Positions 1 through 64,000 of a stretch of DNA of 64,000 nt are shown piece after piece (the stretch's first letter is position 1; every line of letters starts with the position of its first letter). Origin of the DNA: Streptomyces griseus subsp. griseus (GTDB lineage Bacteria; Actinomycetota; Actinomycetes; Streptomycetales; Streptomycetaceae). The stretch lies in contig NZ_JOJE01000003.1 of assembly GCF_000720255.1 (NCBI RefSeq), positions 433,151-497,150 on the forward strand, read 5' to 3'. The notes beneath the pieces were generated by a model, which worked only from the letters and a program-made list of their open reading frames with translations, made no database searches and was not told where the DNA came from. The position numbers and the translations under genes are program-made.

Positions 1-725
1 AGAACCTCGCGATGGCGGCGCCGGAGAAGGCCGCGCTGTGGCTCAGCCCCGGCCTGGTCGCCTTCGCCCGAGTGTGCCGGCCGATCACCGTGGCCCTCGG
101 CGCCGTGGCCCAGGGCATCCTGCGGCTCTTCCGTGTCGAGCCCAAGGACGAGGTCGAGGCCGTCTTCACCAGTGAGCAGCTCAACCGGCTGGTGGAGGAC
201 TCCGGTCAGGCCGGTCTGCTCGACCCCGAGGAGCAGGAGCGCCTGGAGGACGCCCTGGAGCTGGGCTCCCGCCCGGTGACGGACGTCCTGCTGAGGCGCG
301 AGTCCCTGGTGACGGTGAGCCCGTCGGTCACCCCGGGCCAGATCGTCGCCCTGACCGCCCGCACGGGCTACTCCCGCTTCCCCGTCGCCGCCGAGACCGG
401 TGCCTTCATGGGCTACCTGCACGTGAAGGACGTACTCGACCTGGAGGACTCCGAACGCGCGGTGCCGCAGCAGATCTGGCGGCCGATGACCACGCTCAGG
501 TCGGAGCTGCCGCTGGATGACGCCCTGACGGTCATGCGGCGAGCCGCCACCCACCTCGCGCAGGTGGCGGACACGTCCGGCAAGGTGCTGGGCCTGGTCG
601 CCCTGGAGGACGTCCTGGAACTCCTGGTCGGCGAGGTCCGCGACCCGGCCCACCGGGAAATTCCGGAGGTACGGGTGACGGAACCGCGGGTGAGCGGGGA
701 GCCGGAGCAGGCAATGGCCACCTAG
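1..725 (+). CDS. CNNM/CorC-type CBS-domain membrane protein, 3' part
   Basis: The reading frame is open from the window edge (NLAMAAPEKAALWL precedes and includes the first ATG at 12), so the true start and the N-terminal DUF21/CNNM membrane domain lie outside the window. The visible part starts with the end of the membrane domain, whose 'LAMAAPE' stretch is typical of this family. It then has a linker with DEVEAVFTSEQL and a tandem CBS pair (about residues 90-205 of the visible part; VTDVLLRRESLVTV, then a second repeat ending VLGLVALEDVLELLVGEV). The short acidic tail lacks the CorC-type transporter-associated domain. Family members are putative Mg2+/Co2+ transport or efflux proteins. Substrate cannot be told here. 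Confidence 0.85.
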   Translation, partial: NLAMAAPEKAALWLSPGLVAFARVCRPITVALGAVAQGILRLFRVEPKDEVEAVFTSEQLNRLVEDSGQAGLLDPEEQERLEDALELGSRPVTDVLLRRESLVTVSPSVTPGQIVALTARTGYSRFPVAAETGAFMGYLHVKDVLDLEDSERAVPQQIWRPMTTLRSELPLDDALTVMRRAATHLAQVADTSGKVLGLVALEDVLELLVGEVRDPAHREIPEVRVTEPRVSGEPEQAMAT

Positions 726-808
726 CCGACTGCGCTCACGACGCTGGTGCGGGCGGGTGGTGAATTCGCTCGCCCGCGCTTGCGAGGTGCTGCCTGCGCC
801 CACACGTG

Positions 809-2671
809 TCACATGGCCGACGGATCCTGCGGCCCCCGCCCCGACAGCACCTCTCCGTACGCCTGCATCAGATCCGCCAACCGCAACGTCGACAAGTCAT
901 CCCGAGTCAGCGACCCCGGGTAATTCGACAACCGCAGATCCCGATACGCGCAGCTCTTCTCGTACAGCGTCCGCAGAAACCGCCCGTTGCCCAACTCGTC
1001 GATCCACCCCTGCTCGACGACATGCCCGGCGATCGAGCGCAGCTCGTCGAGCGCCTCCTCGTCCCACACATCCCCGTTCTCCGCCGCGAGCACCTCACCG
1101 ATCGAGGTGAGTTCGAGCGGCCGGTACGAGGGAAAGTCGACGCGTGTCGTGAAGCGTGACGACAGCCCGGGGTTCGCGGCGAGCAGCCGGTCCATGCCCT
1201 CCGGATAGCCCGCGAGTATCACGACCAGGTGGTCGCGGTTGTCCTCGGCCCGCTTCAGCAGCACCTGGAGCGCCTCGTCCCCGTACGCGTCCCCCTTGCC
1301 GTAACCGGAGTTGGACAGCGAGTAGGCCTCGTCGACGAAGAGGACACCGCCGAGCGCCGAGTCGATCAGTTCGTTGGCCTTCACGGCCGTCTGGCCCAGG
1401 TACTCGCCGACCAGGTCGGCCCGCTGCGCCTCCACGAGATGGTCGCCACCCAGCAGACCGAGGGCGTAGAAGACCCGGCCGAGGATGCGGGCCACCGTGG
1501 TCTTGCCGGTGCCGGAGGGGCCGGAGAAGACGAAGTGGCGTTTGGGCGGCTGCACCGGCAGCCCCTGCCCGGCCCGCAGCCGCGCCATGTTCAACTGCGC
1601 CGACAGGGCTTTGACCTGCCGTTTCACCGGCTCCAGCCCCACCATGCGCTCCAGCTCGGCGAGCGCATCCTCCAGTAACTCGGGGTCGGTGGGCCCGGCG
1701 GGCAGCGTCGACGCTACGACGGTCTTCTCGCGTACCGCCGGATCGGTGACCGTCGGCAGGGGAGTGGCCGGCGGCAGCTCGGCCTCGGGGAGTCGCAGAT
1801 CGCGCCCCTCCGTGCCGAACAGCGGGTCGAGGGTGTCCGGTCCGTCCACGCTGTCCTGTCCGACTCCGGTGAGCGTGATCGCCGCGAGGCCGGCCGGGTC
1901 GTCGTAGCCGTCGCCCTCGGCTATCGCCGCGAGCCGCGCCGAGGTGTCCATGAAGGCGGGGTCGACGCGGTGCACGGCACGGTAGAGCGGCAGTGCGGCC
2001 GCGCTGCGGCCCGTGCCCTCGTGCGCGCGGGCCAGCCAGTAGCGCAGCTCCTTGCGTTGCGGCTGCTCGCTGCGACAGCGCATCAGCGCCGCCGAAAGGA
2101 GGGGTTCGGCCTGCCCGTACATCTCAAGGCGGACCCGGGCCATGCCGCCGAACAGGCCGGCCTCGATGCCGAGCAGCGGATCGTCGAGCAGCGATTCGGT
2201 GTGCCGTACGAGCTGTTCCCAGTCCTTGACCAGGTAGGCGCGGCAGGCGTGCAGGAAGCGGACCTGGTGGTCGGTGTCGACGGGTGGCAGACCGGCGAGC
2301 GCCCGGTCCAGCTCGGGGACGTGCCGGCCGTCCAGCCAGTGCGAGGCGTGCGCGAGCAGCAGATCGCGCGGGTGTTCCAGCACGGGCTGCACCCACCAGC
2401 CCAGCCAGTACCAGGAGTTGAGTGTGCGACGGTGCCGGGTGCGCTGTTCGCCGAAGCGGTCGCGGTGGCGGAACATCCGCAGCAGCGCGGTCGTCGTGTC
2501 GACGCGCAGCGCGTGCAGACCGAGCCAGCCATCGGCCATCCCGGGGTCTATCCGCACCGCGGCGCGGAACTCCTCCTCGGCCTGCGGATAGGCGCCCATG
2601 GTGTAGGCGTCCACGCCTCGCAGCCAGGCGAGCTCGGCCGGGGCCTCGGGGCCTTGTGTTCCGAAGTCCAT
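809..2671 (-). CDS. EccA-like AAA+ ATPase (TPR + CbxX/CfxQ domain), contains a TTA codon
   Basis: A 620-residue protein. Residues about 1-300 are TPR-like helical repeats (MDFGTQGPEAPAELAWLRGV onward; 'AYPQAEEEFRAAVRIDP' is a clear TPR). The C-terminal half is a CbxX/CfxQ-type AAA+ domain with Walker A GPSGTGKTT (about 384-392), Walker B GGVLFVDEAYSL, and a later SSRFTTRVDFP element. This layout and length match EccA of type VII secretion systems, but no other ESX gene is nearby, so the role is open. The start at 2671 is chosen because GGGGGA sits 5-10 bases upstream; the longer frame to 3019 looks non-coding. A TTA leucine codon lies at 1676-1678 (codon 332, in TDPELLEDA), so translation probably needs the bldA tRNA. 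Confidence 0.85.
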   Translation of the reverse strand: MDFGTQGPEAPAELAWLRGVDAYTMGAYPQAEEEFRAAVRIDPGMADGWLGLHALRVDTTTALLRMFRHRDRFGEQRTRHRRTLNSWYWLGWWVQPVLEHPRDLLLAHASHWLDGRHVPELDRALAGLPPVDTDHQVRFLHACRAYLVKDWEQLVRHTESLLDDPLLGIEAGLFGGMARVRLEMYGQAEPLLSAALMRCRSEQPQRKELRYWLARAHEGTGRSAAALPLYRAVHRVDPAFMDTSARLAAIAEGDGYDDPAGLAAITLTGVGQDSVDGPDTLDPLFGTEGRDLRLPEAELPPATPLPTVTDPAVREKTVVASTLPAGPTDPELLEDALAELERMVGLEPVKRQVKALSAQLNMARLRAGQGLPVQPPKRHFVFSGPSGTGKTTVARILGRVFYALGLLGGDHLVEAQRADLVGEYLGQTAVKANELIDSALGGVLFVDEAYSLSNSGYGKGDAYGDEALQVLLKRAEDNRDHLVVILAGYPEGMDRLLAANPGLSSRFTTRVDFPSYRPLELTSIGEVLAAENGDVWDEEALDELRSIAGHVVEQGWIDELGNGRFLRTLYEKSCAYRDLRLSNYPGSLTRDDLSTLRLADLMQAYGEVLSGRGPQDPSAM

Positions 2672-3102
2672 CACGTCCCCCACAAACCGTGCCCCCGTCG
2701 GTAGGCCGCCGGTCGTCGCCCGTCGGCCGCCTTGATCGAACCGCCGTACCGCGGAGCGGAGTTGCAACAGTGCGCGAAGCAGCCGTCCGTAGGTCGCACC
2801 GAGGGCATCGTACCCGTGGGGTGTCGCCCGCCGAAGGGTGGCGTGCGGGTCGTTCGGCGAGGTGGGGACCCGGGGGCGGGGGCTCTGGCACGGTGACCGA
2901 GGGTGAGCGGATCGCAGCTCGCGGCGCCCGGAAAACCGGACGAAGACAGAACGAAGCCCCCGATCACGGGGGAACAACCGGGGGCTTCGCGTCTGTGGGC
3001 GGCTTCGATTGCCGCACATTCAGAACGTAAGTCCTGTACGGGCCGTCGGTCAAGCCGAGTTGGAGCACTCCCGCAAGTTGTCCGGCAAGTCCCTTCACAG
3101 GT
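2672..3102. other. 431-bp non-coding stretch with one hairpin
   Basis: This lies between the AAA+ ATPase start and the kinase stop, both on the minus strand, so it must carry the ATPase promoter. Reading frames through it (for example the extension of the ATPase frame) are rich in Arg, Pro and Ser with no recognisable domain. The only clear structure is the inverted repeat at 2952-2989, listed separately. Confidence 0.6.
2952..2989. terminator. Stem-loop, probable terminator of the upstream kinase gene
   Basis: CGAAGCCCCCG at 2952-2962 pairs perfectly with CGGGGGCTTCG at 2979-2989 (11-bp stem, 16-base loop). On the minus strand it follows the kinase stop at 3103 by about 115 bases, so it would end kinase transcription before the ATPase gene. 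No T-tract is present, as is common in Streptomyces. Confidence 0.55.
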
Positions 3103-3903
3103 TCACCACAATGCGGGTGGGTCGTCACCGTACGTGATTATCTGGTCCGGTCCAACGGCCCCAGCAGGTCCCACGAGTACCTCGTACCCCTCCTTCAACT
3201 GACGTACCAGAAGATCGGCATGCGGCCGGGAGGGGTCCTCGGTGAAGTGGCGTCGCTCCGCGCGGACCCAGCCTTCCCAGAACACCCGCTGTTCCTCCCC
3301 GTCCCGCGCGCGTCCGCGCTCCCAGGACTCCTCCGGCGACAGCTCCATCCACAACAGCTGCGCGAGGTGCGGTCGCAGGGCCCGGCGCCCGGCGCCGACT
3401 CCCTCGATCACGATCAAGGATGCCGGTGGCAGCGCCCGCTTCGGGCCGAAGTCGCGGGACCGCCAGTCGTAGGGGGAGTAGAACGCGGTCTCGCCCCGGG
3501 TGAGCGGTTTGATCACCTGGGCCAGCAGGCGCGCGTCCCACGCGAAGAGCTCGTCATGGCTGGCGATGTCGTCCAGGTGCAGCACCGGGGCGTCGCCGAG
3601 CCTTCGCGCCAACTCCTCCGCGAACGTGCTCTTTCCGGACCCGGCATGCCCGTCGACGCCGATCAGACGGACCGGCCCGCAGGACGGGGGGAGCCGGCGG
3701 AGCCGGGAGGCGAGGGCGTCGATGATGGTTCCCTGAGGTGCGGCGGGGCGGGCGGGGGATTCTAGGCGGGCCTGGAAGGCGGGTGCGCGTACTCGGGGCC
3801 GGGCCGTGCCGCCGCGGAAGCGGCTCGTGCCACTGGCCGAGACCCATGGTGCTCGCCGCGCCCGGGCTCCGCAGTGCTGGCAGGAGCGGGTCGTCGCCGC
3901 CAT
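3103..3903 (-). CDS. Uridine kinase-like P-loop NTPase
   Basis: The P-loop GVDGHAGSGKSTFAEEL and the following VLHLDDI, plus YSPYDW, are typical of the uridine kinase / nucleoside-kinase-like fold found widely in actinobacteria. A mid-protein LIVIEGVGAG strand fits the family. The C-terminus ends DQIITYGDDPPALW. The core domain is about 200 residues. The start is uncertain: the ATG at 3903 gives 266 residues but has no good Shine-Dalgarno, and the first ~70 residues look non-native, so a shorter start is likely. The divergent secreted-protein gene begins at 3965, which limits how far upstream this gene can reach. Substrate is not evident. Confidence 0.7.
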   Translation of the reverse strand: MAATTRSCQHCGARARRAPWVSASGTSRFRGGTARPRVRAPAFQARLESPARPAAPQGTIIDALASRLRRLPPSCGPVRLIGVDGHAGSGKSTFAEELARRLGDAPVLHLDDIASHDELFAWDARLLAQVIKPLTRGETAFYSPYDWRSRDFGPKRALPPASLIVIEGVGAGRRALRPHLAQLLWMELSPEESWERGRARDGEEQRVFWEGWVRAERRHFTEDPSRPHADLLVRQLKEGYEVLVGPAGAVGPDQIITYGDDPPALW

Positions 3904-3964
3904 AGTGGGCGCACAGCCGTGCAAAGGACCTGCCCCGACTCGGACACCTGGGGGTCTTCCACCC

Positions 3965-5389
3965 ATGAGCAGAGCCGAACAGCCGTCCCGCAGAACCGTC
4001 CTGGCCGCCGCGGTCGCCGCCACGATGGCGGGCGGCGCCGGCCCGGCGGTCGCCGCCACCGCGCCCGGCATCACCCCGAGCGTCCCACCCGATCCCGCCG
4101 CCCCCGGCACCCCACCCGACGCCGTGACCGACACCGCCGCATCCGCCCACACACCGGCCCGCCCGGTCGACTACCGTGCCTGGGCCACGTACGCCGACTG
4201 GCGCGGAGGCACCGCCAGGGGCGCCCGTGCCGTCGCCGGTGCGCGTCCCGGTGTGGAGGTCGGCGCGCCCGCCGGCACCAGCGAGTACACCGACCCGCAC
4301 ACGGGGAGGACCGCCACCTGGGAGTACGCGACCTGGACGTCCCCGGTCCACCGGCTCTCCGTCCCCGCCACCGAGGCGATCGCCTCCTGGAGTGCGCGCA
4401 CCCCGGCCGGCACCTGGATCCAGGTCGAGCTCACGGGAACGTACTCCGACGGCACGGACACCCCGTGGTACGTGATGGGCCGCTGGGCGGCCGGCGACCA
4501 GGACATCAGGCGGACCTCCGTCGACGACCAGGCCGACGGAAAGAGCGCGGTCTGGACGGACACCTTCGCGATCGACGACCCGGCGACAGGGCTGCGCCTG
4601 GCCTCGTACCGGCTGCGCCTCACCCTCTACCGCAAGCCCGGCACGAAGCTCACGCCGACCGTCTGGCGGCTCGGCGTGATGGGCTCCGACGTCCCGGACC
4701 GCTTCACCGTCCCGGCCTCCGTGCCCGGCCTGGCCCGGGAGCTGACCGTGCCGCGGTACTCGCAGGAGATCCATACGGGCCAGTACCCGGAGTACGACAA
4801 CGGCGGCGAGGCCTGGTGCAGCCCCACCTCCTCGCAGATGATCATCGAGTACTGGGGCGGCCGGCTCAGCAAGGAGCAGACGGCCTGGGTCGATCCCACG
4901 TACGCCGACCCGCAGGTGTGCCACGCGGCCCGGTACACATACGACTACCAATACGCGGGCTGCGGGAACTGGCCGTTCAACGCCGCCTACGCGGCCACCT
5001 TCAAGGGCCTCCAGGGCGTGGTCACCCGGCTCGGCTCCCTGACCGACCTGGAGACACTGATCGCGGTGGGCATCCCGGCCATAACGTCCCAGTCGTTCCT
5101 CAAGGAGGAGCTCACGGGAGCCGGCTACGGCACCTCCGGCCACCTGATGACCGTGATCGGCTTCACCACCGAGGGCGACGTGATCGCCAACGACCCGGCC
5201 TCCCCGGACGACGCGACGGTGCGCCGCGTCTACAGGCGCCGGGAGTGGGAGAACATCTGGCTGCGGACCAAGCGGTACAACGCGAGCGGCAAGGTCGTCT
5301 CCGGCACCGGCGGGGTCTGCTACCTCTATTTCCCGGCCCACCCGAGCGCCCGCCAGCGGGCGGCGCTGGGGGCGGTCGGCGTGCGCTGA
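3965..5389 (+). CDS. Secreted peptidase C39-like protein
   Basis: A 474-residue exported protein. Residues 1-32 form a signal with a twin-arginine-like SRRTVLAAAVAATMAGG and an Ala-rich AVAA cleavage area. A Pro/Ala linker and a beta-rich N-terminal domain follow (about 60-255). The C-terminal papain-like domain starts around PRYSQEIH. The likely nucleophile is Cys285 in GEAWCSPTSSQMI, and the His is His393 in SGHLMTVIGF, followed by the Asn/Asp of VIANDPASP. This order (Cys, His, Asp) is that of peptidase C39-like domains. It could be a cell-wall or peptide hydrolase. The start at ATG 3965 directly precedes the signal. Confidence 0.82.
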   Translation: MSRAEQPSRRTVLAAAVAATMAGGAGPAVAATAPGITPSVPPDPAAPGTPPDAVTDTAASAHTPARPVDYRAWATYADWRGGTARGARAVAGARPGVEVGAPAGTSEYTDPHTGRTATWEYATWTSPVHRLSVPATEAIASWSARTPAGTWIQVELTGTYSDGTDTPWYVMGRWAAGDQDIRRTSVDDQADGKSAVWTDTFAIDDPATGLRLASYRLRLTLYRKPGTKLTPTVWRLGVMGSDVPDRFTVPASVPGLARELTVPRYSQEIHTGQYPEYDNGGEAWCSPTSSQMIIEYWGGRLSKEQTAWVDPTYADPQVCHAARYTYDYQYAGCGNWPFNAAYAATFKGLQGVVTRLGSLTDLETLIAVGIPAITSQSFLKEELTGAGYGTSGHLMTVIGFTTEGDVIANDPASPDDATVRRVYRRREWENIWLRTKRYNASGKVVSGTGGVCYLYFPAHPSARQRAALGAVGVR

Positions 5390-5398
5390 ACCGGCACC

Positions 5399-5420
5399 GG
5401 GCCCCGCTCCGCCGGGGCCC
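5399..5420. terminator. GC-rich hairpin after the C39-like gene
   Basis: GGGCCCCG pairs with CGGGGCCC across a six-base loop, starting 10 bases after the stop codon. Position and shape fit an intrinsic terminator without a T-tract. Confidence 0.55.
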
Positions 5421-5471
5421 TGTGACCAAGCTCTCGGCCGCAAAAGCCGCTGACGGTGGCAAGGTGGGCCA

Positions 5472-5606
5472 ATGAGTACAGACGCAGCCACCGCCGCCCG
5501 CACCGGCGGCCCCCGGGAAGACGGCCCGCAGATCCTCGAGCACGTCATGGGATGGACTCTGGTCGTGGTCGTCGCGATGCTCTTGGTGCGACTGGGGCTG
5601 CTGTGA
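5472..5606 (+). CDS. 44-residue single-span membrane protein
   Basis: Too short for usual ORF cut-offs but convincing. The ATG at 5472 follows AAGGTGG, a good ribosome site. The product begins MSTDAATAARTGGPREDG. It then has a motif QILEHVMGWTL running into a hydrophobic span (LVVVVAMLLVRLGLL) and stops at TGA 5604-5606. The topology is an acidic/hydrophilic N-terminus and one C-terminal transmembrane helix. It stands between the C39-like gene's terminator and the TetR gene, 67 bases upstream of the latter. No function is known to me. Confidence 0.65.
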   Translation: MSTDAATAARTGGPREDGPQILEHVMGWTLVVVVAMLLVRLGLL

Positions 5607-5673
5607 CCTGACTCTCGCTACGACCTGCCATACTGCGGATGTCCCGCCGCCCGTTGGAAGACCAGGGTCGAAA

Positions 5674-6333
5674 TTGAATATCAGTCAACAGCGCGACGCC
5701 GCCCGCCCCCGGCCACGCGGTACCGAGCGCTCCCTGGTGCGCCGTACCGAACTCATTACCATCGGGCGGAGGTTGTTCGCAGACACCTCGTACGACGCGC
5801 TCTCCATGGATGACATCGCCCGGCAGGCGCATGTCGCCAAGGGGCTGATCTACTACTACTTCCAGTCCAAACGGGGCTACTACCTCGCGATCATCGAGGA
5901 CTCCGTCGCCGACCTGGTCACCCTCGCGGCGAGCGGTCTCCAGCTGGCCGCCGTGGACCGCGTCCACCGCACGATCGACAGCTACCTGCGCTACGCCGAG
6001 CACAACCAGGCCGCGTACCGCACGATCGTCAGCGGGGGCGTCGGTTTCGACACCGAGGTGCACGCGATCCGGGACGGGGTGCGCGAGGCGATCGTCGCCA
6101 CCATCGCCGACGGCGCCTACGGCCGCGGTGACATCGCGCCCGTGGCCCGCATGGGCCTGCTCGGCTGGGTGTGCAGCGTGGAGGGCGCCACCCTCGACTG
6201 GATCGACCGCCCCGAGCTCTCCCGGGACACCATGTGCGAACTGCTGGTGAGGACCCTGGGCGGCACCATGCGCGCCATCCAGGACCTCGACCCCTCCTAT
6301 CCGGCCCCTGAGCCCGCCCGCCAGGACGCCTGA
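5674..6333 (+). CDS. TetR-family transcriptional regulator
   Basis: A 219-residue regulator with an N-terminal TetR HTH: TIGRRLFADTSYDALSMDDI then ARQAHVAKGLIYYYFQSKRGYYLAII (about residues 28-70). The remainder is an all-helical ligand domain. The start is TTG 5674, preceded by CAGGG; no ATG or GTG fits better upstream. It converges on the chitinase gene, with a perfect hairpin between. The target is unknown. The downstream neighbour is on the other strand, so the 44-residue membrane protein upstream or distal genes are the candidates. Confidence 0.88.
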   Translation: MNISQQRDAARPRPRGTERSLVRRTELITIGRRLFADTSYDALSMDDIARQAHVAKGLIYYYFQSKRGYYLAIIEDSVADLVTLAASGLQLAAVDRVHRTIDSYLRYAEHNQAAYRTIVSGGVGFDTEVHAIRDGVREAIVATIADGAYGRGDIAPVARMGLLGWVCSVEGATLDWIDRPELSRDTMCELLVRTLGGTMRAIQDLDPSYPAPEPARQDA

Positions 6334-6336
6334 CAA

Positions 6337-6364
6337 GGGGCGGAGGCTCGTGGTCCTCCGCCCC
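6337..6364. terminator. Bidirectional terminator between TetR and chitinase genes
   Basis: GGGGCGGAGG and CCTCCGCCCC form a perfect 10-bp stem with an 8-base loop, in the 51-base gap between convergent genes. It can serve both strands. Confidence 0.75.
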
Positions 6365-6384
6365 GAGTCCCCCCGTGGGTCCGG

Positions 6385-7617
<1,233 letters not shown>

Positions 7618-7966
7618 CGGGTGTCTCCTCGTGGGGGTGAGGGGAACGCGCGCCGATTGGCATGACGCGGTCAAGCAGTGGGCGAGAGATTAGGAGGACT
7701 AGACCAGTCGAGTCAATGGTTCGGACCAATGCCGGTGAGCGCGTTGCGTTTGTGGTTCTCGCGGCTTCCGTCTTTTCTTGAAGTAAGCGGTCGTTAACCG
7801 GTGACGGGGTGCCTCTCATCGGGCATACTCACCGCAGAGCCGCTGGTCAGCCGCTTCCGTGACCCGGGAGGGCGGGCCTCGGCCGGCACCAGTGAGACTC
7901 CGGCGGAGCCGCCCCAACCCATGGCGCACGTCCGCCGATGCGCCCGACAGGGAGGAGAGCGTCGCC
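7618..7966. other. 349-bp divergent intergenic region, chitinase / acyl-CoA dehydrogenase
   Basis: It holds the chitinase promoter with its direct repeats (7687-7728) on the minus strand. The plus-strand promoter of the acyl-CoA dehydrogenase is not clearly visible to me. Short frames here have no recognisable product. Confidence 0.6.
7687..7728 (-). promoter_or_regulatory. Chitinase promoter with paired DasR-type boxes
   Basis: On the minus strand a -35 TTGACT (7711-7716) and a -10 TAATCT (7687-7692) are 18 bases apart, close to the vegetative sigma consensus. Two 12-bp boxes, TGGTCCGAACCA (7717-7728) and TGGTCTAGTCCT (7695-7706), are repeated at a 22-bp pitch, one just upstream of the -35 and one in the spacer. 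This is the paired direct repeat known from Streptomyces chitinase promoters and resembles the DasR operator core TGGTCTAGACCA. Binding in the spacer would block RNA polymerase. Confidence 0.85.
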
Positions 7967-9139
7967 ATGCCCGACCGCGCCCCGCAGCCGGTGGACCGTC
8001 AGCTGCCCACGGAGGAGGCCCGGGATCTGATCTCGCTCGTCCGGGACATCGCGCAACGCGAGATCGCCCCGAAGGCGGCCGAGGAGGAGGACGCCGGACG
8101 CTTCCCGCGTGAGATCTTCACCCTTCTGTCCGAATCAGGGCTCCTCGGTCTGCCCTACGACTCCGAGTACGGCGGCGGCGACCAGCCCTACGAGGTCTAC
8201 CTCCAGGTCCTGGAGGAGCTCGCCGCGGCCCGCCTCACCGTCGGCCTCGGCGTCAGCGTGCACACCCTCGCCTCCTACGCGCTCGCCGCCTACGGCACCA
8301 AGGAGCAGCAGGTCGAGCACCTGCCCGCGATGCTCGGCGGCGGCATGCTCGGCGCCTACTGCCTCTCCGAGCCGTCCTCCGGCTCCGACGCGGCCTCCCT
8401 GCGCACCAAGGCGGTCCGGGACGGCGAAGACTGGGTGATCACCGGGACCAAGGCCTGGATCACGCACGGTGGGGTAGCCGACTTCTACACCGTCATGGCG
8501 CGCACCGGCGAGGACGGCTCGCGCGGGATCACCGCGTTCCTGGTGCCCGGCGACGCCGAGGGCCTGAGCGCGGCGGCGCCGGAGAAGAAGATGGGCATGA
8601 AGGGCTCGCCCACCGCCCAGGTCCACTTCGACGGCGTACGGGTCTCCGACGACCGGCGCCTGGGGGAGGAGGGTCAGGGCTTCGCGATCGCCCTGGCCGC
8701 GCTCGACTCCGGGCGGCTGGGCATCGCGGCCTGCGCGATCGGTGTGGCCCAGGCGGCGCTCGACGAGGCCGTGGAGTACGCGAGCGGGCGCAGGCAGTTC
8801 GGGCGGCCGATCGCCGACTTCCAGGGGCTGCGCTTCATGCTCGCAGACATGGCGACCCAGATAGAGGCCGGCCGTGCCCTGTATCTCGCGGCGGCACGCC
8901 TCAGGGACGCCGGGCGGCCCTTCGCCAAGCAGGCGGCCATGGCCAAGCTGCACTGCACCGACGCCGCGATGAAGGTCACCACCGACGCCGTCCAGATCCT
9001 CGGTGGGTACGGCTACACCGCCGATTTCCCGGCCGAGCGCTACATGCGCGAGGCGAAGGTGCTCCAGATCGTCGAGGGCACCAACCAGATCCAGCGGATG
9101 GTCATCGCCCGTCACGTAGCGGGTCCCGAGAGCCGCTGA
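7967..9139 (+). CDS. Acyl-CoA dehydrogenase
   Basis: A 390-residue FAD flavoenzyme of the short/medium-chain acyl-CoA dehydrogenase group, catalysing the first step of beta-oxidation or of branched-chain amino-acid breakdown. Signatures seen are AYCLSEPSSGSDAASL, WITHGGVADFYTVMART, RQFGRPIADFQGLRFMLADM and the C-terminal QILGGYGYTADFPAERYMREAK. The catalytic base is probably Glu370 in VEGTNQIQR. The start at ATG 7967 is fixed by GGAGGAGAG just upstream; the longer frame from 7859 is not needed. It is transcribed away from the chitinase gene. Chain-length preference cannot be told. Confidence 0.92.
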   Translation: MPDRAPQPVDRQLPTEEARDLISLVRDIAQREIAPKAAEEEDAGRFPREIFTLLSESGLLGLPYDSEYGGGDQPYEVYLQVLEELAAARLTVGLGVSVHTLASYALAAYGTKEQQVEHLPAMLGGGMLGAYCLSEPSSGSDAASLRTKAVRDGEDWVITGTKAWITHGGVADFYTVMARTGEDGSRGITAFLVPGDAEGLSAAAPEKKMGMKGSPTAQVHFDGVRVSDDRRLGEEGQGFAIALAALDSGRLGIAACAIGVAQAALDEAVEYASGRRQFGRPIADFQGLRFMLADMATQIEAGRALYLAAARLRDAGRPFAKQAAMAKLHCTDAAMKVTTDAVQILGGYGYTADFPAERYMREAKVLQIVEGTNQIQRMVIARHVAGPESR

Positions 9140-9347
9140 GCTGCTCCAGCATCACCTGCGGGGCCGCCAGCCTGACCCACTCCGCATCGTGGCGGCCCGG
9201 CAGGGTCCGCCCCCGGTCGGCCCAGGTGCGCATCAGAGAGCGGTAGATCGGCGGGTCCTGGGACTGCGCAGCGGCCGACGGCATCGATCCCACGGGCGGC
9301 GGCACGAAGACCCTGTGCCGCCCCTCCACCGGATGAATGAAAGTCAT
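9102..9347 (-). CDS. Small conserved-looking hypothetical protein (81 residues)
   Basis: The frame begins MTFIHPVEGRHRVFVPPPVG and continues through PPIYRSLMRTWADRGRTLPG to a C-terminus ending SGSRDPLRDGR. Its composition is balanced rather than the Arg/Pro/Ala-rich look of the shadow frames nearby, and it fills an otherwise empty gap. It overlaps the last 38 bases of the acyl-CoA dehydrogenase on the opposite strand. No domain is recognised and the Shine-Dalgarno is weak, so confidence is moderate. Confidence 0.45.
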   Translation of the reverse strand: MTFIHPVEGRHRVFVPPPVGSMPSAAAQSQDPPIYRSLMRTWADRGRTLPGRHDAEWVRLAAPQVMLEQLSGSRDPLRDGR

Positions 9348-9504
9348 ACCGCGACAACGGGGCGACATGCGGCCGGGTCACCGGTCTCGTTAATCGGGCG
9401 TGAGTTCACGGATGTCCGCTTTGAGCCGAGGGATGTCCGACCCGCGTCTGGTGACCCGACACTCAGCTGACGTACTGTCAACTCGCTTACCGGCAGGGAG
9501 GATT

Positions 9505-10629
9505 GTGTCACCCGTGTCCGACGACCGTCCCATACCGCTCGATGAGTACCCCGTACACCAGGCGCCACTGTCGATGCGGCATGTGGCGACCGGCGACCGG
9601 AACGCCCACGACAGCTCCGTCTTCCACGTCTTCGATCACGAGGGCCGCGCCCTGCTGGTCGCCGGGCTCGGCGTGTACCCCAATCTCGGGGTGATCGACG
9701 CCTACGCGACCCTCCGCATCGGCGACACCGTGCACGCCGTACGGGCCTCGGACGCGCTCGGCGACGACCGGACCCGGCTCGAGGTGGGACCGCTGCGCAG
9801 CACGGTCGAGCGGCCGCTGCGGGACATCGTCCTGAGCTGCGCGGCGGACCCGGACGACCCGGACGGGCTGTCGTACGAGATCCAGTGGTCGGCGGACTTC
9901 CCGGCGCTGTGGGAGCCGCACCACGAGCAGCGGCGCGGCGGGCGGCTCACGGTCCGGGAAAGGCGTTTCGTGCAGGTCGGCCGCTGCGTCGGCTGGATCC
10001 AGGCCGGCGGGGAGCGGATCCGTCTCACGCCCGGCGCGTGGTCGGGTGCCCGCGGTCGCGGCTGGGGCGTGCGACCCGTCCCCGGTGCGGACGCCGGACC
10101 TTCCGCGCACGACAGCCCTGCCGAGGGCTTCCACCACATCTGGTGTCCGGTCCGCTTCGACGACCGTTTCCTGATGGTCCTCACCCAGGAGGACGCCGAC
10201 GGCCACCGCTCGCTCAACGACGCGACCCTCGTACGCCCCGGCCTGCGCGACCGCCAACTCGGCTGGCCGCACACGGAGATCACCTACCGGCCCGGCACCC
10301 GGCACCCCGAACGCGCCCTCGTTCACCTCGGCGACGTCCGCAAGCCGCTGGAACTGGAGGCGGAGATCCTCACCTCCGCCCCGCTCACCCCGGGTACCGG
10401 CCGACCGCCGTTCCACGACGGCCGGTACGGCACCTGGCGCGCCTCCGGCCGGACCGACCGCCACACCTACGCCCTCACCGAACGGCATCCCGTGACCGCC
10501 CCCGGGGTCACCGCCCACACCGCCCGCTTCCAAATGGACGGTCAGGTCGGCTACGGCATCTTCGAGCACGGCTCGTTCGGACGCCATGACCCGAGCGGCT
10601 TCACGGACGCCGACTCGGTCGCGCCGTAG
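9505..10629 (+). CDS. Conserved hypothetical, lipocalin/CrtC-like fold suspected
   Basis: A 374-residue soluble protein starting at GTG 9505 behind AGGGAGG. It is rich in short beta strands, with repeated phrases such as DSSVFHVFDHEGRALLVAGL, GFHHIWCPVRFDDRFLMVL and a C-terminal QVGYGIFEHGSFGRHD. The 'GYGIFEH..' ending and two-lobed beta pattern recall the hydroxyneurosporene-synthase/AttH-like (lipocalin) superfamily seen in actinobacterial lipid or steroid metabolism genes. That assignment is inference. It has no signal peptide or membrane span. It stands alone and converges with the next gene across a hairpin. Confidence 0.75.
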   Translation: MSPVSDDRPIPLDEYPVHQAPLSMRHVATGDRNAHDSSVFHVFDHEGRALLVAGLGVYPNLGVIDAYATLRIGDTVHAVRASDALGDDRTRLEVGPLRSTVERPLRDIVLSCAADPDDPDGLSYEIQWSADFPALWEPHHEQRRGGRLTVRERRFVQVGRCVGWIQAGGERIRLTPGAWSGARGRGWGVRPVPGADAGPSAHDSPAEGFHHIWCPVRFDDRFLMVLTQEDADGHRSLNDATLVRPGLRDRQLGWPHTEITYRPGTRHPERALVHLGDVRKPLELEAEILTSAPLTPGTGRPPFHDGRYGTWRASGRTDRHTYALTERHPVTAPGVTAHTARFQMDGQVGYGIFEHGSFGRHDPSGFTDADSVAP

Positions 10630-10636
10630 GGGAGTC

Positions 10637-10657
10637 GGGTGCCCCTGACGGGCACCC
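10637..10657. terminator. Hairpin between convergent hypothetical genes
   Basis: GGGTGCCC pairs with GGGCACCC across the loop CTGAC, eight bases after the stop at 10629 and 32 bases from the convergent stop at 10689. Confidence 0.65.
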
Positions 10658-10688
10658 TCCCGGCCGGCTCGATGGGTGGGAGGCCGGC

Positions 10689-11135
10689 TCAGGCGGCCTG
10701 GCGTCGCATCGTCGGCACCCGCATTGGGCGCGAGCCCGGGCCGCCGACGTGCGAGAAGGGCTGAGTCCGCCAGTCGAGTCCCTGAGGGAGCGTCAACAGC
10801 AGGGCGGTGTCCTGCTCCTGCGGATGCGCGGACTCGTCGGCGGGCCGGGCCTCGGACGCCCGGCGTCCCGTACCGGCGCAGACCGTGAGCCCGAAGGGGT
10901 TCCACGGCGAGGCGCACAGCGCGTGCTCCGGCAGGACCTCCTCGTCCGCCAGCAGGGCGATGGGCTGCGCGCAGTCCGGGCAGATCACCCGGTACATCTC
11001 GAAGGTGTCGTACGCGTCCAGTTCCTCGCCGTCGAGGTCGTTGGGGTCGTCGGGTTCGACGCCCTCCGGCGTGGGCTCGACGACCAACTGCGGGCGCTTG
11101 GGCACGGTGCGACCAGGGCGCTTAAGACTCTGCAT
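10689..11135 (-). CDS. Conserved hypothetical with CxxC motif
   Basis: A 148-residue cytoplasmic protein, start ATG 11135 behind GGGGGAGA. After a basic N-terminus (MQSLKRPGRTVPKRPQLVVE) and an acidic stretch (DDPNDLDGEELDAYDTFEMY) comes VICPDCAQPIALL and, about 20 residues later, HALCASPWNPFGLTVC. The four cysteines could bind zinc. I do not recognise a family with a known role. It is monocistronic and divergent from the Lrp gene. Confidence 0.7.
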   Translation of the reverse strand: MQSLKRPGRTVPKRPQLVVEPTPEGVEPDDPNDLDGEELDAYDTFEMYRVICPDCAQPIALLADEEVLPEHALCASPWNPFGLTVCAGTGRRASEARPADESAHPQEQDTALLLTLPQGLDWRTQPFSHVGGPGSRPMRVPTMRRQAA

Positions 11136-11404
11136 GGGTTTCTCCCCCTCGGGCTGGGCCGTGAAGGCTGCTGCGGCCTCGACCACAGCAAGCACTTCCC
11201 GTCCCGTCTGGGCGGTAATCACGAGGGCATCACGAAGCCTTTTCGAAAGCTGTGGCGTTCGTCACATGCCAATCGCAGATGCCCCTGGCGGCCGCTTTGT
11301 CCCCCGGATGGCGCACAAGCGACTCTCAGCCACATCACAAACCGGGCATGACCTGGGCCGCTCGGGTACCGGAGGAGATCAGGCGCACTGTAGGTTCTTG
11401 CGCC

Positions 11405-11845
11405 ATGGAGGAGCTGGACCGACAGATCGTGCAGCTGCTCGTCAAGGACGGGCGGATGAGCTACACAGACCTGGGCAAGGCCACGGGCCTGTCCACGTCG
11501 GCCGTGCACCAACGGGTGCGACGGCTGGAGCAGCGTGGCGTCATCCGCGGCTATGCCGCGGTGGTCGACCCGGAGGCCGTGGGGCTGCCCATGACCGCCT
11601 TCATCTCGGTGAAACCGTTCGACCCGAGCGCCCCCGACGACATCGCGGACCGCCTCGCCGGCGTCCCCGAGATCGAGGCCTGCCACAGCGTCGCCGGCGA
11701 CGAGAACTACATCCTCAAGGTCCGGGTCTCCACCCCGCACGAGCTGGAAGAACTGCTGGCACGCCTCCGAACCCTGGCAGGTGTGTCCACCCGCACGACG
11801 GTCGTCCTGTCGACGCCCTACGAGGCCCGCCCGCCCCGGATCTGA
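11405..11845 (+). CDS. Lrp/AsnC-family transcriptional regulator
   Basis: A 146-residue regulator with an N-terminal HTH (MEELDRQIVQLLVKDGRMSY, then LGKATGLSTSAVHQRVRRLEQRGVIRGY) and a C-terminal RAM ligand-binding domain (TAFISVKPFD, ACHSVAGDENYILKVRV). The length matches the family. A TAGGTT hexamer at 11391-11396 ends eight bases before the ATG, so the message may be leaderless or nearly so. The adjacent amidohydrolase, 70 bases downstream on the same strand, is a plausible co-transcribed partner or target. Confidence 0.9.
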   Translation: MEELDRQIVQLLVKDGRMSYTDLGKATGLSTSAVHQRVRRLEQRGVIRGYAAVVDPEAVGLPMTAFISVKPFDPSAPDDIADRLAGVPEIEACHSVAGDENYILKVRVSTPHELEELLARLRTLAGVSTRTTVVLSTPYEARPPRI

Positions 11846-11915
11846 CCGCCCCCCGGGACGAGGTGGTCCCGGCCCAGGTGCGGCTCGCCACGCGCCGCAC
11901 GACACACTGTCCGTC

Positions 11916-13535
11916 ATGAGTGCACGCACCCCCGACCCCACCACCGTCCTCCTCCGCCGCGGAGAGGTCCACAGCCCCGCAGACCCCTTCGCAACCGCGA
12001 TGGTCGTGGAACGAGGGCAAGTCGCCTGGGTCGGCTCGGAAGGCGCCGCGGACGCCTTCGCGGACGGCGTCGACGAGGTGATCGACCTGGACGGCGCCCT
12101 CGTCACCCCCGCGTTCACCGACGCCCACGTGCACACCACCGCCACGGGCCTCGCCCTCACCGGCCTGGACCTGTCCGACGCCCCCTCCCTGGACGCGGCC
12201 CTCGCCCTCGTCCGGGACTTCACCGCCGCCCGCCCGCAGGACCGCGTCCTGCTCGGACACGGCTGGGACGCCGCCCGCTGGCCCGGTGGCCGTCCCCCGA
12301 CGCGCGCCGAGCTGGACGAGGCCACGGGCGGCCGCCCGCTGTACCTCTCCCGCATCGACGTCCACTCGGCGGTCGTGACGACGGCGCTCCTCGACATGAC
12401 CCCCGACCTCGCCCCGACGGCCGGCCCCCGGGGCACGGACGGCCCCCTCACCCGCGACGACCACCACGCCGTACGCGCCGCGGCCTTCGCGGCTGTGACG
12501 TCGGAACAACGCCTCGAAGCGCAGCGCGCCGCCCTCGCCCACGCCGCCTCCCTCGGTATCGGCTCCGTCCACGAGTGCGCCGGCCCGCAGATCTCCTCCG
12601 AGGACGACTTCACGGAACTGCTGCGCCTCGCCGCCGAGGAGTCCGGCCCACGGGTCGTCGGCTACTGGGCCGAGCGGGACGTCCGCAAGGCACGGGAGCT
12701 GGGCGCGGCCGGCGCGGCCGGGGACCTCTTCGTCGACGGCGCCCTCGGCTCGCACACCGCCTGCCTGCACGAGCCGTACACCGACGCCGGCCACTCCGGA
12801 ACCGCCTACCTGGACGCCGAGGCGATCGCCGCCCACGTCGTCGCCTGCACCGAGGAAGGCCTCCAGGCGGGTTTCCACGCCATCGGCGACGCCGCCGTGA
12901 CCGCCGTGGCCGAGGGCGTTCGGGCAGCCGCCGAGAAGGTCGGCCTGGCCCGAGTCCGCGCCGCCCGGCACCGCGTCGAGCACGCCGAGATGCTCACCCC
13001 GGACACCGTCGCCGCCTTCGCGGAACTCGGCCTGACCGCCTCCGTACAGCCCGCCTTCGACGCGCTGTGGGGCGGCGAGGAGGGCATGTACGCCCACCGC
13101 CTGGGCGTGGCCCGGGCCCGGACCCTCAACCCCTTCGCGGCTCTCCTGCGCGCCGGCGTCCCGCTCGCCTTCGGCTCCGACAGCCCGGTCACCCCCCTGG
13201 ACCCGTGGGGCACGGTCCGCGCGGCCGCCTTCCACCGCACCCCGGAGCACCGCGTCTCCGTCCGTGCCGCGTTCACCGCGCACACCCGCGGCGGCTGGCG
13301 GGCCGTGGGACGCGACGACGCGGGGATCCTGGTGCCCGGCGCGCCCGCCGACTACGCGGTGTGGCGCACCGACGAGCTCGTGGTCCAGGCCCCCGACGAC
13401 CGGGTCGCCCGCTGGTCCACCGACCCCCGCTCCGGCACCCCGGGGCTTCCCGACCTGACTCCGGGCCACGACCTGCCCGTCTGTCTGCGCACCGTGGTGG
13501 GCGGACGGACGGTGTTCGTACGGCCGGGCGAGTGA
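11916..13535 (+). CDS. Amidohydrolase family protein (YtcJ-like)
   Basis: A 539-residue metal-dependent hydrolase. The N-terminal beta domain ends in the metal motif TPAFTDAHVHTTATG, with further ligands in EAGFHAIGD-like 'GFHAIGDAAV' and AFGSDSPVTPLDPW. The layout (long N-terminal insert after HxH, 'HxxGD', then 'SDxPVxPxxPW') is that of the YtcJ/AepA-like subgroup of the amidohydrolase superfamily, whose substrates are mostly unknown amides or N-formyl compounds. Start ATG 11916 precedes MSARTPDPTTVLLRRGEVH. It probably belongs with the Lrp/AsnC gene. Confidence 0.88.
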   Translation: MSARTPDPTTVLLRRGEVHSPADPFATAMVVERGQVAWVGSEGAADAFADGVDEVIDLDGALVTPAFTDAHVHTTATGLALTGLDLSDAPSLDAALALVRDFTAARPQDRVLLGHGWDAARWPGGRPPTRAELDEATGGRPLYLSRIDVHSAVVTTALLDMTPDLAPTAGPRGTDGPLTRDDHHAVRAAAFAAVTSEQRLEAQRAALAHAASLGIGSVHECAGPQISSEDDFTELLRLAAEESGPRVVGYWAERDVRKARELGAAGAAGDLFVDGALGSHTACLHEPYTDAGHSGTAYLDAEAIAAHVVACTEEGLQAGFHAIGDAAVTAVAEGVRAAAEKVGLARVRAARHRVEHAEMLTPDTVAAFAELGLTASVQPAFDALWGGEEGMYAHRLGVARARTLNPFAALLRAGVPLAFGSDSPVTPLDPWGTVRAAAFHRTPEHRVSVRAAFTAHTRGGWRAVGRDDAGILVPGAPADYAVWRTDELVVQAPDDRVARWSTDPRSGTPGLPDLTPGHDLPVCLRTVVGGRTVFVRPGE

Positions 13536-14072
13536 TCTACCGGGGTGGCGCGGCGCCGATCATCCGGCGCTCCGCTGCCGCGCTACCTGCGCATCCTCTG
13601 CGCTGACCAGGACTTTGATCGCATACCCGCAGGTCAAGCGGCTGTTGACAGGCGACTGCGGGAGGCCGGTAGGTTCGGCCGGGTCCACCACTGGACGCCC
13701 GACCGGGGAACGTCCGCCCACTCGCAGCGGCGCCGCTGGGTCAGGGACGGTGTGCCGCGCCGGGGCACCGTCACTGGGAGCCAGGCACAGCGCCCGCCCC
13801 GCGGCGAGCGAACGTTCCGGCCGGTCGGGGAGGTGTGACCCGGGTGGGGCCCGGGCGCTCAGTAGACAACGGCTTTCGGTCGACCCGCAGCCAGCGGGCC
13901 CCAGGTCGGCCCGAAGGGCGCCGGGCCCCCATCCGCCGCACTCATGCAACGCGAAAAGTACACTCTTACCCCGGTTTTCTGGCAACGACACCACCATACG
14001 AACGTCTTGTCGCTTCATCGCAGGCCGTGGCCACTATGGTGGTCCTGTGCGTACGGACACGAAGGGGCAGCA
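13536..14072. other. 537-bp non-coding region upstream of ppm1
   Basis: Frames through it on both strands are dominated by Arg, Pro, Ser and Gly and lack domains. It contains a consensus-like promoter at 13645-13675, almost 400 bases before ppm1, so either ppm1 has a very long leader or a separate short RNA is made here. The last 130 bases before ppm1 are less GC-rich than the rest. Confidence 0.5.
13645..13675 (+). promoter_or_regulatory. Consensus-like vegetative promoter, far upstream of ppm1
   Basis: A perfect -35 TTGACA (13645-13650) and a -10 TAGGTT (13670-13675) lie 19 bases apart. The expected start near 13682 leaves about 390 untranslated bases before ppm1. Confidence 0.5.
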
Positions 14073-14885
14073 GTGAACGACGGCGAGGGGACCCTGGCAC
14101 AGGACCGGGGGAGGCAGTTCGGCCCGCTCGGCACGGCCTTGGTGATCATCCCGACCTACAACGAGGCGGAGAACATCAAGTCCATCGTCGGCCGGGTGCG
14201 GAAGGCGGTCCCCGAGGCCCACGTCCTGGTGGCCGACGACAACAGCCCCGACGGCACCGGCAAGCTCGCCGACGAGCTGACGGTCGACGACGAGCACGTC
14301 CACGTACTGCACCGCAAGGGCAAGGAGGGCCTGGGCGCCGCCTACCTCGCGGGCTTCCGCTGGGGCCTCGACGAGGGCTACGGCGTCCTGATCGAGATGG
14401 ACGCCGACGGCTCCCACCAGCCGGAGGAACTGCCCCGTCTGCTGACCGCCCTCAAGGGCGCGGACCTCGTCCTGGGCTCCCGCTGGGTGCCGGGCGGCCG
14501 GGTCGTGAACTGGCCGAAGTCCCGTGAGGCCATCTCCCGCGGCGGCAGCCTCTACTCCCGTCTCGCCCTCGACCTGCCGCTGCGCGACATCACCGGCGGC
14601 TACCGGGCCTTCCGCCGCGAGACCCTCGAAGGCCTGGGCCTCGAAGAGGTCGCCTCCCAGGGCTACTGCTTCCAGGTCGACCTGGCCCGCCGCGCGGTCA
14701 AGGCCGGCTTTCACGTGGTGGAGGTCCCCATCACCTTCGTCGAGCGCGAACACGGCGACTCCAAGATGAGCCGCGACATCCTCGTGGAGGCGCTGTGGCG
14801 GGTCACTGCGTGGGGCGTGGGAGAGCGCGTCGGCAGGATCACGGGCAAGGAGAAGCCGAAACCGGCACCGCAGCAGGAGTCGTAG
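14073..14885 (+). CDS. ppm1: Polyprenol monophosphomannose synthase (Ppm1), GT2
   Basis: A 270-residue GT2 enzyme that moves mannose from GDP-mannose to polyprenyl phosphate at the membrane. This supplies mannose for O-mannosylation of secreted proteins in Streptomyces (and for phiC31 receptor formation in S. coelicolor). Seen: ALVIIPTYNEAENIKSIV, VLVADDNSPDGTG, the DxD-type EMDADGSHQPEEL, and DITGGYRAFRRETL. It has no attached acyltransferase or C-terminal membrane domain, so it is the soluble one-domain form. The start is GTG 14073 behind AAGGGG. Confidence 0.93.
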   Translation: MNDGEGTLAQDRGRQFGPLGTALVIIPTYNEAENIKSIVGRVRKAVPEAHVLVADDNSPDGTGKLADELTVDDEHVHVLHRKGKEGLGAAYLAGFRWGLDEGYGVLIEMDADGSHQPEELPRLLTALKGADLVLGSRWVPGGRVVNWPKSREAISRGGSLYSRLALDLPLRDITGGYRAFRRETLEGLGLEEVASQGYCFQVDLARRAVKAGFHVVEVPITFVEREHGDSKMSRDILVEALWRVTAWGVGERVGRITGKEKPKPAPQQES

Positions 14886-14999
14886 GCGCAGGGGGCGTAG
14901 GCCGTACCGGTCGAAGGTCGCGGCAGTGGTAGGCCGCAGCAGTCGTAGTGCCGTACACCCCTTATGCGGTGCTGAGCCGTGTCCGGGCACACTGGACGC

Positions 15000-15572
15000 A
15001 TGACGACAGGCGCTTCGACCCCTTCGACCCCCTCCTTCTCCGCCCGGCCCCGGCGTTCCCGCATCCGCACCTTCCTGCCGCTCGGCGTCGCCGCCTGGCT
15101 GGTGCTGGAGATCTGGCTGCTCACCGTGGTCGCGGGCGCGACGAGCGGCTTCATGGTGTTCCTGCTGCTGCTCGCCGGGTTCGTGCTCGGCTCGGTCGTC
15201 ATCAAGCGGGCGGGCCGGCGCGCGTTCCAGAACCTGAACGAGGCGCTGCAGCGCGGCGGCTCCCCGCAGGGCGGCGGCGGCAACGGGCTGATGATGCTCG
15301 GCGGCCTGCTGCTGATGATCCCGGGCCTGGTCTCGGACGCCGTGGGCCTGGTCCTGCTGATCCCGCCGGTCCAGAAGGCCGTCAGCCGTTACGCGGAACG
15401 CACAGTGGACCGCAAGCTCCGTGAGGCCGCCTCCGGAAGCCTGGGCGACGTCTTCCAGCAGGCCCGCATGCACCGCCCCGACGGCAAGGTCGTGCAGGGC
15501 GAGGTCATCCGCGACGAGCCGGGAGCCCAGGGCAACGCGCCGCAGGAGCCCAGGCCGCCGCTGACGTACTGA
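15000..15572 (+). CDS. FxsA-family membrane protein
   Basis: A 190-residue integral membrane protein. After a Ser/Thr-rich start, transmembrane spans follow: FLPLGVAAWLVLEIWLLTVV, GFMVFLLLLAGFVLGSVVI, and GLMMLGGLLLMIPGLVSDAV with VLLIPPVQKAV. The 'G(A)xLLMIPGxxxDxxGxxLLxPP' pattern is diagnostic of FxsA, a cytoplasmic-membrane protein linked to F-plasmid exclusion of phage T7 in E. coli. Its function in Streptomyces is unknown. The hydrophilic tail carries a charged region. The ATG at 15000 lies 114 bases after ppm1. Confidence 0.88.
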   Translation: MTTGASTPSTPSFSARPRRSRIRTFLPLGVAAWLVLEIWLLTVVAGATSGFMVFLLLLAGFVLGSVVIKRAGRRAFQNLNEALQRGGSPQGGGGNGLMMLGGLLLMIPGLVSDAVGLVLLIPPVQKAVSRYAERTVDRKLREAASGSLGDVFQQARMHRPDGKVVQGEVIRDEPGAQGNAPQEPRPPLTY

Positions 15573-15580
15573 TCGAGCAC

Positions 15581-15622
15581 GCCGAGATCCTCCCACCCGA
15601 CGCCGGGTGGGAGGATCTCGGC
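15581..15622. terminator. Strong terminator after the fxsA-like gene
   Basis: An 18-bp perfect stem (GCCGAGATCCTCCCACCC and its complement) with loop GACGCC starts nine bases after the stop. It is the longest simple hairpin in the window and can serve both strands. Confidence 0.9.
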
Positions 15623-15664
15623 GGTTGCGGAGCCGATGAGGTGCGGGCACGCCGAAACGACCGG

Positions 15665-15697
15665 GGGCGCCGTACGTGCTGAGGACGTACGGCGCCC
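15665..15697. terminator. Terminator of rbpA
   Basis: GGGCGCCGTACGT pairs with ACGTACGGCGCCC (13-bp stem, 7-base loop). On the minus strand it lies 39 bases after the rbpA stop. Confidence 0.8.
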
Positions 15698-15735
15698 ACG
15701 GTCGCTTGTGTCGGCGCGTTGCTCGCGGTCTCCCG

Positions 15736-16110
15736 CTACGCGGACTTGCGGCTGTCCCGGGGATGAACCGCCAGGTTCATCGCACCGGAGCGGAGAACAG
15801 CCAGCCGCTCTTCAAGGACCTCTTCGAGTTCCTCACGCGTGCGCCGCTCCATCAGCATGTCCCAATGCGTACGCGCGGGCTTGGCCTTCTTCTCCTCAGG
15901 GCCGTCGCCGTCCACGAGGAGTGCCTGGGCCCCGCAGACCTTGCACTCCCACTCCGGCGGGATCTCCGCCTCGACCGAGAAGGGCATCTCGAAGCGGTGC
16001 CCCTTCTCGCATGCGTACTCCACGGCCTGGCGCGGGGCCAGGTCGATGCCGCGGTCCGTCTCGTAGCTGGTCACCACGAGGCGCGTGCCGCGAAGAGCTC
16101 GCTCACTCAT
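15736..16110 (-). CDS. rbpA: RNA polymerase-binding protein RbpA
   Basis: A 124-residue actinobacterial general transcription factor that contacts the housekeeping sigma and RNA polymerase and stabilises the open complex. Seen: MSERALRGTRLVVTSYETDR, the core RQAVEYACEKGHRFEMPF with ECKVCGAQAL (cysteine pair region), then TRTREELEEVL-like 'RRTREELEEVLEERLAVLR', the sigma-interaction helix, and a basic C-terminus. The ATG at 16110 follows GGGAGG. A canonical sigma-R promoter lies upstream (16172-16197), so expression should rise under disulfide stress. Confidence 0.97.
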   Translation of the reverse strand: MSERALRGTRLVVTSYETDRGIDLAPRQAVEYACEKGHRFEMPFSVEAEIPPEWECKVCGAQALLVDGDGPEEKKAKPARTHWDMLMERRTREELEEVLEERLAVLRSGAMNLAVHPRDSRKSA

Positions 16111-16171
16111 GAATCGTGCCTCCCGGGCTTGTCGCCCACAGGACAGGTGTCGCTGTCGTCGTCATCCGGTC

Positions 16172-16197
16172 AACGTCCGGTCGGCGGTAAAGATTCC
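16172..16197 (-). promoter_or_regulatory. Sigma-R (disulfide-stress) promoter of rbpA
   Basis: On the minus strand GGAAT (16193-16197) and GTT (16172-16174) are separated by exactly 18 bases, the sigma-R consensus GGAAT-N18/19-GTT. Transcription would begin near 16165, about 55 bases before the ATG. It matches known sigma-R control of rbpA in S. coelicolor. Confidence 0.9.
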
Positions 16198-16388
16198 CGT
16201 CCCGTGTCCCGTTTCGGGTCATGCGTCGCCGTCGTAGCCGCAGCCTTGTCAACCAGTGCAGTACCCACCGTCGCCCGGTTTGTCACGTCTGCTAGCAGAT
16301 GTCACCCAGCGTTTCGTCATCTTTGACGCGCAGTAACGGTACGCCTGGCAGGCCAAACGCGTACACTACAGCGCTTTCGCCCTGAGTG

Positions 16389-17735
16389 CTAAATCCTTTC
16401 GGGTACGGGGTTGCCCGCGTCGCCGATCGCCCGCCGCACCGGAACCCGCGCGAGCAGCACGAACCCGACGACGAAGAAGATCACCAGTGAGATGATCGCG
16501 TCCCGATAACTTCCGGTCAGTTGATAAGTGAGTCCGAACAGAAGCGGGCCGAGCCAGCTCATCCCTCGGTCGCTCACCTCGTAGGCGGAGAAGTACTCCG
16601 CCTCCTTGCCGGGCGGCACCAGATGCGAGAACAGGGAGCGGGACAGGGCCTGGCTGCCGCCCAGCACGAGTCCGATCCCGGCCGCCAGCACGAAGAACCA
16701 GGCCGGCGCCCCGGCAGGCAGGAAGTACCCCGCGCCGAGCGTCACCGTCCAGGCCACCAGCGAGCCCAGGATCGTGCGCTTGGCGCCGTAGTGCCGGGCC
16801 AGCAGCCCCATGCCGAGCGCCCCGGCCACCGCCAGCACCTGCACCAGCAGCACGGCCGCGATCAGGGTGGACTGACCCAGCCCCAGCTCCTCGGAGCCGT
16901 AGACCGACGCCTGGGAGATCACCGTCTGGATGCCGTCGTTGTACACGAGGTACGCCAGCAGGAAAGCGAGGGTGAGGGGGTGTCGGCGCATGTCGCGCAC
17001 GGTCGCCGCGAGCTGCCGCAGCCCGGGCAGGGCGGCCTCCCGGGACGGCGAGCGGCGGTCGCGCAGCCGCCGTAGCGGGACGAGCGTGAAGGCGCCCCAC
17101 CACAGGCCTGCCGAGGCCAGGCAGATCCGCACGGCTGTGGTTTCGGACACACCGAAGGTGTCGTGGGCGAGATAGAGGACCAGATCGGCGATCAGGACGA
17201 CGGAGCCGGCCGCGTAACCGAAGGCCCAGCCCCGCGAGGAGACCGCGTCGCGTTCCTCGGGCGGGGCGATCTGCGGCAGGTAGGAGTTGTAGAGCATCAT
17301 CGCGACCGACTGCGCGGCGTTCGCCACGATCAGCAGCGCTCCGCCCAGCAGATATCGGTCGCCGTCGAGGAAGAACAGGCCTGTCGTCGCCACGGCGCCC
17401 GTGTAGGCGGCGGCCGCGAGGAGGGGCTTCTTGCGGCCCGTGCGGTCGGCGGCGGCACCCACCACCGGCATCACCAGCACGGCCAGGATCACCGACAGGG
17501 ACACCGAGTACGCGAAGAAGGATCCGGCCCGGACGGGGATGCCCAGGGGATGGACATAGCCGTCGGCGTCCGCGGCCGCCTTGGCCACCGACGTCAGATA
17601 GGGGCCGAGGAACACGGTGAGCACGCTCGTCGAGTAGACGGAGCACGCCCAGTCGTAGAAGTACCAGCCGCGCTGCTCGCGCCGCCGCCCCGCGGCGTCG
17701 TCGGCCGCGTCCGTCCGCACGGTGTCGGTGCCCAC
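16389..17735 (-). CDS. MFS transporter, UMF1-like
   Basis: A 448-residue 12-span transporter. Early motifs are GWYFYDWACSVYSTSVLTVF and PVVGAAADRTGRKKPLL (the loop 2-3 MFS motif). Long hydrophobic segments follow, along with GIGLVLGGSQALSRSLFSHL and PPGKEAEYFSAYEV. The 'YDWA.S.Y' start and 'G.VQ.LSRS..' motif are typical of UMF1 (ATG22-like) permeases, whose substrates are unknown in bacteria. Start GTG 17735 follows GAGGG. It is the last gene of a minus-strand run (YczE-like, GDPD, this gene), with a 61-base gap to the GDPD gene. Confidence 0.88.
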   Translation of the reverse strand: MGTDTVRTDAADDAAGRRREQRGWYFYDWACSVYSTSVLTVFLGPYLTSVAKAAADADGYVHPLGIPVRAGSFFAYSVSLSVILAVLVMPVVGAAADRTGRKKPLLAAAAYTGAVATTGLFFLDGDRYLLGGALLIVANAAQSVAMMLYNSYLPQIAPPEERDAVSSRGWAFGYAAGSVVLIADLVLYLAHDTFGVSETTAVRICLASAGLWWGAFTLVPLRRLRDRRSPSREAALPGLRQLAATVRDMRRHPLTLAFLLAYLVYNDGIQTVISQASVYGSEELGLGQSTLIAAVLLVQVLAVAGALGMGLLARHYGAKRTILGSLVAWTVTLGAGYFLPAGAPAWFFVLAAGIGLVLGGSQALSRSLFSHLVPPGKEAEYFSAYEVSDRGMSWLGPLLFGLTYQLTGSYRDAIISLVIFFVVGFVLLARVPVRRAIGDAGNPVPERI

Positions 17736-17796
17736 CCGTGCCCTCGCTTCCCCGCCGAAGTGCCGTGCGAAGGGTCGGGCGCGGCCGCCGGGGTGT

Positions 17797-18564
17797 TCAG
17801 ACCCAGACGCCCCGGTCCTCCAAGACCCCGCGCAACGTGTCGATGTGATCGGTCATGATGCCATCGACTCCCAGGTCCAGGAGCCGGTGCATCCGATCCG
17901 GCTCGTTGATCGTCCACACGTGCACCTGCAGCCCGCGCGCGTGCGCCGCCCGGACGAAGCGGTGGTCCACCACCTGGATGCCGGACTGCACCTCGGGCAC
18001 CTGCGCCGCCACCGCCGAGCGGCGCAGCGCCGCCGGCACACCCCAGGACCGCAGCCGCAGGTTGAGCACGCCCCGGGTGCCGTACGACGTCGCCAGGCGC
18101 GGGCCGGCCAGCCGCTGGGCGCGGATCACGCGGGCCTCGGAGAACGAGCCGACGCAGATCCGGTCCCAGGCGTCGATCCGCCCGATCAGGTCCAGCAGGG
18201 GATGCAGCGCCGGTTCGGCCTTGAGGTCGACGTTCCAGCGCACCTCGGGGAAGGTCTCCAGCAGCTCCTCGAACAGAGGCACCGGTTCCTTGCCGGCCAC
18301 GCGCGCGTGCCGTACGTCCTTCCACGGAAGGTCCGCTATGCGGCCCGCGCCGTCGGTGACCCGGTCCAGCGTGGCGTCGTGGAAGGCGACGAGCCTGCCG
18401 TCCAGCGTGGCGTGGACGTCGGTCTCGAGGTAGCGGTAGCCCGTCTCGACCGCGCGCCGGAACTGGGCCACGGTGTTCTCCAGTCCGTCGGCCGCCCCGC
18501 CGCGGTGGGCGAAGGCGATGGGGCCCGGATGGTCTAGATAGGGGTGGCGTATCAGCGCGGTCAC
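17797..18564 (-). CDS. Glycerophosphodiester phosphodiesterase
   Basis: A 255-residue GDPD enzyme, cytoplasmic (no signal peptide), that splits glycerophosphodiesters to glycerol-3-phosphate and alcohol. Catalytic signatures are AFAHRGGAADGLENTV (the HRG of the active site), YLETDVHATLDGRLVAFHD (metal ligands), and VNVDLK-like 'WNVDLKAEP'. The C-terminal VHVWTINEPDRMHRLLDLG and GVDGIMTDHI are classic. The start GTG 18564 overlaps the YczE-like gene's stop by four bases (GTGA), so the two are translationally coupled. Confidence 0.93.
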   Translation of the reverse strand: MTALIRHPYLDHPGPIAFAHRGGAADGLENTVAQFRRAVETGYRYLETDVHATLDGRLVAFHDATLDRVTDGAGRIADLPWKDVRHARVAGKEPVPLFEELLETFPEVRWNVDLKAEPALHPLLDLIGRIDAWDRICVGSFSEARVIRAQRLAGPRLATSYGTRGVLNLRLRSWGVPAALRRSAVAAQVPEVQSGIQVVDHRFVRAAHARGLQVHVWTINEPDRMHRLLDLGVDGIMTDHIDTLRGVLEDRGVWV

Positions 18565-19226
18565 CTGCGCAGTATCGCTCCCCCGGGTGTCCCCGCGGCA
18601 ACCACCGTGCTGCCCTCGGATGCCCTCGGCACGGCGAACACCCGCAGGAAGAACTGTGCGAGCGGGCCGATCGACACCGCGTACAGGACGGTGCCGACGC
18701 CTATCGTGCCGCCGAGGACGAATCCGGTCACGACGACCGCCACCTCGACCGCCGTGCGCATCAGGCGGATCGAGCGGCCCGTGCGCCGGTGCAGCCCCGT
18801 CATCAGTCCGTCCCGTGGGCCCGGCCCGAAGCGCGCGGCGATGTAGAGCCCCGTGGCCGCACCGTTGAGCACGAGGCCGGCCACGAGCAGAAGCACCTGT
18901 ACGGCCAGGCCGTGCGCCTCGGGGACCGCGGCCAGCGTGCCGTCCATGGCGACGCCCACCACGAAGACGTTGGAGACCGTGCCCAGGCCCGGGCGCTGGC
19001 GCAACGGGATCCACAGGAGCAGCACGCCCGCGCCCACGATGATGGACACGACGCCGATCGACATGCCGGTGAGCTCGGCGAGCCCCTGGTGCAGCACGTT
19101 CCAGGGCTGAAGACCCAGGCCCGCCTCGACGAGGAGCGCGGAGCTCGCCCCATAGAGGGCGAGACCGGCGTAGAGCTGGACGAGCCGGCGGAGGAGCTGC
19201 CTCCGCGCGGAGTTCTGCGTGGACAC
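18561..19226 (-). CDS. YczE/YyaS/YitT-like membrane protein
   Basis: A 221-residue membrane protein with five or six spans. It begins MSTQNSARRQLLRRLVQLYA, followed by LYGASSALLVEAGLGLQPWN and 'GPGPRDGLMTGLHRRTGRSI', the signature loops of the YczE group. It is transcribed divergently from the MocR-type regulator at 19326. That arrangement (yczE next to a MocR regulator that controls it) recurs in actinobacteria, so regulation by the neighbour is likely. The start is GTG 19226. The function of YczE proteins is unclear. Confidence 0.85.
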   Translation of the reverse strand: MSTQNSARRQLLRRLVQLYAGLALYGASSALLVEAGLGLQPWNVLHQGLAELTGMSIGVVSIIVGAGVLLLWIPLRQRPGLGTVSNVFVVGVAMDGTLAAVPEAHGLAVQVLLLVAGLVLNGAATGLYIAARFGPGPRDGLMTGLHRRTGRSIRLMRTAVEVAVVVTGFVLGGTIGVGTVLYAVSIGPLAQFFLRVFAVPRASEGSTVVAAGTPGGAILRR

Positions 19227-19325
19227 GTGGGCCCCCGGGTGGTGGTAGTGGCCTGGCTCATGCCACTCTGTGGCTTGAGAAGTGATGGCATCCATGGCCA
19301 ATTCGGGGAAGGTGGACTGATCACC
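19227..19325. promoter_or_regulatory. Divergent operator region, YczE-like gene / MocR regulator
   Basis: The 99-base gap holds two short inverted repeats. AGTGGC-N9-GCCACT lies at 19247-19267, and TGGC-N7-GCCA at 19286-19300. A TTGAGA at 19275-19280 could be the -35 of the regulator gene. These are the likely binding sites of the adjacent MocR protein; binding itself is inference. Confidence 0.45.
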
Positions 19326-20825
19326 ATGGCGCAGTGGACCTCGGCGGTGGGGCCGGCGCAGCTCGCCCGGCTGCTCACCTCCCAGCAGGACCGCCCGGCG
19401 GGCCCCGGCACGCGCCGCCCGCCCGCCTATCGGGCGCTCGCCGACGGCATCCGGCTGCTGGTGCTGGAGGGGCGCGTTCCGGTGGCCGCCCGGCTGCCCG
19501 CCGAACGGGAGCTGGCGTTGTCCCTGTCCGTCAGCCGCACCACGGTCGCCGCCGCCTACGAGGCGCTGCGCTCCGAGGGCTTCCTGGAGTCCCGGCGCGG
19601 TGCGGGCAGCTGGACCGCCGTGCCGGCCGGAAACCCCCTCCCCGCGCGCGGCCTGGAGCCGCTCCCGCCCGAGGCGCTCGGCTCGATGATCGACCTGGGC
19701 TGCGCGGCACTGCCCGCACCTGAGCCGTGGCTCACCCGCGCGGTGCGGGGCGCGCTGGAGGAACTGCCGCCGTACGCGCACACGCACGGCGACTATCCGG
19801 CGGGACTGCCCGCCCTGCGCGCGATGATCGCGGAGCGCTACACCGCGCGCGGGATCCCCACGATGCCCGAGCAGATCATGGTGACGACCGGCGCGATGGG
19901 CGCCATCGACGCCATCTGTCATCTCTTCGGCGGGCGGGGCGAGCGCATCGCCGTCGAATCGCCGTCGTACGCAAACATCCTCCAGCTCATGCGGGAGGCG
20001 GGCGCACGGCTGGTGCCCGTCGCCATGGCCGAGGGGCTCGCCGGGTGGGACCTCGACCGCTGGCGCCAGGTGCTGCGGGAGGCCGCGCCGCGCATCGCGT
20101 ACGTCGTCGCCGACTTCCACAATCCGACCGGCGCACTGGCCGACGACGACCAGCGGCGCAGGCTCGTGGAGGCGGCCCGCTCCGCGGGGACCGTGCTCAT
20201 CGCCGACGAGACCATGAGCGAGCTGTGGCTGGACGACGACGTGGAGATGCCGCGGCCCGTGTGCGGGTTCGATCCCGCCGGCTCGACGGTGATCACCGTC
20301 GGTTCGGCCAGCAAGGCGTTCTGGGCCGGCATGCGAATCGGGTGGGTGCGGGCGGCTCCCGACGTGATCCGCAGCCTGGTCGCCGCGCGGGCGTACGCGG
20401 ATCTGGGCACCCCCGTGCTGGAGCAGTTGGCGGTGAACTGGCTGTTCAGCACCGGCGGGTGGGAGCAGGCGCTGGAGCTGCGGCGGGGGCAGGCGCGGGA
20501 GAACCGGGACGCGTTGGTCGCCGCGGTCCGGCGAACGTTGCCGGAGTGGGAATTCGAGGTGCCCAAGGGGGGACTGACCCTGTGGGTGCGGGCCGGCGGC
20601 CTCTCCGGCTCGCGCCTCGCCGAGGCGGGGGAGCGGGTCGGGGTACGGGTACCGTCCGGGCCCCGGTTCGGGGTCGACGGGGCCTTCGAGGGGTATGTGC
20701 GGCTGCCGTTCACCGTGGGGGGCGCGGTGGCCGAGGAGGCGGCGGTGCGGTTGGCCGCCGCGGCGAGGGTGGTGGAGAGCGGAGGGACCGCGGGAGTGGA
20801 GGCGCCGCGGACGTTCGTGGCATAG
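19326..20825 (+). CDS. MocR-type regulator (GntR HTH + aminotransferase fold)
   Basis: A 499-residue fusion. Residues about 30-95 form a GntR winged helix (YRALADGIRLLVLEGRVPVA, LSLSVSRTTVAAAYEALRSEGF). The rest is a fold-type I PLP domain with FHNPTGAL and the PLP lysine Lys330 in GSASKAFWAGMRIGW. MocR proteins use PLP or amino compounds as effectors and usually control a neighbouring gene, here the divergent YczE-like membrane protein. An ATG at 19326 gives MAQWTSAVGPAQLARLL. It converges with the ATP-binding gene at 20872. Confidence 0.92.
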   Translation: MAQWTSAVGPAQLARLLTSQQDRPAGPGTRRPPAYRALADGIRLLVLEGRVPVAARLPAERELALSLSVSRTTVAAAYEALRSEGFLESRRGAGSWTAVPAGNPLPARGLEPLPPEALGSMIDLGCAALPAPEPWLTRAVRGALEELPPYAHTHGDYPAGLPALRAMIAERYTARGIPTMPEQIMVTTGAMGAIDAICHLFGGRGERIAVESPSYANILQLMREAGARLVPVAMAEGLAGWDLDRWRQVLREAAPRIAYVVADFHNPTGALADDDQRRRLVEAARSAGTVLIADETMSELWLDDDVEMPRPVCGFDPAGSTVITVGSASKAFWAGMRIGWVRAAPDVIRSLVAARAYADLGTPVLEQLAVNWLFSTGGWEQALELRRGQARENRDALVAAVRRTLPEWEFEVPKGGLTLWVRAGGLSGSRLAEAGERVGVRVPSGPRFGVDGAFEGYVRLPFTVGGAVAEEAAVRLAAAARVVESGGTAGVEAPRTFVA

Positions 20826-20871
20826 CGGAGTGGCGCGGGAATCGACAGACCCAGCGCCGGGAGTGCGCCGC

Positions 20872-22440
20872 TCACGAGGTCTCGGCCACCATCGCTTCCA
20901 TCGGTACCGGCTCCGGCTCCTCGTCCGCCGGGGTCCTGAGCGGGGGCAGCAGATCCAGGACCGCCTGCCGGTGGACGTCCGTCGTCGCGTCGTCGTAGGG
21001 GTCCGGGGTGGTCGGGACCTGGAGGCGGTGGACCGGGCCCGTGCCCAGGCGGGCGTAGCCGCGGCCGGGGGGCACCTGGGCGACGGGGGTGGTGTGGGGG
21101 CGGGCACCGAGGACTGACTCCAATTGCCCGGCCGTCGCGGGACCTAGCGCCACACGCGCGCGCGTGTGCTGCCGTACCGCGTCGCGCAGGGCCTCCAGGC
21201 CGTCGAACTGTTCGGCGACGACCACCGTCACATTGGCGGCGCGGCCGTGCCGCAGGGGCACCTGAAGGAGGGACTGCGGGTCCTCGCGGCCGTCGGCGTC
21301 GGCGAGGTGCGTGAACGCGGTCGGGCGGTCGAGGAGGATCCACAGGGGGCGCTTGGTGTCAGCTGGGGGCGCCTGCCCCGCCTGGCGGGCGCGGTTGGCC
21401 GCGATGAGCCGGCGCTCCGTCTCGTGCGCGGCCCACTCCAGGCTGGCCAGGGCGCCGGCCAGGCCGACCTCGACCGCGAGGACGCCGTCCCGGCCCGTCA
21501 GGCACGCGTATTCGCCGGTGCCGCCGCCGTCGACGACGAGGATGTCGCCGTACTGGAGGGCCTGGAGGGCGATGGAGCGCAGGAGGGTGGAGGCGCCGCT
21601 GCCCGGCTGGCCCACGACCAGCAGGTGCGGCTCGGTGGAGCGGACGCCGGTGCGCCAGACGACCGGGGGCACGTCGCGCCGTGCCTCCCCGTGGGTGAGG
21701 GGAAGCGTGCGCTGGACCTGGGTGGGGTCGGTCAAGCCGAGGACCGTCTCGCCGGGTGCGGTGACGAAACGTTGCGCGGCGATGTCGGTGGGGAGCGGGG
21801 ACAGGACGGTGACCGTGAGCTCGTTGCCCTCCTCGTCCCACGCGAAGTGGTACTCGCGGCCGCGGCCCGACTTCGCGGTGAGCAGCAGCTCGACGCGGGC
21901 CCGGGCTTCGGCATCCCCGTCCGGGAAGTACGCCGGGTAGCGGATGATCAGGTGGGCGAAACGGCCGGAGTCGTCGAAGTCGTACGCCGGGAAGGTCTTC
22001 TCCCAGTCGCCGCCGTGGGCGTAGAGGGGAGCGGGGTCCTCGGCGGTCGAGAAGTGAGGGACCAGCGCCTCGTACAGCGACTGCAGGCGCTGCGTCTGGG
22101 ACTCGTCCGGTCCCTCGGGTTCCGCCGGTTTGCCCTCCCGGCCCTGCCAGGCTGCCGCCGCCATCAGGGTGATGACGGCGAGCAGCGGACCGTACGGCAG
22201 GAGCGCCACGACCAGGACCACCGACGCCACCAGGAACAGCAGCGCTCCACGCCGGTCCTTGGGGGTGTCGGCCCACTTGCGCCGCCCGGCCGAGGCCAGC
22301 CGGCGCGCACCGCGGGTGATCGTGATCAGCGGGTGGAGGACGTCGGTGGCGCTGTCGGCCGCCGTCCGGGCCAGCTCCCGGCTCCGGGCGATCTGCGCGC
22401 TGCCTGTGCTCAGGATGCGGGGGAGGGGGCGCCGGGCCAC
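20872..22440 (-). CDS. FtsK/conjugal-type ATP-binding protein, membrane-anchored
   Basis: A 522-residue protein. Near residue 55-95 is a hydrophobic pair (RRGALLFLVASVVLVVALLP, GPLLAVITLMAAAAW), so the N-terminus is membrane-bound. The C-terminal half is a P-loop domain with Walker A VVGQPGSGASTLLRSI, Walker B-like DILVVDGGG, and a later RPLWILLDRPTAF. The fold resembles FtsK/SpoIIIE-type or plasmid-transfer ATPases, but the arginine-finger and gamma domains are not evident. Start GTG 22440 follows GGAG. It forms a unit with the 64-residue membrane protein 52 bases upstream. Function unknown. Confidence 0.78.
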   Translation of the reverse strand: MARRPLPRILSTGSAQIARSRELARTAADSATDVLHPLITITRGARRLASAGRRKWADTPKDRRGALLFLVASVVLVVALLPYGPLLAVITLMAAAAWQGREGKPAEPEGPDESQTQRLQSLYEALVPHFSTAEDPAPLYAHGGDWEKTFPAYDFDDSGRFAHLIIRYPAYFPDGDAEARARVELLLTAKSGRGREYHFAWDEEGNELTVTVLSPLPTDIAAQRFVTAPGETVLGLTDPTQVQRTLPLTHGEARRDVPPVVWRTGVRSTEPHLLVVGQPGSGASTLLRSIALQALQYGDILVVDGGGTGEYACLTGRDGVLAVEVGLAGALASLEWAAHETERRLIAANRARQAGQAPPADTKRPLWILLDRPTAFTHLADADGREDPQSLLQVPLRHGRAANVTVVVAEQFDGLEALRDAVRQHTRARVALGPATAGQLESVLGARPHTTPVAQVPPGRGYARLGTGPVHRLQVPTTPDPYDDATTDVHRQAVLDLLPPLRTPADEEPEPVPMEAMVAETS

Positions 22441-22492
22441 TGCTGTCTCCTGGTGGTGCGTACGGAAGGGACGGACGGCGGGGCGGCCGGCG

Positions 22493-22687
22493 TCAGAACT
22501 TGATGCCGCCGAGAAGGCTCGCCAGGCTCTCGCCACCTGCCTTGATGCTCGGGGCGATGGCCGTACTGGCCAGGTAGAACCCGAACAGCGCCGAGACGAG
22601 GGCGTGCGACGCCTTGAGCCCGTCCTTGCGGAAGAACAGGAACACGATGATGCCGAGCAGGACCACGCCTGAGATGGACAAGATCAT
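22493..22687 (-). CDS. 64-residue membrane protein
   Basis: Sequence features are an N-terminal span (MILSISGVVLLGIIVFLFFR), a KDGLKASHALV linker, and a second hydrophobic stretch (SALFGFYLASTAIAPSI) before GGESLASLLGGIKF. The ATG at 22687 has a GGAG ribosome site. It lies directly upstream of, and is probably co-transcribed with, the membrane-anchored ATP-binding protein, so the two may form a complex. Small two-span proteins paired with FtsK-like ATPases are common in Streptomyces mobile-element relics, but nothing here shows mobility. Confidence 0.8.
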   Translation of the reverse strand: MILSISGVVLLGIIVFLFFRKDGLKASHALVSALFGFYLASTAIAPSIKAGGESLASLLGGIKF

Positions 22688-22948
22688 TTGAGGTCTCCTG
22701 GTTGGTGGGGACAGTCACCATGAGTACTTCCAGGCTCACAGGATGTATCCATACGATAAAAGGTGCAACTGGGTGGAATGTGTCAGATTTCACCCGGGCG
22801 GCGGAGGTCGGCCCGGCCCTGTGACCAGCGCTGTCGTGCCCTTCGGGGGCCGTGGTGATCTTTGCCTGGGACGGGGCCGGTCATGTGCGCCGGAAGCCAG
22901 TACCCTGGCGATTCACCTGAACGGTTGCAGTGAGAGGCGGACCACCCG

Positions 22949-23341
22949 ATGACTGAAGCCCCCGACCCCGAGGTCGTGGAGCTGGCCACCAAGATCTTCG
23001 ATCTGGCCCGGCAGGGGCCGACCGAGGCACTCGTGGCGTACGTCGACGCGGGCGTTCCGGCCAACCTCACCAACGACCGGGGCGACTCCCTGGTGATGCT
23101 CGCCGCCTACCACGGCCACGCCGCGGCGGTACGGGCGCTGCTGGAACGCGGTGGCGACGCCGACCGCGTCAACGACCGAGGCCAGACCCCACTCGCGGGG
23201 GCCGTGTTCAAGGGAGAGGAAGAAGTGATCCGGGCTCTGCTGGACGCGGGAGCCGACCCGTCCGCGGGCACTCCGTCGGCCGTCGACACGGCTCGGATGT
23301 TCGGCAAGGCGGACCTGCTGAAGCTGTTCGGCGCGGACTGA
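22949..23341 (+). CDS. Ankyrin-repeat protein
   Basis: A 130-residue protein made almost wholly of ankyrin repeats: GVPANLTNDRGDSLVMLAAY, GGDADRVNDRGQTPLAGAVF, and GADPSAGTPSAVDTARMFGK. Three to four repeats, no signal peptide. It is a protein-interaction scaffold; the partner is unknown. The start at ATG 22949 follows GAGAGG. It is divergent from the small membrane protein gene across 261 bases of relatively AT-rich DNA. Confidence 0.9.
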   Translation: MTEAPDPEVVELATKIFDLARQGPTEALVAYVDAGVPANLTNDRGDSLVMLAAYHGHAAAVRALLERGGDADRVNDRGQTPLAGAVFKGEEEVIRALLDAGADPSAGTPSAVDTARMFGKADLLKLFGAD

Positions 23342-23354
23342 CACGACATGTACC

Positions 23355-23386
23355 ACCAGGTAAAACGCAGTTCCTGACCAGGTAAA
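23355..23386. repeat. Direct repeat ACCAGGTAAA, two copies
   Basis: Two identical 10-mers start 22 bases apart, i.e. on the same face of the helix, just after the ankyrin gene stop. A related GCCAGGTAAC occurs at 23611-23620. It could be an operator pair for the downstream gene; no protein is known to me. Confidence 0.4.
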
Positions 23387-23559
23387 TCAACGACCACGGG
23401 GGAGGCGGTACGGGGCCGCCGGAAATTTCGGTCGCGGCAGGCTGAACTGCCGAGTCATCATGACGTCGTGATTCACGGACGCGATGGCTGGGCAGGTGTT
23501 GCCGCACCGCGCGGGCCGTGATGCGGTCCGCATGGGCCACCGACGAGAGGCAGAGGAAG

Positions 23560-23619
23560 ATGGTCTACAGCAAGCACGAGACGGCGGGCACTCCGACGTG
23601 TTGTCACGTGGCCAGGTAA
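23560..23619 (+). CDS. Possible 19-residue leader peptide
   Basis: ATG 23560 is preceded by a purine-rich GAGAGGCAGAGGAAG and encodes MVYSKHETAGTPTCCHVAR followed by TAA at 23617-23619. It includes adjacent cysteine codons (TGT TGT, a rare pair in this genome). It ends 46 bases before the HEAT-type gene start. Short Cys-containing ORFs upstream of genes can act as translational leader peptides, but no attenuator hairpin was identified here. It is supported only by ribosome site and position. Confidence 0.4.
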   Translation: MVYSKHETAGTPTCCHVAR

Positions 23620-23665
23620 CGCGTGTTCCCCGGTTGCGTCGACGCTTGATGTGAGGCTGTTTCCC

Positions 23666-25087
23666 ATGTTCGATCCGGTCATAGCGCCCAGCGGTACGCT
23701 GCTCGGCCTGCTCCAGCGGGGCCGCGGCGACGGCACGCTGCACGCGCTCACCGCCCCGCGGGCCGACGCGCTCGCGGCACTGAACCACTGTGTGCTGCGC
23801 GACCCCCGCCACGACTGGCAGGTGGAGAACCGCTCCCTGTACTACGCCCGTCTCTTCCTCGACCTGGGCGGCGAACTGGACGAGATCGAGGCGCACCTCT
23901 TCGACGTCGAGGACGCCTTCGACACCGAGGAGTCCCGCACGGGCCTGGCGCTCGCCGTCCTCGGCCACCTCGCCTCCTACGGCAGGCGCGATGCCCTGCG
24001 GCTGCTGCGCAGGTACGCCGCCTCCGGCTCCAACTGGGCCTGGGCCCTCGACGAGCTGGCCCTGCGCGACGACGACGCGGGCCTGCGTGCCCTCGCCGCG
24101 CCCGTCCTGGCCCGTTTCGCGACCGACGCCGAGGGCGAGGCCGAACTCGCTGCCACCGTGCGTGACGCCTTCGAGCCACGGCCTTGGCGACTGTGGGCCG
24201 ACGACCCGCGCGACTACGTCTCCACGCGCGTGCGTGCCGCCCAGGAAGCCGGCTGCTTCGACCGGTGGCAACGGCAGATGCGCCCCACCGGGCCCCGCCC
24301 GGGCTGGAGCGTGCAGGCCGTCTTCGAGTGGGCCCAGCAGGGCATCGAACGCGGCGCCGCCCTCCATGTCCCGGCCGCCCGCTGCCTCACCGCCGTGGCG
24401 GGGCCCGAGGACCGGCCCGAGATCGTGCGGGCCGCCCAGGGCGGCACCGACGGTGCCCGCTGTACCGCGCTGCGCTACCTCGCCGACAGCAATGATCCCG
24501 ACGCCCTCGATCTGGTCGAGGGTGCTGTGGCCACCGGCACGACGGCCGTGGTGGAGGCCGCGGTCGACGCCTTCGAACGCATGCGCAGCGTCGCCGCCGT
24601 GGACCGCGCCCGCGGCTGGGTCCACCGGCCCGACGCCCTCGGAGCCGCCGCCGGCCGCATGCTCGCCTGCCGGGGCGCGGCCGCCGACAGCGAGCTCGTC
24701 CTCGGCGCCCTGCGTGAGGCCGTACGCGGCGAGGGGCCAGACGCACCGACCTTGTGGACCCTCGTGGACGGAGCCGGACGGCTCGGCATCGCCTGCGCCG
24801 CGCCGGTCCTGCGGCACATCTACCGCGAGACCGCCTCGTCCCACCTTCGGGGACGCTGCGCCCGCGCGCTGGCCGCCACCGACCCCTCGTTCGCCACGGG
24901 CTTCGCCGTCGAATGCCTCTGGGACTGCGAGGAGACCACCCGCGAGGTCGCCGCCCGGCACGCCGAGACCGGTGACGTCCGCGTCGTCGAACGACTGCGC
25001 CGGCTCGCCGCCGATCCCGCCGAGGAGGCCGAGGTGCAGACCGCCGTACGCAGCCGGATCGGCCCGGACGCCGCGTCGGCGATGTGA
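23666..25087 (+). CDS. HEAT-repeat-like protein
   Basis: A 473-residue all-helical protein with tandem helix pairs typical of HEAT/PBS-lyase-like repeats: LAVLGHLASYGRRDALRLLR, CTALRYLADSNDPDALDLVE, and LRGRCARALAATDPSFATGF. It has no signal peptide or membrane span. It starts MFDPVIAPSGTLLGLLQRGR at ATG 23666 (a GTG at 23651 is an alternative). It is monocistronic as far as can be seen, with a weak hairpin after the stop. The role is unknown; such proteins usually mediate protein interactions. Confidence 0.8.
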   Translation: MFDPVIAPSGTLLGLLQRGRGDGTLHALTAPRADALAALNHCVLRDPRHDWQVENRSLYYARLFLDLGGELDEIEAHLFDVEDAFDTEESRTGLALAVLGHLASYGRRDALRLLRRYAASGSNWAWALDELALRDDDAGLRALAAPVLARFATDAEGEAELAATVRDAFEPRPWRLWADDPRDYVSTRVRAAQEAGCFDRWQRQMRPTGPRPGWSVQAVFEWAQQGIERGAALHVPAARCLTAVAGPEDRPEIVRAAQGGTDGARCTALRYLADSNDPDALDLVEGAVATGTTAVVEAAVDAFERMRSVAAVDRARGWVHRPDALGAAAGRMLACRGAAADSELVLGALREAVRGEGPDAPTLWTLVDGAGRLGIACAAPVLRHIYRETASSHLRGRCARALAATDPSFATGFAVECLWDCEETTREVAARHAETGDVRVVERLRRLAADPAEEAEVQTAVRSRIGPDAASAM

Positions 25088-25105
25088 ACCCCCGGTAGCG
25101 GCATG

Positions 25106-25136
25106 CCCGCCGGGTGAACAAGGGGTGACCGGCGGG
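25106..25136. terminator. Weak hairpin after the HEAT-type gene
   Basis: CCCGCCGG pairs with CCGGCGGG across 15 bases, 19 bases past the stop at 25087. Confidence 0.35.
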
Positions 25137-25256
25137 CCGGTCGGGCATGGACGCGGTCCGACCTGCGGGGTCGCGCAGCGCAACGCTCACAGGACGTTTG
25201 TCGTTCGGAAAGATCCACTTTGGCGCGGCCACGTCCGGTACGGCGACAACACCGGT

Positions 25257-26384
25257 ATGCGTGTCGTCATCGTGACCGAATCCTTTCCCCCCGATGTGAA
25301 CGGCGTGGCCCACTGCGCGCTCCAGACCGCCCGGCACCTCGTGGATCGCGGTCATCTTCCGCTCGTCGTCGCGCCGGCCACCGCGGCCGGTAACGGGCCC
25401 GACGCCTCGGCGCCGTGCCCCGTCGTCCGTGTCCCCTCCCTTCCGCTCCCCGGCTACCCCCAGGTCCGCGTCGCCCTCCCCAGCCGACGCGTTGCCGCCG
25501 CTCTCACTGCGCACCGCGCCGACCTGGTCCACCTGGCCGGCCCCTTCGTCCTCGGCGTGCGCGGCATGACCGCGGCGGCCCGGCTCGGCATCCCGGCCGT
25601 GGCCGTCTACCAGACCGACCTGGCCGGATACGCCCGCACCTACGTGCACGCCGGCGAGGCGGCCGCCTGGCGGCGCATCCGCTCCGTCCACGCCGCCGCC
25701 GACCTCACCCTCGCCCCCTCCAGTGCCGCCCTGCACGACCTGGAGGCACACGGCGTGCCCCGGGTCCGGCTGTGGCCCCGGGGCGTGGACACCGTCCGCT
25801 TCCGCCCCGACCTGCGCGACGAGGCGTTGCGGCGCGAGCTCGCCCCGAACGGCGAACTCATCGTCGGCTACGTGGGGCGGCTCGCCCCCGAGAAGCAGGT
25901 CGAACTCCTCGCCGACGCTTGCGGACTGCCCGGCGTGCGCGTCGTGGTGGTGGGCGACGGCCCGAGCGGACCCGGCCTCACCGGGGCGCTGCCCGGCGCG
26001 GTCTTCCTGGGCCGCCGGACCGGCGACGACCTCGCCCGGATCTTCGCCTCGCTGGACGTCTTCGTCCACACCGGCCCCTTCGAGACGTTCTGCCAGACCG
26101 TGCAGGAGGCCATGGCGAGCGGTGTCCCCGTCGTCGCGCCCGCCGCGGGCGGCCCCCTGGACCTGGTCGCGCACGGGCGCACCGGGCTCCTCGTACCGCC
26201 GCGCGACCCCGCCGCCGTACGGGACGCCGTGGCCGCGCTGGCCGCCGACCCCACGCGGCGGGCCGCCTACGGAGCCGCCGGACGGGCCACGGTCGAGGGG
26301 CGCACCTGGGCCGCCGTCGGCGACCAGCTCATCGGGCACTACGCCGGTGTACTGGCCGCGCGGAAGGTGGTGGCGGCGGCATGA
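25257..26384 (+). CDS. GT4 glycosyltransferase (mannosyltransferase-like)
   Basis: A 375-residue GT-B enzyme. N-terminal MRVVIVTESFPPDVNGVAHC is the glycine-loop donor/acceptor region. The C-terminal domain has VGYVGRLAPEKQVELLADAC and the nucleotide-sugar motif FETFCQTVQEAMASGVPVVA (EX7E). The start and motifs resemble the MgtA/PimB-type GDP-mannose-dependent transferases of actinobacterial glycolipid synthesis; the actual acceptor is unknown. It is the first of three coupled genes: its TGA overlaps the next ATG (ATGA at 26381). Confidence 0.9.
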   Translation: MRVVIVTESFPPDVNGVAHCALQTARHLVDRGHLPLVVAPATAAGNGPDASAPCPVVRVPSLPLPGYPQVRVALPSRRVAAALTAHRADLVHLAGPFVLGVRGMTAAARLGIPAVAVYQTDLAGYARTYVHAGEAAAWRRIRSVHAAADLTLAPSSAALHDLEAHGVPRVRLWPRGVDTVRFRPDLRDEALRRELAPNGELIVGYVGRLAPEKQVELLADACGLPGVRVVVVGDGPSGPGLTGALPGAVFLGRRTGDDLARIFASLDVFVHTGPFETFCQTVQEAMASGVPVVAPAAGGPLDLVAHGRTGLLVPPRDPAAVRDAVAALAADPTRRAAYGAAGRATVEGRTWAAVGDQLIGHYAGVLAARKVVAAA

Positions 26385-27589
26385 GCACGTTCGCTGTGGA
26401 TCGTCCGGGGGAGGGCGGTGGCCGCCCGAGCGCACCCTCGCTGCGGATCGTGCGACTCGCCAACTTCGTCGCCCCCTCGTCGGGGGGCCTGCGCACCGCC
26501 CTGCGTGAACTCGGCAAGGGCTTCAAGGCGGCCGGCCACGAGCCCGTGCTGATCGTGCCCGGCTCGCGAGCGACGGACCAGGACACCGAGCAGGGCCGGG
26601 TGATCACGCTTCCCGGGCCCTTGGTGCCGGGCACCGGTGGCTACCGCGTCCTCACCGACAGGCGGCGCGTGGCCCGGCTCCTGGAGGACCTCGCCCCCGA
26701 CCGGCTGGAGGTGTCGGACCGTACGACACTGCGCTGGACCGGCAGGTGGGCTCGGCGGGCCCGGGTGCCCGCCGTCATGGTCTCCCACGAGACCGCCGAC
26801 GGCGTGCTGCGCACCTGGGGTCTGCCGGAGGGGGCGGCCAGGCGAGCCGCCGACGCCCTCAACGTCCGTACGGCGCACACCTACGCGCGCGTGGTGTGCA
26901 CGACGGAGTTCGCCGAGCGCGAGTTCGTGCGGATCGGCGCCCGCAACGTCGTACGGGCCCCGCTCGGCGTCGACCTCGTGCAGCGGCGCCCCGCGCTGCG
27001 CGATCCGTCGCTGCGGGCGCGGTACGCGGGCCTGGACGAGACGCTGCTGGTGCTGTGCTCCCGGTTGTCCGTGGAGAAGCGGCCCGGTACCGCGCTGGAC
27101 GCCCTGGAGGCGCTGCTGCGCCGCGGCCGGCGGGCGGTGCTGGTCGTGGCAGGGGACGGGCCGCTGAAGGCGCGACTCGAACTGCGGGCACGCGAGCGGA
27201 GGCTGCCGGTGACCTTCCTCGGCCATGTCGCCGACCGCGGCCTCCTCGGCGCGCTCCAGGCCTCCGCGGACGTCTGCCTGGCGCCGGGCCCCGCCGAGAC
27301 GTTCGGGCTCGCCGCCCTGGAGGCCATGGCCTGCGGCACGCCCGTGGCGGTGAGCGCCTCCTCCGCGCTGCCGGAGGTGATCGGATCCGCGGGCGCCACG
27401 GCCGCCGACCACGGGGAGGGGTTCGCGGACGCCGTGAGCCTGCTCCTCGACCACCCCGAGGACGAGCGGCGGGAGGCGGCACGCGCGCGTGCGGAGGGCT
27501 TCGGCTGGGACACGGCGGTGGACGCGTTCCTGGCGGCGCACGATGCGACGGTGCCGGTGCGGACACGCGCGCGCGGAGGCGTCGGATGA
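26381..27589 (+). CDS. GT4 glycosyltransferase, second of the pair
   Basis: A 402-residue GT-B enzyme, related to but distinct from its neighbour. After a Pro/Gly-rich lead comes SLRIVRLANFVAPSSGGLRT (Gly loop), then the donor-site VLCSRLSVEKRPGTALDALE and PAETFGLAALEAMACGTPVA (EX7E). It overlaps the preceding and following genes by ATGA, so all three are translated as one unit. Two consecutive GT4 enzymes followed by an SGNH hydrolase suggest a membrane glycolipid or cell-wall glycan pathway; this is inference from context. Confidence 0.9.
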   Translation: MSTFAVDRPGEGGGRPSAPSLRIVRLANFVAPSSGGLRTALRELGKGFKAAGHEPVLIVPGSRATDQDTEQGRVITLPGPLVPGTGGYRVLTDRRRVARLLEDLAPDRLEVSDRTTLRWTGRWARRARVPAVMVSHETADGVLRTWGLPEGAARRAADALNVRTAHTYARVVCTTEFAEREFVRIGARNVVRAPLGVDLVQRRPALRDPSLRARYAGLDETLLVLCSRLSVEKRPGTALDALEALLRRGRRAVLVVAGDGPLKARLELRARERRLPVTFLGHVADRGLLGALQASADVCLAPGPAETFGLAALEAMACGTPVAVSASSALPEVIGSAGATAADHGEGFADAVSLLLDHPEDERREAARARAEGFGWDTAVDAFLAAHDATVPVRTRARGGVG

Positions 27590-28446
27590 GAACCCTCCGT
27601 TTCGTGGCGCTCATGGACTCGCTGACCGAAGGCGTGGGCGACCCCGTCGGCGACGGGTGGCGCGGCTGGGCCGCGCTGCTCGCCCTCGGGCTGACCGAAC
27701 GACCCGAGGACGCCGCGGAGTTCACGAAGCTCGCGGTCAGCGGGGCACAGACGCGCGACGTGCTCGAACGGCAACTCCCCGCCGGGCTGGAGCAGCGGCC
27801 TGACCTCGTCTCCGTCGTCGTGGGAGTCAACGACACCCTGCGCTGCACCTTCGACATCCAGGCCGTCGCCGAACGGCTCGACACGGTGTACGCCGCCTTC
27901 ACCGGGCAGGGCGCGGTCCTCCTCACCGCGTGCCTGCCCGACCCGGGCGCGATGCTGGGCCTGCCCGGTGCCCTCGCCCGCCCGCCGGCCCGGCGGCAGC
28001 GCACGGTCAACGCCGTCGTCCACGCGCTGTCCGACCGGTACGGCGCCGTCCACCTGCACGCCGCCGAGGGCGCGTGGCTCACCGACCGCGCCCTGTGGAG
28101 CGCGGACCGGCTGCACCCAGGCGAGGGCGGGCACCGGCAGCTGGCCGTGCGCTTCCACGCACTGCTGGCGGAGGCGGGTCTCGCGACGGGCACGGCGCCG
28201 TCGCCGGAGCCCGAGCTCCCGGCGCCCACGAGATCGGCCGGCCTGCGGTGGCTGGCCACTGCCGGCACCGGATGGGTGGCCCGGAGATGCATCGACCTGC
28301 TGCCGCAGCTGCTCACCCTGGCCGCCGACGAGATCCGTCACCGCGCCCGGGGCACGAGCGCCCGCCTCGACCTACGGGCGTCGGCGGCGGTGTCGGCGGC
28401 GTTGGCGGCGCTGTCGGTGGGGGAGCGGCGGGTGGACGCTGCATAG
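27586..28446 (+). CDS. SGNH/GDSL hydrolase with altered GDS motif
   Basis: A 286-residue protein of the SGNH esterase/lipase family, cytoplasmic by sequence (no signal peptide). Block I reads ALMDSLTEGVGDP, so the usual Gly before Asp-Ser is Met while the nucleophile Ser12 is kept. The glycine of block II is near KLAVSGAQTRDV, block III is VVVGVNDTL, and the Asp-His pair of block V is SADRLHPGEGG. A C-terminal extension of about 70 residues is basic and helical. It is coupled by ATGA to the second glycosyltransferase and probably (de)acylates its product. Confidence 0.85.
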   Translation: MRTLRFVALMDSLTEGVGDPVGDGWRGWAALLALGLTERPEDAAEFTKLAVSGAQTRDVLERQLPAGLEQRPDLVSVVVGVNDTLRCTFDIQAVAERLDTVYAAFTGQGAVLLTACLPDPGAMLGLPGALARPPARRQRTVNAVVHALSDRYGAVHLHAAEGAWLTDRALWSADRLHPGEGGHRQLAVRFHALLAEAGLATGTAPSPEPELPAPTRSAGLRWLATAGTGWVARRCIDLLPQLLTLAADEIRHRARGTSARLDLRASAAVSAALAALSVGERRVDAA

Positions 28447-28459
28447 AGCCGCATGACCC

Positions 28460-29329
28460 TCACCTGCGGCGCACCGCCACGAACCGGATCGGTGTGCCCG
28501 GGAGCGCCTGTGCCGTCGCGGAGAGGTCGACCGCGCGGACGACTCCGATCACCGGGTAACCCCCGGTGGTCGGATGGTCGGCCAGGAACACCACCGGTCG
28601 TCCGTCGGGCGGGACCTGGACCGCGCCCAAAACCATTCCCTCGCTGGGGAGTTCACCCGGTCGGGCCCGCTCCAGGGACGGGCCTTCCGTGCGCAGGCCG
28701 ATGCGGTTGCTCGCCGGGGACACGCGGTAAGGGCGCGACGTGAAGGTCCGTACGGCCTCGGGCGTGAACCAGTCGTCGCGGGGGCCCAGGGTGACGCGCA
28801 GGACGAGTTCGGCGGGAGGGCTCGGCTGCGGGGCGACATCCACGCGCGCGTGGGGGGCGAGGACGGGCCCCAGGGGCAGCACCGTGCCGTCCGTGAGCGG
28901 CGCGGGACCGAGACCCGACAGCAGATCGGTGGAGCGGCTGCCCAGGACCGGCTCGACGGCGACGCCGCCGGAGACGGCCACATAACTGCGTACGCCTCGA
29001 ACGGCCGCGCCGACCTCCAGCAGCGCACCGGCGGGTACACGTACCGGCGCGCCCCAGGCGACCGGTCGTCCGTCCAGGGTGACCGGGCAGGGCGCGCCGC
29101 CGACCGCGACGGTGACCGTGGAACGGGGCCGCACGGCACAGCCGTTGAGCGTCGTCTCCAGCACGGCCGCCTCGACCGGATTGCCGACCAGCCGGTTGAC
29201 GAGCGCCGCAGCGGGTCCGTCCAGCGCCCCCGCCCGGGGCACACCCAGGTGCGCGTGCCCCGGGCGCCCCCGGTCCTGCACGGTGGTCAGCGCCCCGGCG
29301 CGTACGACGGCGAGCGCACGGTCCGTCAT
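28460..29329 (-). CDS. pxpC: 5-oxoprolinase subunit C (biotin-dependent carboxyltransferase-like)
   Basis: A 289-residue member of the KipA/PxpC (allophanate hydrolase subunit 2-like) family: VVRAGALTTVQDRGRPGHAH, GVPRAGALDGPAA, RRSN-like 'VSPASNRIGLRTEGPSL', and the C-terminal VFLADHPTTGGYPVIGVV. With PxpA and PxpB it forms the bacterial ATP-dependent 5-oxoprolinase, opening 5-oxo-L-proline to L-glutamate. The start ATG 29329 overlaps the pxpB stop by four bases. Last gene of the five-gene operon. Confidence 0.93.
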   Translation of the reverse strand: MTDRALAVVRAGALTTVQDRGRPGHAHLGVPRAGALDGPAAALVNRLVGNPVEAAVLETTLNGCAVRPRSTVTVAVGGAPCPVTLDGRPVAWGAPVRVPAGALLEVGAAVRGVRSYVAVSGGVAVEPVLGSRSTDLLSGLGPAPLTDGTVLPLGPVLAPHARVDVAPQPSPPAELVLRVTLGPRDDWFTPEAVRTFTSRPYRVSPASNRIGLRTEGPSLERARPGELPSEGMVLGAVQVPPDGRPVVFLADHPTTGGYPVIGVVRAVDLSATAQALPGTPIRFVAVRRR

Positions 29330-29943
29330 GCCGCCCCCACCGGGACGAACCGTACGCGCGTGCCCGGTGACAGCAGGGCGGCGGGCACGCGCGTGTGGTC
29401 CCACAGGACCGTGTCGGTGGTGCCGATGAGTTGCCAGCCGCCGGGCGACGAACGCGGGTACACGCCCGTGTACGGACCGGCCAGCGCCACCGAACCGGCC
29501 GGGACGGCCGTGCGCGGAGTGGCACGGCGGGGCACGTCGTAGAGCGGGGGGAGACCGGTCAGGTAGCCGAATCCGGGTGCGAAGCCGCAGAACGCCACGC
29601 GGTACTCGGCGGACGCGTGGATACGGGCCACTTCCTGCTCCGAGACACCCCAGTGGGCGGCGACGTCGGCGAGGTCGGGGCCGGCGTAGCGCACGGGGAG
29701 TTCGACCACCTCCCGCGCGCGTGGAGGAACGGGAGGAAGGTCGGTGGTGGTCAGTTCGGACGCCCAGCGGACCGGGTCGGCCAGGCCGTCGAGGAGGACG
29801 GTGCGGGCCGCGGGGACGATCTCCCGGACGGTCAGCGTGCCCTCCGATCGACGGCGCAGCAGCTCCGCGTGCAGGGCCTGGGCCTCCTCACCCGAGGTGA
29901 CTTCGACGAGCAGGGCGCTGTCGCCGACGGGCAGCGCCCTCAT
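29326..29943 (-). CDS. pxpB: 5-oxoprolinase subunit B
   Basis: A 205-residue KipI/PxpB (allophanate hydrolase subunit 1-like) protein: MRALPVGDSALLVEV, ELPVRYAGPDLADVAAHWGV, and the family core FCGFAPGFGYLTGLPPLYDV followed by VPRRATPRTAVPAGSVALAG. It partners PxpC in the ATP-dependent 5-oxoproline ring-opening. It overlaps pxpA by ATGA (start ATG 29943) and pxpC by four bases, so the subunits are made in step. Confidence 0.93.
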   Translation of the reverse strand: MRALPVGDSALLVEVTSGEEAQALHAELLRRRSEGTLTVREIVPAARTVLLDGLADPVRWASELTTTDLPPVPPRAREVVELPVRYAGPDLADVAAHWGVSEQEVARIHASAEYRVAFCGFAPGFGYLTGLPPLYDVPRRATPRTAVPAGSVALAGPYTGVYPRSSPGGWQLIGTTDTVLWDHTRVPAALLSPGTRVRFVPVGAA

Positions 29944-30698
29944 GCGAACGCCTCCACCCGGACGCCCGACTCCTCCAGCCGCTGCCGTACCCGGCGGGCC
30001 AGTTCCACCGCGCCGGGCGTGTCCCCGTGCAGGCACAGGGAACGCGCGCGTACCTCGATGCGGGCACCGGAGTGCGCGGTGACCGTCCCGGACCGGGCGA
30101 GGCTCACCGAGCGCTCCACCACGGTGTCCGGGTCGGTGACCACGGCGCCCTCCTGCCCGCGCGGCACGAGCGTGCCCTCCTCGGTGTACGCGCGGTCCGC
30201 GAACGCCTCGGTGACGGTCGGCAGCCCGGCCTTGCCGGCCAGCTCCAGCAGGCGTGAGCCGGGCAGACCGAGCACGGGCAGGGTGCCGTCGGCGAGGAGC
30301 ACCCCGTCGACGACCGCGCGGGCCTGCTCCTCGTCACGTACGACGCGGTTGTACAGCGCCCCGTGCGGCTTGACGTAGGCCACGCGCGCGCCCGCCGCGC
30401 GGGCGAAGACCTCCAGGGCGCCGATCTGGTAGGCCACTTCGGCGGCCAGTTCGGCGGGCGGTACGTCCATCGCGCGCCGCCCGAACCCCGCCAGGTCCCG
30501 GTAGGAGACCTGGGCGCCGATCCGTACCCCGCGCTCGGCCGCCAGCTCGCACACCCGCCGCATGGTGGCCGCGTCCCCGGCGTGGAAGCCGCAGGCCACG
30601 TTGGCGCTGGTGACGACGGACAGCAGCCGCTCGTCGTCGGTGAGCTGCCAGCGGCCGAAGCCCTCGCCGAGGTCGGCGTTCAGGTCGATCGGTGTCAT
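29940..30698 (-). CDS. pxpA: 5-oxoprolinase subunit A (LamB/YcsF family)
   Basis: A 252-residue PxpA protein of the LamB/YcsF family: MTPIDLNADLGEGFGRWQL, SANVACGFHAGDAATMRRVC, and YVKPHGALYNRVVRDEEQAR. These Asp/His-rich motifs fit a metal-dependent TIM-like barrel. It completes the PxpABC 5-oxoprolinase. Start ATG 30698 has AGGAG upstream. It follows the DUF1445 gene by 18 bases in the same operon. Confidence 0.95.
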   Translation of the reverse strand: MTPIDLNADLGEGFGRWQLTDDERLLSVVTSANVACGFHAGDAATMRRVCELAAERGVRIGAQVSYRDLAGFGRRAMDVPPAELAAEVAYQIGALEVFARAAGARVAYVKPHGALYNRVVRDEEQARAVVDGVLLADGTLPVLGLPGSRLLELAGKAGLPTVTEAFADRAYTEEGTLVPRGQEGAVVTDPDTVVERSVSLARSGTVTAHSGARIEVRARSLCLHGDTPGAVELARRVRQRLEESGVRVEAFA

Positions 30699-30716
30699 GG
30701 ACTGTCGTATCTCCTG

Positions 30717-31574
30717 TCAGGCCACGCGGTACTGCTCGTCGCGGGCGTCGGTGAGGAACATCTGCCCCGGTGCGTGGGTGATGGCGAACGGCGGCCGTGA
30801 GGCCGTCACCGCGGCCTGCGGGGTCACGCCACAGGCCCAGAACACCGGGATGTCGTCGGGGGCGACGTCCACCGGGTCCCCGAAGTCGGGGCGGCCGAGG
30901 TCGTCGATGCCGAGCCCGGACGGATCGCCGCAGTGTACGGGGCTGCCGTGCACCGCCGGGAGCAGACTGCTCTCCCGGATGGCCGCCGCCAGGTGGTCCG
31001 GTGGCACGGGCCGCATGGAGACCACCATCGGGCCGTGCAGCCGGCCGGCGGCGCGGCAATGGCGGTTCGTCACGTACATGGGCACGTTGCGCCCCTGCTC
31101 GACGTGGCGGATCGGGACGCCCGCCTCGGCCAGCGCCCACTCGAAGGTGAAGCTGCACCCGATGAGGAACGACACCAGGTCGGTGCGCCAGTGGCCGAGC
31201 ACGTCGGTCGGCTCCTCCACCAGCTCGCCGTCCCGCCAGACGCGGTAGCGCGGCAGATCCGTGCGCAGGTCGGCGCCGTCCGCGAGGACCGTGTTGAACG
31301 ATCCCGCGTCCGTGACGTCCAGCACGGGGCACGGCTTCGGATTGCGCTGGCAGAACAGCAGCATGTCGTACGCCCAGTCGGCGGGCACCGAGATCAGGTT
31401 GACCTGGGTGTGTCCTGCCGCGACCCCCGCCGTGGGGCCCGTCAGGCCCTCCCGGAAGCGCGCCCGCGCGGTCTTCGGGCTCCATGCGTGCGCGTGCTCG
31501 TCGACCAGGGTCAGCGGGCGGTCGTCGATGAGCGTGCGGGGGCGGTGGCCGACGAGGTCCTCCGTGGGGTTCAC
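30717..31574 (-). CDS. DUF1445 family (putative hydro-lyase / D-glutamate cyclase-like)
   Basis: A 285-residue member of the DUF1445 family, related to the vertebrate D-glutamate cyclase that makes 5-oxo-D-proline. Seen: [57 protein letters not shown], and [20 protein letters not shown]. The family's old name is 'putative hydro-lyase', with no firm bacterial reaction. Lodged between an MFS permease and pxpABC, it is likely to act on 5-oxoproline or D-glutamate. The start GTG 31574 overlaps the permease stop (GTGA). Confidence 0.9.
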
Positions 31575-32872
31575 GCCAGCTCCTTCCCGCGCGTCTCCGG
31601 CAGTCCCAGCAGTGCCAGCGCCGCGATGCCGTATCCGATCGCCCCGAAGACCAGCGCGCCGCCCACGCCCCAGCTGTCGGCCAGGAACCCGACCGTGGTG
31701 GGGAAGACGGCGCCGACGGCGCGGCCGGTGTTGTACGTGAAGCCCTGCCCCGTGCCGCGCACCGCCGTCGGGTACAGCTCGCTCAGGTAGGAGCCGAAAC
31801 CGCTGAAGATCGCCGACATGCAGAACCCGAGCGGGAAGCCCAGCACCAGCAGCAGGGTGTTGGCCCCGCCGGGGATGTTCGCGTAGGCCAGGATGCACAG
31901 GGCCGACAGCAGGGCGAACAGCCAGATGTTGCGTCGCCGGCCCAGCCGGTCGGTGAGGTAGCCGCCGGTGAGGTAGCCGGCGAACGCGCCCGTGATCAGG
32001 AACGTCAGGTAGCCGCCGGTGCCGACGACCGACAGGCCGCGTTCCGTCTTGAGATAGGTCGGCACCCACGTGGCCAGGGTGTAGTAGCCGCCCTGGACGC
32101 CGGTGGAGAGCAGCGCCGCGAAGACGGTGGTGCGCAGCAGACCCGGCTTGAAGATCGCCGTGAACGAGCCCTTCTCGGTGTTCGACTCGCGGACCGCGAC
32201 CGCCTCGGGCGCGTCCTGCACCCGGCGCCGCATCCACACGATGAGCAGTGCGGGCAGCGCGCCGGTCCAGAACATCACCCGCCAGGCCAGGTCGTCGCCG
32301 ACGAAGGAGAAGACCAGCGTGTAGACGACCGCGGCGAGCGCCCAGCCCACGGCCCAGGAGCTCTGGATCGCGCCGAGCGTGCGGCCACGGTGCTTCGCGC
32401 TCGCGTACTCCGCGACGAGGATCGCGCCGACCGCCCACTCACCGCCGAAGCCGAGGCCCTGCAGGGCCCGGAAGACCAGCAGCATCTCGTAGTTGGGCGC
32501 GAAGCCGCAGGCGACGGTGAAGACGGCGTACGTGATCACCGTGACCATCAGCGCCCTGACCCGGCCGACCCGGTCGGCCAGCACGCCGGCGACGGCGCCG
32601 CCGATCGCGGAGACCACCAGCGTGACCGTGGTGAACAGGCCCGTCTGGCCGCTGTCCAGGCCGAAGTACGCGGCCAGGGCGACCATGCTCAGCGGCAGCG
32701 TGAAGTAGTCGTAGGAGTCCAGCGCATAACCGCCGAACGCGCCTGCGAAGGCGCGGCGGCCGCGCGGGCCGAGGGCGCGCAGCCAGCCGAACGCGCCGTC
32801 ATCGGCGGCGCGTTCGGCGTTCTCGGGGGGTGCGGTGGTGGGCAGGGCCTGCGGTGGAGGGGTCGTGCTCAT
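31571..32872 (-). CDS. MFS permease of the 5-oxoproline operon
   Basis: A 433-residue 12-span MFS transporter. The start ATG 32872 is chosen because GCGAGGTG lies six bases ahead. A short hydrophilic N-terminus precedes [23 protein letters not shown] motifs are [35 protein letters not shown], and [13 protein letters not shown]. Sequence type is that of organic-acid/sialate:H+ symporters. As the first gene of an operon ending in pxpABC, it is the probable 5-oxoproline importer. Its promoter would face the GntR gene across the 170-base gap. Confidence 0.87.
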
Positions 32873-32975
32873 GGGCACCTCGCTGAGAGAAGAGGAGGGT
32901 GCTGGGAGAGAGCCAAGCCGTGCGGAGGCCGGGAGCCGCGGTGGGGACGGGGCGTGGCCGTGCGTAGCACCGTAG

Positions 32976-32994
32976 AGGATCGTTCAACGATCCT
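32976..32994. promoter_or_regulatory. Perfect 19-bp palindrome, probable GntR operator
   Basis: AGGATCGTTCAACGATCCT is a perfect palindrome around a central C, located in the gap between the divergent MFS operon (start 32872) and the GntR gene (start 33043). Its length and symmetry fit a FadR/FCD-type GntR dimer. Confidence 0.7.
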
Positions 32995-33042
32995 TCAATA
33001 CCCGTGTTGTTTCGTCCTTGTATCTGCGCTTGAATTCCGGTC

Positions 33043-33738
33043 ATGGCAGAGCAGCTGGCAGGACTGGCCGACGACCGCGCCCTCCTGGGCCGCACCAGCA
33101 CGGCCGAACGGGTCGCGGACATCCTCAGGAGCCGGATCGCCGAGGGCTACTTCCCGCCCGGGACACGACTGTCCGAGGACAGCATCGGCGGGGCGCTCGG
33201 CGTCTCCCGCAACACGCTGCGCGAGGCGTTCCGGCTGCTCACCCACGAACGCCTGCTCGTCCACGAACTGAACCGGGGCGTTTTCGTGCGGGTCCTGACC
33301 GTCGAGGACGTCGAGGACATCTACCGCACCCGCGCCCTCGTCGAGTGCGCGGTCGTGCGGGGGCTCGGCGAACCGCCCTACGCGTTGGACAGCCTCGCGG
33401 CGGCGGTCACGGAAGGACAGGTGGCGTCCGTTCAGCAGGACTGGAAGGGCCTGGGCACGGCGAACATCCACTTCCACCGGGAGCTCGTCGCGCTCGCCGG
33501 CAGCGAACGCACCGACGAACTGATGCGCAGCGTCTTCGCCGAGCTGCGCCTCGCCTTCCACGTCGTCGACGACCCGCGTCGGCTGCACGAGCCCTACCTC
33601 AGCCGCAACCAGCAGATCCTCCAGGCGCTCCAGGCGGGCGACAAGGCCGACGCCGAGAACCTCCTCTCGGTGTACCTCGACAACTCGCTGGCCCGGGTGG
33701 TGGAGGTGTACCGGCGGAGGGTGGGGGACGAGGGGTAG
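33043..33738 (+). CDS. GntR-family regulator with FCD domain
   Basis: A 231-residue regulator. The N-terminal winged helix (TAERVADILRSRIAEGYFPP, LGVSRNTLREAFRLLTHERL) is followed by an all-helical FCD ligand domain ('DIYRTRALVECAVVRGL', 'NIHFHRELVALAGSERTDEL', a His/Asp-rich metal-binding type). FCD regulators sense carboxylic acids. Divergent from the 5-oxoproline operon with a palindrome between, it is very likely that operon's repressor, with 5-oxoproline or glutamate-type acids as ligand. The ATG at 33043 has no strong ribosome site. Confidence 0.9.
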   Translation: MAEQLAGLADDRALLGRTSTAERVADILRSRIAEGYFPPGTRLSEDSIGGALGVSRNTLREAFRLLTHERLLVHELNRGVFVRVLTVEDVEDIYRTRALVECAVVRGLGEPPYALDSLAAAVTEGQVASVQQDWKGLGTANIHFHRELVALAGSERTDELMRSVFAELRLAFHVVDDPRRLHEPYLSRNQQILQALQAGDKADAENLLSVYLDNSLARVVEVYRRRVGDEG

Positions 33739-33765
33739 GCGGGCCGGGCTGCGTCGTTTGGGTCG

Positions 33766-33795
33766 TTGTCAGACCGAGGACCTAGTCTGTGCACC
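33766..33795 (+). promoter_or_regulatory. RecA-NDp/PafBC-type DNA-damage promoter of the SMC-like operon
   Basis: TTGTCAGAC (33766-33774), eight bases, then TAGTCT (33783-33788). The mycobacterial/actinobacterial LexA-independent damage promoter is tTGTCRgtg-N8-TAnnnT. The TTGTCA core, the N8 spacing and TAnnnT all match; only the 'gtg' is 'gac'. The -10 ends seven bases before GTG 33796, so the transcript would be leaderless. Confidence 0.65.
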
Positions 33796-35322
33796 GTGAC
33801 TTCGCCTGCATCGACGGACAGTGTTCCGCCCCAGCTCAGCGCGGGGCCGCGCCCCGCACCGGGACCGGCCGCCGACGAGGGGCTGGCGCGGCGGCTGCGT
33901 GCGCTCGCCTGCACGGCGCCGATCCACGACCTCGACGCACGCAAGGCCAACCTCGCCGGCGAGTACTCGGTGTACGGCATGGCCGAGATCGCCCTCGCCG
34001 CGATCGACCTGGTCACCCTGAACATGGACTTCGACACGGGTGCCGACCACGACCAGATCGTCGCCCGCCTCCTGCCGCGCATCGCCGCCCAGGCCCCGCA
34101 GCGTCCCGTCGCCGAGCACGAGCGGGTGGCCCGCTGGGTCCTGGAGAACCTGATCAACGTCGGCAGCGTCGACCGCGGCTTCCGCGCCGTGTACGGCACC
34201 TTCGCCCCCGACGGCAGCTACGTGCGTCGTGACTACGACTTCAAGCTGATCGAGGAGGTGCCCGGGTACGGCGGCAGTGTCTACCTCCGTACGACGGACG
34301 AGGCCGTCAACGTCCTCGTCGGCGCCCTCGACACCGACGTCACCAGCGCGCAGATCGCCGCCGAGGTCAAACTGGAGGTGCTGATCAGCCGCGGCCGGCT
34401 CGCCGATGCCCAACTGGCGGCCGAGCAGGCCCGGTACCGCACCGTGCAGTACTCCGAGACCCTGCGCAGGGCCCTGGAGGCCACCCGGCGCAACGTCCGC
34501 GCGGTGGACTGGCTCAACGCGGTCCCCGACATGATCGCCGAGGCACTCGACCACGTCGCCGACCGCTACCGCCACGAGAACGCCATCCTCACCAACATCC
34601 GCAAGGCCCGCGACGAGTCCGAGGACCCGGAGAACAAGCGGCGCGCCGCCGAGCTCGTCGACATCGTCAAGGACTGCATCCGCCGGCACACGCAGCTCCA
34701 GTCCCGGCTGCTGGAGGCGGGCCCCCTGTTCCGCGCCGAACAGGACCGGCAGGCCTTCGCCACACCCATGACGGCGTCGGGGATAGACCTGTACGGACAC
34801 CTCGTCGCGCCCGTCCTCCCACTGCCCCTGGAGCAGGCCCTCCGGGTGACCGACGCGTTCTTCGCGCGCGGGACCGGGTTGCGTACGCCGGTGTCCGTGC
34901 GGGTGGGTGATCTCGTCGACATACTGCTGACGCCGCCGATGGAGCGGGAGCACCTCGGGGCGGAGATGCCCGAGCCGGACCTCATCGCCACGCCGGACGA
35001 CAGCCGCTTCAGCGAGGAGCAACTGGCGGCGGCGATGGAACTGCTGGACCTGCCCGCGGACGCGCCGCGACGACTGTCGGGGTTGCTCGCACAGGCCCGC
35101 CGGTCCGACCCCGACCTGCCGTACCTGGTGGCGCTGTTGGCCGTGCACGCCGCCAGTCCGCCGGTGGGAACGGCGTACCGGCAGGGCGAGGGGAAGCTGT
35201 TGTTCGCCGTGGACGACGGGACGGAGCTGGAGGACCCCGAGTTCGGTGGGGCGGATCTGATCGTGGGGACGGCGTTGCTGGACGCGGTGGGGATGGCGGC
35301 GGATCGGACGGAGGCGGCGTGA
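33796..35322 (+). CDS. Kleisin-like candidate subunit of SMC-like system (JetA/MksF position)
   Basis: A 508-residue, mostly helical soluble protein (MTSPASTDSVPPQLSAGPRP start, no signal peptide). Helical motifs are LLPRIAAQAPQRPVAEHERV, LEVLISRGRLADAQLAAEQA, and TQLQSRLLEAGPLFRAEQDR. The C-terminal part has PYLVALLAVHAASPP and GADLIVGTALLDAV. I do not recognise the sequence itself. The assignment rests on size (about 500 residues), helical content and its place before a winged-helix protein and a huge coiled-coil ATPase, as in MukF/MksF/JetA. GTG 33796 follows the -10 directly. It is the first gene of the operon. Confidence 0.6.
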   Translation: MTSPASTDSVPPQLSAGPRPAPGPAADEGLARRLRALACTAPIHDLDARKANLAGEYSVYGMAEIALAAIDLVTLNMDFDTGADHDQIVARLLPRIAAQAPQRPVAEHERVARWVLENLINVGSVDRGFRAVYGTFAPDGSYVRRDYDFKLIEEVPGYGGSVYLRTTDEAVNVLVGALDTDVTSAQIAAEVKLEVLISRGRLADAQLAAEQARYRTVQYSETLRRALEATRRNVRAVDWLNAVPDMIAEALDHVADRYRHENAILTNIRKARDESEDPENKRRAAELVDIVKDCIRRHTQLQSRLLEAGPLFRAEQDRQAFATPMTASGIDLYGHLVAPVLPLPLEQALRVTDAFFARGTGLRTPVSVRVGDLVDILLTPPMEREHLGAEMPEPDLIATPDDSRFSEEQLAAAMELLDLPADAPRRLSGLLAQARRSDPDLPYLVALLAVHAASPPVGTAYRQGEGKLLFAVDDGTELEDPEFGGADLIVGTALLDAVGMAADRTEAA

Positions 35323-35443
35323 TGCCGTCGTTCGGACGCGGGTCGTCCGCGGCTCGTCGCGCCCACGCGGCGGAGCCGCACCGGTCACTGCCCCGCGCCC
35401 CTCGGTGTCTCGGCCCCGTTCTCAAGAGCAAGGAGTTGCAGTC

Positions 35444-36322
35444 GTGAGTGAGCACGTCGAGTGGAGTGACGCGGAGGCCCCGGCGCCGTCGGCGTCCGCC
35501 GCCGTCACACCCGCGGACGCCGCTGACGCGGCGCGGCTCGTCGCCTTCGGGCTCCAGCCGAAGCTGCAGCCCGCGCGCGACCAGGAGTACACGGAGCTGC
35601 TGCGGCGCTACCGGGAGGATCCGCCGTTCGCGCGGCTCGCGGACGCCGTGGCGGCCGGGCTGGGCCTCGTCGTGCTGGAGGTGTCCCCCCGCGCGGGGAT
35701 GGCCGTGACCGCGGCGGAGGACTCCGTGTTCGCCGTGCGCATGGGTGACTACGCCCGCCGTACCTCCGCCGACTCCGGCGACCGGTTCCTGCACGGGCTG
35801 GCCCACCTCGCGGTCGCCGCCATGGCGTTCCCGCGTCCGGAGGACCTCGCCGACGACGGGTACATCGGGCGGGTCAGCGTCAACGGGGTCGACGCGTTCG
35901 TCCGGCAGGCTTGCCATCGGCTGGAGGAACGCGCCGAACAGCAGGGCGAGAACACCGACCCCGCCACCGAGGCGCCCGGCCTGGAGGCCGCCTGGCGGAT
36001 CTGGGCCAGGCGCAGCTCCACCGGTGCCACCAAGGACGCCCGGAGACTGGCGGGTTCCACCACGGGCATCGTCGGCAAGGCCGTCGCGTTCCTCACCGAC
36101 TCCGGCTTCCTCCAGCGGACCGGCGACGACAACGGCGGCACGTACCGGACGACGGCGCGGTACCAGCTCCAGGTGCGCGACATGGCAGGAGGCGCCGCCA
36201 TGGCCGAACTGCTCGAGCTGGGCGTGGTCCCGGTGACCGACGGCACGCCGACACTGCTGCCCGCCGAGGAAACCGACGACCTGGACCTGGTGGCCGACGC
36301 CGGACTGCCGTTCCACTCCTGA
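35444..36322 (+). CDS. Winged-helix subunit candidate of SMC-like system (JetB/MksE position)
   Basis: A 292-residue protein. The central-to-C-terminal part reads as a winged helix: ARRLAGSTTGIVGKAVAFLT, DSGFLQRTGDDNGGTYRTTA, RYQLQVRDMAGGAAMAEL, with a helix-turn-strand-wing order. The N-terminus is helical (LQPKLQPARDQEYTELLRRY). MukE/MksE/JetB proteins are small winged-helix partners of a kleisin, and the position between the other two subunits agrees. The start is GTG 35444 with AAGGAG upstream. It is separated by 121 bases from the first gene and 110 from the third, so coupling is not translational. Confidence 0.6.
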   Translation: MSEHVEWSDAEAPAPSASAAVTPADAADAARLVAFGLQPKLQPARDQEYTELLRRYREDPPFARLADAVAAGLGLVVLEVSPRAGMAVTAAEDSVFAVRMGDYARRTSADSGDRFLHGLAHLAVAAMAFPRPEDLADDGYIGRVSVNGVDAFVRQACHRLEERAEQQGENTDPATEAPGLEAAWRIWARRSSTGATKDARRLAGSTTGIVGKAVAFLTDSGFLQRTGDDNGGTYRTTARYQLQVRDMAGGAAMAELLELGVVPVTDGTPTLLPAEETDDLDLVADAGLPFHS

Positions 36323-36432
36323 ACCGCCCGGAGGCGTCTGCCGCTCCCCGAGCTCTCGCCGAGCTCACCGAGCCCTGAGGCTTCCGAGCTGCCGAACCCC
36401 CCTGATCTGCCGAAGATTTACGAGAGTCCGCC

Positions 36433-39400
36433 ATGTACGAGCTGTCCCGGGTCCGCCTCTACTCCATCGGACCCGCCGGTGCGCGCTACGCCGACACCGT
36501 GCTTGACCTGCGAGGTGTGGGCGACGTCGTGCCCGATCCCGCCCCCATGCAGGCGGAGTTCTTCGAGGATGAGCCCGTCGGCCCGCCCCGCCGGCCCGCG
36601 CCCGCCGGTGTGCTCTTCCTGGAGAACGGCGGCGGCAAGTCCGTACTGCTCAAGCTGATCTTCTCGGTGATGCTGCCGGGCCACCGCAACACCCTGGGCG
36701 GCGCCAGTTCCGGCGTGCTGCGCAAGTTCCTGCTCGCCGACGACTGCGGACACGTGGCGCTGGAGTGGCAGCACGTGCTGACCGGTGAGTGCGTGGTCGT
36801 CGGCAAGGTGAGCGAGTGGCGCGGGCGCCAGGTGTCCAATGATCCCCGGAAGTTCGCAGAGGCCTGGTACTCGTTCCGGCCCGGGCCCGGACTGACCCTG
36901 GACAACCTGCCCGTCGCCGAGTCCACCACCGTACGGCCGCCCGTGGAGGGCCAGTCGGGTGCGCAGGGCCGCCGGCGCACCATGAAGGGATTCCGGGACG
37001 CCCTCACCGAGTCCGGCAAGGCGTACCCGTACCTGGAGGTGCACTGGGAGGACATCCATGACCGCTGGATCGAGCACCTCGGCGATCTCGGCCTCGACCC
37101 GGAACTCTTCCGCTACCAGCGCGAGATGAACGCCGACGAGGGCGAGGCCGCCGGCCTCTTCGCGGTCAAGAAGGACTCCGACTTCACCGACCTGCTGCTG
37201 CGCGCCGTGACGGACACGCGCGACACGGATGGCCTCGCCGACCTCGTCAGCGGCTTCGGCAACAAACTGGGCCGACGCGCCGAACTGATCGCCGAACGGG
37301 ACTTCACCGCCGGGTCCGTCGACCTGCTCGGGCGGATCGTCGAGGCCGCCGAGGCCCGCTCACGCGCGCGTGACATCCACACCGCCGCCGAGCGCCGCAC
37401 CCGCACCCTGGCCCGGCGCCTGTCCGCGCGTGCCGTACGGGAACGCGCGCGGGCCACCGACCTCGCCCAACGGGTCACGGCCGCCGCCTACGCCGTCACA
37501 CAGGCCGAGGGGGCCCGTGAGCGCAGCGCGCTGATCGCCGCCGAAATCGCCTACCGTCACGCCTCGTTGGCGCTCGCCGCCGCCGAGAAGTCCGCCGCTG
37601 CCCAGAAGCGCGAACTCGCCGACGCGCGCACCCTGCACTCCGCCTGGCAGGCCGCCGAGGCCGCCCTGCGCCATCGCGCCGCCGCCGACCGCGTCGCCCG
37701 GGTGTCCGCCGCGATCCAGGAGGCCGAGCGGGACGCCGCCCCGGCGCTCGCCGCGCGCTCCAAAGCCGCCGTCGACCTCGTACGAGCCCTGCACGCGGCT
37801 GCCGAACGGGCCGAGAGCCACGCCAACGAGGAGGAGGAGCGGTCCGCCTCCCTCCAGGAGGTCAGCGACTCGGCCTACCGTGACTCCACGTCCGCCGCGA
37901 CCGACGCCCAGCGCGCCCGCAGCGAGGTCGGCCATCTGCGCCAGCGCCTGACCGAGGTCGAGCAGGAGACCGCCGAGGCGGTGCGCGCCGGCTGGCTCGA
38001 CGACAGCGCGCCCGACGCCGACCCCGCGCGCGCGGCCCTCGCGGCCAGTGACGCCGAGAAGGCCGCCGTCGCCGCCTGGGACACCGCGCGGGAGGTCTCC
38101 CGCCGGGCCACCGAGCACGCCCGCGAGGCCGCCTCGGCCGAGTCCCGCGCGGAGCTCACGGCGGCCCGCGCGGCCGACGCGGCGACCGCGGCCGAACGGT
38201 CCTACGAGGCCGAGCGGCGGACCGCCGAGGGGCTGGCGGCCGAGGAACGGCTGGCAGAGCTGCTGAGCCTGCCCGGCGGCTCCGGGGAGGGCCGGGGCGG
38301 AGTACCCGCCCCCAGGTCCGAGGCCGACGGCGTAAGGGGCGGCACGGGCACCCGCACGGGTGCCGGGGCCGACGGACCGGGCGACCCGGCGGAAGGGACG
38401 CAGGCCGCATTTGCGGGAGGGGCGGAGGACGCGTCGGCCGACCGCCACTCCGACACCCGGTCCACGGCCGGGCGGATCGGCGGCGACGGCTCCAACCATC
38501 CGGCAGGCGCCTCAGGCACTCCCCGCCCCGCCGAAGGCCTGCTCACCCCCGAAGACCTGGACCGCTTCGCCGACGAGCTGCGCGAACTCCTCGACGACGG
38601 CGTCTCCTCCGCCGAGCGCCAGCTGTTCGAGCTGCGCACCGCCGCCGCTGACGACGCCCGCATCCTCGGCGCCCTCGGTGACGGCGGACTGCTGCCGCCC
38701 GGCCCGGACGTGCTGGCCACCGTCGAGTTCCTCGGCGAGCACGGCATCCCCGCATTGCCCGGCTGGCGCTACCTCGCCCAGGCCGTCGACCCCACCGACC
38801 ACGCGCGCGTCCTGGCCGCCCGCCCCGAGCTGGTCGACGGCGTGATCATCACCGACCCGGACTCGCACGCGCGAGCCCGCGAGGCGCTGGGCGACGCCGC
38901 GCTGCTGCCGCGCTCCGCCGTGGCGGTCGGTACGGCGGCAGCCCTGCTCGCACCGACCCCGGCACCGGACTCGGACACCGGCGACGTCTTCCTCGTGCCG
39001 CCGAACCCGGCCATGCACGACGAACACGCCGCCGACGAGGAGCGCCAGGCGCTGCGCGCGCGGGCGACGGAGCGCGACGAGGAGATCCGCACGCTGGCCG
39101 CACGGCTCGGCAAGGACCGTGAGCTGGCGGCGCGACTCGCCTCGTGGCGCACCGGCTGCCCCGCGGGCCGGCTGCTGGAACTGTCCGAGACCGCCCATCA
39201 GGCGCGGGCCTTCGCGGAGGAGGCCGAGGCAGAGCTCGCCGAGGCACGGACCGTGCGGGCCGAGGCGGACGAAGCCGCCGCCGAGGCCGCCCAGGTGCGG
39301 GACGAGCGCCAGGAGGCCGCGCAGAAGGCCCGGCGCGCCGCCGACGCCCTCGCAGGGCTCGCCTTCCGGCTGCGTGAGCGGGCCGGCTGGCAGGTCAAGC

Positions 39401-41250
39401 TGCGCGAACTCGCCGACGAGGCCACCGAGTCGGAGGCCCGTGCCCAGTCCTGCCTGGAGCGTGCGCGCGCGGCCGACGAGGACCGGCGCGCCGCCCAGCG
39501 CGCCGCCGACGACACCCGCCGCACCGCGCGTGCGCTGCGCGCCGAGCGTTCCGAGATCGCCGGTGCCCCGGACGACGTACCGGAAGACGACACGGACGGC
39601 CCGAAGGGGTCGCTGCCCGCCCTCCGCGAGGCCTACCGGGCCGCCTCACAGGTCTACGAGAAGGTCGGCGTCGGCGCCGATCTGCGGGCCGAACAAGCCC
39701 GCGCGGAGAGCGACGAGAGCGCGGCGCGGGCCGAACTGGACCGGCTGAGCAACAAGGTCCGCACCCGCGCCGAGCAACTGCTCCAGTCGCCCGACGGGTC
39801 CGATGGACCGTCCCGGCAGGCCGCCGCCGCACGCGCGGAGGAACTGGTGCAGCTCCTGGAGACCCGCATGTCCAGCGCGAGCGAGCAGCTCGGGCGGCTG
39901 CGCGGCGAGGCCGAGCGGCACGCGCCCGAGGACGGCCAGGCCCACACCGAGCTCCCCGATGACCAGCAGCCGCGCGACGCCGAACACGCCCAGGCACTCC
40001 TGCGCACCGCGACCGCCGAACTCGCCTCCCGCACCGAGGCGTTGGCGCAGGCGCGGGACGCGCACGGTGAGCTGCTCGACGCCCACCGCGCCGCCGAGGA
40101 CGCCGTCGGCGGCTTCGAGGAGACCGCCGTGATGCTCCGCGATCTGTTGCGCGAGCACACTCCGGAGGAGGATCAGGAGACGCCGGAGCCCTACCCCGGC
40201 ACCCTCGATGAGGCCCGGCACTCGGCCGCCGAGACCCGGCGTTCCCTGCGTGGCTGCGCCGCCGACCTGTCCGCCGCCGAATCGGCGGTGCGCGAGGCGA
40301 GTGACGTCCTCGTCCGCCACGCCAACTCCACGCGCTACGAACAGGTCCGCACCCCCGCGCGACAGCAGATCCGTGAGCTGCCCGCCTCCGCCCTGCCCGA
40401 GCACGCCCAGAAGTGGGCCGATGCCTTCGCACCCCGACTGCGCGTCCTCACCGACGAGTTGGCGCAGCTGGAGCGCAACCGGGACTCGATCGTCGACCGT
40501 CTCAGAGGGCTGGTCGAGTCGGCACTCGCCACGCTCAGGTCCGCCCAGCGGCTCTCCCGCCTTCCGGAAGGCCTCGGCGAGTGGTCCGGACAGGAGTTCC
40601 TGCGCATCCGCTTCGAGGAGCCCGACCAGGCGACCCTCATCGAACGGCTCGGCGAGGTCATCGACGAGGCGACCCGCGCGGCCGTGAAGAAGAACTCCGA
40701 CCTGCGGCGCGACGGAATGTCGATGCTGCTGCGGGGCGTGGCCGCCGCGCTCCAGCCGAAGGGCGTCGCCGTCGAGATCCTCAAGCCGGACGCCGTACTG
40801 CGCGCCGAGCGCGTACCCGTCGGGCAGATGGGCGACGTGTTCTCCGGCGGTCAGCTGCTCACCGCCGCCATCGCCCTGTACTGCACGATGGCCGCCCTCA
40901 GGAGCAACGACCGGGGCCGTGACAAGCACCGTCACGCCGGCACGCTGTTCCTGGACAACCCCATCGGGCGAGCCAACGCGACCTACCTGCTGGAGCTCCA
41001 GCGCGCGGTCTCGGACGCACTCGGCGTGCAACTCCTGTACACCACCGGCCTGTTCGACACGACCGCGCTGGCCGAGTTCCCGTTGGTCATCCGGCTGCGC
41101 AACGATGCCGACCTGCGGGCCGGCCTGAAGTACATCAGCGTCGAGGAGCACCTCCGTCCCGGGCTGCCTCAGGCTGCCGCCGGTGAAGCAGGCCACAGTG
41201 AGATCACCGCGACGCGGATGTACAAGCGCCCGGCGCCGAGCGCCCCGTAA
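36433..41250 (+). CDS. Large SMC/MukB-like coiled-coil ATPase with atypical Walker motifs
   Basis: A 1605-residue SMC-like protein. The N-terminal ATPase half has FLENGGGKSVLLKLIFSVML (P-loop about 64-70), where the first Gly of GxxxxGKS is Leu63. Long Ala/Glu/Arg coiled coils run about 300-610 and 870-1330. Between them are a Gly/Pro/Thr low-complexity insert (about 612-702) and a globular hinge-like part (about 735-860). The C-terminal half has the signature FSGGQLLTAAIALY (1470-1483) and Walker B TLFLDNPIGRAN (1504-1515). There Asp1508 is followed by Asn instead of catalytic Glu. This is longer than usual JetC and MukB. No JetD/MksG-like gene follows. Confidence 0.8.
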   Translation: MYELSRVRLYSIGPAGARYADTVLDLRGVGDVVPDPAPMQAEFFEDEPVGPPRRPAPAGVLFLENGGGKSVLLKLIFSVMLPGHRNTLGGASSGVLRKFLLADDCGHVALEWQHVLTGECVVVGKVSEWRGRQVSNDPRKFAEAWYSFRPGPGLTLDNLPVAESTTVRPPVEGQSGAQGRRRTMKGFRDALTESGKAYPYLEVHWEDIHDRWIEHLGDLGLDPELFRYQREMNADEGEAAGLFAVKKDSDFTDLLLRAVTDTRDTDGLADLVSGFGNKLGRRAELIAERDFTAGSVDLLGRIVEAAEARSRARDIHTAAERRTRTLARRLSARAVRERARATDLAQRVTAAAYAVTQAEGARERSALIAAEIAYRHASLALAAAEKSAAAQKRELADARTLHSAWQAAEAALRHRAAADRVARVSAAIQEAERDAAPALAARSKAAVDLVRALHAAAERAESHANEEEERSASLQEVSDSAYRDSTSAATDAQRARSEVGHLRQRLTEVEQETAEAVRAGWLDDSAPDADPARAALAASDAEKAAVAAWDTAREVSRRATEHAREAASAESRAELTAARAADAATAAERSYEAERRTAEGLAAEERLAELLSLPGGSGEGRGGVPAPRSEADGVRGGTGTRTGAGADGPGDPAEGTQAAFAGGAEDASADRHSDTRSTAGRIGGDGSNHPAGASGTPRPAEGLLTPEDLDRFADELRELLDDGVSSAERQLFELRTAAADDARILGALGDGGLLPPGPDVLATVEFLGEHGIPALPGWRYLAQAVDPTDHARVLAARPELVDGVIITDPDSHARAREALGDAALLPRSAVAVGTAAALLAPTPAPDSDTGDVFLVPPNPAMHDEHAADEERQALRARATERDEEIRTLAARLGKDRELAARLASWRTGCPAGRLLELSETAHQARAFAEEAEAELAEARTVRAEADEAAAEAAQVRDERQEAAQKARRAADALAGLAFRLRERAGWQVKLRELADEATESEARAQSCLERARAADEDRRAAQRAADDTRRTARALRAERSEIAGAPDDVPEDDTDGPKGSLPALREAYRAASQVYEKVGVGADLRAEQARAESDESAARAELDRLSNKVRTRAEQLLQSPDGSDGPSRQAAAARAEELVQLLETRMSSASEQLGRLRGEAERHAPEDGQAHTELPDDQQPRDAEHAQALLRTATAELASRTEALAQARDAHGELLDAHRAAEDAVGGFEETAVMLRDLLREHTPEEDQETPEPYPGTLDEARHSAAETRRSLRGCAADLSAAESAVREASDVLVRHANSTRYEQVRTPARQQIRELPASALPEHAQKWADAFAPRLRVLTDELAQLERNRDSIVDRLRGLVESALATLRSAQRLSRLPEGLGEWSGQEFLRIRFEEPDQATLIERLGEVIDEATRAAVKKNSDLRRDGMSMLLRGVAAALQPKGVAVEILKPDAVLRAERVPVGQMGDVFSGGQLLTAAIALYCTMAALRSNDRGRDKHRHAGTLFLDNPIGRANATYLLELQRAVSDALGVQLLYTTGLFDTTALAEFPLVIRLRNDADLRAGLKYISVEEHLRPGLPQAAAGEAGHSEITATRMYKRPAPSAP

Positions 41251-41263
41251 CCGGTGCAGCGCG

Positions 41264-41794
41264 TCAGGGGTGTGACAACTGTCCCGCCCCGCCGGACCGG
41301 CGTATCCGCTCCTGGGCCCGCTCGGCGGCACGCTCCTGCCGATGGGCGCGGCGCCGCTCGCGGCGCAGGGCCCGCGCCGTGCTGCTGGGCGCCGACACCA
41401 CGCCGTTGCGCTGCTTCCAGACCTGCCGCGTCACCCACACGTCCAGCGCGCCCCAGGTGGCCACCACCGTGCTCACCACGCTGCTGATCACCATCGGGAA
41501 CGCCAGCCAGGAGCCCGCCATCGTGCACAGGAAGGCCACCATCGCCTGAAGCAGTGTCACGGCGATGATCAGCACCGCGCGCACCGCCGCCGTGCGTACC
41601 GGGTCGGGCAGCCGACGTCGCCGTGCGGGCTCCTCGACCCACAACGGCCGGTAGGACGGCCTGGCCTGACTCACACTCCGCTGCCCGCGGCCGGATGCTG
41701 GAATGTCGCGATCCGGTGCCTCGGTCATCCGTTCTGCCGTCGCATGCGCCGTCACGCCGCGCGTCGGCGCCTCGTGCCGCTCCGCCGTGCCCAT
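41264..41794 (-). CDS. Hypothetical membrane protein
   Basis: A 176-residue protein with one or two membrane spans in the middle (VRTAAVRAVLIIAVTLLQAM then VAFLCTMAGSWLAFPMVIS), a hydrophilic N-terminus and a strongly basic coiled C-terminus (RALRRERRRAHRQERAAERA). Start ATG 41794 has GGGGAG upstream and gives MGTAERHEAPTRG; an internal ATG at 41727 lacks a ribosome site. It converges with the SMC-like gene (13-base gap) and diverges from the conservon. Function unknown. Confidence 0.7.
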   Translation of the reverse strand: MGTAERHEAPTRGVTAHATAERMTEAPDRDIPASGRGQRSVSQARPSYRPLWVEEPARRRRLPDPVRTAAVRAVLIIAVTLLQAMVAFLCTMAGSWLAFPMVISSVVSTVVATWGALDVWVTRQVWKQRNGVVSAPSSTARALRRERRRAHRQERAAERAQERIRRSGGAGQLSHP

Positions 41795-42214
41795 CAAGGT
41801 GTCACTCCCCACCGCCAGCAGACCGCTCGCCCCGGCCCGAAAGGACCGGCTCCCCAGTGGCTGCCCGGCTTGCGCTGTTTTACGCCGCCCGGGTGCGGCA
41901 CACGGCACCTGTGGCCGATTCCGCCCCCAACTCCCGTAGAGAAGGACGAACAACGCGACCTGATGATTCCCGCGGAAGGAAAAATTCTGGCCAACTGCTC
42001 GGACGAGCCGCTCGGTTCCGGACACGTGACAGTCGCCCGATTCGGGGCCGTAATCTCCCGTAATGGCGGGACAACTCCGTATGTCTTGTCGCGGGTGCGG
42101 AAGTTCAGGTTCCGGACCGCCCTTCGAGTTACCTGTGCGTCGGTAGTAGGCTCGCGCCGTTTGTTGACGCACATGTGTACCCCCTGGATGGTGGGGGTTG
42201 AGCTGGGGGAGGCC
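41795..42214. other. 420-bp divergent promoter region, membrane protein / cvnA
   Basis: It contains AT-richer segments around 41975-42180 that probably hold promoters for both directions. A TAGGCT about 70 bases before cvnA could be a -10, but no clear -35 pairs with it. No coding frame is convincing. Confidence 0.5.
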
Positions 42215-45172
42215 ATGCGCTTTCGCGGGAAGTCCATCCGCCGGAAGATCGTGGCGCTGCTTCTCGTGCCGCTGGTGTCCCTGACGGCCATCTGGGGCTT
42301 CGCCACGGTACTCACGGGGCGAGAGGCGGGGCGGCTGTTCAACGTCTCCGACGTGGTGGAGAAGATCAGCTACCCGGTCGAGGACACCGTCCGGGACATC
42401 CAGGAGGAACGCCGCCAGACCCTCGTCTACCTGGCCGACCCCAGGGCAGCCAACGCCCTCGCCGCACTCCGTCACACCCGGACCGGCACGGACGAAGCCG
42501 TCGCCGAGATCCGCCGCAACTCCAAGGACTCGGATGTGCGCGACGCCCTGGACCAGGATGACGGCGAAAGCCTGACCGCCGTCCTGGACGCCTTCGACGG
42601 CCTCGACTCCCTGCGCCGCAGCGTCGAGGAGGGCACCGTCACCCGCTCCCAGGCCCTGGACCTCTACAACCGTCTGATCGATCCCTGCTACGCCCTGCTG
42701 TCCAACCTGGACGTCGTCGACAGCGTGGAGATGGACAAGCAGTACCGCGCCCTCGTGAACATCGCCCGGGCCCGTGAACTGCTCTCCCAGGAAGACGCCC
42801 TCCTCGGCTCCGCCCTGGTCGTGGGCCGGCTCACCCGCGACGAGATCCGTCACGTCTCGGACCTCGAGGCACAGCGAGAAGCCGTCTACGACGTCAGCCT
42901 CACGCAACTGCCCACCGCGGAGCGCGAACGGTACGACCGCTTCTGGAAGAACGCCACCACCGCCCCGCTGCGGACGGCCGAGCAGTCCGCGATCGCCGCC
43001 AAGCCCGGCAGCATGCCCCGCGGCGTCACCGCCAAGATCTGGGACACCACGGCCGGAAACGTTCTCGACGAACTCGCCACCCTTGACGACCAGGCCAACG
43101 ACCGCTACCAGGACCGTGTCCGCCCCGTTGCCATCGGCGTCATCGTCCAGGCGGTCGCCGTGGGCGTCCTCGGGCTGATCGCCCTGCTGGTCTCGCTCTT
43201 CCTGTCCGTACGTATTGGCCGCACCCTCATCCGTGACCTGCGGCAGCTGCGTCTTGAGGCACACGAGGCGTCGGGCATCCGGCTGCCCAGCGTGATGCGC
43301 CGCCTCTCCGCCGGTGAACAGGTCGACGTGGAGACCGAGGTTCCGCGTCTGGAGTACGACAGGAACGAGATCGGCGAGGTCGGCCAAGCCCTCAACACCC
43401 TGCAACGCGCCGCCGTCGAGGCCGCCGTCAAGCAGGCCGAGCTGCGCTCCGGCGTCTCCGAGGTCTTCGTCAACCTCGCCCGCCGCAGCCAGGTCCTCCT
43501 GCACAAGCAGCTCACCCTGCTCGACACCATGGAGCGCAGGACCGAGGACACCGAGGAACTCGCCGACCTCTTCCGCCTCGACCACCTGACCACCCGCATG
43601 CGCCGGCACGCCGAGGGTCTCGTCATCCTCTCGGGCGCCGCCCCCTCCCGGCAGTGGCGCAAGCCCGTCCAGCTCATGGACGTCGTCCGGGCCGCGGTCG
43701 CCGAGGTCGAGGACTACGAACGCATCGAGGTCCGCCGTCTGCCGCGGGTCGCCGTCACCGGACCGGCCGTCGCGGACCTCACCCACCTCGTCGCCGAACT
43801 TCTCGAGAACGCCACCGTGTTCTCCCCGCCACACACAGCAGTCCAGGTCCTGGGCGAGCGGGTGGCCAACGGCTTCACCCTGGAGATCCACGACCGTGGT
43901 CTCGGCATGGCGGCCGAGGCACTCATGGACGCCAACCTCCGCCTCGCCGAGACCCCTGAGTTCGAACTCTCCGACACCGACCGGCTCGGACTGTTCGTCG
44001 TCAGCCGGCTCGCCCAGCGACAGAACGTCCGGGTCTCGCTCCAGCCGTCCCCGTACGGCGGGACCACCGCCGTCGTCTTCATTCCCGACGCGCTGCTCAC
44101 CGACGACGTCCCGGACACCAACGGCATCGGCTTTCGCCTCGACCGGCCCCGGCCCGCCAAGGAGGCCGAGCCCGTCGAGAGCCGCAGGGCCGCACTCACC
44201 CAGGTGCCCGGCCTGCGCCCCGGCCTGCCCGCCTCGCTCCTCGACGGCCCCGTCGAACTGGAGGCCCCGGTCGACCTGGACGCCCTCGCCGGCTTCCCCG
44301 ACCCCCTCGACGAGGAGGACGGGGAGCGCGGCGCGCTCTTCCGGCCGCGCCACTCCGACGCCCACGTCGACGCGACGTCGACCGGCCACCCCGACGAGCC
44401 CGGTCGACGACTCCCCGGCACGAGTGGTTCGGCCGGGGCAGCCGGCACCGACTCGGGTGCCGGTGCCCCCGTACCGCTGCCGCAACGGCGAACGCCCAAG
44501 CTCGTCAGTTCGCACGGACGCCCGGTCACCGACCAGCGGTCCCGCCGGGAGGAGGCGGCCGAGGAGGCCGCGACGCATCCCGGCCCCCGACGCCCGGAGG
44601 CGGAGACAGGGGCGGGGATGCCCGCTCCGCTGCCGACCCGCCGACGCGGCGCGGAGGCGTCCCTCCGTCGAGGGCCCGGGGGGCCCGACCGCACCGCTCA
44701 GGGCGCCGAGTCGGCCTACCCCGGCCGCGGCGCGGAAGAGCCTTCGGAGGCCCCCTCCCCGCCCAGTCGCACCAGGCGTCCCGCGATCGCGCCCGGCGCC
44801 TCGGAAGAAACGAACCACCGCCCCGAGCGCGCGCCGTACGAGACCGGCCACGGATCCGGCTCGTACGGGACCGGCCACCGGCCCGCGACCGAAGCGGCCG
44901 GAGGGGAGCCCGCGCCTCACGAGGCAGGCTCCGGCCCAGGGGCGCTGCCCCGACGCGTACGCCAGGCGAACCTGGCCCCGCAGCTGAAGAAGGGCACCGG
45001 ACGACGCACCGAGGAGAGCGCGGAGCTCGTCGAGCGCGACGCCGACGAGGTGCGCAGCCGAATGGCCTCGCTCCAGCGCGGCTGGCAGCGCGGCCGCGCA
45101 GAGAACGCCGCGGGCGACGACGCCCACAGCGGCACAGCACCACAAGGAACGAACAAGGGGGACGGTCGATGA
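42215..45172 (+). CDS. cvnA: CvnA: NIT-domain sensor histidine kinase of a conservon
   Basis: A 985-residue membrane sensor. A span at about 20-42 (VALLLVPLVSLTAIWGFATV) and another at about 310-335 flank a helical extracellular nitrate/nitrite-sensing-like NIT domain. A HAMP-like segment follows, then a kinase H-region FRLDHLTTRMRRHAEGLVIL and an HATPase (N-box LVAELLENATVFSPP, G1 EIHDRGLGMAAEAL). The last ~300 residues are a Pro/Gly/Arg-rich disordered tail. CvnA proteins head conservons (CvnA-D), signalling complexes at the membrane that resemble eukaryotic G-protein modules. GGGGGAGG precedes ATG 42215. It overlaps cvnB by ATGA. Confidence 0.92.
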   Translation: MRFRGKSIRRKIVALLLVPLVSLTAIWGFATVLTGREAGRLFNVSDVVEKISYPVEDTVRDIQEERRQTLVYLADPRAANALAALRHTRTGTDEAVAEIRRNSKDSDVRDALDQDDGESLTAVLDAFDGLDSLRRSVEEGTVTRSQALDLYNRLIDPCYALLSNLDVVDSVEMDKQYRALVNIARARELLSQEDALLGSALVVGRLTRDEIRHVSDLEAQREAVYDVSLTQLPTAERERYDRFWKNATTAPLRTAEQSAIAAKPGSMPRGVTAKIWDTTAGNVLDELATLDDQANDRYQDRVRPVAIGVIVQAVAVGVLGLIALLVSLFLSVRIGRTLIRDLRQLRLEAHEASGIRLPSVMRRLSAGEQVDVETEVPRLEYDRNEIGEVGQALNTLQRAAVEAAVKQAELRSGVSEVFVNLARRSQVLLHKQLTLLDTMERRTEDTEELADLFRLDHLTTRMRRHAEGLVILSGAAPSRQWRKPVQLMDVVRAAVAEVEDYERIEVRRLPRVAVTGPAVADLTHLVAELLENATVFSPPHTAVQVLGERVANGFTLEIHDRGLGMAAEALMDANLRLAETPEFELSDTDRLGLFVVSRLAQRQNVRVSLQPSPYGGTTAVVFIPDALLTDDVPDTNGIGFRLDRPRPAKEAEPVESRRAALTQVPGLRPGLPASLLDGPVELEAPVDLDALAGFPDPLDEEDGERGALFRPRHSDAHVDATSTGHPDEPGRRLPGTSGSAGAAGTDSGAGAPVPLPQRRTPKLVSSHGRPVTDQRSRREEAAEEAATHPGPRRPEAETGAGMPAPLPTRRRGAEASLRRGPGGPDRTAQGAESAYPGRGAEEPSEAPSPPSRTRRPAIAPGASEETNHRPERAPYETGHGSGSYGTGHRPATEAAGGEPAPHEAGSGPGALPRRVRQANLAPQLKKGTGRRTEESAELVERDADEVRSRMASLQRGWQRGRAENAAGDDAHSGTAPQGTNKGDGR

Positions 45173-45603
45173 CCGCACCAAAGGCGACCGGCCACAGCGC
45201 GACCAACACGGGCGAGCTGAACTGGCTTCTCGACGACCTCGTCGACCGCGTCGCCAGCATCCGCAAGGCCCTCGTGCTCTCCGGCGACGGCCTGCCGACC
45301 GGGGTGTCCAGGGACCTGACCAGGGAGGACAGCGAGCACCTCGCCGCCGTCGCCTCCGGCTTCCACAGCCTCGCCAAGGGCGTGGGACGCCACTTCGAGG
45401 CGGGCAACGTCCGGCAGACCGTGGTCGAACTCGACGAGGCCTTCCTCTTCGTGACGGCCGCCGGTGACGGCAGTTGCCTCGCCGTCCTGGCCGACGCCGA
45501 CTCGGATGTCGGCCAGGTGGCGTACGAGATGACCCTCCTGGTCAAGCGGGTCGGCGTACATCTGGCTGCCGCCCCGCGTACCGATCTGCCCTCGGGCGGG
45601 TAG
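45169..45603 (+). CDS. cvnB: CvnB: roadblock/LC7-domain protein
   Basis: A 144-residue roadblock/LC7 domain protein: LNWLLDDLVDRVASIRKALV, LSGDGLPTGVSRDLTRED, and 'VAYEMTLLVKRVGVHLAAAP'. In conservons CvnB acts as a GTPase-regulating partner of CvnD, analogous to MglB in myxobacteria. It overlaps cvnA by four bases and precedes cvnC by nine, so the three are tightly coupled. Confidence 0.93.
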   Translation: MTAPKATGHSATNTGELNWLLDDLVDRVASIRKALVLSGDGLPTGVSRDLTREDSEHLAAVASGFHSLAKGVGRHFEAGNVRQTVVELDEAFLFVTAAGDGSCLAVLADADSDVGQVAYEMTLLVKRVGVHLAAAPRTDLPSGG

Positions 45604-45612
45604 TGGGATGGC

Positions 45613-46008
45613 ATGAGCGCAGACGGTCAGGGAAGAAGTCACTGGTTCGACGACGAAGCCGGACCGGTCGTCCGCCCGTACGCCATGACGCGCGGCCGCA
45701 CCACCAGTGCGGGCCAGCACCGCCTCGACTTGATCGCGGTGGTCGTCGCGGAACCTCATGTGGACGATCCGGAGGCCGACCCCAGCCTGTCCCCGGAACA
45801 CGTGGACATCGTCGACCTGTGCCGTGACACTCCGCAGTCGGTCGCCGAACTGGCGGCCGACCTCAACCTGCCCATCGGCGTGGTACGGGTCCTCGTCGGG
45901 GACCTCGTGGACGCGGAACTCGTCCATGTGAACCGGCCCGTGCCCCCTGCCGAACTGCCGGACGAGAGTATTCTGCGCGACGTGATCAACGGCCTGCGAG
46001 CGCTGTGA
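45613..46008 (+). CDS. cvnC: CvnC: DUF742 protein
   Basis: A 131-residue DUF742 protein: MSADGQGRSHWFDDEAGPVV, RPYAMTRGRTTSAGQHRLDL, then a winged-helix-like CRDTPQSVAELAADLNLPIG, VVRVLVGDLVDAELVHVNRP. It is the third conservon member, with unknown biochemical role, probably a DNA- or protein-binding adaptor. The next gene in line is not cvnD but a large hydantoinase-type gene 24 bases downstream, which then runs into cvnD. Confidence 0.93.
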   Translation: MSADGQGRSHWFDDEAGPVVRPYAMTRGRTTSAGQHRLDLIAVVVAEPHVDDPEADPSLSPEHVDIVDLCRDTPQSVAELAADLNLPIGVVRVLVGDLVDAELVHVNRPVPPAELPDESILRDVINGLRAL

Positions 46009-46032
46009 GCGGCGCGGAAGCGGGGTGAGGAC

Positions 46033-49000
46033 GTGACGGGCTGGCAGTTCTGGGTCGACAGGGGTGGCACCTTCACCGACATCGTCGCGCGGCGCCCGGA
46101 CGGCCGGCTCCTGACGCACAAGCTGTTGTCGGAGAACCCGGCGCGGTACGCCGACGCGGCGGTCGCGGGAGTACACGCACTCCTGGACGGCTCCTCCGAG
46201 CCCGTCGACGTGGTGCGGATGGGCACCACCGTCGCCACCAACGCCCTCCTGGAGCGCAAGGGCGAGCGGACCGTGCTGGTCGTCACCCGCGGTTTCCGCG
46301 ACGCCCTGCGCATCGCCTACCAGAACCGGCCCCACATCTTCGCCCGCCGCATCGACCTCCCCGAACTGCTCCACGAACGGGTCGTCGAGGTCGACGAGCG
46401 CATCGCCGCCGACGGCACCGTCCTGCGTCCACCGGACCTGGACGCCCTCGCCGGCCCCCTCGAAGACGCCTACGACGCCGGCATCCGCGCCGTCGCCGTG
46501 GTCTGTCTCCACAGCCACCTCCACCCCGCCCACGAGAAGGCCGTCGGCGCGCTGGCCGCCCGGATCGGCTTCCCGCAGATCTCGCTGTCCAGCGAGGTCA
46601 GCCCGCTGATGAAGCTCGTCCCGCGCGGGGACACCGCAGTCGTCGATGCCTACCTCTCGCCCGTGCTGCGCCGCTACGTCCAGCACGTCGCCGACGAGCT
46701 CGAAGGCGTACGGCTGATGTTCATGCAGTCCAACGGCGGACTCACGGAAGCCGGGCAGTTCCGCGGCAAGGACGCCATCCTGTCCGGGCCCGCGGGCGGC
46801 ATCGTCGGCATGGCCCGCATGTCGCAGCTCGCCGGCTTCGACCGCGTCATCGGCTTCGACATGGGCGGAACCTCCACCGACGTCTCCCATTTCGCGGGTG
46901 AGTACGAACGCGTCTTCACCACGCGGATCGCGGGAGTCCGGCTGCGCGCGCCCATGTTGGACATCCACACCGTCGCGGCCGGAGGAGGCTCCGTCCTCCA
47001 TTTCGACGGCTCCCGTTACCGGGTGGGGCCGGACTCGGCGGGCGCGGACCCGGGCCCCGCCTGCTACCGCGGCGGCGGCCCGCTCGCCGTCACCGACGCC
47101 AACGTCATGCTCGGGCGGATCCAGCCCGCGCATTTCCCCAAGGTCTTCGGCCCCGACGGCGATCAGCGCCTCGACGAGGGACTCGTCCGCGACCGCTTCA
47201 CCGCCCTGGCGCGCGAGATCCGCGACCGCACGGGCGACGACCGCACCCCCGAGCAGGTCGCCGAGGGCTTTCTCCAGATCGCGGTGGCCAACATCGCCAA
47301 CGCCGTGAAACGCATCTCCGTGCAGAAGGGGCACGACGTCACTCGCTACGCCCTCACCACCTTCGGCGGAGCCGGAGGCCAGCACGCCTGCATGGTCGCC
47401 GACTCGCTCGGCATCCGCACCGTCCTCGTGCCGCCCATGGCCGGTGTCCTCTCCGCCCTCGGCATCGGCCTCGCCGACACCACGGCCATGCGCGAACAGT
47501 CCGTGGAGGCACCCCTCGAGCCCGCCACGATGCCCGCCGTCCTCAAGACGGCCGACGACCTCGAGGCCGCGGCCCGCGCCGAGCTCCTCGCCGAGGACGT
47601 CCCAGGGGGCTCCGTCCACGTCACCCGCCGCGCCCAGCTGCGCTACGACGGCACCGACACCACCCTCACCGTCGAGCTGACCGAGCCCGACCCGATGAGG
47701 CACGCCTTCGAAGAACGTCATCGCGCCACGTACTCCTTCACGCTCGACCGCCCGATCGTCGTCGAAGCGCTCTCCGTGGAAGCCACCGGCATCACCCCAA
47801 CCCCCGATCTCTCCGCCCTCGCCCCGTACGAAGGCCACTTCGCCACGCCCGGAACCGTCCACCTGCACACGGGCGGCGCCTGGCGCGACGTACCCCTCCA
47901 CCGCCGCGAGGAACTGCCTCCCGGCGAGACCGTCACCGGACCCGCGATCATCACCGAGGCCAGTGCGACGACCGTCGTCGACGACGGCTGGCAGGCCGCG
48001 GCGACCGACGACGGGCATCTGGTCATGGAACGCGCGGCGATCACGGAGAGTTCCGGTCTCGACACACAAGCCGACCCGGTTCTGCTTGAGGTCTTCAACA
48101 ACCTCTTCATGTCGATCGCCGAGCAGATGGGTGCCCGACTGGAGTCCACCGCCCAGTCCGTCAACATCAAGGAACGGCTGGACTTCTCCTGCGCCCTCTT
48201 CGACCCCGACGGAAACCTGGTGGCCAACGCCCCGCACATCCCCGTCCACCTGGGCTCGATGGGCACGACCGTCAAAGAGGTCATCCGGCGCCGAAGTACC
48301 GGAATGCGGCCCGGGGACACCTACGCGGTCAACGACCCGTACCACGGCGGCACCCACCTCCCGGACGTCACCGTCATCACCCCCGTGTTCGAGACGCACA
48401 GCCCCACAGCTTCCTCGAACACAAAGAGTCACCGAATCCTCTTCTACGTTGCCTCCCGCGGCCATCACGCCGAGATCGGCGGCATCGCCCCCGGCTCGAT
48501 GCCGGCGAACAGCCGCACCATCGAGGAGGAGGGCGTGCTCTTCGACAACTGGCTGCTCGCCGAGAACGGCCGCCTCCGAGAGCGGGAGACGCTTCGCCTG
48601 CTCAGCGAGGCGCCCCACCCCTCCCGCAACCCCAGGACCAACCTCGCCGACCTGAGGGCTCAGATCGCCGCCAACCAGAAAGGCGTCGACGAGGTCGGCC
48701 GCATGATCCAGAACTTCGGCCTCGATGTCGTCCAGGCCTACATGAAGCACGTCCAGGACAACGCAGAGGAGGCCGTGCGCCGCGTCATCGACGCCCTGGA
48801 CGACGGTGAGTACGCCTACGAGACCGACTCGGGTGCCGTCATCCGCGTACGCGTGCGCGTGGACCGCGAGAACCGGTCGGCGACCGTCGACTTCACCGGC
48901 ACGTCAGCACAGCTGGACACCAACTTCAACGCGCCCTCCGCAGTCGTCAACGCGGCCGTCCTGTACGTCTTCCGCACCCTGGTGGACGACGACATCCCGC

Positions 49001-49677
49001 TCAACGACGGCTGTCTGCGCCCGCTGCGGATCATCGTGCCGGCCGGCTCCCTGCTGGCACCCGAGCCACCCGCCGCCGTCGTCGCAGGCAACGTCGAGAC
49101 CTCGCAGGCGATCACCGGTGCCCTCTACGCGGCGCTCGGCGTCCAGGCCGAGGGATCCGGCACCATGAACAACGTCACCTTCGGCAACCAGAACCACCAG
49201 TACTACGAGACCGTCGCCTCCGGCTCCGGCGCGGGCGACGGCTTCCCCGGCGCGAGCGTCGTCCAGACCCACATGACCAACTCGCGGCTCACCGACCCCG
49301 AAGTCCTGGAGTCGCGACTGCCCGTCCAGCTCGACGAGTTCGCCCTCCGGTGCGGCAGCGGCGGCGATGGACGATGGCGAGGCGGGGACGGAGCGGTCCG
49401 ACGCATCCGATTCCACGAACCCATGACCGTCTCCACGCTCTCCCAGCACCGCAGGGTCCCCCCGTACGGCATGGCGGGCGGTGGGCCCGGCGCCCTGGGG
49501 GCCAACCGTGTGGAACGGGCGGACGGCACCGTGGTCGAACTGCGCGGTAGCGACTCGGCGGACGTCGGCCCCGACGACGTACTCGTCATCGAAACCCCCG
49601 GCGGCGGAGGCTATGGCCCACCGCCGCACGACCCCCATCAAGCAGGAGAACAGATCGATGATCTTCGGGCGTTCTGA
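46033..49677 (+). CDS. Hydantoinase A/B fusion, 5-oxoprolinase (OPLAH)-type, inside the conservon
   Basis: A 1214-residue fused hydantoinase/5-oxoprolinase. The HyuA half (about 1-690) starts [20 protein letters not shown], then [40 protein letters not shown], and [20 protein letters not shown]. The HyuB half (about 690-1205) has [20 protein letters not shown] and [20 protein letters not shown]. The fused length equals the eukaryotic-type ATP-dependent 5-oxoprolinase. GTG 46033 follows GGGGTGAGG. It splits the conservon: it lies between cvnC and cvnD, overlapping cvnD by 20 bases. Substrate (5-oxoproline or a hydantoin) is not certain. Confidence 0.92.
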
Positions 49678-50263
49678 GCGCGGCAAGCCTCCGGTCGAGC
49701 CCGTCACGCTCAAGATCCTGGTGGCCGGCGGATTCGGAGTGGGCAAGACCACCCTCGTCGGCGCGGTCAGCGAGATCAGACCGCTGCGCACCGAGGAGTA
49801 CCTCACCGAGGCCGGCCGCCCGGTCGACGACACCAGCGGCGTGGAGGGCAAGCACACCACCACCGTCGCCATGGACTTCGGTCGCATCACGCTGCGCGAG
49901 GACCTGGTGCTGTACCTCTTCGGAACCCCCGGCCAGGAGCGCTTCTGGTTCATGTGGGACGAACTCTCCGAGGGAGCGCTCGGCGCCGTCGTGCTCGCGG
50001 ACACCCGCCGCCTGGAGGACTGCTTCGCCGCGGTCGACTACTTCGAGCGGCGCTCCATACCCTTCGTCATCGGCGTCAACTGCTTCGAGGGCGCCGCCCA
50101 TTACCCGGCGGGGGACATCCGCCAGGCACTCGACCTGGACGACGACGTACCGCTCCTGCTGTGCGACGCCCGCGACCGTGAGTCGGTCAAGGACGTGCTC
50201 ATCGGCGTCGTCGAGCACGCGATGGAATATGGGGCCGAGCGCCGTCAGAGCGTCACGAGCTGA
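49658..50263 (+). CDS. cvnD: CvnD: small Ras-like GTPase
   Basis: A 201-residue GTPase of the MglA/CvnD type: Walker [19 protein letters not shown], switch [21 protein letters not shown]3 [16 protein letters not shown], and a base-recognition region around '[10 protein letters not shown]'. It is the fourth conservon member and works with CvnB. The ATG at 49658 with AGGAG upstream lies inside the end of the hydantoinase gene, so they are co-translated. A strong hairpin follows the stop. Confidence 0.94.
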
Positions 50264-50290
50264 GCCGACGTGCCGGCACAACCACACGGC

Positions 50291-50327
50291 CGCGGCCCGT
50301 ACCCCGACGACCGGGGTACGGGCCGCG
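50291..50327. terminator. Strong bidirectional terminator between cvnD and glpK
   Basis: A 16-bp perfect stem (CGCGGCCCGTACCCCG and complement) with loop ACGAC, in the 89-base gap between convergent genes. Confidence 0.85.
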
Positions 50328-50352
50328 TCCCGGAAACGACCCGCGCGCGTGT

Positions 50353-51873
<1,521 letters not shown>

Positions 51874-51875
51874 GG

Positions 51876-52074
51876 CTACCCCTTGGCTGAGTCAGATGGC
51901 TGCGTTGTGGATTTCGGAATCGGCAGGAAGGTGTGCACGATGCCCATGCCCGCGACGTGTCGGTTGTCGCCGACCGGCGCCGGAGTGGGCAGCACCGGGA
52001 ACCGCGAGCACACCGAAGCGGAACAGGATCGCTGTTCCGATCGACTCGCCGACGCGAATGTCTCCGTTGCTCAT
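51876..52074 (-). pseudogene. Collapsed glpF (glycerol uptake facilitator) remnant
   Basis: From ATG 52074, with an intact AAGGAG ribosome site, the frame reads MSNGDIRVGESIGTAILFRF, close to the usual Streptomyces GlpF start (xSxxDIFIGETIGTAILILLG). It then turns into unrelated residues and ends after about 60 codons. A different frame (51876-51953) carries [20 protein letters not shown] and stops at TAG 51876-51878, three bases before glpK, in the position of a GlpF C-terminus. Together this looks like a glpF gene with most of its interior lost. The N-terminal match is better than the C-terminal one. Confidence 0.55.
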
Positions 52075-52678
52075 GGCGGCTCCTTCGCCCCGACCCGGGG
52101 CAATCGGCCCGATTCCTCGTGCAGGGTGCGTTTTCCATGGCGACTTCAGCCGAAGGCAGGGTTCCTCGCATCCCGCCCGGCGTCCGTGACGAGCGTGCCG
52201 TCGCATCCGCAATTCGCCCGTGGGAGACGGGCCCGAAAGCAGAGGGCCCGTGCGGCGCAGTGGCGGAATGCGCCGAATCTGGATGGCGATTCCACTGACA
52301 CCGGGAGCGTTCGACATCGGCGCGCCCAAAGGGCGTCAAGGTCGCCGACACCAACGGTCGAGAGGCAGAGGACGGACGCTTTTTTCTCAGATTCGCACAG
52401 ACGGCGGCGGGGCGCCTGCCGAGCATGAGGCCGCCGATACGAGGGCCTTTCCGGTGATCGTTCGAGTCTGTGACGGGGTGCCGGGCCTGGGCAGCGACTT
52501 CCAGGCCTGCTTCAGGGGCGCCAGACAAGCCTCCGCCTATCGGTGGTCCGCGACGCTGCCGGGGGCGCACGGAACACTGGCGTGGACAACATGACGTCCG
52601 CCGGCCGCCCGGGCGCAGTTCGCGGGATGTTCACGCACCACTCTCGCTCAGTCACACAGCGTAGGTCCGCCGTCGGCC
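52075..52678. other. 604-bp non-coding region upstream of the glpF remnant
   Basis: Base composition is somewhat less GC-biased than in the neighbouring genes, with a T-run (CTTTTTTCTC) near 52379. Frames on both strands are short and lack domains. It should hold the old glycerol-operon promoter and any regulator (GylR/IclR-type) site; I cannot point to one. Confidence 0.45.
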
Positions 52679-53869
52679 TCATCGCACGGCGATCACCGCC
52701 GACCCGTGCCCGAAGAGCCCCTGGTTCGCCGTGATGCCCACCCGCGCGCCCGCCACCTGTCGGTCGCCGGCGGTGCCCCGCAACTGCCAGGTCACCTCGC
52801 AGACCTGAGCGATCGCCTGCGCCGGCACCGCCTCCCCGAAGGATGCCAGTCCGCCGCTCATGTTCACGGGTATGCGGCCTCCCGGCGCCGTAGCGCCGTC
52901 CCGCAGGAGCTTCGCGCCTTCGCCCTCACCGCACAGCCCCAGATCCTCGTACCACTGCAGCTCCAGGGCGGTGGACAGGTCGTAGACCTCCGCCAGGGAC
53001 AGGTCCTCGGGCCCGATGCCGGCCTCCTCGTAGGCGACCCGCGCGATGGAGGCCCGGAACGTCTCGGGGGCGGGCTCCACCGCCACCGCGGAGTCCGTCG
53101 CCAGGTCCGGCAGGTCGAGCACCGTGTTGGGGTAGCGCGGCGTCACGGTGGACACCGCGCGGATCCGCACGGGATCGGCCGCGCCGTGCCGGCGGGCGAA
53201 CTCCATGCCGGTAAGGACCAGCGCCGCGCCGCCGTCCGAAGTCGCGCAGATGTCGAGGAGCCGCAGCGGATCGGCGACCACCGCCGAGGCGGCGACCTCC
53301 TCGGCGGTCACCCGCGCGCGGTAACGCGCGTACCTGTTCAGCGCCCCCATGGCGGAGTTCTTCACCTTCACTTGGGCGAAGTCCTCCGGAGTGTCCCCGT
53401 GGACCGCCATACGCCGGCGCGCGTACAGCCCGAAATACGCCGGATTGGTCGCCCCGAGCACTCGGAAGCGCAGCCAGTCGGGATCGTCGGGCCGGTCCCC
53501 GCCCGCCGGCCTGAAGAACCCCTTGGGCGCGGCGTCCGCGCCCACCACCAGCACCACGTCTGCCAGGCCCGCGAGGATCTGCGCCCGCGCTGTGTTGATC
53601 GCCTGTGCGCCCGAAGCGCACGCCGCGTAGACACTCGCGACGCGAGCTCCCTGCCAGCCCAGCGCCTTCGCGAATGTCGCCCCGGCCACATACCCGGGGT
53701 AGCCGCCGCGAACGGTGTCCGCGCCGACGACCGAGTCGACGTCCCGCCAGTCCAGGCCGGCGTCGGCGAGCGCCGCGCGGGCCGCCGCCACTCCGTACTC
53801 GACGAAACCGCGTCCCCATTTGCCCCAGGGATGCATGCCCGCGCCGAGCACCGCCACCTCACCTGTCAT
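52679..53869 (-). CDS. Thiolase-like protein (lipid-transfer/ acetyl-CoA acetyltransferase family)
   Basis: A 396-residue thiolase-fold protein: EVAVLGAGMHPWGKWGRGFV, the reactive-Cys region VYAACASGAQAINTARAQIL, and 'GGLASFGEAVPAQAIAQVCE', then 'VGITANQGLFGHGSAVIAVR'. This is the sterol-carrier/lipid-transfer-type thiolase group that pairs with a DUF35 OB-fold protein. Start ATG 53869 overlaps the OB-fold gene (ATGA). The pair acts as a complex in acyl-CoA (possibly steroid or branched-chain) degradation in related bacteria; the substrate here is unknown. Confidence 0.9.
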   Translation of the reverse strand: MTGEVAVLGAGMHPWGKWGRGFVEYGVAAARAALADAGLDWRDVDSVVGADTVRGGYPGYVAGATFAKALGWQGARVASVYAACASGAQAINTARAQILAGLADVVLVVGADAAPKGFFRPAGGDRPDDPDWLRFRVLGATNPAYFGLYARRRMAVHGDTPEDFAQVKVKNSAMGALNRYARYRARVTAEEVAASAVVADPLRLLDICATSDGGAALVLTGMEFARRHGAADPVRIRAVSTVTPRYPNTVLDLPDLATDSAVAVEPAPETFRASIARVAYEEAGIGPEDLSLAEVYDLSTALELQWYEDLGLCGEGEGAKLLRDGATAPGGRIPVNMSGGLASFGEAVPAQAIAQVCEVTWQLRGTAGDRQVAGARVGITANQGLFGHGSAVIAVR

Positions 53870-54309
53870 GCCTCCACCCCCGTCGGCCGCCACTGCCAGG
53901 TCGTCCAGACCGTCTCCGCGTCCTCGAAGAGCACGCCGGGGACGGCCTCCACCTGCATGCCCACCGCCAGACCGGCGACGGTGACCCCGGGAACCGCCTG
54001 TCCCAGCACCACGATCCGCTCGGACTCCAGCTCCACAGCGATCAACGCGTACGGCTCCCAAGGAAGTTCCGGATTGGTCACATAGGGTGACGGAGGGCGA
54101 TACCGGCTGTCCGTGTACGACCAGACACGCCCGTGCCGGGAGAGAGGTACCTCCTCCAGAGCGCCGCCCGGGCACCCGGGGTTGCGGCAGTGCACCTCCT
54201 CGCGCGGGAAGAACACCGAGGCGCAGGCCGAGCAGCGGGTACCGAGGAGCCTGAAGTCGTCCCCGTCGCCGGCGAACCATCCGGTGACCACGGGTTTGCG
54301 AATCCGCAC
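53866..54309 (-). CDS. DUF35 Zn-ribbon/OB-fold protein
   Basis: A 147-residue partner of the thiolase. N-terminal rubredoxin-like zinc ribbon: CSACASVFFPREEVHCRNPGC. C-terminal OB-fold: VPLSRHGRVWSYTDSRYRPP, PYALIAVELESERIVVLGQA. DUF35 proteins dock to thiolases as acyl-CoA-binding partners. Start GTG 54309 has AGGAGG with seven-base spacing (TTG 54312 is possible). Four-base overlap with the thiolase gene. Confidence 0.9.
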   Translation of the reverse strand: MRIRKPVVTGWFAGDGDDFRLLGTRCSACASVFFPREEVHCRNPGCPGGALEEVPLSRHGRVWSYTDSRYRPPSPYVTNPELPWEPYALIAVELESERIVVLGQAVPGVTVAGLAVGMQVEAVPGVLFEDAETVWTTWQWRPTGVEA

Positions 54310-54405
54310 CAAAGCACCTCCTGAAAAGCGGAAACTGACGATGCGTCAGAACTGCTCCACGACAGAAGTGTGCCACCGGCCCAGGAAATTGGGCAGGCAG
54401 GAGAC

Positions 54406-55215
54406 ATGACACGACGCTTTCGCGCAGCACGCGGTCTGATCACCGCCCTCACCGCCCTGCTGGCGATGACGGCGACCTCCACCACCGCCCGGGCCACGAC
54501 CGACCCCAAGGCGCCCCGAGGCTTCGTGGCCCTGAGAACCGTCGACCCGACGATCCTCCAGGAGATGCGCTACTTCACCCCGCACAACTTCGTGGGGGAG
54601 CGCATCGACGGCTACCGGCAACCCCTCTGCTTCCTTACCCGCCCCGCCGCCGAAGCACTTCACCAGGCGCAGACGCGGTTGACGCACAAGGGCTTCACCC
54701 TCAAGGTCTACGACTGCTACCGGCCGCAGCGCGCCGTGAACCACTTCGTCCGCTGGGCGGAGAACCTCGACGACCAGGCCATGAAGCCCGAGTTCTACCC
54801 GAACGTCGACAAGAGCCGGCTGTTCGACGACGGATACATCGCCGAGAAGTCCGGACACAGCCGCGGCTCGACCCTTGACCTCACCATCGTGAAACTCCCC
54901 GCCCGGCCCACCCGGCCCTACGTTCCCGGCGAACCCCTGGTGCCCTGCTACGCACCCCGGGACCAGCGCTTCCCCGACAACTCCGTCGACATGGGCACCG
55001 GTTTCGACTGCTTCGACACCCTCGCCCACACCCTCGATCCGCGCATCCAGGGACAGCAACGCGCCAACCGGTTGCTCCTCAGGACCACCCTGGAGGGGCT
55101 CGGCTTCGTGAACCTCGCCGAGGAGTGGTGGCACTACACCTTCAAACCGGAGCCGTACCCGGACACCTACTTCGACTTCCCCGTGGCCTACTCATCCCTC
55201 CCCAAGCTCCCCTGA
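54406..55215 (+). CDS. Secreted D-alanyl-D-alanine dipeptidase (VanX-type)
   Basis: A 269-residue exported zinc dipeptidase of the M15D/VanX family. The signal is MTRRFRAARGLITALTALLA to about residue 30. Zinc ligands His151 and Asp158 lie in SGHSRGSTLDLTI; the catalytic Glu240 and third ligand His243 are in EEWWHYTF. YDCYRPQRAVNHF is the family's conserved block. It may act in peptidoglycan turnover outside the cell; it is not next to vanH/vanA, so it is not evidence of glycopeptide resistance. The start ATG 54406 follows GCAGGAG. Confidence 0.92.
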   Translation: MTRRFRAARGLITALTALLAMTATSTTARATTDPKAPRGFVALRTVDPTILQEMRYFTPHNFVGERIDGYRQPLCFLTRPAAEALHQAQTRLTHKGFTLKVYDCYRPQRAVNHFVRWAENLDDQAMKPEFYPNVDKSRLFDDGYIAEKSGHSRGSTLDLTIVKLPARPTRPYVPGEPLVPCYAPRDQRFPDNSVDMGTGFDCFDTLAHTLDPRIQGQQRANRLLLRTTLEGLGFVNLAEEWWHYTFKPEPYPDTYFDFPVAYSSLPKLP

Positions 55216-55283
55216 CCTGCGAAGAAACGTCATTCGGCCGCCTGAGCGAAACGCCCTCCCCGTGATCGGATACAGTCCGCCGC

Positions 55284-55817
55284 GTGTCCGAAACTCAGCA
55301 CTCCACCCCCAACTCCGCAGCGGGCTCCCACTGTTCCAGCTGCGGCGCGCCCTACGGAGAGGGCGTCTCCGGCTGGCCCCGCACCTGCCCGGCCTGCCAC
55401 ACCGTGGCCTACCGCAACCCGCTGCCCGTGGCGGTCGCACTCCAGCCCGTGTACGACACACAGGGCACCGCCCTCGTCGTCATCACCCGAACCATCGCGC
55501 CCGCGCGCGGGGGCATCGCTCTGCCCGGCGGCTTCATCGACGACCGCGAGGACTGGCGGCACGCGGTCGTCCGCGAACTGAACGAGGAGACCGGCATCGA
55601 CGCCGCGAGCCGGGACGTGCGGCTCGTCGACGCCATGAGCTCCCCCGACGGCCACCTCCTGTTGTTCGGCCTCCTGCCGGAACGCCCCGCAGCGGGCCTT
55701 CCCACCTCGACGGCCACCGGCGAGACGGAGGGCTGGCACCTGCTCCGCAGGCCGGAGGAGCTCGCCTTCCCTCTGCACACCGTGGCCGTACGCGCGTGGT
55801 TCGAGGGACGGTACTGA
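55284..55817 (+). CDS. NUDIX hydrolase with zinc ribbon
   Basis: A 177-residue NUDIX protein. An N-terminal zinc ribbon (HCSSCGAPYG, TCPACHTVAY) precedes the NUDIX box GGFIDDREDWRHAVVREL followed by NEETGI, which has all consensus residues (G-x5-E-x7-RE-L-x-EE-x-G-I). It hydrolyses a nucleoside-diphosphate-linked compound of unknown identity. GTG 55284 sits seven bases after a TACAGT hexamer (55271-55276), so the message may be leaderless. Convergent with the GH31 gene, two bases apart. Confidence 0.92.
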   Translation: MSETQHSTPNSAAGSHCSSCGAPYGEGVSGWPRTCPACHTVAYRNPLPVAVALQPVYDTQGTALVVITRTIAPARGGIALPGGFIDDREDWRHAVVRELNEETGIDAASRDVRLVDAMSSPDGHLLLFGLLPERPAAGLPTSTATGETEGWHLLRRPEELAFPLHTVAVRAWFEGRY

Positions 55818-55819
55818 GC

Positions 55820-58186
55820 TCAGCGCTCCGCGAGTCCCCGTACCCGCACCGGGTGGGACGGCTCGTACACGCCGTCCTCACCCTCGCGCTCGACGACCAC
55901 GCGCGTGCCCTCCCAGCGGGCGACGTAACGCTCGATCTCTGGCTCGTCCCAGCCGTCGCCCGCCTCCGCCACCACCAGCCCACGCCCGGCCCGCCCATGA
56001 GCCGGCGCCCACACCTCCAGCTCCAGCCCACCGTCCGCGCCGCGCACCGGAAGAACGGCACCCGCACGCGCGAGCACCGGAATGCGCGACAAGGGAGCGT
56101 CCACGAGAACCCGCCCCGGCCCCTCGTACGCCCTCCCCGTGGCCGTGTCGTACCACCACCCCCGCGGCAGCTGCACCGCACGCCGGTCCGCTCCCGGGTC
56201 CAGGATCGGCGCCACCAGCAGACAGTCGCCCAGCAGAAAGGCGTCCTCGCAGTCACGCAGCGCACGATCCCTGGGCGCGCCCCACCACACCGGACGCACA
56301 TAAGGAGCACCCGTACGCCGCGCCAGATGCGCCAGCGTCAGGAAGTACGGCAGCAGACGACGCCGTTCGAGCAGTGCCACGCGCGCATGCTCGAGCACCT
56401 CCTCGCCGAACTCCCACGGCTCCCTTCGCCCCGCACGTATGCTCGCGTGCGTGCGGAACAGCGGCAGATACGCGGCCAGCTGGAACCACCGCAGGTACAA
56501 CTCCGGCGAGGGGCTGCCCGCAAAACCGCCCACGTCAGGCCCCGAGTAGGGCACCCCACACAGGCCGAGCCCCATCACCAGCGACAGCGACGCCCTCAGC
56601 CCTGGCCACCCCGTGGCCACGTCACCCGACCAGCTGCCCCCGTAACGCTGCATGCCCGCCCACCCCGAGCGCGAGAAGACGAACGGCCGCTCCTCCGGCA
56701 TCAGCTCGCGCAGACCCTCGTAGCCGGCCCGGGCCATGCACAGCGCGTACACGTTGTGCGCCTCACGGTGATCACCGCCGCGCCCTTCCAGGGCGTGCCG
56801 GGCGGAACGGGGCAGGGTCGACTCCCCGAAGGCGACGAACGAGGTCGGTTCGTTCATGTCGTGCCAGAACCCGGAGAACCCCTGCGCGAGCCGTTCCGCG
56901 TACAGGCCGCCCCACCACTGCCGCACGCGCGCGTGCGTGAAGTCCGGATAGACGGCGTCCCCGGGCCACACCACCCCCCGCACCAGCCGCCCCGAGGCGT
57001 CCCGCACGAACGCGTCCTCGGCCGTCCCGCCGTCGTACACGGCGTTGCCCGGCAAGGCCTTGACCGCCGGGTCGACGATCGACACCAGCCGGATGCCGTG
57101 CCGTCGCAACTCGTCGGCCAGGACCGGAAGCTTGGGGAAGCGCTCCTCGTCGACGGTGAAGACCTGATGGGCGTCGTAGTGGTCGATGTCCAGGTGCACC
57201 GCGTCGAGCGGCAGGCCGCGCTCCTGATACCCGGCGACGATCCGCCGCACCTCCTGCTCCGTGCCGAAGCCCCACCGCGCGTGATGGTGCCCCAGCGCCC
57301 ACGCCGGCGGCAGCGCGGGTGCACCGGTGAGCGACGCCCAGGCGAGCAGCACGCGCGCGGGCGTGCCTACCATGACCCAGCAACGCAACGGACCACCATC
57401 CATGCGCAACTCGCAGGTCCCCGCCCGGTCGTGCCCGGAACCGGCCCCTTCCTCGCCCTCCCGCAGCGTCACCCTCCCGTCCCACGAGGTGTCGTGGAAC
57501 ACCAGATGCGTGGCGGCGTCGGCCACGACCAACTGCACCGGCATGGTGAGGTACAGCGGGTCGTCACCCGGACCGAACGCCCCACCCGGGTCCGTGTTCC
57601 ACAGCCGGTACGTCCCGTCGCGCAACCGGGGCCCCGACGCCCGCGCGCCAAGACCGAAGAACCTGGCGTCCGCCGCGACCTCGGACCGCTGCATCCAGCG
57701 AGCACCGCCCCCGCCGTCCGGCTCCCACCAGCGCGGCGGCAGGTCGCGGCGCAGCATCACGCCCCCGGGCGTGCACACCTCGACAGCCCCGTGCCGCGAG
57801 ACCACGACCGTCACCCGTTCGGCGACGACCCGCCAGCCCCCGTCCTTGTCCGGCTCCAGCACCGCCCGCGGATCCGGCTCCGGACTCCGGCCGGAGAGCG
57901 CGTACGACGGCTCCGGACCGGCTCCGTCCCAGCCCCAGAAGACGGCTCCGCTCACGGTGACGGTGATCCGCAACTCCGAGCGGCTGAATCGTATGACCCC
58001 GCCGCCAGGGCCAGGCTCGACGTCCTGCACGAGCCCGGGCACCCGTGCGCGCTCACCCTTCCGCGACGGCAACCCGGTGGCATCGGCTCGCCGCCTGCGC
58101 CACGCGGCCCGCACGGTCCGCAACCCCTGGGCCGCCCCCACAGAACCGACCATCCTCACCGAACGCACCAGGTCACGACCGTTCAT
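55820..58186 (-). CDS. GH31 alpha-glucosidase-type glycosidase
   Basis: A 788-residue GH31 enzyme. After an N-terminal beta domain come ALGHHHARWGFGTEQEVRRI, HLDIDHYDAHQVFTVDEERF, and the nucleophile Asp443 in GFWHDMNEPTSFV. The acid/base region is YGGSWSGDVATGWPGL and later SGPDVGGFAGSPSPELYLRW. No signal peptide is visible, so it is probably cytoplasmic. It acts on alpha-glucosides (maltose-type or similar) but specificity is unclear. The start ATG 58186 has AGGGTGAG. It diverges from the acetoacetate-CoA ligase gene, with a palindrome and paired repeats between. Confidence 0.92.
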   Translation of the reverse strand: MNGRDLVRSVRMVGSVGAAQGLRTVRAAWRRRRADATGLPSRKGERARVPGLVQDVEPGPGGGVIRFSRSELRITVTVSGAVFWGWDGAGPEPSYALSGRSPEPDPRAVLEPDKDGGWRVVAERVTVVVSRHGAVEVCTPGGVMLRRDLPPRWWEPDGGGGARWMQRSEVAADARFFGLGARASGPRLRDGTYRLWNTDPGGAFGPGDDPLYLTMPVQLVVADAATHLVFHDTSWDGRVTLREGEEGAGSGHDRAGTCELRMDGGPLRCWVMVGTPARVLLAWASLTGAPALPPAWALGHHHARWGFGTEQEVRRIVAGYQERGLPLDAVHLDIDHYDAHQVFTVDEERFPKLPVLADELRRHGIRLVSIVDPAVKALPGNAVYDGGTAEDAFVRDASGRLVRGVVWPGDAVYPDFTHARVRQWWGGLYAERLAQGFSGFWHDMNEPTSFVAFGESTLPRSARHALEGRGGDHREAHNVYALCMARAGYEGLRELMPEERPFVFSRSGWAGMQRYGGSWSGDVATGWPGLRASLSLVMGLGLCGVPYSGPDVGGFAGSPSPELYLRWFQLAAYLPLFRTHASIRAGRREPWEFGEEVLEHARVALLERRRLLPYFLTLAHLARRTGAPYVRPVWWGAPRDRALRDCEDAFLLGDCLLVAPILDPGADRRAVQLPRGWWYDTATGRAYEGPGRVLVDAPLSRIPVLARAGAVLPVRGADGGLELEVWAPAHGRAGRGLVVAEAGDGWDEPEIERYVARWEGTRVVVEREGEDGVYEPSHPVRVRGLAER

Positions 58187-58399
58187 GCTGCTCACCCTGC
58201 CATCGAACGCCCCCCACATGCGTGTCGTTCAACTGTCGTTCACCTAGCTCGGGACCACATCTTCACGACACGGACTATGTAGGGCGCGCCCTGGTGTACA
58301 AGTCGATCACATGGCATCGTCCGTGTCAGCCGCGTCACGCGCACACCCCCGCCCGTGCGCGAGCGACGCCCACGACGCGCACAGTCCAGGAGCCGCCCG
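58187..58399. promoter_or_regulatory. Divergent regulatory region GH31 / acetoacetate-CoA ligase
   Basis: It holds a direct repeat TGTCGTTCA at 58223-58231 and 58234-58242 (11-bp pitch) and a perfect palindrome AGGGCGCGCCCT (58281-58292). On the minus strand TTGTAC and CATAGT, 16 bases apart around the palindrome, could be the GH31 promoter. Protein binding is inference. Confidence 0.4.
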
Positions 58400-60367
58400 A
58401 TGCCGACCGTGAACCCCCAACCGCTCTGGCAGCCCGATCCGGGACGCATCGCCCGGGCACAGGTCACCACATTCCAGACCTGGGCGGCCGAGCACCACGG
58501 CGCCCCCTCCGAAGGCGGCTACCCAACCCTCCACCGCTGGTCCGTCGACGAACTGGAGACGTTCTGGAGAGCAGTGACGGAGTGGTTCGACGTACGGTTC
58601 TCCACCCCCTACGCGCGCGTGCTGGGTGATCGCGCGATGCCCGGCGCCCAGTGGTTCCCCGGAGCCACCCTCAACTACGCCGAGCACGCCCTGCGCGCCG
58701 CCGCGACCCGCCCCGACGAACCAGCCCTCCTCCACGTCGACGAGACCCACGATCCCCACCCGATGACCTGGGCCGAGCTGCGCCGCCAGGTCGGCTCCCT
58801 CGCCGCCGAGCTGCGTGCCCTGGGCGTGCGTCCCGGAGACCGCGTCAGCGGCTACCTCCCGAACATCCCCGAAGCGGTCGTCGCCCTCCTCGCCACGGCC
58901 GCCGTCGGAGGCGTCTGGACATCCTGCGCCCCCGACTTCGGCGCCCGCAGCGTCCTGGACCGCTTCCAGCAGGTCGAACCCGTCGTCCTGTTCACCGTCG
59001 ACGGCTACCGCTACGGCGGCAAGGAACACGACCGACGCGAGACCGTCGCCGAACTGCGCCGCGAGCTGCCCACCCTGCGCGCCGTCGTGCACATCCCGAT
59101 CCTGGGCACCGAGGCCCCCGAGGACGCCCTCGAATGGTCGGCCCTCACGGCCGCGGACGAGGAACCCGACTTCGCGCAGGTGCCCTTCGACCATCCCCTG
59201 TGGGTGCTCTACTCCTCCGGCACCACCGGCCTGCCCAAGGCCATCGTCCAGTCCCAGGGCGGCATCCTGATCGAGCACCTCAAACAGCTCGGCCTGCACT
59301 GCGACCTCGGCCCCGAGGACCGTTTCTTCTGGTACACCTCGACCGGCTGGATGATGTGGAACTTCCTCGTCTCCGGCCTCCTGACCGGCACCACGATCGT
59401 CCTCTACGACGGCAGCCCCGGGTACCCGGACACCGGCGCCCAGTGGCGGGTCGCCGAACGCACCGGAGCCACCTTCTACGGCACCTCCGCCGCCTACGTC
59501 ATGGCCTGCCGCAAGGCAGGGGTACACCCGTCACGCGACTTCGACCTCTCCCGCGTCCAGTGCGTCGCCACCACCGGCTCGCCCCTGCCGCCCGACGGTT
59601 TCCGCTGGCTGCACGACGAGGTCCGCGACGATCTGTGGATCGCCTCCGTCAGCGGCGGCACGGACGTCTGCTCCTGCTTCGCGGGCGCCGTACCGACCCT
59701 CCCGGTGTACACCGGTGAACTGCAGGCACCCGGGCTGGGCACCGACCTGCGGTCCTGGGATCCCAGCGGCAAACCACTCGTCGACGAGGTCGGCGAACTC
59801 GTCGTCACCAACCCCATGCCGTCCATGCCGATCCACTTCTGGAACGACCCCGACGGCAGCCGCTACCACGACAGCTACTTCGACACCTACCCGGGCGTAT
59901 GGCGCCACGGCGACTGGATCACCCTCACCTCCCGTGGCTCCGTCGTCATCCACGGCCGCTCCGACTCCACGCTCAACCGCCAGGGCGTCCGCATGGGGTC
60001 CGCCGACATCTACGAAGCCGTCGAACGGCTCCCGGAGATCAAGGAATCACTCGTCATCGGCATCGAACAGCCCGACGGCGGCTACTGGATGCCCCTCTTC
60101 GTGCACCTGGCCCCCGGCGCCGCCCTCGACGAGACCCTCCTGAAACGCATCAAGCAGACCATCCGCGAACAGCTCTCTCCACGCCACGTCCCCGACGAGG
60201 TCATCGAGGTGCCCGGCATCCCCCACACCCTCACCGGAAAACGCATCGAAGTCCCGGTCAAGCGCCTGCTCCAGGGCACACCCCTGGAAAAGGCCGTCAA
60301 CCCCGGATCCATCGACAACCTCGGCCTGCTCCACTTCTACGAGGACCTCGCCCGCAAGCGCGGCTGA
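58400..60367 (+). CDS. Acetoacetate-CoA ligase
   Basis: A 655-residue ATP-dependent acyl-CoA synthetase of the acetoacetate-CoA ligase (AacS) type: N-terminal PLWQPDPGRIARAQVTTF, SVDELETFWRAVTEWFDVRF, and FPGATLNYAEHALR, typical of that family. AMP-binding motifs are LYSSGTTGLPKAIVQSQGG and YGTSAAYVMACRKAG. The C-terminal has HGRSDSTLNRQGVRMGSADI and PHTLTGKRIEVPVKRLL (catalytic Lys). It turns acetoacetate into acetoacetyl-CoA, linking ketone-body or leucine breakdown to central metabolism. Start ATG 58400 with AGGAG. Confidence 0.94.
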   Translation: MPTVNPQPLWQPDPGRIARAQVTTFQTWAAEHHGAPSEGGYPTLHRWSVDELETFWRAVTEWFDVRFSTPYARVLGDRAMPGAQWFPGATLNYAEHALRAAATRPDEPALLHVDETHDPHPMTWAELRRQVGSLAAELRALGVRPGDRVSGYLPNIPEAVVALLATAAVGGVWTSCAPDFGARSVLDRFQQVEPVVLFTVDGYRYGGKEHDRRETVAELRRELPTLRAVVHIPILGTEAPEDALEWSALTAADEEPDFAQVPFDHPLWVLYSSGTTGLPKAIVQSQGGILIEHLKQLGLHCDLGPEDRFFWYTSTGWMMWNFLVSGLLTGTTIVLYDGSPGYPDTGAQWRVAERTGATFYGTSAAYVMACRKAGVHPSRDFDLSRVQCVATTGSPLPPDGFRWLHDEVRDDLWIASVSGGTDVCSCFAGAVPTLPVYTGELQAPGLGTDLRSWDPSGKPLVDEVGELVVTNPMPSMPIHFWNDPDGSRYHDSYFDTYPGVWRHGDWITLTSRGSVVIHGRSDSTLNRQGVRMGSADIYEAVERLPEIKESLVIGIEQPDGGYWMPLFVHLAPGAALDETLLKRIKQTIREQLSPRHVPDEVIEVPGIPHTLTGKRIEVPVKRLLQGTPLEKAVNPGSIDNLGLLHFYEDLARKRG

Positions 60368-60394
60368 CCCCGGAACACCCCACCCGGGAGCCCG

Positions 60395-60417
60395 TTGTCA
60401 GTGCCGCCGATTACTGT
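60395..60417 (+). promoter_or_regulatory. RecA-NDp/PafBC-type DNA-damage promoter
   Basis: TTGTCAGTG (60395-60403), eight bases, TACTGT (60412-60417): an exact match to tTGTCRgtg-N8-TAnnnT. Transcription would start near 60424, giving a 34-base leader to the ATG at 60458. Confidence 0.85.
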
Positions 60418-60448
60418 GAGTGAGCATTGATCGACTGCTCGCTCACAG
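60414..60448. promoter_or_regulatory. 13-bp inverted repeat over the start site
   Basis: CTGTGAGTGAGCA (60414-60426) and TGCTCGCTCACAG (60436-60448) are inverted repeats with one mismatch and a nine-base centre. It overlaps the -10 end and the predicted start site of the damage-type promoter, the position of a repressor operator. Alternatively it acts in RNA as a leader hairpin. Confidence 0.6.
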
Positions 60449-60457
60449 GGGGAATCC

Positions 60458-61351
60458 ATGACGCACATCGACCATCAGACGATGCGGCGCGTCCTGCGGC
60501 GCGAAATCGCCGGCACCATCGGCCTGCTCACAGACGAACACGACTTCCGCGCCATGCGGCGCTACCGCAGTTTCACCTTCGACGACCACGAGACCTACCT
60601 ACAACAGGTCGAGGCCCTTCTGAAGGTCCGCGACGCCCAGGGCAACCACACGACGGTGGCCCTCTTCGACCCACTCGAGTACGCCGAGTACTGCGCGGAC
60701 AAGGGCCTCGACCCCGACCTCCCCGCCAGCCGCACCCGCTTCACGGCCGAACTCGCGACCACCGGCCCCAGCGTCCCCTACGAGGGGCAGCCCCTCGCCG
60801 CCCTGGTACCCGCCCTCGTCGACGAAGCCATCCGACAGGCGACCTGGGAATACGCCGCCACACTCCTGGCCCGCCGCGGCGCCTGCGCCACCTGCGGTGC
60901 GGACATCGGACGCGCCTCTCTGGCCCGCGCCTCGATCCTCCTCGACCGCATCATCGACACCGCGCCCGCCGGCAGCAGTCACCTCGTCTGCAGTGTCTCG
61001 GGGACACCGGAGGCGCTCGTCGCCGTCCTCCACGCCGACGACGGAGCGGACGGCATCGCACAACTCGACGAGGCCGAGGTCCTCGAATTCACCACCGTCC
61101 TCGCCGTCGGCCTCGCCACGCAGAGCCCGGGTGGACTCGTCATGCGCACCAGCGCGCCCGGCACCCCCGACCGTGTCTACGGCTGGCGCCTGCGCGGGGA
61201 CCGTCTGGAACCCCTGACAGCCGGCGAGGTCTTCGACGCCTACTGCACCGACATCGAATCCGGGGACCTCATCTCCCCGGAGTCCGACGTCGACTACGGC
61301 GCGCCGCCCGACCTCGGAGAGGACAAGCGCCTGCCCGGACACCGGCACTGA
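60458..61351 (+). CDS. Conserved hypothetical protein behind a DNA-damage promoter
   Basis: A 297-residue cytoplasmic protein, start ATG 60458 behind GGGGGAA. N-terminal helical part MTHIDHQTMRRVLRREIAGT, then FTFDDHETYLQQVEALLKVR. A CxxC (GACATCGADIG) follows TWEYAATLLARR, then a mixed alpha/beta C-terminus (SHLVCSVSGTPEALVAVLHA). No catalytic motif or domain is recognised. Its promoter matches the PafBC-type damage consensus exactly, which is the best clue: a DNA-damage or proteotoxic-stress role is likely. A terminator follows the stop. Confidence 0.8.
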   Translation: MTHIDHQTMRRVLRREIAGTIGLLTDEHDFRAMRRYRSFTFDDHETYLQQVEALLKVRDAQGNHTTVALFDPLEYAEYCADKGLDPDLPASRTRFTAELATTGPSVPYEGQPLAALVPALVDEAIRQATWEYAATLLARRGACATCGADIGRASLARASILLDRIIDTAPAGSSHLVCSVSGTPEALVAVLHADDGADGIAQLDEAEVLEFTTVLAVGLATQSPGGLVMRTSAPGTPDRVYGWRLRGDRLEPLTAGEVFDAYCTDIESGDLISPESDVDYGAPPDLGEDKRLPGHRH

Positions 61352-61356
61352 ACACG

Positions 61357-61392
61357 CGAGGGGCGCCCCACCCGCAGGTGGAGCGCCCCTCG
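61357..61392. terminator. Terminator between the damage-promoter gene and ptsI
   Basis: CGAGGGGCGC pairs with GCGCCCCTCG, and after one mismatch CCACC pairs with GGTGG, around the loop CGCA. Lies six bases after the stop and 28 bases from the convergent ptsI stop. Confidence 0.75.
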
Positions 61393-61420
61393 GGAGCACC
61401 GGACCAACGGCGCACGACGG

Positions 61421-63088
61421 CTACTCGCCGGACAGCACCGCCTGAGCAGCATTCCGCGCCTCGCCCGCACTGTCCGCCGCCCTGGCGGCGGACGCGGCAC
61501 GCTCGCACTGGGCGAGGGTGTACTTCGCCAGCGTGGCTCGCACGTAGGGAATGGACGCCGAACCCATCGAGAGGGAGGTGACACCGAGTCCGGCCAGGAC
61601 ACACGCGAGCAGCGGATCGGACGCCGCCTCACCGCAGACACCACAGCTCTTGCCCTCGGCCTTTGCCGACTCCGCGGACAGCGCCACCAGGTCGAGCAGC
61701 GCGGGCTGCCACGGATCCTGAAGACGAGACACGGCGCCCACCTGACGGTCGGCGGCAAAGGTGTACTGAGCGAGGTCGTTCGTGCCCAGCGACAGGAACT
61801 CCACCTCCTGCAGGATCGAACGCGCCCGCAGCGCCGCCGACGGTATCTCGACCATCGCGCCGAACTTCGCCCGCAGCCCCGCCTCACGGCAGGCGTCCGC
61901 GAACGCCTTGGCGTCCGTACGGTCCGCGACCATCGGGGCCATGACCTCGAGATAGACCGGCAACCCCTCGGCGGCCTTCGCCAGCGCCGTCAGCTGCGTG
62001 CGCAGCACATCGGGGTGGTCCAGCAGAGTCCGCAGACCACGCACGCCGAGGGCCGGGTTCGGCTCGTCGGCAGGGGTGAGGAAATCGAGCGGCTTGTCCG
62101 CACCGGCATCCAGCACACGCACGACGACGCGGCTCTCGGGGAAGGCCTCGAGCACCTTCCGGTAGGCCTCGACCTGCTTCTCCTCGGACGGCGCGTTCTT
62201 GCTGTCGTCGAGGAACAGGAACTCGGTACGGAAGAGTCCGACGCCCTCCGCCCCCGCCTCGACGGCGGCCTCGACGTCCGACGGCCCACCGACGTTGGCG
62301 AGCAGCGGCACCTTGTGACCGTCGGCTGTGGCACCCGGCCCCGTCGACGCGGCCAGCGCTGCCCTGCGCTCCGAGGCGGCGGCCTCCAGCTGGGCCTTCT
62401 TCTCCTCGCTCGGGTCCACGAAGATCTCACCGGTGCTGCCGTCCACGGCGATCAGCGTTCCCTCGGCGAGTTCACCGGCGCCGGGCAGGGCGACGACGGC
62501 CGGAACACCGAGAGCCCGCGCCAGAATCGCGCTGTGGCTGGTGGGCCCACCCTCCTCCGTGACGAAACCGAGCACCAGCGTGGGGTCCAGCAGAGCCGTG
62601 TCGGCCGGCGCGAGGTCACGCGCGACAAGGACGTACGGCTCGTCACTGTCCGGGACACCTGGCATGGGAACGCCGAGCAGACGAGCGACGATTCGGTTCC
62701 GCACATCGTCCAGGTCCGCCACACGGCCGGCGAGGTACTCTCCGGCACCCGCCAGCAGCTCGCGGTACGCGGCGAACGCGTCGTACACGCCGCGCTCGGC
62801 GGTGCTGCCCACCGCGATACGGCGCTCCACGTCCGCCATCAGCTCCGGGTCCTGGGCCATCATCGCCTGGGCCTCGAGCACCGCCTGTGCTTCGCCTCCC
62901 GCCAGATTGCCCCGTGCTGTCAGGTCGGCGGCCACCGCTTCCACGGCCTTGTGAGCGCGCCCCTGTTCACGCTCCGCGTCCTCCGCCGGGATCTGCTTGG
63001 CAGGCGGTTCGAGGACCGCCGTTCCCATGTGCCGAACTTCGCCGATCGCCACACCGTGGCTCACGCCGACGCCTCGCAGCGTTGTCAC
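61421..63088 (-). CDS. ptsI: PTS enzyme I
   Basis: A 555-residue phosphoenolpyruvate-protein phosphotransferase. It passes phosphate from PEP to HPr at the start of PTS sugar uptake (GlcNAc, glucosamine and others in Streptomyces). The phospho-histidine His185 is in EEGGPTSHSAILARAL. The PEP-binding barrel has LFRTEFLFLDD, EFLSLGTNDLAQYTFAADRQ, and GKSCGVCGEAASDP. Start GTG 63088. It lies 81 bases behind crr and is co-transcribed with it. A DasR-type site upstream of crr probably controls both. Confidence 0.97.
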   Translation of the reverse strand: MTTLRGVGVSHGVAIGEVRHMGTAVLEPPAKQIPAEDAEREQGRAHKAVEAVAADLTARGNLAGGEAQAVLEAQAMMAQDPELMADVERRIAVGSTAERGVYDAFAAYRELLAGAGEYLAGRVADLDDVRNRIVARLLGVPMPGVPDSDEPYVLVARDLAPADTALLDPTLVLGFVTEEGGPTSHSAILARALGVPAVVALPGAGELAEGTLIAVDGSTGEIFVDPSEEKKAQLEAAASERRAALAASTGPGATADGHKVPLLANVGGPSDVEAAVEAGAEGVGLFRTEFLFLDDSKNAPSEEKQVEAYRKVLEAFPESRVVVRVLDAGADKPLDFLTPADEPNPALGVRGLRTLLDHPDVLRTQLTALAKAAEGLPVYLEVMAPMVADRTDAKAFADACREAGLRAKFGAMVEIPSAALRARSILQEVEFLSLGTNDLAQYTFAADRQVGAVSRLQDPWQPALLDLVALSAESAKAEGKSCGVCGEAASDPLLACVLAGLGVTSLSMGSASIPYVRATLAKYTLAQCERAASAARAADSAGEARNAAQAVLSGE

Positions 63089-63169
63089 CTTCTCACCCGT
63101 CTCCGGTAGTGCGGCGGGTCCCGCCGCCGCGGTGGTTGTCGTACTAGCCGTCCTAGGACAGCGCTGACG

Positions 63170-63619
63170 TCACTTCCAGAGGAAGAGACTGTCTCCTGCC
63201 TTCACATCGCCGTCGTCGCGGAGGTCGGAGAGGGCGTCGGCCGTGGCCTCCAGCGCCACGACCGGGCACACCGGGGACTTTCCGGCGGCCTCGACGGCTG
63301 CAGGGTTCCAGCGCACCACGGCCTGGCCGCGGGTCACGGTGTCGCCCTTGTTCACGAGCAGCTCGAAGCCCTCGCCGTTGAGCTGCACCGTGTCGATGCC
63401 TAGATGGGTGAGTACACCGTGTCCGTTCGCGTCGACGACGACGAAGGCGTGCGGATGAAGAGAGACGATGACTCCGTCCACGGGCGAGACGGCCTCGGAC
63501 GGCTCACGCACGGGATCGATCGCGGTACCGGGGCCGACCATGGCCCCGGAGAAGACCGGATCCGGCACAGCTGCCAGTCCGATGGCGCGTCCTGCGAGTG
63601 GGGACGTCACGGTGGTCAT
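63170..63619 (-). CDS. crr: PTS IIA component (IIAGlc/Crr)
   Basis: A 149-residue IIA-Glc type protein: ISPVDG-like 'AVSPVDGVIVSLHPHAFVVV', then VLTHLGIDTVQLNGEGFELL, in which His72 corresponds to the phosphorylated His of the family. 'LEATADALSDLRDDGDVKAG' follows. It takes phosphate via HPr from enzyme I for transfer to IIB/IIC permeases. GGGAGG precedes the ATG at 63619. First gene of the crr-ptsI unit. Confidence 0.96.
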   Translation of the reverse strand: MTTVTSPLAGRAIGLAAVPDPVFSGAMVGPGTAIDPVREPSEAVSPVDGVIVSLHPHAFVVVDANGHGVLTHLGIDTVQLNGEGFELLVNKGDTVTRGQAVVRWNPAAVEAAGKSPVCPVVALEATADALSDLRDDGDVKAGDSLFLWK

Positions 63620-63686
63620 GGGAAACCTCCCAGGGGTGGAGATCCATATGTCATAGGAAGTACCGGTTCCGCCGGGTACTCCCGAT

Positions 63687-63702
63687 AGAGGTCTAGACCA
63701 GT
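63687..63702 (-). promoter_or_regulatory. DasR operator (dre) upstream of crr-ptsI
   Basis: On the minus strand it reads ACTGGTCTAGACCTCT, matching the dre consensus ACTGGTCTAGACCAGT at the first 13 positions. It lies about 70 bases before the crr start. DasR control of crr-ptsI is known in S. coelicolor. Confidence 0.85.
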
Positions 63703-63724
63703 CTAGGCCCCAACCCTAATCGAT

Positions 63725-63754
63725 TTGCACCCGCTCGGCGGCTCCGTGTACAGT
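63725..63754 (+). promoter_or_regulatory. rRNA operon upstream promoter
   Basis: TTGCAC (63725-63730) and TACAGT (63749-63754), 18 bases apart, on the plus strand. Streptomyces rRNA operons carry several tandem promoters; this is the first in view. Confidence 0.6.
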
Positions 63755-64000
63755 CGTAACCCTGCCTGGGGCTGAGCGACGCAACCAAGCGTCCTTGCCT
63801 GGCAGCATCCAACTTGTCAGATCCTATCTCGGGGTCATCTTCTGCATGCCTGCAGGATGGTGGTCAGAGAGCCGGAAAAACACTGATAGAGTTGGGAACA
63901 ACGAAGGGAAGCGCCCGGAGGAAAGCCCGAGAGGGTGAGTACAAAGGAAGCGTCCGTTCCTTGAGAACTCAACAGCGTGCCAAAAGTCAACGCCAGATAT
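63755..64000 (+). ncRNA. rRNA operon leader, 16S gene lies beyond the window
   Basis: A further -10-like TAGAGT occurs at 63887-63892 within GATAGAGT, typical of a downstream rRNA promoter. The last 50 bases, with TTGAGAACTCAACAGCGTG, are the conserved antitermination/processing leader that precedes 16S rRNA in Streptomyces. No mature rRNA sequence is included in the window. The 16S gene should start within roughly 100 bases after 64000. Confidence 0.85.

Follow-up and report, generated by a model that had tools for sequence, protein, structure and literature searches.

A Wadjet type III branch without JetD as a probable housekeeping SMC complex of Streptomycetaceae

The jetABC locus of the 64,000-nucleotide window (the whole stretch of Streptomyces griseus DNA that was analysed) is, by profile, Wadjet type III, but has no gene for the nuclease JetD. 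On balance we favour the view that this JetD-less branch has turned into a housekeeping SMC complex of the chromosome, probably linked to DNA damage, a function that we infer from its distribution and its promoter. The three genes are consecutive open reading frames on the + strand and encode proteins of 508, 292 and 1605 residues, just as the first-pass annotation had read them:

33766..33788, + strand: RecA-NDp-type promoter box TTGTCAG-N10-TAGTCT, with 7 nt between its end and the start of jetA
33796..35322, + strand: jetA, kleisin (MukF/JetA-like), 508 aa, GTG start at 33796
35444..36322, + strand: jetB, KITE winged-helix subunit (MukE/JetB-like), 292 aa, GTG start at 35444
36433..41250, + strand: jetC, SMC ATPase with Walker A, signature and Walker B, 1605 aa (PADLOC JetC3 PDLC00588, 1423.6 bits)
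36622..36642, + strand: JetC Walker A ENGGGKS, residues 64-70, read from the translation; same motif in relatives
approx. 38275..38547, + strand: Gly/Pro-rich low-complexity insert at the arm-hinge junction of JetC, limits judged from composition
40840..40854, + strand: JetC ABC signature FSGGQ, residues 1470-1474, read from the translation and compared with relatives
40945..40959, + strand: JetC Walker B LFLDN, not LFLDE; Asn replaces the usual catalytic Glu
41264-41584, - strand: small gene 3' of jetC, convergent

The longest open reading frame covering jetA opens at a TTG at 33766 and the one covering jetB at 35405. The upstream neighbour of jetA is a GntR/FCD regulator gene, and with the small convergent gene downstream both flanks are as first described (a GntR regulator and a convergent gene). 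Related loci keep the same gene order in 96-99 of 100 cases, and this recurrence, together with purifying selection, indicates that the arrangement is more than chance: dN/dS is 0.070 for jetA, 0.098 for jetB and 0.119 for jetC, the lowest of 12 genes, versus 0.132-0.314 for nine neighbours. Measured as plain identity, conservation of JetC (88.4%) does not exceed that of the neighbours (72.2-88.9%).

The assignment to Wadjet type III comes from JetA, which matches the kleisin profile (PADLOC JetA3 PDLC00567, E 1.3e-186), and from JetC, which matches the SMC profile with the score given above. JetB has no match to the PADLOC JetB3 profile at E up to 1; this profile is weak, giving only 17 bits even to the homologous JetB from an operon that has JetD. 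Identities to the JetD-bearing operon L102 are 52% for JetA, 50% for JetB and 42% for JetC (best piece). None of the three proteins matches the MukB, MukE, MukF or Mks families of Pfam and NCBIfam at E up to 1, JetA and JetC match no PDB sequence, and the window proteins have no match to the ScpA and SMC_N families; the ScpA match of Smc-ScpAB lies elsewhere in the same genome (G000 C3:31822-32484). In Foldseek searches with the predicted folds, MukF is top for JetA and MukE is top for JetB, and the second gene, annotated at first as a winged helix, has a predicted fold like MukE/JetB. The matches are moderate, and on this footing the predicted composition is that of a condensin-type complex, kleisin, KITE and SMC without a nuclease. 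The initial reading as kleisin, winged helix and SMC thus holds, with a kleisin-type predicted fold in the 508-residue protein and an SMC head in the 1605-residue protein.

JetC has ATPase halves at both ends, as proposed from the first look at the sequence, with Walker A at the N-terminus and signature and Walker B at the C-terminus. The two coiled-coil arms and central part proposed at the same time agree with the composition (Gly/Pro-poor, AELRQKD-rich stretches at about 281-616 and 869-1260, separated by the Gly/Pro-rich insert and a hinge-like part), but heptad periodicity gives a mixed picture, particularly for the first arm, and the arm assignment is composition-based. The insert at the arm-hinge junction is 20-114 aa long in each of the eight core rows listed, and six of eight rows from a second actinomycete family (f20) have one of 16-85 aa; of 14 comparison rows, 11 have no insert of at least 8 aa at this junction and three have 9-10 aa. 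JetCs of f20 have further inserts at other points. A dead ATPase as a special feature of JetC was considered and rejected: the Walker B Asn is common to JetD-bearing type III JetCs, with DN found by pattern match in 73/73 core, 14/14 f20 and 36/38 JetD-bearing proteins, and LDN, judged by eye, in L101 and L103.

The local absence of JetD, claimed at the outset, is confirmed: JetD was not found in the flanks of the window jetABC, nor next to jetABC in any of 73 named Streptomyces loci (complete JetC, 3.8-4.4 kb downstream), 14 further Streptomycetaceae loci or 12 f20 loci that retain the jetC 3' end and at least 1.2 kb beyond. A divergent JetD nearby was also rejected: with two JetD3 proteins as queries, tblastn detects none beside the core copies examined; the same search detects JetD in 20 fetched operons that also contain JetA, and JetD adjoins JetC in all 20 JetD loci (L106-L125). 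In one locus of another family (L138, f48), the two downstream open reading frames have no PADLOC JetD match. A genome-wide search, which the first-pass annotation had proposed, gives a divided answer: PF09983 and PF11795 have no match in the genome and a JetD3-like gene is present on contig C49, but inside a distant, separate and complete JetABCD operon. A replacement effector next door was rejected too, as within about 4 kb no one gene is found after JetC in both families: Streptomycetaceae have the small convergent gene (46/100 loci; 14/14 further loci) and also a conservon-like operon, and f20 loci have other genes. For loss of a JetD-binding surface, the scan for class-specific residue switches between JetD-less and comparison proteins (n=14: 13 JetD-bearing and L138) gave three sites in JetA, none in JetB and four in JetC, and was uninformative.

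The locus is core in its family and seems to be present in nearly all Streptomyces and relatives. Of 297 sampled Streptomycetaceae genomes, 294 have a JetA match (in G049 only to a distant JetD-bearing copy), and JetC is found in G177, one of the three genomes without a JetA match. The family-wide search for JetD used one profile, JetD3 PDLC00594, which is matched in 35 genomes, 27 of them at E below 1e-40, and has no match in the other 262. By tally, 23 of these 27 genomes show at least two JetA matches, and 26/297 have both a core copy and a strong JetD3 match. Genes in Streptomyces loci are spaced (median gaps 88 nt for A-B and 66 nt for B-C), and overlap both in JetD-bearing operons and in the JetD-less f20 copies.

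In a tree of concatenated subunits from 38 loci (10 core, 10 f20, 17 JetD-bearing and L138), the Streptomycetaceae lineage and the JetD-less f20 lineage are joined with support 100/99, and this clade is sister to the JetD-bearing L139 (98/94) and sits among JetD-bearing operons, with the root as drawn. One loss of JetD is therefore enough to explain both lineages, and the Streptomycetaceae lineage of the locus appears to be JetD-less by descent. Near copies, fragments and cut or poorly called loci were omitted, among them L103, L104, L105, L106-L125, L127, L133-L136, L141, L142, L144, L146, L149, L151, L153, L156 and L162. In a JetA-only tree, in which the window row has only 70 residues, the two JetD-less clades fall in an unresolved fork; L104, L105, L146 and L149 are labelled JetD-less there from contig ends and hence uncounted.

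The box ahead of jetA ends so close to the start codon that the transcript is probably leaderless. TGTCRG followed by TAnnnT is found in all 99 Streptomyces loci for which the upstream DNA is complete and in 14/14 further family loci; within 1.64 Mb of 80 named loci it accounts for 80 of the 81 motif matches. The genome itself has 37 sites, versus one for the reversed pattern, and the same box precedes uvrA, uvrB, ruvC and other repair genes. Judged by its letters, the box is of the RecA-NDp type expected upstream of genes of the PafBC regulon, the consensus of which we take to be TGTCRGTG: most of the Streptomyces boxes shown read TGTCAGAC, two letters away from it, and 11 of the 14 further family loci match it. 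With such a promoter, jetABC would probably be raised by DNA damage through PafBC. The box lies upstream of only 1/14 f20 copies and 2/20 JetD-bearing operons, and is thus not tied to nuclease loss.

That 13 of 14 f20 copies have no box would suit a second condensin that is expressed constitutively and serves large mycelial chromosomes, with the box outside damage control. We regard this as unlikely, if still the strongest of the alternatives, given that both box elements are kept at fixed spacing across genera while the spacer changes, and that, of 26 genes scanned downstream of the motif in the genome, 11 encode repair enzymes or helicases (raw count). Damage control would also fit a complex that restrains circular DNA uncut, extruding, compacting and silencing excised elements or incoming plasmids after damage, much as proposed for Smc5/6 and viral circles in eukaryotes: the promoter would act at the moment when integrated elements excise, and a review describes sensing of circles by Wadjet through a loop-extrusion-type activity and a proposed compaction of viral circles by Smc5/6 (PMC10586767). 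Core status throughout the family would suit chromosome upkeep at least equally well, and we consider this role improbable. Least probable is continued anti-plasmid or anti-phage defence with a nuclease borrowed in trans, either the JetD encoded in some other operon or a host nuclease of an unrelated kind. In its favour are the JetD3-like gene elsewhere in the genome and the subunits, which resemble those of JetD-bearing operons so closely, and differ at so few class-specific sites, that binding of JetD in trans would be possible. Against it stand the many family genomes that have JetA but give no hit with the single JetD3 profile used, the position of JetD beside its own JetC wherever both were located by tblastn, and the fixed neighbourhood in which nearly every family genome has the locus, whereas JetD-bearing copies are scattered.

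The housekeeping complex thus keeps our preference, and of the options raised initially (a condensin lacking the nuclease, a defence system with another effector, a distinct family) the first is best supported. From profiles and predicted folds, JetC dimers would make up a ring that extrudes loops with energy from ATP and that the kleisin JetA and the KITE subunit JetB close, like MukBEF and JetABC. JetD would have been lost a single time, in a forerunner of both the Streptomycetaceae and the f20 copies, which would have separated later, whether through descent or through transfer. The Streptomycetaceae operon would then have joined the core genome with its RecA-NDp-type promoter. Probably raised by DNA damage through PafBC, the complex would extrude, compact or tether chromosomes during repair, beside Smc-ScpAB and with no cutting of plasmids: a former weapon may now be a tool of chromosome care. 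More tentatively, and with somewhat less than even confidence, we suggest that an entire family has converted an anti-plasmid Wadjet into a loop-extruding repair complex that has no nuclease and is induced by damage, in effect the bacterial equivalent of Smc5/6. JetD would have been lost a single time, and the remaining genes would then have become fixed as core genes in mycelial bacteria whose chromosomes are very large.

Streptomyces, in which chromosome compaction is studied as a model and from which antibiotics are obtained, would then have a second SMC complex. The same review suggests that the chromosomal complexes MukBEF and MksBEF derive from defence systems that lost their nuclease (PMC10586767); with JetD-bearing and JetD-less lineages in one family, and both in 26 of 297 genomes, such a transition can be examined one subunit at a time. 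The box suggests that Streptomyces has a regulon of the RecA-NDp type, a question that PMC9380542 leaves open after an initial search suggested that the PafBC motif of M. smegmatis is not conserved in S. venezuelae. A literature search outside most subscription journals turned up no account of the locus in Streptomyces, and no paper under guessed S. coelicolor locus tags.

Among known systems, Wadjet type III (JetA3, JetB3, JetC3, JetD3) is closest, with JetA and JetC PADLOC matches, A-B-C order and the Walker B LDNPIG in common. The window locus differs in the missing JetD, in being core rather than accessory, in the low-complexity insert of JetC and in gene spacing, which separates Streptomyces from the overlapping genes of JetD-bearing operons but also from those of f20. 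MksBEFG/EptABCD of Corynebacterium and Mycobacterium, also Wadjet, is likewise an actinobacterial SMC-like Jet complex, but has the nuclease MksG/JetD and, according to PMC10123090 and PMC10586767, acts against plasmids. Smc5/6 serves as a functional comparison only: an SMC complex tied to genome stability (PMC10586767), with other subunits and ancestry. MksBEF and MukBEF condensins share the nuclease-free set of kleisin, KITE and SMC, and MukF and MukE come first in Foldseek, but the sequences match no Muk or Mks family and the window lineage appears as a separate loss of the nuclease within type III.

JetA (the kleisin), JetB (the KITE winged-helix subunit) and JetC (the SMC ATPase) are encoded at the core locus without a neighbouring nuclease: JetD adjoins none of the 73 named Streptomyces core loci with complete JetC (3.8-4.4 kb downstream covered) and none of 14 further loci of the family (Streptomycetaceae), so that the first-pass annotation was right to describe the nuclease gene as missing locally. 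A genome-wide search, which it had proposed as a check, likewise gave no JetD at the core locus, but one in a separate JetABCD operon of the home genome. Searches of this genome with PF09983 and PF11795 gave no JetD match; PDLC00594, the PADLOC JetD3 profile for the Wadjet type III nuclease, gave one, on contig C49, within a second, distant operon whose JetA shares 27% identity with that of the core locus. This operon (L101, C49 3302-10935) is a complete Wadjet III operon including a JetD3-like nuclease. Across the family, the search with this one profile matched 35 of 297 genomes (27 at E < 1e-40, eight weakly); 23 of the 27 genomes with a strong match have at least two JetA matches, and in all 20 retrieved JetD loci JetD adjoins the JetC end. 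Thus, JetD belongs to accessory copies rather than to the core copy.

JetA was matched in 294 of the 297 sampled family genomes and in all 17 genera, in genus g15 (G049) only via a distant JetD-bearing copy. G177, negative for JetA, has JetC at 82% identity; in G114 and G250 neither JetA nor JetC was matched. With JetA in 293 genomes (G049 aside) and JetC in G177, the core complex is therefore supported in 294/297 genomes. Upstream synteny is strong: of 100 loci with flanks of unequal length, 96 share the GntR gene, 84 the MFS gene and 71 the gene at 29940. Genes that we take to be 5-oxoprolinase-like flank the core locus on both sides (window 28460-32878 and 46033-49677); one, of 1214 aa, separates the third gene of a presumably conservon-like cluster from the fourth.

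Median dN/dS against the window is 0.070 for jetA (80 named loci), 0.098 for jetB (79) and 0.119 for jetC (79, best aligned piece), all below the 0.132-0.314 of nine neighbour genes (40-79 loci each). Plain identity sets JetA (94.6%) and JetB (91.4%) apart from these neighbours, but not JetC (88.4%).

Sampling the whole class gave JetA matches in 62 of 394 genomes, of which 40 belong to the own genus, 19 to family f20 (which we take to be Frankiaceae; 19/35 genomes positive) and one to family f48; the other two matches are marginal (E 3.5e-4 and 7.8e-4). The main f20 copies have no JetD in any of the 12 loci with the jetC 3' end and at least 1.2 kb beyond; L137, L139 and L148 are JetD-bearing f20 loci. 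When a tree is constructed from joined columns of JetA, JetB and the JetC head (38 loci), the JetD-less copies of Streptomycetaceae and f20 form one clade (100/99), sister to JetD-bearing L139 (98/94), and JetD-bearing operons lie on the other branches. If the root, as assumed, falls outside the JetD-less clade, a single loss of JetD would explain this tree; a tree of JetA only left the branching of the JetD-less copies without resolution.

Differences from the JetD-bearing relatives are also found in gene spacing: genes overlap both in JetD-bearing operons (17 loci) and in the JetD-less f20 copies (13 loci), with an A-B median of -4 nt in each group, whereas the core Streptomyces genes are spaced, by a median of 88 nt between A and B (79 loci) and of 66 nt between B and C (73 loci). 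Core JetC has a low-complexity insert of 20-114 aa at the arm-hinge junction in 8/8 core rows listed, f20 JetC one of 16-85 aa in 6/8 rows; of 14 comparison rows, 11 have no insert of at least 8 aa and three have 9-10 aa. Beyond this insert, class-specific residues are few. In SMC and ABC ATPases the Walker B Asp is usually followed by the catalytic Glu; in JetC (residues 1505-1509) and its type III relatives Asn takes that place (LDNPIG), a feature of the wider type III group with or without JetD.

The window has TTGTCAG-N10-TAGTCT ending 7 nt upstream of the jetA GTG, a box of a kind that also precedes repair genes. TGTCRG-N9..11-TAnnnT is present in 99/99 loci with full upstream DNA, in 97 at -29, and of 81 occurrences of TGTCRG-N10-TAnnnT in the 1.64 Mb of 80 named loci (both strands), 80 are before jetA. 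The box recurs, with an altered spacer, in all 14 further loci, of which three belong to the own genus and 11 to three other genera; 11 of these 14 boxes read TGTCRGTG-N8-TAnnnT, which we take to be the RecA-NDp consensus. The window itself has two boxes (0.15 expected), the second with an ORF downstream:

60395-60417, + strand: second RecA-NDp-type box, TGTCAGTG-N8-TAnnnT, fitting the presumed consensus
60458-61351, + strand: candidate damage-response gene (297-aa ORF, no Pfam family)

In the home genome, TTGTCAG-N10-TAnnnT has 37 sites, the reversed pattern one. The loci behind 30 of the 37 sites were covered, three of them without a gene call and one being jetA; of the 26 downstream genes scanned, 11 (raw count) are repair enzymes or helicases: UvrA, UvrB, O6-methylguanine methyltransferase, RuvC, MgsA/RarA, uracil-DNA glycosylase, a protein we call RadA-like, a RecD2-type protein, two DEAD helicases and one SNF2-type helicase. 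The remaining 15 comprise an MFS protein, enoyl-CoA hydratase, ribosomal S6, PhoH, a SWIM protein, YjbR, a HAD hydrolase, an FAD/NAD oxidoreductase, PDZ/Lon, SUKH-4, DUF4253, DUF4132 and three without family. These sites are a candidate PafBC-type regulon in Streptomyces. PafBC acts through RecA-NDp, according to two papers (PMC6789036, PMC8223512), and we infer damage induction of jetA through PafBC. Against the regulon reading, most Streptomyces boxes shown are two letters off the presumed consensus, and the box precedes only 1/14 f20 copies and 2/20 JetD-bearing operons; an initial published search also suggested a lack of conservation of the mycobacterial motif in S. venezuelae (PMC9380542). 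The two JetD-bearing Wadjet III operons (L147 and L164, own genus) have upstream boxes reading TGTCAGTG-N8-TAGCTT and TAGCGT, so that true Wadjet systems, too, may be expressed in response to damage.

The JetABC core complex would act by loop extrusion and probably serves to maintain or repair the chromosome; the rival explanations are not mutually exclusive. According to one survey, Wadjet is found in 42% of Actinobacteria, a figure that may or may not count the core locus, and Streptomyces Wadjet lies mostly near chromosome ends (PMC10482375). Because the defining part, JetD, was tested for and is missing, the core complex is no strict member of Wadjet; it plausibly acts in the manner of MksBEF.
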